Source of the DNA: a virus
Virus record (IMG/VR): IMGVR_UViG_3300046516_000692
Span: 1 to 25,555 of that record
Reading direction: 5' to 3' (one strand)
Length of the DNA stretch: 25,555 bases
Positions 1 to 25,555 of the stretch are shown here, piece after piece. The number at the start of each line of letters is the position of its first letter. Position 1 is the stretch's first letter. The notes under the pieces were generated by a model, which had not been told where the DNA came from, searched no databases, and worked only from the letters and a program-made list of their open reading frames with translations. The translations under genes and the position numbers were made by a program.

Positions 1-2
1 AC

Positions 3-386
3 CGCCACCAGGCCGACCGGATCGTCGCCGAGCGCAACTTCGGCGGGGCGATGGTCGAGGCGGTGATCCGCAACGTCGACCGCTCGGTGGCCTACAAGGA
101 AGTGACCGCCAGCCGCGGCAAGGCGGCCCGTGCCGAGCCGGTCTCCGCGCTCTACGAGCAGGGCCGGGTCAGCCATCTGCGCCGGGCCGGGCTCGAGGCG
201 CTCGAGGACGAGATGATGGTGATGACGCCGAACGGCTACCTCGGCGAGGGCTCGCCCAACCGGGTCGACGCGCTGGTCTGGGCGATGACCGAGGCGATGC
301 TGTCGCACCAGCCCTTCGCCCGGGCCGAAACGCCGACCTCCATCCCAAGTTTGAAGTCCGCGTTTGCAACGACGAGGGGACGATGA
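3..386 (+). CDS. terL: Phage terminase large subunit, C-terminal part (5' end outside window)
   Basis: This is the end of the DNA-packaging motor protein, which in the whole protein combines an ATPase with an RNase H-like nuclease that cuts concatemeric DNA. Only the last 127 residues are present. The frame is open from base 3. Visible nuclease-domain signatures are ADRIVAERNFGGAMVEAVIR near the start, VTASRGKAARAEPVSALYEQ in the middle, and SPNRVDALVWAMTE near the end, whose Asp is the usual third metal ligand in this family. The ATPase domain lies upstream of the window. The stop overlaps the next start as ATGA, which suggests translational coupling into the late operon. Terminase immediately followed by portal is the standard packaging order. 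The family call is confident; the full length cannot be judged. Confidence 0.93.
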   Translation, partial: RHQADRIVAERNFGGAMVEAVIRNVDRSVAYKEVTASRGKAARAEPVSALYEQGRVSHLRRAGLEALEDEMMVMTPNGYLGEGSPNRVDALVWAMTEAMLSHQPFARAETPTSIPSLKSAFATTRGR

Positions 387-742
387 TGGCTGGAATGCCC
401 GCCAAGGCCCCAAATCTGCCCGCTGAGCGCGATTCCGGGGTCGAGTGGCTACGGACACCGCCCGCCGCCGAAAATCGCTCAGAGGGGCTTACAATGGCCG
501 ACGTCCGGGCTGAAGACGCGCGCCGCAACATCGCGATCTTCGAGGATCGCTGGCGCACCGGCGAGACCTATGCCTCGCTGGCCGCACGCTATGGGCTGAG
601 CGGCGGCCGCGTCTGCCAGATTTACGCTCGCGAGTTCAAGCGCTTGTCGAAGTCAGCGCTCGGCCGGCTGGTCAAGGACGACCATTACCCTGGCGAGACC
701 GTCAAGGAATGGATCGACCGTCGCAAGCGGTTGAGGAAATAG
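383..742 (+). CDS. Small helix-turn-helix protein between terminase and portal
   Basis: This is a 119-aa basic protein. Residues about 50-80 (IFEDRWRTGETYASLAARYG followed by LSGGRVCQIYAREF) look like a helix-turn-helix of the sigma-70 region 4 or terminase-small-subunit kind. The tail is strongly basic (WIDRRKRLRK). The start at 383 overlaps the terminase stop by 4 bp and has GAGGGGA just upstream. A second good start is the ATG at 494, preceded by GAGGGG with 6-nt spacing; it would remove 37 low-complexity residues and leave just the HTH core, so the start is undecided. The role could be DNA recognition for packaging or regulation. Its position after the large terminase, rather than before it, makes an ordinary small terminase uncertain. 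The portal gene begins 3 bp downstream. Confidence 0.7.
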   Translation: MMAGMPAKAPNLPAERDSGVEWLRTPPAAENRSEGLTMADVRAEDARRNIAIFEDRWRTGETYASLAARYGLSGGRVCQIYAREFKRLSKSALGRLVKDDHYPGETVKEWIDRRKRLRK

Positions 743-745
743 CCG

Positions 746-3049
746 ATGGCGACTGACCTCGAGCCCCTGCCCGAATCCGAGACCAACGACTTCGAGCACG
801 GCACCAACAAGCACGACCTGGAGAGCGTCCACGAGCGGGCGATGCGGCGGTTCGACACCGTCGCCGTGCCGCAGCGCGAGCTCCGCGCGCAGTCGCTCGA
901 GGCCCGCCGCTTCGTCACCATCTCCGGGGCGCAATGGGAAGGGCCGTGGTTAGAGCAGTTCGAGAACACGCCGCGCCCCGAGGTCGACAAGATCACCAAG
1001 TCGCTGGAGAAGATCGAGACCGACTACCGCGAGAACCGCTTAACGGTCGACTTCCTGCCGGCCGACGACATCGCCGATGACGAGACCGCCGACACGCTGG
1101 ACGGCTGCTACCGCGCCGACAGCGCGTTCTTCGGCTCGGATCTCGCTCGCGACAACGCCTTCAAGGAGGGCATTCGGGGCGGTTTCGGGGCTTACCGCGC
1201 GACCGAGGACCATGAAGACCCCGACGACCCGGAGAACGAGAACCTCAGGGTCAATCCGGCGCGGATCATCGTCGATGCCGACCAGAGCGTCTATTTCGAC
1301 GGCGCCAGCGTGCTCTACAACCACGCCGATGCCGAATGGGCGTTCGTCCTCTCGGCCGATCCGCGCATCCTGGCCGAGGAGAAATGGGGGCCTGAGAACC
1401 TCGCCGCCTGGCCTCTGGTCGGCTGGCAATACGCCTGGGACTGGTACACGCCCGACCTGGTCAAGACCGCGGAATATTACGAGGTAGAACACATCCCGGA
1501 CAGACTGATCACCTTTACCCAGGGGATCAGCGGCGAGACCCAGCGCTATTACGACAGCGAGATCGACGGTGCGGCGACTAAGGAACTGCGCGCGCTGGGC
1601 TGGAAGTCGAAGGCAAAGAAGGTCGATCGCCGCCGGGTCCACAAATACGTCCTGAACGGCACCAAGGTGCTCAAGGATTGCGGCTTTATCCTGGGCCAGA
1701 AGATCCCGGTGATCCCCTATTACGGGCGGTTCGAGTTCGTCGACAACATGATCCGCTGGCGGGGCCATGTCGCCAAGCGGATGGACAGCCAGCGGATTTA
1801 CAACGCGTCGATCGGCAAGGTCGTCGAGACCCAGTCGCTCAGCCCGTTCGACGTGCCGATCGTCGACCCCGACCAGGTCGATGAGGTGATCCTCCAGCAA
1901 TGGGCCAGGGGCAACATCGACCGCACGCCGCTCCGGCTCTTGAAGGTGCTCCGCAACCCCGACGGGTCGATTGCCCAGGCCGGGCCGATCGGCAAGATCG
2001 AGCCGCCGCAGGTGCCGCCAGCGACGGTCGGGCTGCTGCAGATCGCCAGCGCCGATTTGACCGACCAGGACGACAACGCCGATCAGGTCAAGTCGAACAT
2101 CTCGGCCGATGCGATGGACATCGCCGCCGCCCGGGTCGACGCCAAGTCGGGTATCTACCTCGACAACATGCGCCTGACCATCCAGTGGGAGGGCGAGGTC
2201 TACAAGGGCAAGGCGCGCGAGGCCTATTACCAGCCGGGCCGCAAGATCGCGACGCTGACCGCGGATGGCAAGGATTCGACCGCGACGATCGCCGAGCCGC
2301 ACCTCGACCAGAACAACGTCTACAAGATCCGCAACGACCTCAGCCAGGGCGCCTACAAGGTCGTCTCGAGCGTCCAGGAATCGACCGCGACCAAGCGCCA
2401 GAAGACCGTGCGCCAGAGCATGGAACTGGCCGCGGTGGCGACCCAGGCGCAGGCGATGGACTTAGCCCAGGCATCGCTCCTGACCGCGACGATGAACATG
2501 GACGGCGAGGGCCAGGACGAACTGCAGACCTGGGCGCGTAACAAGCTGATCGCATTGGGCGTGGTCAAGCCGACGCCCGAGGAAGCGCAGCAGATCGCCC
2601 AGGCGCAGGAGGCGCAGGGCCAGCAGCAGCCGAGCCCGGCCGACCAGGCGCTGATGGCGACCGCGGCACAAGCGCAGTCGCAGGCCGAACTCAACAAGGC
2701 GTCGTCGGTCGACAAGCTGGCGGCGGCGCATCTGAAGGGGGCGCAGGCCGAGGCACTGGGCGGCCCCGACGCCGCACCGGCAGCGCCGACGGGTCTCCAG
2801 AAGCCGCCTGAGACCCCGGTCGAGACGATCTCCAAACTGGCGAGCGCCCGGCTCAACGTCGCCAGGGCCGATCACCTGCAGCACGACATGGCGATCAAGA
2901 CCCATGACGCGGGCGTCAAGCGGGTGAAAACCGGCGCGGACATCCTCGCCGAGCATCGCCGGCAGCAGCTCGCCGAGCATCAGGCCTTGGCCGAGCATCT
3001 ACAGCAGCAGCAGCCATTGGCCGAACAGATACCAGCGGGGACGGCATGA
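746..3049 (+). CDS. Portal protein, P22 gp1-like
   Basis: This 767-aa protein is the likely dodecameric portal at the head vertex through which DNA is packaged and ejected. Length and layout match P22-type portals (P22 gp1 is about 725 aa). An alpha/beta core begins with the ARRFVTISGAQWEGPW region near residue 50, a wing/stem region follows (WKSKAKKVDRRRVHKYVLNG near residue 290, then IPYYGRFEFVDNMIRWRGHV), and a long helical C-terminus after about residue 560 is very rich in Gln and Ala (AQAQEAQGQQQPSPADQ). The latter corresponds to the crown/barrel of P22-like portals. It lies directly after terminase, as expected. Its stop overlaps the methyltransferase start (ATGA). The assignment rests on recognised family sequence plus position. 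Confidence 0.9.
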   Translation: MATDLEPLPESETNDFEHGTNKHDLESVHERAMRRFDTVAVPQRELRAQSLEARRFVTISGAQWEGPWLEQFENTPRPEVDKITKSLEKIETDYRENRLTVDFLPADDIADDETADTLDGCYRADSAFFGSDLARDNAFKEGIRGGFGAYRATEDHEDPDDPENENLRVNPARIIVDADQSVYFDGASVLYNHADAEWAFVLSADPRILAEEKWGPENLAAWPLVGWQYAWDWYTPDLVKTAEYYEVEHIPDRLITFTQGISGETQRYYDSEIDGAATKELRALGWKSKAKKVDRRRVHKYVLNGTKVLKDCGFILGQKIPVIPYYGRFEFVDNMIRWRGHVAKRMDSQRIYNASIGKVVETQSLSPFDVPIVDPDQVDEVILQQWARGNIDRTPLRLLKVLRNPDGSIAQAGPIGKIEPPQVPPATVGLLQIASADLTDQDDNADQVKSNISADAMDIAAARVDAKSGIYLDNMRLTIQWEGEVYKGKAREAYYQPGRKIATLTADGKDSTATIAEPHLDQNNVYKIRNDLSQGAYKVVSSVQESTATKRQKTVRQSMELAAVATQAQAMDLAQASLLTATMNMDGEGQDELQTWARNKLIALGVVKPTPEEAQQIAQAQEAQGQQQPSPADQALMATAAQAQSQAELNKASSVDKLAAAHLKGAQAEALGGPDAAPAAPTGLQKPPETPVETISKLASARLNVARADHLQHDMAIKTHDAGVKRVKTGADILAEHRRQQLAEHQALAEHLQQQQPLAEQIPAGTA

Positions 3050-3759
3050 CGTTCCGCGAGGAAATCATCGGGGCGGCGACGCTGTATCTGGGTGATTGTC
3101 GCGACATTCTGCCCACGCTCGGCAAGGTGGACGCGGTTGTGACCGACCCGCCGTATGGTCTTGAGGATTGGAATACGAGAGGCACGAATGCAAAGCGCGG
3201 GCAGGGGCGAGCGTGGAAGAATCTCGGGCGCAATGCCAACGACAAATTTAACGGCCACGATTGCTCCGCATGGGACAAGCCACTTACCGCCGATGATGTC
3301 GCCGCGATACTCGCTGCCGGCAATCACAAGATTATCTGGGGCGGCAACTATTTGCTCGACCACCTGCCGCGCACGAAGCAAATGTTCGTCTGGAATAAAT
3401 ATATCCGCAACATGCACTTCAATGATTGCGAGATAGCATGGACCTCGCAGTGGCGAGAAGCGTGCCGAGTTTTCGATTACTCCCCATCTGCCGCTGAAGA
3501 AAAAGAACACCCGACGCAGAAGCCGCTGGCTTTAATGAAGTGGTGCTTGGGTCGGCTTCCGGCCGACGCCATAACTATTCTAGATCCTTATATGGGCAGC
3601 GGCACAACCGGCGTGGCCGCAATGGAGATGGCCCGCCAATTCATCGGCATCGAACGCGAGCCAAAGTATTTCGACATCGCCTGCAAGCGCATCGAGGACG
3701 CCCAACGCCAAGGCAGCATGTTCGATCTGTTCGAAGTCAGGTGCGAGGAGGCGGCATGA
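3046..3759 (+). CDS. Solitary DNA methyltransferase (N6-adenine or N4-cytosine type)
   Basis: This 237-aa enzyme is predicted to methylate DNA using S-adenosylmethionine. The catalytic motif DPPY is at residues 34-37 (DAVVTDPPYG). The SAM-binding motif DPYMGSGTTG is at residues 180-189, followed by GIEREPKYFDIACKRI. HPTQKP precedes the SAM motif. The catalytic motif before the SAM motif is the beta-class order, with a short target-recognition segment between them. DPPY fits either adenine-N6 or cytosine-N4 methylation and does not settle which. No restriction enzyme partner is adjacent. The gene is visibly less GC-rich than portal and scaffold and uses ATA, TTA and AAT codons that neighbours avoid, suggesting later acquisition. 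It is nevertheless coupled to both neighbours by ATGA overlaps. A likely role is protection of phage DNA from host restriction. Confidence 0.92.
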   Translation: MTFREEIIGAATLYLGDCRDILPTLGKVDAVVTDPPYGLEDWNTRGTNAKRGQGRAWKNLGRNANDKFNGHDCSAWDKPLTADDVAAILAAGNHKIIWGGNYLLDHLPRTKQMFVWNKYIRNMHFNDCEIAWTSQWREACRVFDYSPSAAEEKEHPTQKPLALMKWCLGRLPADAITILDPYMGSGTTGVAAMEMARQFIGIEREPKYFDIACKRIEDAQRQGSMFDLFEVRCEEAA

Positions 3760-4034
3760 GCGATTACCCGAAACTTATGTTCAAGGCGGGCACCGGCCAG
3801 GGCCATATGCTCGCCGACAAGCCGCTGAAGATCGAGAACAAATACCTTTGCGACGTGCAGCGCATCGAGGACGAGGCGGCAGAGAAGGCGGCGATCGACG
3901 ACGGCTGGAAGGACACGCCGGCCGAGGCTTGCGCGACGCCCGAGCCGGCGGTCCTGCCGATCGGGGCGGCGGCAACCGCAGCCGCAGCGCCGCCCGCCAA
4001 GCCCGAGGCCAAGGCCGGGGAGAAGCAGGCATGA
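3756..4034 (+). CDS. Small phage protein preceding the scaffold gene
   Basis: This 92-aa protein starts MSDYPKLMFKAG and has a region IEDEAAEKAAIDDGWKDTPA near residues 37-56. This resembles small proteins with a 'YPK-hydrophobic ... DGW' pattern that often sit near phage head genes; their function is not established. The C-terminus is an Ala/Pro/Lys-rich flexible tail. The start was chosen at the ATG that overlaps the methyltransferase stop (ATGA) and has GAGGAGGCGG upstream. The same ATGA overlap links its stop to the scaffold. No catalytic motif is visible. It may be a head-assembly accessory protein, but that is positional inference only. Confidence 0.8.
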   Translation: MSDYPKLMFKAGTGQGHMLADKPLKIENKYLCDVQRIEDEAAEKAAIDDGWKDTPAEACATPEPAVLPIGAAATAAAAPPAKPEAKAGEKQA

Positions 4035-4906
4035 CAGACGACGACGAAGACGACGATGACAAGCAGGTCGAGGTCGAACTGGACGACGATGACGATGGCG
4101 AGACGCCCGAGCCGAAGCCCGAAGGCGAGGACGGCGAGGACACGCCAAGCGACAACGACGATGACGAGATGGTCGTCGAGGTCGAGGGGCTGGAGGAGCC
4201 GGCGGTCGAGGAAACCCCGGTCATCCGCTCGCTGCGCCACCGCGAGCGCGAACTGGCGCGGCGGGTCAAGGAACTGGAGAGCCAGCAGAAGACGGCCGCG
4301 GTCGAGGAGCTCGGCCCCAAGCCCGACCTGTGGGAGGACTGCGACGGCGACACGGATGTCTACGATGCGGCGAAGTCCGCATGGGACGCCAGGAAGACGG
4401 CGATCGACAATCGCAGGGCCGAGGCGCAGGCCGCCGAGCAGCGGACGCGGGAGCGGTTCGACACATCGCTGGCGGTGATGCGGGCCAATGCCGCCAAGCT
4501 CGGCGTGCCGGGCTACCAGGAAGCCGAGGAAGCGGTCGGCGCCGCCCTGCCGCCAGTGCTGGGCAATGCGATCCCGATGTACTTCGGCGAGCGCGCGCCG
4601 GCCCTGGTCAAGGCGCTCCACGCCCATCCGGCGCTGCTGGAGAAGATCACCACCGCGGCGAAAGCCGATCCCGTGCAGGCGCTGTTCGACCTGTGGGACC
4701 TCTCGAAAGGCGTGAAGATGGTTGCGAAACGAAAAAGCGGCGCGAAGGCCGAGGAGATCCTGCGCGGCTCGGCGCCGCTCAGCACCGTGCCCGACGACAA
4801 GCAGCGGGCGCGGCTGGAGAAGGCGGTCGACGATGGCAAGCCCGGCGCGCAGGATGCGCTGATGGCGTTCCTGAAGGCGAAGCGGGCCAAGGCGCGGGCT
4901 GCCTAG
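4031..4906 (+). CDS. Putative scaffolding protein (P22 gp8 position)
   Basis: This is a 291-aa, very hydrophilic, helical protein in the slot directly before the coat gene, where scaffold is expected. The first ~65 residues are extremely acidic (MTDDDEDDDDKQVEVELDDD and onward). They are followed by a charged helical segment (RSLRHRERELARRVKELESQ, a likely coiled coil), a middle helical region, and a basic C-terminal tail (MAFLKAKRAKARAA). A basic C-terminal helix that contacts coat is a known property of P22-type scaffold, so the tail fits. The start is the ATG overlapping the previous stop (ATGA). Scaffold proteins diverge quickly, so the call depends on composition, size (P22 gp8 is about 303 aa) and position rather than on a recognisable motif. 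Confidence 0.8.
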   Translation: MTDDDEDDDDKQVEVELDDDDDGETPEPKPEGEDGEDTPSDNDDDEMVVEVEGLEEPAVEETPVIRSLRHRERELARRVKELESQQKTAAVEELGPKPDLWEDCDGDTDVYDAAKSAWDARKTAIDNRRAEAQAAEQRTRERFDTSLAVMRANAAKLGVPGYQEAEEAVGAALPPVLGNAIPMYFGERAPALVKALHAHPALLEKITTAAKADPVQALFDLWDLSKGVKMVAKRKSGAKAEEILRGSAPLSTVPDDKQRARLEKAVDDGKPGAQDALMAFLKAKRAKARAA

Positions 4907-4918
4907 GCGCTGATCTGC

Positions 4919-4941
4919 TGCCGGCCTTGCGGGGCCTGGCA
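4919..4941 (+). terminator. Hairpin just after the scaffold stop, possible attenuator
   Basis: TGCCGGCC pairs with GGCC-T-GGCA around a 6-nt loop (TTGCGG), giving an 8-bp GC-rich stem with one bulged T. It starts 13 nt after the scaffold stop codon. No U-tract follows, so it is not a textbook terminator. It could pause transcription, protect an mRNA 3' end or guide processing. Confidence 0.4.
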
Positions 4942-5046
4942 AGTTGGGGCATGATCGGCCTACGCCACCCCAGGTCCTGCTCCTGAGAATGCAGAGGTTA
5001 CGGCGTCGACCCGCGTGGAACGCGAGGCTTGACCCCAACCTCAGCT

Positions 5047-5051
5047 AAGGA
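5047..5051 (+). promoter_or_regulatory. Ribosome binding site for the GTG-started coat gene
   Basis: AAGGA lies 9 nt before the GTG at 5061. There is no upstream in-frame ATG that fits, and the P22-type coat N-terminus begins right after this GTG, so the site decides the start. Confidence 0.65.
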
Positions 5052-5060
5052 CCTGTAATC

Positions 5061-6335
5061 GTGGCCAATACTTTCAGCCGCAGCGAAATCGTTGCCTTTG
5101 ATCAAGCCCTCGCCGGCTTCGAGGATGCGCTGGTCATCTCCAAGCTGTTCAAGAAGAACAACGTCGACCCGGTTATGGCGGCGCGAACCGGCGACACCTT
5201 CTGGCGGCCTCAGCCCTATATCGCCCAGTCATTCACTGGGCTCGACCAGACATCGAACTTCGCGCGGTCCTACGCGCAGCTGTCGGTGCCGGCGTCGATC
5301 AACCTCAGCCATTCGGTCCCGCTGACGCTGTCGGCGACCGAGCTGCGCGACATGCTCCAGGAAGAGCGGCTCGGCACCGCCGCGCTCCAGCGGCTTGCCA
5401 GCGACATCAACGTCGACTGCTCGAACAAGGCCGCGCTCGAAGGCACGATCGTCGTCAAGCGCACGACCGCCGCCGCCGGCTTTGACGACGTTGCCGCGAT
5501 CGATACCGCGATGAACCGCGTCGGGGTCCCGATGAACGACCGCAAGGCGTGCTATTCGTCAAGCGATTACAACAGCATGGCGTCGAACCTCGCCAATCGC
5601 CAGACCGTCCAGGGCAAGGTCCAGACGGCTTACGAGAAGGCCTATATCGGCAACGTCGCCGGCTTCGACACCTATAAGCTGGACTATGCCTACCGCCTGA
5701 CCGCGGCGGCCGGTGTGACCGTCTCGATCACCAGCGGCTCGCCGCTGTTCTATACCCCGGTCTCGACCACGGTCGACGCTAACGGCGGCCGGCACAACGT
5801 CGACAACCGCTACCAGACGATCACCATCGCGGTGACTTCCGGCACGGTAAAGGTCGGCGACGCCTTCACCATCGCCGGGGTCAACGAGGCGCACCACATC
5901 ACCAAGGCCGATACCGGCAGCCTCAAGACCTTCCGGGTCGCCGCGATCGTCACTGGTGCTGGCGGTTCTGGCACGATCAAGATCAGCCCGCCGATCATCT
6001 CGGGCTCGGGCGCGACCGACCCCGAACTGCAATACCAGAACTGCGTCGGCACGCCGATCAACGGCGCCGTCATCACCTTCCTCAATACGGTGGCCGCCCC
6101 GGTCAATCCGTTCTGGCAGGACGACTGCTTCGAGATCATCCCGGGCAAATACGCCCCGGCGCCCGATAGCGGCATGGCGATCATGTCCGAGACGACCGAA
6201 TCCGGCATCACCGTCACCATGGCCCGTCAGGGCGCGATCAACGATCTGTCGACCAAATATCGGTTTGATGTGTTTTTTGGGTTGGTTCTGTTGCAGCCGG
6301 AAATGGCCGGAATCGAGGAATTTTCACAAACCTGA
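5061..6335 (+). CDS. Major capsid (coat) protein, P22 gp5-like
   Basis: This 424-aa protein has the length of P22 coat (430 aa). It should form the icosahedral shell with an HK97-type fold. Recognisable P22-coat segments include PASINLSHSVPLTLSATELR (near residue 78), HNVDNRYQTITIAVTSGTVK (near 240; P22 has NVDNRFATVTLSATTG at the matching place), VGDAFTIAGVNEAHHITK, and the C-terminal VNPFWQDDCFEIIPGKY and GMAIMSETTESGITVTMARQ. The central beta-rich stretch from about residue 215 to 340 corresponds to the extra insertion domain of P22-type coats. Translation starts at GTG with AAGGA upstream. The scaffold gene lies before it, across a structured 154-bp gap. Confidence 0.95.
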   Translation: MANTFSRSEIVAFDQALAGFEDALVISKLFKKNNVDPVMAARTGDTFWRPQPYIAQSFTGLDQTSNFARSYAQLSVPASINLSHSVPLTLSATELRDMLQEERLGTAALQRLASDINVDCSNKAALEGTIVVKRTTAAAGFDDVAAIDTAMNRVGVPMNDRKACYSSSDYNSMASNLANRQTVQGKVQTAYEKAYIGNVAGFDTYKLDYAYRLTAAAGVTVSITSGSPLFYTPVSTTVDANGGRHNVDNRYQTITIAVTSGTVKVGDAFTIAGVNEAHHITKADTGSLKTFRVAAIVTGAGGSGTIKISPPIISGSGATDPELQYQNCVGTPINGAVITFLNTVAAPVNPFWQDDCFEIIPGKYAPAPDSGMAIMSETTESGITVTMARQGAINDLSTKYRFDVFFGLVLLQPEMAGIEEFSQT

Positions 6336-6375
6336 GCGCAATTTCAACGACTTGACCACGCACGGAGCAACTGAA

Positions 6376-6798
6376 ATGGCCGACACCAAGCATGACGACG
6401 ACACCAAGCACGAAGCGAAGAGCGAGGCGAAGGCCGCCCCGCCGACCGCGAGCGCGCGCGAGGGCGAGATACCGGCCGAGCCCGAGGTGCAGCGGATCGC
6501 GGTCTCGGCCGATGTCATGAACCTGGCATATCTGCTCGAGCAGCCGCCCGAGGTGCTGGCCAACAGCCTTGACGGAAAGCTGCCGGACGGCAGCCCCGAT
6601 CCCAACGCCACGGCCTTGACCGAGGGCCAGATCGCCGGGCTCCTGGAGACCGAGCGTTCGGGCAAGAACCGGACGGACATCGTCAATGTGCTGTGCACCC
6701 GGCTGGGGATCGCGACACCCTATGAGGTGACCAGCGCCGGGCCGAACTACACCAATCCGGTCAACCGCGACGTGGTCGCGCCGGTTACGCCCGCTTAA
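6376..6798 (+). CDS. Hypothetical 140-aa phage protein after coat
   Basis: The first ~35 residues are charged and repetitive (MADTKHDDDTKHEAKSEAKA) and probably disordered. The rest (VMNLAYLLEQPPEVLANSLD onward) looks like a small folded helical domain, ending in a Pro/Val-rich tail. The start was chosen at the ATG 40 nt after the coat stop, with GGAG about 8 nt upstream. An upstream extension in the same frame would overlap the coat gene and has shadow-like composition. No family is recognised. Position suggests a minor head protein or head-decoration factor. Confidence 0.75.
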   Translation: MADTKHDDDTKHEAKSEAKAAPPTASAREGEIPAEPEVQRIAVSADVMNLAYLLEQPPEVLANSLDGKLPDGSPDPNATALTEGQIAGLLETERSGKNRTDIVNVLCTRLGIATPYEVTSAGPNYTNPVNRDVVAPVTPA

Positions 6799-6805
6799 GC
6801 TGCTT

Positions 6806-6852
6806 CGGGTGCGGGATCGATCCCCGTTCAGCCTCCACGCTGCCCGCACCCG
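6806..6852 (+). terminator. Perfect 10-bp inverted repeat after the 140-aa gene
   Basis: CGGGTGCGGG (6806-6815) and CCCGCACCCG (6843-6852) are exact reverse complements enclosing 27 nt, beginning 7 nt after the stop codon. The palindrome GGAGATCTCC (6852-6861) abuts it. There is no U-run, so it may be an attenuator or mRNA-stabilising stem rather than a full terminator. It sits where head genes give way to fibre genes. Confidence 0.45.
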
Positions 6853-6908
6853 GAGATCTCCGAAAGCCGCAAGCCCAACAGGGCAGGCCAAGGTAGGAGT
6901 CTGAGAAT

Positions 6909-7274
6909 ATGCCAATAGGTTATTACACCGGCCGGCGCGGCTTTGTCGGCTTCCTCAAGTCCCTCGCCGACGATGCCGGCGTGGCGCGCTCCGCGGTCAT
7001 CCCGGCCTTCACCCAGGTTGACTCGACCGGCGCCCCGGTCGGCGGGGTGACCGGCGGGACGGTCGCCAGCGTCCGGGCGATCACGCCGTCGGACTCGACG
7101 GTGGTGACGACGAACTATCTACGCATCGGCGGCGCCGGCAATCTCGCGCTTAAAGGGACGTCCGATGGCGCGGCGGTGACGATCGCCGTTACCGCCGGTG
7201 AATATGTCCCGTTCTCGTCCGGCAATGTCATGGCGACCAACACCACGGCAACCGGGATCGTGGCGTTTGGCTGA
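6909..7274 (+). CDS. Spike-base-like protein (resembles the RCAP_Rcc01079-type family)
   Basis: This 121-aa beta-rich protein has a C-terminal half reading AITPSDSTVVTTNYLRIGGA near residue 57, then GAAVTIAVTAGEYVPFSSGN and TNTTATGIVAFG at the end. This order ('AITPSDST ... GGAG ... AVTAGEYVPF ... TTATGIV') resembles the short proteins annotated in alphaproteobacterial phages and gene transfer agents as spike base proteins, which anchor head spikes. The ATG has TAGGAG 8 nt upstream. Its stop overlaps the next gene (TGATG), which encodes a fibre-like protein, consistent with a base-plus-fibre pair on the capsid. The family assignment is from memory of sequence style and should be treated as moderate. 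Confidence 0.65.
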   Translation: MPIGYYTGRRGFVGFLKSLADDAGVARSAVIPAFTQVDSTGAPVGGVTGGTVASVRAITPSDSTVVTTNYLRIGGAGNLALKGTSDGAAVTIAVTAGEYVPFSSGNVMATNTTATGIVAFG

Positions 7275-8509
7275 TGAGCCGGATGCAGGACTTCAAGTTA
7301 TTGCTCAACCGGGTCGCCGCCGACCCGACCCAGACCCTCAACCTGTCATTTGCCGGCGCATCCTCGCTGCCCGGCACGATCACCTACACCCGCGCCTCGA
7401 CCGCGACATTCGTCGGCAGCAACGGCCTAATCCAGAGCGCGATTTCGGGGGCACCGCGCTTCGGCTATGATCCCGTCACCCTCGCACCGCTCGGCCTGCT
7501 GATCGAGGAAACGCGGACCAATGTCGTCCTGCAATCGCAGACCATGGCGAACGCCGCCTGGGCGGTTATCGGAGCCGGCGCGGCCAAGATCGGCGCGGCT
7601 CCGGTCGCCGCACCCGATGGCACGTTGAGCGCCTATGAGGTCGCGATGGGAACCGACGGCGGCGCGATCGGCGTGGCCGGCGCCTTCTATCAGATCCTGG
7701 GGGCGATCAGTGCCGGACAGGTCTGGGCCAGTTCGATCTATGTCATGGCCAAGACCGGAGCATCGTCGATCCGCTTGTCCTATTTTGACGGCACCGCCAC
7801 CACCGGTACGGTTGATACGCCAATCAGTTCGACGGCATGGACGCGGCTGGTCTACGTCGTCACGGTGAATGGGACGAGCGCGCCCAATATCGCTCTGCGC
7901 AACAATGTCGCGGGCAATAGCGGCAATATCTATGTCTGGGGCGGCCAGTGCGAGTTGACCACGCCGGGCTACCCAGGCCCGACCAGCTATATCCCGACCA
8001 CCGCCGCCACAGTAACCCGCGCCGCCGACGTCGCGGTGATGACCGGGACCAACTTCTCGTCATGGTACAACCAGGCGGCCGGCAGTTTCGTTACGCAGGC
8101 AACGCCACCGGGGGATTACAGCCAGCTTGCCACCGTGCTGGGGGCGGACGTCGCGGCAGTGACCAATGTTCACCAGCTCCAGAAGAGCGATGCGACAGGA
8201 GCTGCCGTCGGCAAACGCTGGTCCGCGGGCACGATCACGACAAGCGTTGCGCAGGCCCTGATCGCCCAAGGCGCAGATGGCGCGGCGATAACCGCCAAGC
8301 TCGGCTATGCCTTTGCCGCCAACGACTTCGCCTTTGCCTCGGGCGGCAGCATTGTCGGCACGGATGCCGCTGGAACCGTGCCCACCGTCAGCCAACTCAA
8401 TATCGGCCAGCGCGATGGTGCGAGCCAGTGGTTCAACGGCCATATCGGCGGCATCGCCTATTACAACGTCCGCAAGACCAACGCCCAGCTCCAGGCGATG
8501 ACGACATGA
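7274..8509 (+). CDS. LamG/concanavalin-like head-fibre or spike protein
   Basis: This 411-aa protein begins with a pattern common in phage head-fibre proteins: ITYTRASTATFVGSNGLIQS near residue 36 and SGAPRFGYDPVTLAPLGLLI, then a carbohydrate-binding-module-like beta sandwich. The region YPGPTSYIPTTAATVTRAAD (near residue 233) leads into a second concanavalin-like sandwich that ends with GHIGGIAYYNVRKTNAQLQA, the typical closing strand of LamG-like domains. It probably displays sugar-binding domains on the capsid and helps adsorption. It is coupled to the spike-base-like gene by a TGATG overlap. No catalytic residues were recognised. Confidence 0.75.
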   Translation: MSRMQDFKLLLNRVAADPTQTLNLSFAGASSLPGTITYTRASTATFVGSNGLIQSAISGAPRFGYDPVTLAPLGLLIEETRTNVVLQSQTMANAAWAVIGAGAAKIGAAPVAAPDGTLSAYEVAMGTDGGAIGVAGAFYQILGAISAGQVWASSIYVMAKTGASSIRLSYFDGTATTGTVDTPISSTAWTRLVYVVTVNGTSAPNIALRNNVAGNSGNIYVWGGQCELTTPGYPGPTSYIPTTAATVTRAADVAVMTGTNFSSWYNQAAGSFVTQATPPGDYSQLATVLGADVAAVTNVHQLQKSDATGAAVGKRWSAGTITTSVAQALIAQGADGAAITAKLGYAFAANDFAFASGGSIVGTDAAGTVPTVSQLNIGQRDGASQWFNGHIGGIAYYNVRKTNAQLQAMTT

Positions 8510-8976
8510 TCGACTTTACGCTCCACGCCCCGACCAAGCCGGCGATGGACAGCTTCTATGCCGCGCGCGGGCTGGTGAAGCCGGACGGCCAGCCTGCCGA
8601 GGGGTTCACCTCCTGCCTGTGGGCCGGCACCGGCAAGATGATGACCGCCAAGCCGGTCTTCGGCCCTGCCGATCCGTTCAAGCCGCTCCAGCCTGCGACT
8701 TTCCTCAACGGCATCGTCGAGCTCGGCCGGCTTTACGGCGAGCGCGCCGAGGATGATATCATCATCCCCAACCCGACCGACCCGGACCGGGACAAGCAAT
8801 GGGCGCGCTCGAAGCTGGCTTTGTGGTTCAAGACCAACGGCAACGCCGGCTCGACGCTGGGCATCGACTGGTACGGGGTTTCGGGCATCCGGCTCTATGA
8901 CCCGGTCAACGTCAACGTCTTCCTCGCGACCAATCAGCTTCCAGGTCATCAATGGGCGGGAGGGAATAGCCTCTAA
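8506..8976 (+). CDS. Hypothetical 156-aa protein between head fibre and gp4-like gene
   Basis: The protein begins MIDFTLHAPTKPAMDSFYAA and contains TSCLWAGTGKMMTAKPVFGP and WYGVSGIRLYDPVNVNVFLA. It looks like a compact soluble alpha/beta domain with several Trp and Tyr residues. No family is recognised. The start at 8506 overlaps the previous stop (ATGA); a longer in-frame extension would run inside the fibre gene and is not credible. Its stop overlaps the next start (TAATG). Virion-accessory or fibre-assembly roles are both possible. Confidence 0.78.
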   Translation: MIDFTLHAPTKPAMDSFYAARGLVKPDGQPAEGFTSCLWAGTGKMMTAKPVFGPADPFKPLQPATFLNGIVELGRLYGERAEDDIIIPNPTDPDRDKQWARSKLALWFKTNGNAGSTLGIDWYGVSGIRLYDPVNVNVFLATNQLPGHQWAGGNSL

Positions 8977-9437
8977 TGGTCCAGATCGCATTATACGGCG
9001 GCCCCCTGAAGCGCGAGATCATCAAGCGCGCATTCGGTTATTGCGGCCAGTCGACCACCGAGTTCGAATTGAGCCCGGAGGAATATACCCAGGGGCTGCA
9101 GCTGCTCAACGACCAGATGGCGGTGTTGGGCGACGCCAGCGGCTATAACTTCCCGGCGACCGGCGACGGCAACCCGGAGGAAGAAAGCGGGCTGGCCGCC
9201 CAGGACGTGCTCGGCGCCTCGGTCTATCTCGCCCAGCTGCTGGCGCCGACCATCGGCAAGGCGCTGGCGCTGTCCGACACGCAGAAGCGGGCCTGCTCGA
9301 ACTTCCTGGTGAAATGCACCGCCATCCCGCAGATGGAACTCGGCCGCTCGACGGTGCGTGGAAAAGGCAATCGCTGGTCGCGGTGGCGCGGGCCGTTCTT
9401 CATCACCGACATCTCCGACAGCGAGGTGGCCCAGTAG
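8976..9437 (+). CDS. Tail accessory factor / head-closure protein, P22 gp4-like
   Basis: This 153-aa helical protein has the P22 gp4 pattern: an N-terminal helix ([20 protein letters not shown]), '[20 protein letters not shown]' matching the gp4 'Q..DA..DLE.MMA' helix, then [17 protein letters not shown] (gp4 has a similar acidic loop followed by GL) and a long helix [21 protein letters not shown]22 gp4 is about 166 aa, binds below the portal and begins closing the packaged head. Position (after coat, before gp10) also fits. It is translationally coupled on both sides (TAATG at the start, TAG-ATG at the end). Confidence 0.8.
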
Positions 9438-11543
9438 ATGGCACGCTATTCCGACACCCTGCGGGATGACCTGACGCAAGCGCCGATCGAGGGGGCGCTG
9501 GTCAGCGTCATCGACCCGCTGACCGATTCGGCACTGCCGCTGACGGCCGATGTCGGTGGCGCGCTCGATAACCCGTTTGCCACCGATGAGTTCGGCTCGG
9601 TCGTGTTCAACATCGCCGATGCCGCAACCGTCGATCTCGAATATCACTACGGCGGCCGACTGGCGCGCAAGGACTATGGCGTCATCGTCGGGGTTGCGGT
9701 TCCCCTGACGCCCGACCAGATTGCCGCTGCGGTCCTGGAGGCGGATGCGAGTGCTGATGCGGCGGCGGCCAGTGCCACCGCGGCAGCGGGCAGCGCCTCG
9801 GCGGCAAGCGCGTCGGCGGCCAGTGCCGCGGCGGCAAGTGCGTCGGCGACGGGGACTGCCTCGATCGCCGCGCTACGCACGATCACCGGCACCCTGGCGG
9901 TGCAGAAGACCGACGTGCTCGGCTATTATGCCCAGGGCGACGGTGGTGGCGGCGAATTCTACTGGGACAGCGCGTCGAGTGCAGCCGATGACGGCGGGCT
10001 CGTCATCAAGCCGACCGCGGTCAGCGGTGCCGGGCGCTGGCGGCGCAGTGTCCGGGGCGATTTCAACGTCCGCTGGTGGGGCGCCAAGGGCGACGGCGTC
10101 ACCGATGACACCGCGGCCTTCCAGAAGGCACATGATGCTCTCAGCGTGTCGGGCAACAGTCGCGGCGGCACGATCCATGTGCCGGCGACGTCAAGTTCCT
10201 ATCTGCTCAACGGCGTGGGCGGAATTGGCCTGAAGATCTCGAAGCATATGACGCTCGAGGGGACCAATTCGGGCGAGCAGGGCTCGACCAATGCGGCCAA
10301 TCTAAAGGTTCCGGCCGATGTGACGGCGATCCGGGTCTACAGCGATGTCGACACCCCGACGCCGACCTCCTACGCCAGTTATACCCGGATCTCGAACATC
10401 AGCATCACCGCGGCGGCCAAGAACGCGACGGGCTATGGCATCTTTTCGACGACGACGATCAAGATCGACCATTGCCAGGTCGAGGCCTTCAAGCAGGACG
10501 GGATTTATATCCACGGCCAGACCGGAACCGGCGCCACCGGCATAGCCGATGGATCAACCATTGAGCATGTCACCAGCAAGAACAACAGCGGCGCCGGGTT
10601 CCACGTCCAGGGCAATGACGCAAACGCCTGCACATTCATCGCCTGCCAGGCGCCGTCGAACGGCACTTATGGATTCCAGGACGATGGCAAGTTCGTCAAC
10701 GTCTATATCGGCTGTCAGGCTTCGGGCAATGGCACCGCGCCCTATCAGAGCACCAACTCGAACGTCTATCTCGGCTGTTATACTGAACTCACCGGCGCAT
10801 TTACGTCGCAACTCGGCCCGACCGATATCGTCGTCGGGGGAATTATCGCCTCGAACCCGGCAACCACATTAGGCGCTGTTGCCGGCGGGATGTCGTTGAA
10901 CGCGGGGTCGCGCTATCTGTTCAACGTCAACGGGGTCGAAAGCGCGCGGCTGAACGACGGCAGCATCTGGACCTCCGGCGGCGGTTTTGCGACCTATGAC
11001 AACCATGTCGTGATCACTGCCAATCCACGCATTACCCTGACATCGCCGGTTGCTGCGGATTCGTTGCAGATCTTCAACAGCAGCGGCGGAGAGGCCGGAC
11101 GGATCAACGTCAGCGGCACCTCGACGGTCTATGCGACGACCTCCGACTATCGGCTGAAGGACAATGTCGTCGATCTGGCCGGCGCGCTCGATGTCGTCGC
11201 CCGGATGCGGCCGGTGGCATTCACCTGGAAGCATGATGGCAGCCCGCAGCAGGGGTTCATCGCCGATGAGCTGCAGGCGGTAGTGCCCTATGCGGTCTCG
11301 GGCACCAAGGACGGGACGCGGGTCGAGCCGCTCTATGACGAGAATGGCGCGAAGACCGGGGAGCAGACCGTTCCCGATTACCAGGGCGTTGACGGCTCGC
11401 ATCTGGTGCCGTTCCTGGTCGCTGCGGTCCAGGAACTGAAGGCACGGCTCGAGGCGCTCGAAACTGGCCAGCCGGCCGCCAGGAGCGTCTCGCCAGGCCG
11501 CGGCCGGAAGGCGGGCGCGGTGCGGACTCGCCGGCGTGAATGA
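9438..11543 (+). CDS. Tail fibre/spike with pectate-lyase-like region and self-cleaving S74 chaperone
   Basis: This is a 701-aa trimeric-fibre candidate. Residues 1-95 form an N-terminal domain that may attach to the virion. Residues 101-138 are an Ala/Ser-only linker. From about 208 (VRWWGAKGDGVTDDTAAF) a right-handed beta-helix of pectate-lyase type begins, with repeats such as YIGCQASGNG and YLGCYTE. Near 569-574 is SDYRLK, the start of an intramolecular chaperone (Peptidase_S74). Ser569 and Lys574 keep the 5-residue spacing of the autocleavage dyad, and cleavage is expected just before Ser569. QGFIADELQAVVPYAV and a terminal coiled coil (VAAVQELKARLEALE) complete that domain. After it comes a basic 25-residue tail. 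It lies between gp4-like and gp10-like genes, which is not the P22 arrangement. It probably recognises or degrades host surface glycans; the enzymatic residues were not identified. Confidence 0.9.
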   Translation: MARYSDTLRDDLTQAPIEGALVSVIDPLTDSALPLTADVGGALDNPFATDEFGSVVFNIADAATVDLEYHYGGRLARKDYGVIVGVAVPLTPDQIAAAVLEADASADAAAASATAAAGSASAASASAASAAAASASATGTASIAALRTITGTLAVQKTDVLGYYAQGDGGGGEFYWDSASSAADDGGLVIKPTAVSGAGRWRRSVRGDFNVRWWGAKGDGVTDDTAAFQKAHDALSVSGNSRGGTIHVPATSSSYLLNGVGGIGLKISKHMTLEGTNSGEQGSTNAANLKVPADVTAIRVYSDVDTPTPTSYASYTRISNISITAAAKNATGYGIFSTTTIKIDHCQVEAFKQDGIYIHGQTGTGATGIADGSTIEHVTSKNNSGAGFHVQGNDANACTFIACQAPSNGTYGFQDDGKFVNVYIGCQASGNGTAPYQSTNSNVYLGCYTELTGAFTSQLGPTDIVVGGIIASNPATTLGAVAGGMSLNAGSRYLFNVNGVESARLNDGSIWTSGGGFATYDNHVVITANPRITLTSPVAADSLQIFNSSGGEAGRINVSGTSTVYATTSDYRLKDNVVDLAGALDVVARMRPVAFTWKHDGSPQQGFIADELQAVVPYAVSGTKDGTRVEPLYDENGAKTGEQTVPDYQGVDGSHLVPFLVAAVQELKARLEALETGQPAARSVSPGRGRKAGAVRTRRRE
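9738..9851 (+). repeat. Low-complexity Ala/Ser-coding repeat tract
   Basis: About 114 bp encode fibre residues 101-138, nearly all Ala and Ser with a few Asp, Thr and Gly. The DNA is made of imperfect repeats of GCGGCAAGCG/GCGTCGGCGG type. Such tracts link fibre head and shaft domains and are plausible recombination points for swapping fibre modules. Confidence 0.75.
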
Positions 11544-11716
11544 AACCCGGTGCCCGCCTCGCCCGGCTCGAGGCCGAGGTCGCCGAGATGCGCCGCAACC
11601 TGGCGCAAGTGATGATGAAGCAGGCGCGCAACCTCGGCTTGCTGGCCGGCGCGGCGGCGGTGCTGGCTGGAGTGTCGGGCTGGCTGGCGGTGCTCGAGTT
11701 CGTCATGCGAAAGTGA
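11540..11716 (+). CDS. 58-aa coiled-coil plus single-membrane-span protein, holin-like
   Basis: The ORF starts MKPGARLARLEAEVAEMRRN and continues with a charged helix (LAQVMMKQARN). It then has one hydrophobic segment of about 25 residues (LGLLAGAAAVLAGVSGWLAV then LEFVM) and ends RK. The ATG overlaps the fibre stop by 4 bp (ATGA), the operon's usual coupling. N-terminal amphipathic coiled coil followed by one membrane span resembles XhlA-type or small holin-associated proteins. It could be part of lysis or a membrane-anchored assembly factor. Another frame here (GTG 11536) gives an Arg/Gly-rich shadow and was rejected. The ORF and membrane span are directly visible; function is inference. 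Confidence 0.75.
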   Translation: MKPGARLARLEAEVAEMRRNLAQVMMKQARNLGLLAGAAAVLAGVSGWLAVLEFVMRK

Positions 11717-11723
11717 TGCCCTG

Positions 11724-13124
11724 ATGGCAGCCATTCCACTTCTGAGCGGAATCGGGGCGGACGAGAACGCCGACTTCACGCTGCAATATCCCGTGAATTT
11801 AGAGGTTGTTCCGGTGTCGTCGGGCGTCTCGGCCGTCAACCTGCGCTCGGCTTCTGGCGTGGTCCCGCAAAGCACCGGCCCCGGCATCGACCGCGGCGCC
11901 ATCGTCTGGCAGGGCGTGCATTATCGGGTGATGGGCACCAAGCTGGTCAGCGTCGCCGCAGACGGCACGACGACCACGCTCGGCGACGTCGGCGGGTCTG
12001 GTCCCGTCAGTCTTGATTATGCGCCAGAGCGCCTGCAGATCCGCAGCGGCACGGACCTGTTCTTCTGGTCCGGGGGGACGCTGACGCAAGTCACCGACGT
12101 CGACCTTGGACAGTGTATCGATCAATGTTGGATGGACGGTTTCGCGATAAGTACCGACGGCACCTACATCGTCGTCAACGACCTCGCCAATCCGACCTCG
12201 GTCAACCCGCTGAAATACGGCTCGGCCGAGACCGACCCGGACCCGATCACCGGCCTGCTGCACGACCTGCGCGGCGAACTGATCGTGTTCGGCACCAACA
12301 GCATCCAGCCGTTCACCAACCAGGGCGGCTCGCTGTTCCCGTTCGCCCCGAACATTTCGGCGACGATCCCGATCGGCTGCGTCGGGCCGATGGCGAAGTG
12401 CCATTTCGCCAACAGCTATGCCTTCGTCGGCGGCGCGCGGAACGAAGCGACCGGCGTCTGGTTTTCGCCGACCGGCCAGCCCAAGAAGATCAGCACCCGC
12501 GCGATCGACGACATGCTTGCCGATGTGCCCGATCCTGCCGCGATCCAGCTAGAGCAGCGAACCGCCCGCGACGAAGCGCGGCTGTTGGTCCATTTGCCCG
12601 ACCGGACGCTGGTTTATCTCACCAATGCATCGCTGAGGAACGGCGGCGAGCCGGTCTGGTACGTCGCGCAGTCCGGGCAGGGCATGGACAAGCCATATCG
12701 CCCCAGGAACGCCGTGCTGGCCTATGGCGAGTGGTGGGTCGGCGATACCGGGACCGCGGCCCTGGGGACGCTTGACGACGGCCTGGCGACCCATTTCGGC
12801 GAGGCGGTCGGGTGGCGTTTTGAAACTGCGCTGATCTACAACCAAACCAAGGGCGGAATCATCCATGGCCTGGAGCTCGTCGGGCTTCCGGGACGTGGCC
12901 CGGATGCCGATGCGAGTTTCTTCGTTTCCTACACAAACGACGGCGAGACGTGGAGCGCCGAGCGAGCAAACAGATTGCCGGCAAAGGGCCAGAGAACGCA
13001 ACGGGTCGCATTCAATCCGCACAGGCGGTTCCGCAATTATGTCGGAATCAGGATGCGCGGGGACAGCAATAGCCTGGCAGGCTGGGCGGCCCTGGAGGCA
13101 GAGATTGAGGGGCTTGCGGCGTAG
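11724..13124 (+). CDS. Tail accessory factor / packaged-DNA stabilisation protein, P22 gp10-like
   Basis: At 466 aa it matches P22 gp10 (472 aa), the hub protein that follows gp4 in sealing the portal and carries the tailspikes. Alignable gp10 features are the N-terminal PLLSGIGADENADF...YPVNL, GDVGGSGPVSLDYAPERLQI (gp10: GDVAGSGRVSMAHG), GLLHDLRGELIVFGTNSIQP (gp10: IGTWRDFIVCFGSSTIEYF), AKCHFANSYAFVGGA and LLVHLPDRTLVYL. The beta-propeller-like composition and order are preserved. The start ATG is 7 nt after the small membrane-protein gene; the Shine-Dalgarno signal is weak (AAGTGA). It is immediately followed by the next gene without a gap (TAG-ATG). Confidence 0.9.
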   Translation: MAAIPLLSGIGADENADFTLQYPVNLEVVPVSSGVSAVNLRSASGVVPQSTGPGIDRGAIVWQGVHYRVMGTKLVSVAADGTTTTLGDVGGSGPVSLDYAPERLQIRSGTDLFFWSGGTLTQVTDVDLGQCIDQCWMDGFAISTDGTYIVVNDLANPTSVNPLKYGSAETDPDPITGLLHDLRGELIVFGTNSIQPFTNQGGSLFPFAPNISATIPIGCVGPMAKCHFANSYAFVGGARNEATGVWFSPTGQPKKISTRAIDDMLADVPDPAAIQLEQRTARDEARLLVHLPDRTLVYLTNASLRNGGEPVWYVAQSGQGMDKPYRPRNAVLAYGEWWVGDTGTAALGTLDDGLATHFGEAVGWRFETALIYNQTKGGIIHGLELVGLPGRGPDADASFFVSYTNDGETWSAERANRLPAKGQRTQRVAFNPHRRFRNYVGIRMRGDSNSLAGWAALEAEIEGLAA

Positions 13125-13619
13125 ATGGTGGCCTCGACGAAATTACCAGAGGGTTTGACGAGGGCCGATCTGGCCGCGGCGTTCAACGGCAATGAGAAGC
13201 TGATCCGTGCCTTCGAGAAGGTGCTGCTGACGGTCGCCCAGAACGCCAAGCTCAGCACCGCCAACGCCGACGCCACGACCGATCTGCAGGACGCCACGGC
13301 GGTTACGCTCTCGCCCAACGCCGCGCTCAACAACGAGCGCGTGCTGGCGGTGGCTTCCCCGCTGGCGCTCGACGACCAGGGGCCGGGCGAGAAGATCGTC
13401 ATCGGCTTCACCTTCCCCTTCTCGGTGCCGGCGAGCCACGCCTTCATCATGAACCTCTTGACCGACACCAACATCACCATGCCCCCTGCCGGGCGGCTGA
13501 TGGCCAGCGGGGCCGAGGCGCCTGTCTATGCCAATGACGCGGCGGCAGCAGCAGCGGGCTATGCCGTGGGAGACATCTACAAGCAGCCGCTCGGAATCGT
13601 GGCCTGGCGACAGGTCTGA
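13125..13619 (+). CDS. Hypothetical tail-tip/needle-position protein
   Basis: This 164-aa protein occupies the slot of P22 gene 26 (tail needle) between gp10 and gene 14. It starts MVASTKLPEGLTRADLAAAF, followed by a helical stretch (NEKLIRAFEKVLLTVAQNAK). A beta-rich part (GFTFPFSVPASHAFIMNLLT) and a C-terminus AAGYAVGDIYKQPLGIVAWR follow. A short N-terminal helix before a small beta domain could fit a needle or plug, but it is shorter than P22 gp26 (233 aa) and lacks a long coiled coil. The alternative is an unrelated fibre-tip-like protein. The start directly follows the previous stop. After it comes the first sizeable gap of the tail block. Confidence 0.7.
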   Translation: MVASTKLPEGLTRADLAAAFNGNEKLIRAFEKVLLTVAQNAKLSTANADATTDLQDATAVTLSPNAALNNERVLAVASPLALDDQGPGEKIVIGFTFPFSVPASHAFIMNLLTDTNITMPPAGRLMASGAEAPVYANDAAAAAAGYAVGDIYKQPLGIVAWRQV

Positions 13620-13654
13620 GGCGGAGTAGGGTCCGACCCTCCGACCCATCCAAA

Positions 13655-13684
13655 TTGACTTTGGTGGAAAACAGCCGTTTTTAT
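13655..13684 (+). promoter_or_regulatory. Possible promoter before the integrase-domain gene
   Basis: TTGACT (13655-13660) and TTTTAT (13679-13684), 18 bp apart, match sigma-70 boxes at 5/6 and 4/6 positions. They lie in an AT-rich patch that stands out from its GC-rich surroundings, in a gap that precedes an unusual gene. This would allow separate expression of the gene at 13729. Confidence 0.4.
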
Positions 13685-13697
13685 GGGTCAGACCCAT
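13683..13697 (+). promoter_or_regulatory. Palindromic site ATGGGT-CAG-ACCCAT
   Basis: A perfect 6-bp inverted repeat with a 3-nt spacer overlaps the end of the proposed -10 box and lies 31 nt before the next start codon. A related GGGTC-CGACCC element occurs upstream (13629-13639). It could be an operator for an autoregulating DNA-binding protein or a small RNA hairpin. Confidence 0.4.
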
Positions 13698-13728
13698 TGA
13701 TCACGCCGCTTATTCCAAGAGGTAAGCC

Positions 13729-14184
13729 ATGGCGACAGGCAAGGTGACGAAGCGCGCAGTTGAGGCCCTGCCTGTACCTGCACAGGGCAAGCGCGAGCAT
13801 CTGTGGGACGATACGCTCAAGGGCTTCGGCGTGATGGTCACGGATCGCGGGGCGCGATCGTATCTCGTGCAGTACCGTATCGGCGGCAGGGGCTCGCCTA
13901 CCCGCCGCGTGACCATTGGGAAGCATGGCTCGCCCTGGACTGCGGAACGTGCGCGCGCTCGAGCCGTCGAACTGCTGGAGCAGGTCAGGCGCAAGGTCGA
14001 TCCGTTCGCGCCAGAGGCCGTATTCGACGACGACAACCCGGAATGGATCGATGTCGAGGACGCCGTTCGCTGCATCATCGCACGCCATGGCGCAGCCGCC
14101 GTCAAGGAAGCCTTGAGGCGGGCAGAGTTCCAGGGTTTCAACTTGGGGCCGGATGGCATAAGGTCCGCGCATCGGCAGCCATAG
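13729..14184 (+). CDS. Orphan integrase arm-binding domain (DUF4102-like) protein
   Basis: This 151-aa protein has an N-terminal ~90 residues that look like the arm-type-DNA-binding domain of P4/sphingomonad-type tyrosine integrases. The segments are KVTKRAVEALPVPAQGKREH, LWDDTLKGFGVMVTDRGARS, YLVQYRIGGRGSPTRRVTIG, KHGSPWTAERARARAVELLE and VRRKVDPFAPE. In an integrase this is followed by a core-binding and a catalytic domain (R-H-R-Y). Here it continues with a short helical tail (WIDVEDAVRCIIARHGAAAV, KEALRRAEFQGF) and stops, and the next gene encodes an unrelated GNAT-like protein. It has its own ribosome site (AGAGGTAA), a candidate promoter and a palindrome upstream, so it looks like an expressed gene. 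A regulatory DNA-binding role is possible. The alternative is a relic of an integrase. Confidence 0.75.
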   Translation: MATGKVTKRAVEALPVPAQGKREHLWDDTLKGFGVMVTDRGARSYLVQYRIGGRGSPTRRVTIGKHGSPWTAERARARAVELLEQVRRKVDPFAPEAVFDDDNPEWIDVEDAVRCIIARHGAAAVKEALRRAEFQGFNLGPDGIRSAHRQP

Positions 14185-14222
14185 CCTGCGCCGGGGCACA
14201 CTGCTTTCAGGAGCAGGCCTCG

Positions 14223-14657
14223 GTGATACGGATAGAGCGCGACGCCGACTTTATCAATGCGATAGCGAATCATCCATCCGTCCAGCCCTATATCCGCGAG
14301 GACGGGGCGCCGACCGACTGGACGCCGGTGGTCAAGGACCGGTTCTCGGTTTCCGGCATCGTCGTGCTGTCCAATGGCGAGGACGCGGTCGGGGCGTTCG
14401 AGGCGACCGCCATCGAGCCGCCGTTCCAGGCTTACCAGATGCACACGCTGTTCGCCGCGACCTGCCGGGGGCGCAAGGCGATCGATACGGCCAAGGCGAT
14501 GCTGGCGTGGATGTTCGCCCATGGCGCGACGCTGATCTGGGGCGCGACGCCGCGCAAGAACCGCGCCGCGCGCTGGTTCAACCGCCAGATCGGCGGGCGC
14601 GTGACCGGCGGCGACGACGAGGAAGACGTCGAGTTCTTTGAATTGAGGGTCGCCTGA
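14223..14657 (+). CDS. GNAT-fold protein at the P22 gene 14 position
   Basis: This 144-aa protein starts at GTG (VIRIERDADFINAIANHPSV). AGGAG lies 9 nt upstream, partly inside a small hairpin (CTGCT/AGCAG, 14201-14216) that might modulate initiation. The middle has GNAT features: a beta strand VVLSNGEDAVGAFEAT, the strand-loop-helix MHTLFAATCRGRKAIDTAKA (compare the acetyl-CoA loop) followed by LAWMFAHGATLIWGATPRKN, and RAARWFNRQIGGRV. In P22 a GNAT-like protein is encoded between gene 26 and gene 7; the position matches exactly. It may act in head or virion assembly rather than as a free acetyltransferase. An in-frame upstream extension is possible but overlaps the integrase-domain gene. The stop overlaps the next gene (TGATG). 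Confidence 0.78.
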   Translation: MIRIERDADFINAIANHPSVQPYIREDGAPTDWTPVVKDRFSVSGIVVLSNGEDAVGAFEATAIEPPFQAYQMHTLFAATCRGRKAIDTAKAMLAWMFAHGATLIWGATPRKNRAARWFNRQIGGRVTGGDDEEDVEFFELRVA

Positions 14658-15628
14658 TGGCCGTTGCAGCAGGCATAGGCGCGGCCGGCTCGCTCCTCGG
14701 TGGCATTGCCGGCGGGATCGGCGCGAAGAAGGCCGCCAAGACGCAGGCAAAGGCGGTCAAGCAGGGCATCGCCCAGCAGGCCGGGCAATTCGCGGTCACC
14801 CAGGGCAATATCCAGCCATGGGTCTCGGCTGGCAGGACTGACCTCGGCGGCATCCAGGATCTGTTGGGCTTCGGCGGGTCGAGCGGGCAGGGAAGCGGCG
14901 CAAGCCCGGCCGACCAGGTCAGGTTCCTCGTCGCCAACACGACCGGCAAGACCCATGCCCAGATCGCCCAATGGCTGGCGGCCAATCCCGACGCCAGCCC
15001 GGACAGCCAGCTGTCGGCGATCTCGTCGATGGCCGATCCGAACGAACGGGCGCGCTGGCAGGAATACGCCAACGCCAGCCCCTATGTCCCCGCCGGCACC
15101 GCGCAGAGCGCCGGCCAGGCGCAGCAGGCGGCGATCGACAATCTCAAGGCATCGCCGCTGTTCCAGTCGCTCTACGGGACCGGCCAGGACACGATCCTGC
15201 AGAACGCGACGGCGACCGGCGGCTTGCGCGGCGGCAACACCCAGAACAGCCTGGCGCAATTCGGTTCGGGCCTGCTCGCCCAGGTGATCCAGCAGCAACT
15301 GGCCAACCTCGGCACGGTCTCGGGGCAGGGGGCCCAGGCCGGACTCGGGCTTGGTCAGATCAGCCAGGGCAACGCCAACGCGCAGTCGGCGGGCTACAAC
15401 AACCTTGGCGCGGCCCAGGGTGCTGCGGCTGCGTCGCCATGGTTGGGGATTGCCGGGGCGCTCCAGAAGATCGGCGGCCAGGGCAACAGTCTTGCCAACC
15501 TGTTCGGCGGCGGCGGGGGCGATCCTAACAGCTTCATCGGCACCAATAACGGCTTTAACAGCTACCCGTCCGGCAGCATCGCAACCGATCCGACGTTCCA
15601 GAACCTGATCAGTAGTTTGCCCCGCTGA
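14657..15628 (+). CDS. Ejection (DNA transfer) protein, P22 gp7-like
   Basis: This 323-aa, Gln/Asn/Ala/Gly-rich protein has a glycine-rich hydrophobic N-terminus (MAVAAGIGAAGSLLGGIAGG). Its central-C region resembles P22 gp7 in composition and pattern: QNATATGGLRGGNTQNSLAQ (gp7: 'AATGGLGSTATSNQLA'), LANLGTVSGQGAQAGLGLGQ and ISQGNANAQSAGYNNLGAAQ. P22 gp7 is one of three proteins ejected with DNA to form a conduit through the envelope. The hydrophobic N-terminus fits membrane insertion. Its place between the GNAT-like gene and two larger internal proteins completes the 14-7-20-16 order. It is coupled by TGATG on both sides. Confidence 0.82.
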   Translation: MAVAAGIGAAGSLLGGIAGGIGAKKAAKTQAKAVKQGIAQQAGQFAVTQGNIQPWVSAGRTDLGGIQDLLGFGGSSGQGSGASPADQVRFLVANTTGKTHAQIAQWLAANPDASPDSQLSAISSMADPNERARWQEYANASPYVPAGTAQSAGQAQQAAIDNLKASPLFQSLYGTGQDTILQNATATGGLRGGNTQNSLAQFGSGLLAQVIQQQLANLGTVSGQGAQAGLGLGQISQGNANAQSAGYNNLGAAQGAAAASPWLGIAGALQKIGGQGNSLANLFGGGGGDPNSFIGTNNGFNSYPSGSIATDPTFQNLISSLPR

Positions 15629-17613
15629 TGGCGACCGATCTCAACCAGCTGCTGACGACGATCGCGGGCCTGACCGGGGCGGACAAGTCGTCGCAGGACT
15701 ATGCGGCGCAGAACCAGCAGATCCAGAGCAACGACCAGATCCTGCAGATCAACCGCATGAAGATCGCCGACGCGCAGCAGGCGCAGGCCGACGACCAGCA
15801 ATTCCAGCAGGATCTCGGCGCATTTAACGCGGCGCCAACGCCGGACGGGCTGTGGAGGCTCGCCGCAGCCCACCCGGACAAGGCCAAGGGGCTCGTCGAC
15901 GCCAACAAGATGAAGGACGACGCGCAGGCAGCGGCGGACTTCCACACGGGCGCGCAGATTTATTCGGCCGCCCTGTCGAACAGCCCCGAACTGGTCAAGC
16001 GGCTGATCACCGACCGCCGTGACGCCGAGAAGCAGGCAGGCCTTCCGACCGACGACCTCGATGGCCTGCTGACCGAGTTCGACACCGACCCGAAGTCCGC
16101 GCTCACCATGGCGAAAAGCACCGCGCTGGGCGTGATGTACAGCCACAACCCGGAACAATACGCCAAGGCGTTCAATATCGGTGACAAGGGCGACGAGTGG
16201 ATCTCGGTGGGCGATGGCACGATTGTCAATAAAAGAACCGCCGAGGCGAGGAACGTCGGCGGCCCGAAGATCGAATGGCACAAGGACGCGAATCAGGTCG
16301 AGCACCCGTTCGCGATCGACCGGGGGGCCGGCGCGGTGTCTCCAGGCGGGGACGGTACGTCGCCAACAGGCTCCGGGGGCGGCGGAGATGATGTCGACAA
16401 CTATTTCAGGGGCGTCGTTGCTGCGGAAGGCGGGACCAACTCTGACGGCAGCTTTCGGACCTCGCGAAGGGGGGCGATTGGCCCAGCCCAGCTAATGCCT
16501 GCGACGATTCCGGAGGCCGCGCAATTAGCCGGCGTTGATCCCGAACTGGTCAAGACAGACACCGCAGCCAATCTCGCAGCCGGCAGGGCTTATTTCCAAA
16601 AGCAGCTGTCGGACTTCGGCAATCCGGCCCTGGCGGCGGCGGCCTATAACGCCGGTCCCGGTAACGTTCGGGATGCGATCAAGAACGGCAAGTCGGGATG
16701 GCTGCAACGCCTTCCTGCCGAGACGCAGGCGTATGTCCCAAAAGTGATGGTTGCTGCCCGTGGAGGCGGCAGCGCGGCCACACAGGGCGGCGGAGCGCCC
16801 TTTGGCCCCGGAATACGCCAGCTGGACACCACGCCCTGGGCGACAACGGCGGATGCGCTGCTGACACCGGAGGAGCTTAAATATTATTCCGAATCAGTGG
16901 CAAATGGGGGTGATCTTCCAACCCTCGGCATGGGGAAGGACGCCGCCAAGGTCAGGCGGCAAATTCTCGCGCAAGCCGCCGACATCAACATCAACCGCAA
17001 TATTGGCGGGACGCAGGGCAATCTGCTGAAGGCAGATCTCAAGGCAAACACCCGCTCGCTTGGCGATCTCACGAAGCTGCGGACGAATGTCGAGGCCAGC
17101 GAGCGCACCGCCTCGCTCAATATGGACCAGGTACTCAAACTCGCGCCCAAGGGCGTGGCAGGCGGCGTTCCGCTGTTCAACAAATGGATTCAGGCCGGCC
17201 GCCGCGCCATCCCCGGCGATGCCGACCTGGCGGCGCTGGATACCGCGATGACGACGGCGGCAAATGAATATGCCGCGGTGATGACGCGACAGGCCGGGAG
17301 CGGCGCTCCAACATCGGACACGGCTCGCGCGGAGGCACATGGTCTCCTCCATAGCGCGCAGAACCTTGGGGCGATCAGCAGCACCATCCGCCAGATGAAG
17401 ATCGACATGGCGAACCGGAAGCACTCGCTTTCGGAGCAGGACCAGATCCTGCGGGGCAACATCATGGCGGGTGCGGGAAGCGCGATTCCTAGGGGCGCTG
17501 GGGGAGGCGCGGCTCTACCGCCCGGTATCCCTGCCGGTGCCCAACGGGGCGGCAAGACGCCTGACGGTCGCCAGATCTACGTCGTCAACGGCCAGAAATT
17601 CGTGGCCCAGTAA
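15628..17613 (+). CDS. Ejection protein with lytic transglycosylase (SLT) domain, P22 gp20 position
   Basis: This is a 661-aa protein. Residues 1-235 are helical and charged, including a Gln-rich coiled-coil-like segment (AQNQQIQSNDQILQINRMKI). A Gly/Ser/Pro linker near 240-250 leads to a soluble lytic transglycosylase domain at about 255-375: GVVAAEGGTNSDGSF with the probable catalytic Glu267, then RGAIGPAQLMPATIPEAA and AAAYNAGPGNVRDAI (Tyr340). The remainder is helical, with a final PPGIPAGAQRGGKTPDGRQI-type short beta tail. SLT domains cleave murein; in internal virion proteins they let the ejection apparatus cross peptidoglycan. It is coupled by TGATG/TAATG to the genes on both sides. 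Confidence 0.88.
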   Translation: MATDLNQLLTTIAGLTGADKSSQDYAAQNQQIQSNDQILQINRMKIADAQQAQADDQQFQQDLGAFNAAPTPDGLWRLAAAHPDKAKGLVDANKMKDDAQAAADFHTGAQIYSAALSNSPELVKRLITDRRDAEKQAGLPTDDLDGLLTEFDTDPKSALTMAKSTALGVMYSHNPEQYAKAFNIGDKGDEWISVGDGTIVNKRTAEARNVGGPKIEWHKDANQVEHPFAIDRGAGAVSPGGDGTSPTGSGGGGDDVDNYFRGVVAAEGGTNSDGSFRTSRRGAIGPAQLMPATIPEAAQLAGVDPELVKTDTAANLAAGRAYFQKQLSDFGNPALAAAAYNAGPGNVRDAIKNGKSGWLQRLPAETQAYVPKVMVAARGGGSAATQGGGAPFGPGIRQLDTTPWATTADALLTPEELKYYSESVANGGDLPTLGMGKDAAKVRRQILAQAADININRNIGGTQGNLLKADLKANTRSLGDLTKLRTNVEASERTASLNMDQVLKLAPKGVAGGVPLFNKWIQAGRRAIPGDADLAALDTAMTTAANEYAAVMTRQAGSGAPTSDTARAEAHGLLHSAQNLGAISSTIRQMKIDMANRKHSLSEQDQILRGNIMAGAGSAIPRGAGGGAALPPGIPAGAQRGGKTPDGRQIYVVNGQKFVAQ

Positions 17614-20600
17614 TGGCAGATCCGGCCACGAACCTGGTTCCCTATGACGGGCCGGTGGTCGCCGATGACACCGGGGCTGATCCGGCACCTGCGGCCAGTT
17701 CGTCCATCCCCGCTGGCTGGCACGTCGAGACCATCCCGGACCATAACGGCGTGCAGCGGCAATATGCCGTTAGCCCGGACAACAAGGCCATGGTCGCGCT
17801 CAGCGGTATTGGCAGCGGTGCTGCCGGGGCGGGCACTGGCGATACGGGAACTGGAACTGCGCCCCCCACAACCGCAACCGCAGGCCAACCGACGGGCCAG
17901 GCGTCGCCCCAGCTTGTGCCATATGACGGCCCGGTAATTCCCGAGGATGCGCCAGCGCCGCCGCCGCACAGCTGGCTCGACGAACTCGCCATCGGCGGGC
18001 GGGCGGCGGTCAAGGGCATCGACAATATCGCCCAGATGATGGCGACGGGCGGCGGCCCGCTCAAGGCCGGCGTCGATCTCGCCCATGCGCTCGGCGTCGA
18101 CCCGACAAGCCTGCTCGACCTGGCGGGCGTGGCCAAGCCGCAAACCGACAACGAAAGACTGGCAAGCGAGGCGATCACGGGGGCAGCGACAGCCGCGCCG
18201 TTTGCCATGGTCGGCGGCCCAGTCCTTCCTGTGCTTCTGGGTGGCGCTGCTTCTGGTGGTGCCGGCGAAGGCGCGCGGCAGGCAGGTTACGGCCCGCTCA
18301 CGCAATTCGCCGTTTCGGTGCTCGCGGGGACGCCCTTCGCGCTTGCCCCTGCGGCCGGGCGCGTCGCGGCAATTCCATTCCGGCATCTGGCCGAAAACAT
18401 TGGCGAATCTGGCGCGGAGGCACGCGCATCCAGCATCCTCCAGGGAGGCGCCTACCGCCCGATCGACGAGATCGTCAGCAACATCGAAAACCGGCCGACC
18501 CCGGTTTCCGGCTCACAGCCATTGCTGGCCGAGGTCGCGGGCGATGAAGGCCTGGCCGGCGTCGAGCGCGGCCATCTGAATACTGCGCCGCCGAACCAGG
18601 CGGCGGCGATGAGGGAGCGCCAGGCCGCGAACGCAATCGCCCGGACGACCGCGGCAAGCGAGGCGATGGGCGAAGGCTCGCCCCAAGCGATACAGGATTA
18701 TGCAGCGGGCGAGATGACCGCTGCGGAACAGGCAACCGCCAGGCAGCAGACGGCACGTCAGGCGGCGACAGAAGGCCGCTTGGCAACAGGTCGTGAGATC
18801 GCAACCAGGGCGCGGCAGGAAGCCGAAACCGGGCTTGCCGGCCGTGTCGAGCAGGTTGGGCAGGCCGCTGAGCGCGATGCCACGGGCGCAGCGGCCAGAA
18901 CCGCCTTTGACGCGGCCTATGAGGCCGCCAAGGGCAAGACCCGCGGAGCCTATGCCGCGGACGCCCTGAACCAGCGGACGCCCATCACCATCCCGCGCGC
19001 GGTGTTCCAGAAGCTGCTGAACGCGGCCGATGATTTCTATGGCGACGGCGGTGGCGAGATCCCGGCCCGGCTGCAGGCGATCATCAGCGACATGGCCGCC
19101 GAGAACTCGACCATCCGCACGCTGACCAACGTCGACCGCCGGCTGGCTGACTTCGCTGGCGAAGCGCGGATGGCGGGGCGCAATGCCGAGGGGGCCTTCG
19201 CCGAGCGCCTTCGCGGCGACCTCGGCGACTTCGTCCAGAAGGCCGCGCCCAAGGAATATCGCGACGCGCTTGCCGCCGCCAAGGCGATCCGCGCCGAGCA
19301 GGGCAGGATCTTCGAGACCGGAGACGTTGCCAGGAACTTTGCCCGCGACCGCTACGGCAACCCGGTCGTCGGCGACAACGCGCTGGCAAGCAAGCTGGTC
19401 GGGGCAGGCCCGGCGGGGGGCGATACCGCCGACAGGCTTATTGCCGCAGTCGGGCCGGAACATGCCGAGAGCATTGTTCGGCAGGAACTGCGCCGGGTCG
19501 TCGAGGAAAAAGGCGTGGAGACCGCCGCGCAGGCCCGCGCTCTCAGGGTTCGTTACGGCGAGGTCGCGCGCCGCTTTCTCGGCGTCAGAGCCGATCTGGA
19601 GCGGATCGAGCAGGCAGCGGCCGAGCATGATGCGGCGCGCGGCGTCGAGACCAGCGCACAATCCGCCAGGCCGACGCCAGAGGAAGCCGCCGCTGGCAAG
19701 GAACGCGCAGCACTTCACGACGCCATTCTGAAAACCCCGCTGGCGCGCGTGGCTGATCCGGCGGTCGATCCGAGTTCCTTTATCGGGAGCCTGCTGAAAC
19801 GCGCCGACAAGGGCCGGCAATTCCAGTTCCTGGTCCGCCAGGTCAAGGCGATTCCTGACGCGCTCAACGGCGTCCGCCGCGCGCTCGGCGACTACATCGT
19901 CGAAGCCGGCAAAGGCCAGAACACGACCGCTGTCGGTGAGAACATTCCGTCGCTCGCGAACACCCGCAAGGCCATCGCAACCGTCCTGACGCGCGGCGGA
20001 GATGCGCTGACGGGGCAGCAAAAGCTGGTTCTCAGGAAGGTGGCGCGAGAGCTTGATTCCGCCAATTTTGCCGCGACCATGGCGAAGCCGGTCGGGTCCG
20101 ACACGGCAATGAACACGAATTTCGCCAAGTTCCTCGACATGGTGCCTGGCGTACCGAAGGGGGCCAGTTCGATCATCAGCAAGGTGATGGCAGCGATGAA
20201 TGGCGGCAATCAGGTCAAGGAGCTGCTGACGCAGGCCATTCTCGACCCGGACTTCGCGGTCACGCTGCTCAAGCGGACGACCCCGAAGCACTGGGATCAG
20301 GTCAAGGCCGGGCTGGCGCAGGGCCGCAAGACGATGGCGGCGTCCGTCGCTAGCCGCCCACTACCAATTCCGGCGAACGACCTTGCGGGCGCTGTTGGGA
20401 ACCGCCTTAATCAGGCTGGCCATCTAGCCCAGCCAGTAGCCGCTGAGAACAAAGACAATAACGGGAAGAAACCACCACAGCAGCAGGGCGGCGGCACTGG
20501 TCCTAATGATTCTGGTGGTGGTCAAGACATCTCCATGGGCGGTGTTCAAATAAGGCATACACTCTATCCGGGTGAAGACGCATTCTTTAAGGCTCATCCA

Positions 20601-20924
20601 AAAACCGCAGGCATGGCGGCCGATGATGGCAAGGTCATCCTGAACCCGTACAGCAGCCTCTCGGACACCGAGAAGCAGGCGGTCGTGAGGAATGAAACTG
20701 CTCGCGTGCTGATGCGCCAAGGCAAGATTTCGCCACCTGTTTTTGATCTCACGCCCGAGCAGCGGCAGAAGTTCGCTGGTTATTCAAGCAACATCAACGA
20801 CGTCAAGCAGACGATCGCAGCCAGAATTCTGTCAGGCGATCCATCCGTGCCGTCGCCGACATCGGACCAGTTGGCATATGTCGCCAAGCTCAGAAAATCC
20901 ATGGCCGGCAAGGGGGCCCGTTGA
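17613..20924 (+). CDS. Large ejection/internal virion protein, P22 gp16 position
   Basis: This 1103-aa protein has two copies of a short motif, VPYDGPV, at residues 9-15 and 102-108, separated by a linker rich in Gly, Thr and Ala. A probable membrane-active Gly/Ala region follows (TAAPFAMVGGPVLPVLLGGA near 190-212, then TQFAVSVLAGTPFALAPAAG), and then a very long helical body rich in Ala, Arg and Glu. The last ~140 residues form a separate module (HTLYPGEDAFFKAHPKTAGM, VILNPYSSLSDTEKQAVVRN, TIAARILSGDPSVPSPTSDQ) seen in internal proteins of several podophages. The DNA encoding the linker and this module, from about 20400, is lower in GC, suggesting a swapped domain. The large size and last place in the 7-20-16 trio support an ejection function. 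No catalytic motif was seen. Confidence 0.82.
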   Translation: MADPATNLVPYDGPVVADDTGADPAPAASSSIPAGWHVETIPDHNGVQRQYAVSPDNKAMVALSGIGSGAAGAGTGDTGTGTAPPTTATAGQPTGQASPQLVPYDGPVIPEDAPAPPPHSWLDELAIGGRAAVKGIDNIAQMMATGGGPLKAGVDLAHALGVDPTSLLDLAGVAKPQTDNERLASEAITGAATAAPFAMVGGPVLPVLLGGAASGGAGEGARQAGYGPLTQFAVSVLAGTPFALAPAAGRVAAIPFRHLAENIGESGAEARASSILQGGAYRPIDEIVSNIENRPTPVSGSQPLLAEVAGDEGLAGVERGHLNTAPPNQAAAMRERQAANAIARTTAASEAMGEGSPQAIQDYAAGEMTAAEQATARQQTARQAATEGRLATGREIATRARQEAETGLAGRVEQVGQAAERDATGAAARTAFDAAYEAAKGKTRGAYAADALNQRTPITIPRAVFQKLLNAADDFYGDGGGEIPARLQAIISDMAAENSTIRTLTNVDRRLADFAGEARMAGRNAEGAFAERLRGDLGDFVQKAAPKEYRDALAAAKAIRAEQGRIFETGDVARNFARDRYGNPVVGDNALASKLVGAGPAGGDTADRLIAAVGPEHAESIVRQELRRVVEEKGVETAAQARALRVRYGEVARRFLGVRADLERIEQAAAEHDAARGVETSAQSARPTPEEAAAGKERAALHDAILKTPLARVADPAVDPSSFIGSLLKRADKGRQFQFLVRQVKAIPDALNGVRRALGDYIVEAGKGQNTTAVGENIPSLANTRKAIATVLTRGGDALTGQQKLVLRKVARELDSANFAATMAKPVGSDTAMNTNFAKFLDMVPGVPKGASSIISKVMAAMNGGNQVKELLTQAILDPDFAVTLLKRTTPKHWDQVKAGLAQGRKTMAASVASRPLPIPANDLAGAVGNRLNQAGHLAQPVAAENKDNNGKKPPQQQGGGTGPNDSGGGQDISMGGVQIRHTLYPGEDAFFKAHPKTAGMAADDGKVILNPYSSLSDTEKQAVVRNETARVLMRQGKISPPVFDLTPEQRQKFAGYSSNINDVKQTIAARILSGDPSVPSPTSDQLAYVAKLRKSMAGKGAR

Positions 20925-21763
20925 TGCAAAAGCTAGGCAACCCCGTCCCGCTGTTCCTCGACGCCACCGGCCGGCTGCTCGACGGCGGCAAGATCTTCGT
21001 CGGCGTGCAGGACGGCGACCCCGAGACCAACCCGATCGCCACATTCTTCGACAGCGCGCTGACTATCCCCGCCGCCCAGCCGATCCGCACCCTCGGCGGG
21101 TTCATCGTCAACGGGGTCAACCCGGCTTCGGTGTTCATCGCCGAAGAGGACTATTCGATGCGGGTCTACGACAGCCTCGATAACCTCGTCGAATACTCCC
21201 CGTCGGTCTTTGCCCCAGGCGCTTCGTTCCAGCCGCTCGATCCCGACCTGACCGCCATCGCGGCGCTGACCACGCAGCCCTATGGCCGGTCGCTGCTGAC
21301 CGCCGACGGCAGCGATCCGTTCGTCACCGAAGCCGGCACCCAGGTGCTGACCAACAAGACCCTGACCAGCCCGACGCTCAACGGTGCGACGATCAGCGCC
21401 GGCACGGTGCTCAACGACTCAGGCACGATCAGCGCGGCCTCGCCGGGGTTCCGCGGCCTGCCGCCGAGCTCGCAGACGCCGGGGTCGACGATCACGCTGG
21501 CGCTGGCCGACGCCGGCAAGTCGATCCCGAACACCACCGGCGGCTGGATCATCCCGGCCAATGCCGCGGTCGCCATCCCGCCGGCATCGGTATTCATCCT
21601 CTATAACGACAGCGGTTCGGCCCAGACAGTCGCGATCACCATCGACACGCTGCGCCTGCACGGCAGCACGTCGACGGGGACGCGAACGGTCGCGGCGCGC
21701 GGCCTCTGCACGCTGATCAAGGTGCATGCCACTGAATGGGTGGCGACCGGCGACGTTACCTGA
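20924..21763 (+). CDS. Tail spike/fibre protein with P22-tailspike-like head-binding domain
   Basis: This 279-aa protein has an N-terminal ~100 residues resembling the head-binding domain of P22 tailspike: NPVPLFLDATGRLLDGGKIF, VGVQDGDPETNPIATFFDSA, QPIRTLGGFIVNGVNPASVF and DYSMRVYDSLDNLV. P22 has 'NGKIYIGKIDTDP ... VSQPIIINAAGYPVYNG ... HSMAVYD' in the same order. The rest holds tail-repeat segments (LDPDLTAIAALTTQPYGRSL, LTNKTLTSPTLNGATISAGT) and a small beta domain, but no beta-helix enzyme. It may be an adaptor to which longer fibres attach, or a short spike. The ATG at 20924 overlaps the previous stop as TGATG; a TTG at 20921 is an alternative start. Confidence 0.82.
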   Translation: MQKLGNPVPLFLDATGRLLDGGKIFVGVQDGDPETNPIATFFDSALTIPAAQPIRTLGGFIVNGVNPASVFIAEEDYSMRVYDSLDNLVEYSPSVFAPGASFQPLDPDLTAIAALTTQPYGRSLLTADGSDPFVTEAGTQVLTNKTLTSPTLNGATISAGTVLNDSGTISAASPGFRGLPPSSQTPGSTITLALADAGKSIPNTTGGWIIPANAAVAIPPASVFILYNDSGSAQTVAITIDTLRLHGSTSTGTRTVAARGLCTLIKVHATEWVATGDVT

Positions 21764-22158
21764 TGACCGGCATCCTGGCGATCACGGCGAGCGGTCTAGC
21801 CACCTCCTTTACCGGCGTGCTGACGGTCGGCAGCGGCTTTATCGGGAGCAAGTTCTATTCGTCGACGGCTTACGGCTTCGGCACCGCGGCCTCGACTTAT
21901 GGCGCTTTCGGCTCGCTGGCCCCGGCCAGCTGGCGCGGCTTTCCCATCGTCGCGATCTACATGGCCGACAGTGCGGGCGTGACGACATTCGAGGTCACAG
22001 GCGATGCCACCGCGTTCCACCCGGTGCTGACCGCGGGCGGGGTCAACCAGGCGCTCGGCGCGGGGTCGTTCGGCGGCGGCTTTACCACCTGGCAGAGCGC
22101 CAGCACGGTGGCCGACCCGTTCTTCGGCCAGACCAATGTCGCGATCGGGATCTCCTGA
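21763..22158 (+). CDS. Hypothetical beta-rich fibre-associated protein
   Basis: This 131-aa protein begins MTGILAITASGLATSFTGVL and is rich in Gly, Ser, Thr and Phe. It has a periodic strand pattern and the closing segment QSASTVADPFFGQTNVAIGI. It is probably a small beta sandwich, perhaps a tip or accessory domain encoded separately from the preceding spike. The start is the ATG overlapping the spike stop (TGATG). No family is recognised, and no membrane segment or catalytic motif is evident beyond the mildly hydrophobic N-terminus. Confidence 0.75.
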   Translation: MTGILAITASGLATSFTGVLTVGSGFIGSKFYSSTAYGFGTAASTYGAFGSLAPASWRGFPIVAIYMADSAGVTTFEVTGDATAFHPVLTAGGVNQALGAGSFGGGFTTWQSASTVADPFFGQTNVAIGIS

Positions 22159-22159
22159 C

Positions 22160-22303
22160 ATGGACAAGGCAGCAGAGGCCGAAGTGAAGCAGGCCAAACC
22201 AGCCCCGGAGGAAAAGCCGGACAGGGTCATCGAACGCCGCGCCGACGCCCGCAACCCGGGCGGCGTGCGCGTCGAGGTCTTTCACGCGCCCAGGGACCTC
22301 TGA
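22160..22303 (+). CDS. 47-aa charged microprotein
   Basis: This small ORF starts 2 nt after the previous stop and overlaps the next gene as TGATG. Its sequence is hydrophilic (MDKAAEAEVKQAKPAPEEKP, ADARNPGGVRVEVF) and looks like an N-terminal disordered part plus a short strand. Without it the operon would have an unexplained 144-nt gap. Coupling on the 3' side and the absence of stops support it as coding. Function is unknown. Confidence 0.65.
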   Translation: MDKAAEAEVKQAKPAPEEKPDRVIERRADARNPGGVRVEVFHAPRDL

Positions 22304-22776
22304 TGCTGATCCGCACCTTCCGCTACCCGGTCGTCAGGGTCGATGTGGTCACGCTTCGACCGGATGAGGTGGTCACCTTCAATACCCAGGAAGCTGGCCA
22401 CCCCTATGGCACGATGGTCGTGGCCGGTGGCCTCGCGCCTGCGGACGACCCGCACGCCCAGGCAGAACTGTTCAAATGGAAGACGCCGCCTGGCTGGGAG
22501 TTCTTCGCCGACTGGCACACGCAGCGCGAGCATCGGTTCAAAGCCAGCGCGATCGGCGCGCAATGGGTCTGCCTGTCGCGCACCCGCAATGCCGACCGCA
22601 GCATCCAGCCGCGCATGATCGCCGGCAACGGCACATTGCCCGTGGGCTGGGGCATGGTCGTCGCGGAGGGGACCGTCAGGGTCGCCGGGCAGGCCGGCGG
22701 GCAGGGCAATTACTTCGCCCCGCGCGATGCCGATGTGGTGATTGCCGGCGCCGCCCATGTGCTGCTGGTGCGTTGA
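22303..22776 (+). CDS. Hypothetical 157-aa protein, last gene of the late operon
   Basis: The protein starts MLIRTFRYPVVRVDVVTLRP and has alternating strand-like segments with several Trp (PPGWEFFADWHTQREHRF, GTLPVGWGMVVAEGTVRVAG), ending in AGAAHVLLVR. The pattern suggests a cupin-like or jelly-roll beta fold, but no metal-binding motif is clear. It follows spike genes, so a spike-maturation or receptor-binding accessory role is possible. The start overlaps the 47-aa ORF stop (TGATG). Its stop is only 4 bp from the end of the convergent minus-strand cluster. Confidence 0.78.
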   Translation: MLIRTFRYPVVRVDVVTLRPDEVVTFNTQEAGHPYGTMVVAGGLAPADDPHAQAELFKWKTPPGWEFFADWHTQREHRFKASAIGAQWVCLSRTRNADRSIQPRMIAGNGTLPVGWGMVVAEGTVRVAGQAGGQGNYFAPRDADVVIAGAAHVLLVR

Positions 22777-22780
22777 GTAA

Positions 22781-23194
22781 CTACGCTATCCACCGCTCAT
22801 TGCCGCTCCCGACGTCGTCGAACGCCTTATCGAGCAGCATCGAGCGAAAATTGCCGTTCTCCTGGTCTAGCTCTGCCACACGTTCACAAACCTCGTATAA
22901 CCCATCCATTCCCACCTGATCGAACACCGCTTGGCCGAGTTCGTGGATGGTGTCCTTTAGCGCCTCCCCGATAGGGTCATTAACCAGATCGCGTTCGCGC
23001 AGGATCGCCGTCGGTGTCGCCATCAATTCGTTCGCCGTCACAAGCTTGAACGCCGGACCCTCCTCGCGCTGTTGCGCCTCAGCGTCCGGACGGGTCGGCA
23101 GTTCAGCCAGGCGGTGAAAGACCAGCAATGTGAGCAGCGTATCAATCGCGTGCTCAAACTCCTCGATCGCCGGCCTGCGAAGCGGATGCGTCAC
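22781..23194 (-). CDS. Hypothetical 137-aa protein, last gene of the minus-strand cluster
   Basis: This is a helical acidic protein: EEFEHAIDTLLTLLVFHRLA near the N-terminus, ALKDTIHELGQAVFDQVGMD and VCERVAELDQENGNFRSMLL in the C-terminal half. It starts at GTG with GAGGTGA 4 nt upstream, which fixes the start. No domain is recognised. The many helices and lack of membrane segments suggest a soluble regulatory or structural small protein. Base composition is lower in GC than the late genes. It is the 3'-most gene of the cluster converging on the late operon. Confidence 0.75.
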   Translation of the reverse strand: MTHPLRRPAIEEFEHAIDTLLTLLVFHRLAELPTRPDAEAQQREEGPAFKLVTANELMATPTAILRERDLVNDPIGEALKDTIHELGQAVFDQVGMDGLYEVCERVAELDQENGNFRSMLLDKAFDDVGSGNERWIA

Positions 23195-23220
23195 TCGTTC
23201 ACCTCGATTGCCGCGCTCAT
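23191..23220 (-). other. 9-codon mini-ORF bridging two minus-strand genes
   Basis: An ATG overlapping the stop of the 36-aa ORF (ATGA) opens a 9-codon frame reading MSAAIEVNE. Its stop overlaps the GTG start of the 137-aa gene (GTGA). It contains that gene's ribosome binding site (GAGGTGA). It could be a translational bridge or simply chance. Confidence 0.3.
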
Positions 23221-23327
23221 ACGTCGGGTCCGTGGCTGTCGTTACGTCCGATCCACCCCACCAGCCCGAAGAACGCCATCAGCACGATCGCCGCCACGAT
23301 CAATATGGCCCGCCAGTGATCCATCAT
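23217..23327 (-). CDS. 36-aa single-span membrane peptide
   Basis: The sequence is MMDHWRAILIVAAIVLMAFF followed by GLVGWIGRNDSHGPDV: a short basic-aromatic N-terminus, one hydrophobic span of about 17-19 residues and a polar tail. Its start overlaps the HNH gene stop (TGATG), with GGTGGAG just upstream; the second ATG (23324) is better spaced from that site. Small single-span peptides in phages can be holins, spanins' partners or superinfection-exclusion factors. Nothing here discriminates between these. The clean membrane pattern supports a real gene. Confidence 0.65.
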   Translation of the reverse strand: MMDHWRAILIVAAIVLMAFFGLVGWIGRNDSHGPDV

Positions 23328-23342
23328 CACTCCACCCCGCGC
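23324..23342. repeat. Copy A of an exact 19-nt repeat at a stop/start junction
   Basis: On the plus strand this reads TCATCACTCCACCCCGCGC, identical to 24148-24166. On the coding (minus) strand it spells the last codons (RGVE) of the HNH gene, its TGA and the overlapping ATG of the 36-aa ORF, including the GGTGGAG ribosome site. Confidence 0.85.
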
Positions 23343-23791
23343 TGCTTGAGTGCGCTATCTGGCTGGACGCGACGCGCATTGTCTCTCGCCCTCTGGCGGT
23401 CTGCTTTGCACGGCACGCACTCGCGGCGGACCACGCCGCCGATCATCCGTAGCGGTCCCAAGGGGTGGCCACGCTTGCAGTGTGTCATCCTCGCATTAAT
23501 CGCTGTCAGGCCAACGCCTCGGAGCACATTGGTCTTGCTGTCTACGGGCTGAAGGTGTGCCGGGTTGCAGCACGCCCGATTGCGGCACAAGTGATCCATG
23601 ACCAGATCACGGGGGACAGAGCCGTTTGCCAACTCATAGGCGAACCGATGCGCGGCTGTGTAAGACTTCTGGCTCAGATAGAACCGGCCATACCCCTTCC
23701 AGTTCAGAGCGCCCTGCCAAGGCCAACACTCGTGGCCGGCTCGACTCTCGACCTTCGACCAGAAGCGAGAGACGATGCCTTCATCAAACAT
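23327..23791 (-). CDS. HNH homing-type endonuclease with zinc-binding tail
   Basis: This 154-aa protein has an N-terminal module HECWPWQGALNWKGYGRFYL (residues 20-39) and a SYTAAHRFAYELANG segment. The HNH core is VMDHLCRNRACCNPAHLQPV, with His67, Asn76 and His79 as likely active-site/metal residues. Further Cys/His follow (CKRGHPLGP at 105-113, RRECVPCK at 122-129), probably a zinc ribbon. This is the HNH_3 pattern common in phage free-standing nucleases that spread by cutting homologous loci. The ATG at 23791 was chosen because it lies right at the end of the upstream 101-aa gene (8-bp overlap). A longer form from 23872 would overlap that gene extensively. Lower GC fits mobility. Confidence 0.9.
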   Translation of the reverse strand: MFDEGIVSRFWSKVESRAGHECWPWQGALNWKGYGRFYLSQKSYTAAHRFAYELANGSVPRDLVMDHLCRNRACCNPAHLQPVDSKTNVLRGVGLTAINARMTHCKRGHPLGPLRMIGGVVRRECVPCKADRQRARDNARRVQPDSALKQRGVE

Positions 23792-24089
23792 CCGATTTCT
23801 CCCACTTGGCGATGGCGCGTTCAGCGGCCAGAAAGTCGAAAGCATCGCAGCCAAGGCGCCCAGCGCGAACAATGGTTTTCAGGGTGTCTCGCAATTCCAG
23901 CGCCTGCTCGCGGGCTTCGTCGCGTTGGGCGAGGGCGGCGGTGATGGCGCGAAGCGATCTCGGCCACAAAACGCCAAGCGCGGTGGACATTTCTTCAAGC
24001 GGCAAGGCCGCCAAGCTGGACGGAGGTTCAATTCCATCTACCCGATATTCAGCCGCCAGCAACTCCCGCGCCTCTGTCTCAGTCGTCAT
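23784..24089 (-). CDS. Hypothetical 101-aa helical protein
   Basis: The protein starts MTTETEARELLAAEYRVDGI. It has a central helical region ALAQRDEAREQALELRDTLK with coiled-coil character and ends FLAAERAIAKWEKSDV. A good ribosome site (GGGAGGGCGG) lies upstream, inside the preceding 21-codon ORF, and the start overlaps that ORF's stop (ATGA). Its stop overlaps the HNH start by 8 nt. No family is recognised. Amino-acid composition and clean coupling on both sides support a real gene. Confidence 0.7.
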   Translation of the reverse strand: MTTETEARELLAAEYRVDGIEPPSSLAALPLEEMSTALGVLWPRSLRAITAALAQRDEAREQALELRDTLKTIVRAGRLGCDAFDFLAAERAIAKWEKSDV

Positions 24090-24151
24090 CGCGCCGCCCT
24101 CCCGATCTCGATGCCGCGCTCAAGCCAAGCGAAGATGGGCTTGATGCTCAT
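24086..24151 (-). CDS. 21-aa micro-ORF
   Basis: The peptide reads MSIKPIFAWLERGIEIGRAA plus a final R. The ATG overlaps the beta-propeller gene stop (TGATG), and its stop overlaps the 101-aa gene start (ATGA). The amphipathic pattern could be a short helix. It may be a real microprotein or just a translated spacer that keeps ribosomes coupled to the 101-aa gene, whose ribosome site it contains. Confidence 0.4.
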   Translation of the reverse strand: MSIKPIFAWLERGIEIGRAAR

Positions 24152-24166
24152 CACTCCACCCCGCGC
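24148..24166. repeat. Copy B of an exact 19-nt repeat at a stop/start junction
   Basis: It is identical to 23324-23342. On the coding strand it spells the RGVE end of the beta-propeller gene, its TGA and the overlapping ATG of the 21-aa ORF. The flanks differ on both sides, so the identity is exactly 19 nt. Confidence 0.85.
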
Positions 24167-25555
24167 GGTGGGAGGGCGAGGTCATGCACCGTCCGAATGA
24201 CACCGTTTCCGGGCGTGCCCGCATAGAACACGCCGTCCTCGTCCAGCTTGCCGGCGATCACCGCTGGATAGAGCAGATGATCGCCGAGCCCATCGCCGAG
24301 GAAGACCAGTGACCTGAGATTGTCGATCGAGCCATAATAGCCATAGACCCCGTCGACCTGGCCCCAGAGGCGCATCGCCGGATAGTCGCAGCCGGGCGCA
24401 GCCTTGCCGAAGCCGATGTCGGAGACCGTGGTGATGTGCTGGCCGGCGTCGGTGATGCACGGTCGCCATGTCCCCTCGCGGCCTTCCTCGTCGGAGCGCA
24501 TCAGCGGCTCGACCAGGCCAGGCCCGGCGGTGAAGAACAGATGGCCGGCATGATCCGGCACCGTCCGCATGTGGACGTTGTAGACATAGGTCGGGGTCGG
24601 CGGCGTGGTCGACAGCTGCTCCCAATCCGTGTTGTCGCGATGGCGCCAGACGCCGCGGATATGCCCTGCGGTCGGCGGCCCGTAGTTGAACGCGTAGAAA
24701 TACCCGCCGGCCTTGTCATAGGGACAGAGGAACTTCGACAGGAACCAGCCGGCATTGCCCTGCCATTCCCAGCCCTGCTCCAAGCCGGCCTCGGGCAGGC
24801 CGGGCAGCGCCAGATCGTCCCAGCGATTGCCGCCGTCGCCGGTGAATTCGCCGCGCGCAGCGGTATTCCACAGGATCATCGCCTGGCCGCGCTGGCCGAG
24901 CGACATGCATCCCCCCCCGTTCGAATAGGGTTTGTTGTGCGGCTCGGTCGGCCATGGTTTGAGGCTGTCGCCGCCGTCCTCGGAGACGCCGAGATGGGGC
25001 ACGTCGATCGGCGAATACCACCAGCCGCCGTGTTGCATGAAGCCGACCCAGGCAGGATCATCGGCGGCATAGTCGATCGCGTTACACGGCTGCTGCAGCA
25101 CCGGCTGCTCATTGATCGGCGTGTCGAGCGGCGAAAGCGCGATCTTCTGGAGATTATTCGGTTTCTCCATGTCGGCCATGTCATAGCTGGCCATGTCCCA
25201 TGCGCCGAGGAAGTCCTTGCCGCCGGGGATCGTGCAGAGGGTATGGACGACGAGTTCCTCGATCCCCTCGCTGGTGCCGATCCAGTGCAGCTTGTCGGCG
25301 CGGTCGTCGGGCAGGTCGCAATAAGCCGTGCCGGTGCCCCAGGCGATATTGACCCGGCCGGGGATCTGGCGGTCGAACGCCAGCTGGTTGATGATCGGGT
25401 GGAAATGCCGGTCGGGACCGAGCTGCATGTGCCTGACGGTCTGGTCGTTGTAGGTCTGCTCGGGGTAGGCGAACTCGGCGCCCCAGCGGTACGGAAAGGT
25501 CGTGCCGTCCATCGACATATAGCAGACCCCGCCGCCGGTCGCGAACAGGCGCAGC
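24151..25555 (-). CDS. Asp-box (BNR/sialidase-like) beta-propeller protein, N-terminus outside window
   Basis: At least 467 residues are seen; the frame stays open to the window edge (…LRLFATGGGVCYMSMDGTTF), so the ATG at 25518 is probably internal. Asp-box-like motifs are visible: SMDGTTFPYRW, GVSEDGGDSLKPW, FTGDGGNRWDDL and RSDEEGREGTW, each in the S/T-x-D-x-G-x-T/x-W style that marks blades of sialidase-type propellers. Many Trp, Tyr and His residues fit a carbohydrate-binding or glycan-degrading surface. Catalytic sialidase residues (Arg triad) were not identified, so binding without catalysis is possible. It is encoded opposite to the late operon and heads the minus cluster within the window. 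A receptor-binding or depolymerase role is inference. Confidence 0.7.
   Translation of the reverse strand, partial: LRLFATGGGVCYMSMDGTTFPYRWGAEFAYPEQTYNDQTVRHMQLGPDRHFHPIINQLAFDRQIPGRVNIAWGTGTAYCDLPDDRADKLHWIGTSEGIEELVVHTLCTIPGGKDFLGAWDMASYDMADMEKPNNLQKIALSPLDTPINEQPVLQQPCNAIDYAADDPAWVGFMQHGGWWYSPIDVPHLGVSEDGGDSLKPWPTEPHNKPYSNGGGCMSLGQRGQAMILWNTAARGEFTGDGGNRWDDLALPGLPEAGLEQGWEWQGNAGWFLSKFLCPYDKAGGYFYAFNYGPPTAGHIRGVWRHRDNTDWEQLSTTPPTPTYVYNVHMRTVPDHAGHLFFTAGPGLVEPLMRSDEEGREGTWRPCITDAGQHITTVSDIGFGKAAPGCDYPAMRLWGQVDGVYGYYGSIDNLRSLVFLGDGLGDHLLYPAVIAGKLDEDGVFYAGTPGNGVIRTVHDLALPPRGVE

Follow-up and report, generated by a model that had tools for sequence, protein, structure and literature searches.

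The arm domains of tyrosine integrases have been described as regulatory parts of these enzymes (PMC8138268). The known arms of the PF13356 family are the N-terminal parts of integrases of ~400 amino acids. In tRNA-associated elements, integrase acts as the repressor of an int promoter that overlaps attL (PMC2951348). In the open-licence literature, we found no description of a phage protein in which the arm domain stands alone. Here we describe such a protein, encoded within a window of 25,555 bases that makes up the whole of the virus record analyzed. The domain is known; here it occurs in a stand-alone form that is under selection.

The gene (13729 to 14184, plus strand) is an intact open reading frame that runs from ATG to TAG and encodes 151 amino acids, as the initial annotation had reported. 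A Pfam profile search matched residues 7 to 93 (13747 to 14007, plus strand) to PF13356 (Arm-DNA-bind_3, DUF4102) with an E value of 1.8e-10 and a score of 41.2 bits, where the curated cut-off of the family is 27 bits. We then modeled the protein with AlphaFold2 from 48 aligned sequences, leaving out one row from a phage collection, and obtained a pLDDT of about 90 over the arm region. The best three Foldseek matches of this model were 3ju0, 3jtz, and 3rmp; these comprise the arms of two integrases, from HAI7 and HPI, and a P4-like integrase structure (3rmp). Their VIA-align Z scores were 11.5, 11.2, and 10.1, respectively, while the following match reached only 4.8. A sequence search of solved structures with the 151-amino-acid protein gave chance-level matches only. 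By sequence and predicted fold, the protein is a member of the PF13356 family, and its predicted model has the arm fold. The initial annotation had likened the first ~90 residues to the DUF4102 arm domain and had suggested comparing a predicted structure with those of DUF4102; the comparison returned that fold.

The remainder of an integrase is missing, as had been proposed. No core-binding or catalytic domain was found in the 151-amino-acid frame, in which PF13356 over residues 7 to 93 is the sole Pfam match. Since these other integrase domains are missing, the protein, judged by its sequence, is not an integrase. For the excisionase-like role that the initial annotation had offered beside those of a regulator and a competitor, no match was found among PHROG, NCBIfam, and other Pfam profiles, although excisionases are small and diverse, and PADLOC returned nothing for the protein. 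In place of the missing domains there is a C-terminal tail (residues 94 to 151; 14008 to 14181, plus strand) that consists of an acidic linker, two helices predicted by AlphaFold2 with moderate confidence (residues 109 to 120 and 122 to 132), and a neutral end, with weak or no constraint. We found no homology between the tail and integrases past the arm boundary in protein or DNA comparisons with the ten nearest integrase loci. DNA similarity to these loci ends at 14016, which rules out the tail as out-of-frame integrase sequence and leaves no sign of the rest of an integrase in another frame nearby. In comparisons made with the entire protein, a known domain was likewise rejected for the tail, whose only full-length match is in the sister contig described below. 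Its motif FDDDNPEW recurs near the N terminus of short BrnA-like proteins as a short motif only.

Relatives were collected with this single protein as the query in one scan of viral contigs and one of species genomes, which gave 88 relatives. The sole other stand-alone copy among them lies at the same locus of a 9,155-base viral contig (L002; IMGVR_UViG_3300047311_000352) and is 95% identical. Its frame does not continue into an integrase, which answers the initial annotation's call for a search of related phages in favor of the two-part architecture. The remaining relatives are integrases of roughly 340 to 500 amino acids, save a small number that run off the end of a contig or are visibly broken. 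The closest are sphingomonad integrases with 70 to 88% identity over the arm, and this identity ends with DPF, the residues that close the arm domain. As controls, we examined eight short arm-bearing frames from Sphingomonadaceae genomes. Most of these enter the core-binding region before breaking, one breaks within the arm, and one looks like an intact integrase but reads differently according to the frame chosen. A cut at the arm boundary followed by a new tail was seen in none of the eight. A full integrase in a frame of 419 amino acids, close to the sphingomonad ones, is also present in an unannotated 6,250-base record of a Bacteriophage sp. (MT837765.1), which may be an island fragment.

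The closest integrase genes adjoin tRNA 3' ends. A tRNA T-loop sequence lies upstream of int in all 10 parent-type integrase loci examined, and in 7 of the 10 the distance from the T-loop to a conserved GCTTATC just before int is exactly 157 bp, whichever tRNA is used. Upstream of int in L011 to L018, the attL layout is thus very rigid (157 bp in seven loci) despite differing tRNA sequences. This layout resembles the overlap of int promoter and attL described in PMC2951348. We searched for arm-site motifs and found an integrase-proximal 20-mer and spaced elements in the parent loci, with no convincing copy near the arm gene.

To determine whether the gene is maintained, we compared the window with L002. 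Over arm residues 1 to 93 there are 13 synonymous and 3 nonsynonymous changes. Under neutral simulation, 11.5 nonsynonymous changes are expected, and none of 20,000 runs was as low as observed (P < 1/20,000). Without the densest patch (codons 52 to 64), the arm retains 6 synonymous and 2 nonsynonymous changes (P = 0.006). The counts are 3 and 2 for residues 94 to 135 (P = 0.10) and 2 and 5 for residues 136 to 151, which look neutral. These counts indicate purifying selection on the arm but not on the last residues of the tail, as read from two sequences with 16 arm differences; gene conversion by a functional integrase could account for part of the pattern. Between these two sequences, the arm does not follow the neutral substitution pattern of a decayed integrase pseudogene, and with 3 nonsynonymous changes against the 11.5 expected it is unlikely to be a remnant in decay. 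The profile score well above the cut-off, together with this selection on the arm coding sequence, also places the arm domain beyond chance. An antisense open reading frame (13681 to 14199) was ruled out as the true gene, since its 7 synonymous and 22 nonsynonymous changes against L002 are neutral.

The gene lies in the tail block between the needle-position and ejection genes, as had been noted. The window contains a P22-like block with genes for portal, coat, gp4-like, gp10-like (PF11134), gp26-position, gp14/acetyltransferase-like, gp7-like, and transglycosylase-containing ejection proteins. The 5' neighbor is the gp26-position, or needle-position, gene (13125 to 13619, plus strand), which stands between the gp10-like and the gp14/gp7-like genes and has a homologue in the same order in three relatives (L133, L134, and L145). 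The 3' neighbor is the gp14/acetyltransferase-like gene (14223 to 14657, plus strand; GTG start), which matches phrog_1249 (3.9e-5) and the head morphogenesis family phrog_651 (0.018). In L133, the nearest prophage found (its gp10 is 62% identical to that of the window), the gp14-like homologue follows 80 bp after the gp26-position gene; the gap is about 105 bp in L134 and 68 bp in L145. The nearest sphingomonad prophages of the P22-like kind (L133 and L134) and Sphingopyxis phage VSN-002 have no arm gene in this gap and no room for one. Since these relatives lack it, the arm gene is an insertion between the gp26-position gene and its gp14-like neighbor, an extra gene at its junction as phage morons are. 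In L002, a HigB-HigA pair occupies the same junction. Together with the relatives that lack any insert, this marks the junction as a place for extra genes, of which the arm gene is one. Domain, fold, neighborhood, and selection all support the earlier proposal of a stand-alone arm derived from an integrase.

Several other genes of the two contigs deserve mention. The HigB-HigA toxin-antitoxin pair of L002 (5278 to 5901) separates the arm gene from the gp26-position gene, and the palindrome cassette begins right at the higA stop codon. The fibre/spike-like gene (window 9438 to 11543; L002 766 to 3078) has a start common to both contigs and differs in the rest; in the window it is Peptidase_S74 and pectate-lyase-like, and the adjoining gp10-like gene is 97% identical to that of L002. 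In the head block, a DNA methyltransferase gene (PF01555; 3046 to 3759) shares 4 bases with the end of the portal gene and is a second gene that resembles cargo. Close to the right end of the record, the minus strand, opposite to that of the arm gene, encodes an HNH endonuclease (PF13392; 23327 to 23872).

The region 5' of the gene raises the question of whether the arm acts on its own locus. Of the expression signals in the initial annotation, the ribosome site and the palindromes held up; the promoter did not get beyond a suggestion. The ribosome-binding site AAGAGG (13717 to 13722) lies in a leader (13708 to 13728, plus strand) that seems inherited from the parent integrase gene, since blastn similarity to the integrase locus of Sphingopyxis soli (L014) starts at 13708, 21 bases 5' of the start codon. 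Two exact GGGTCNGACCC palindromes occur farther upstream, at 13629 to 13639 (GGGTCCGACCC) and at 13685 to 13695; the second reaches 15 bp when extended (13683 to 13697, ATGGGTCAGACCCAT). A weak promoter-like pair can be read from the sequence (13655 to 13684, plus strand), with TTGACT at 13655 to 13660 and TTTTAT at 13679 to 13684 separated by 18 nucleotides; it is kept in L002, and the palindromes lie around it. A consensus scan around the arm gene accepted no promoter and no terminator, and a promoter here is suggestive only. A host repeat was rejected as the source of the region, which gave just short, chance-like matches of 19 to 25 bp to Sphingomonadaceae genomes. So was a REP-type repeat for the palindromes, since the pair occurs in 0 of 299 such genomes and the longer pattern is confined to L002. 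In one alternative reading, the arm domain would bind these palindromes and control transcription of its own gene or of the late genes that follow. Both palindromes are identical in the two phages, only 3 of 100 positions differ between them over 13629 to 13728, the second palindrome touches the -10-like hexamer, and the region has 53% G+C against 65%; these observations, like the absence of the pair from the 299 genomes, fit such a regulator. However, the scan did not accept the promoter, the palindromes are unlike the conserved elements that precede the parent integrase genes, and another protein could bind them. We consider control of the gene's own locus unlikely.

The gene could also be an inert scar, an integrase fragment that stayed behind after illegitimate recombination or the loss of a mobile element and is translated without having a function. 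Integrases are common and often broken in these hosts, HigBA has entered this gap in L002, change at the end of the tail is neutral, and some satellites are known to integrate into the late genes of prophages (PMC10111431). Set against this are the purifying selection on the arm, the frame and ribosome site kept intact in both phages, and the cut, which falls exactly at the domain boundary with no other integrase sequence adjoining. An inert scar ranks after self-regulation and appears improbable. Last in our ranking, and very unlikely, is a split-off modulator of the phage's own integrase that would tune its integration or excision. The domain is built for arm sites, and the record is a fragment, so that an integrase could lie outside it. 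Yet the relatives lack this type of integrase: in genome G229 no PF13356 integrase lies within about 500 kb of the prophage, where one of another type is about 22 kb away, and the annotation of VSN-002 includes a telomere resolvase but no integrase. In this P22-like sphingomonad phage, the resolvase gene (MZ127829, 14717 to 15835) and the lack of an annotated integrase together suggest a linear-plasmid prophage lifestyle in the group.

We rank highest, with a probability of about 0.4, the reading that the gene is moron-like cargo, a captured arm domain that would act in trans at arm-type sites and int promoters as a competitor or repressor. A piece of a tRNA-site integrase gene from a sphingomonad island or prophage would have entered the P22-like phage with the parent's ribosome site, between the gp26-position and gp14-like genes, where its upstream region is no longer that of the parent and its tail is short and helical. 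We infer that the protein would recognize DNA sites of the arm type, similar to those of the parent integrases. Having no means of recombination, it would occupy the arm sites and int promoters of resident islands or prophages, and the intasomes of such elements would be blocked, their int genes repressed, or both. The parent loci resemble the arrangement of PMC2951348; at such elements, an arm acting in trans without catalytic parts would be expected to repress int and block intasomes. If the gene is expressed with the late block, this seems late for blocking an integrase, which counts against the competitor reading, as does the lack of any convincing copy of the integrase-proximal elements near the gene.

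More speculative, and on balance doubtful, is the general form of this proposal, in which phages carry catalytically dead, arm-only pieces as anti-integrases that act in trans at the arm sites of competing islands and prophages to lock or silence them; the arm-like protein of Alteromonas phage R7M would then be an independent case. A phage gene that keeps the arm alone, under selection, would be a natural test of the arm without the enzyme. It would also suggest that phages and integrated elements compete at attachment sites and int promoters, and it could yield a ready-made inhibitor of P4/HPI-type integrases.

The closest described systems share part of this design each. The arms of P4/HPI/SXT-type tyrosine integrases (3jtz, 3ju0, and 3rmp) are alike in family and predicted fold; there the arm is a part of the enzyme, whereas in the phage it is the whole protein with a new tail. 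The sphingomonad tRNA-site integrases (L011 to L020) are alike over the arm, and L014 has a similar leader with its ribosome site. In contrast to these, the phage gene has no core-binding or catalytic domain, no adjacent tRNA fragment, and no conserved upstream element, and its tail is unrelated. A domain in a 201-amino-acid uncharacterized protein of R7M (MT345684, 2028 to 2633), a phage reported to be lytic, was matched by Foldseek with a probability of 1.0 when viral proteins were searched. This nonintegrase protein has an arm-like C-terminal part that scores 16.6 bits against PF13356, below the cut-off. Its context and N-terminal part differ from those of the window protein, and we take it only as a lead toward possible stand-alone use of arm-like domains in other settings. 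Phage morons are similar in being inserted genes, with their own ribosome site and an AT-richer leader, amid conserved late genes, where L002 also carries HigBA; here, however, the product is an integrase domain, and the scan confirmed no promoter or terminator. The proposed mode of action is closest to the autoregulation of KplE1 IntS, in which the att-bound integrase represses int (PMC2951348). IntS is a full integrase acting on its own gene, while the phage arm is a catalytically dead piece proposed to act on other elements.
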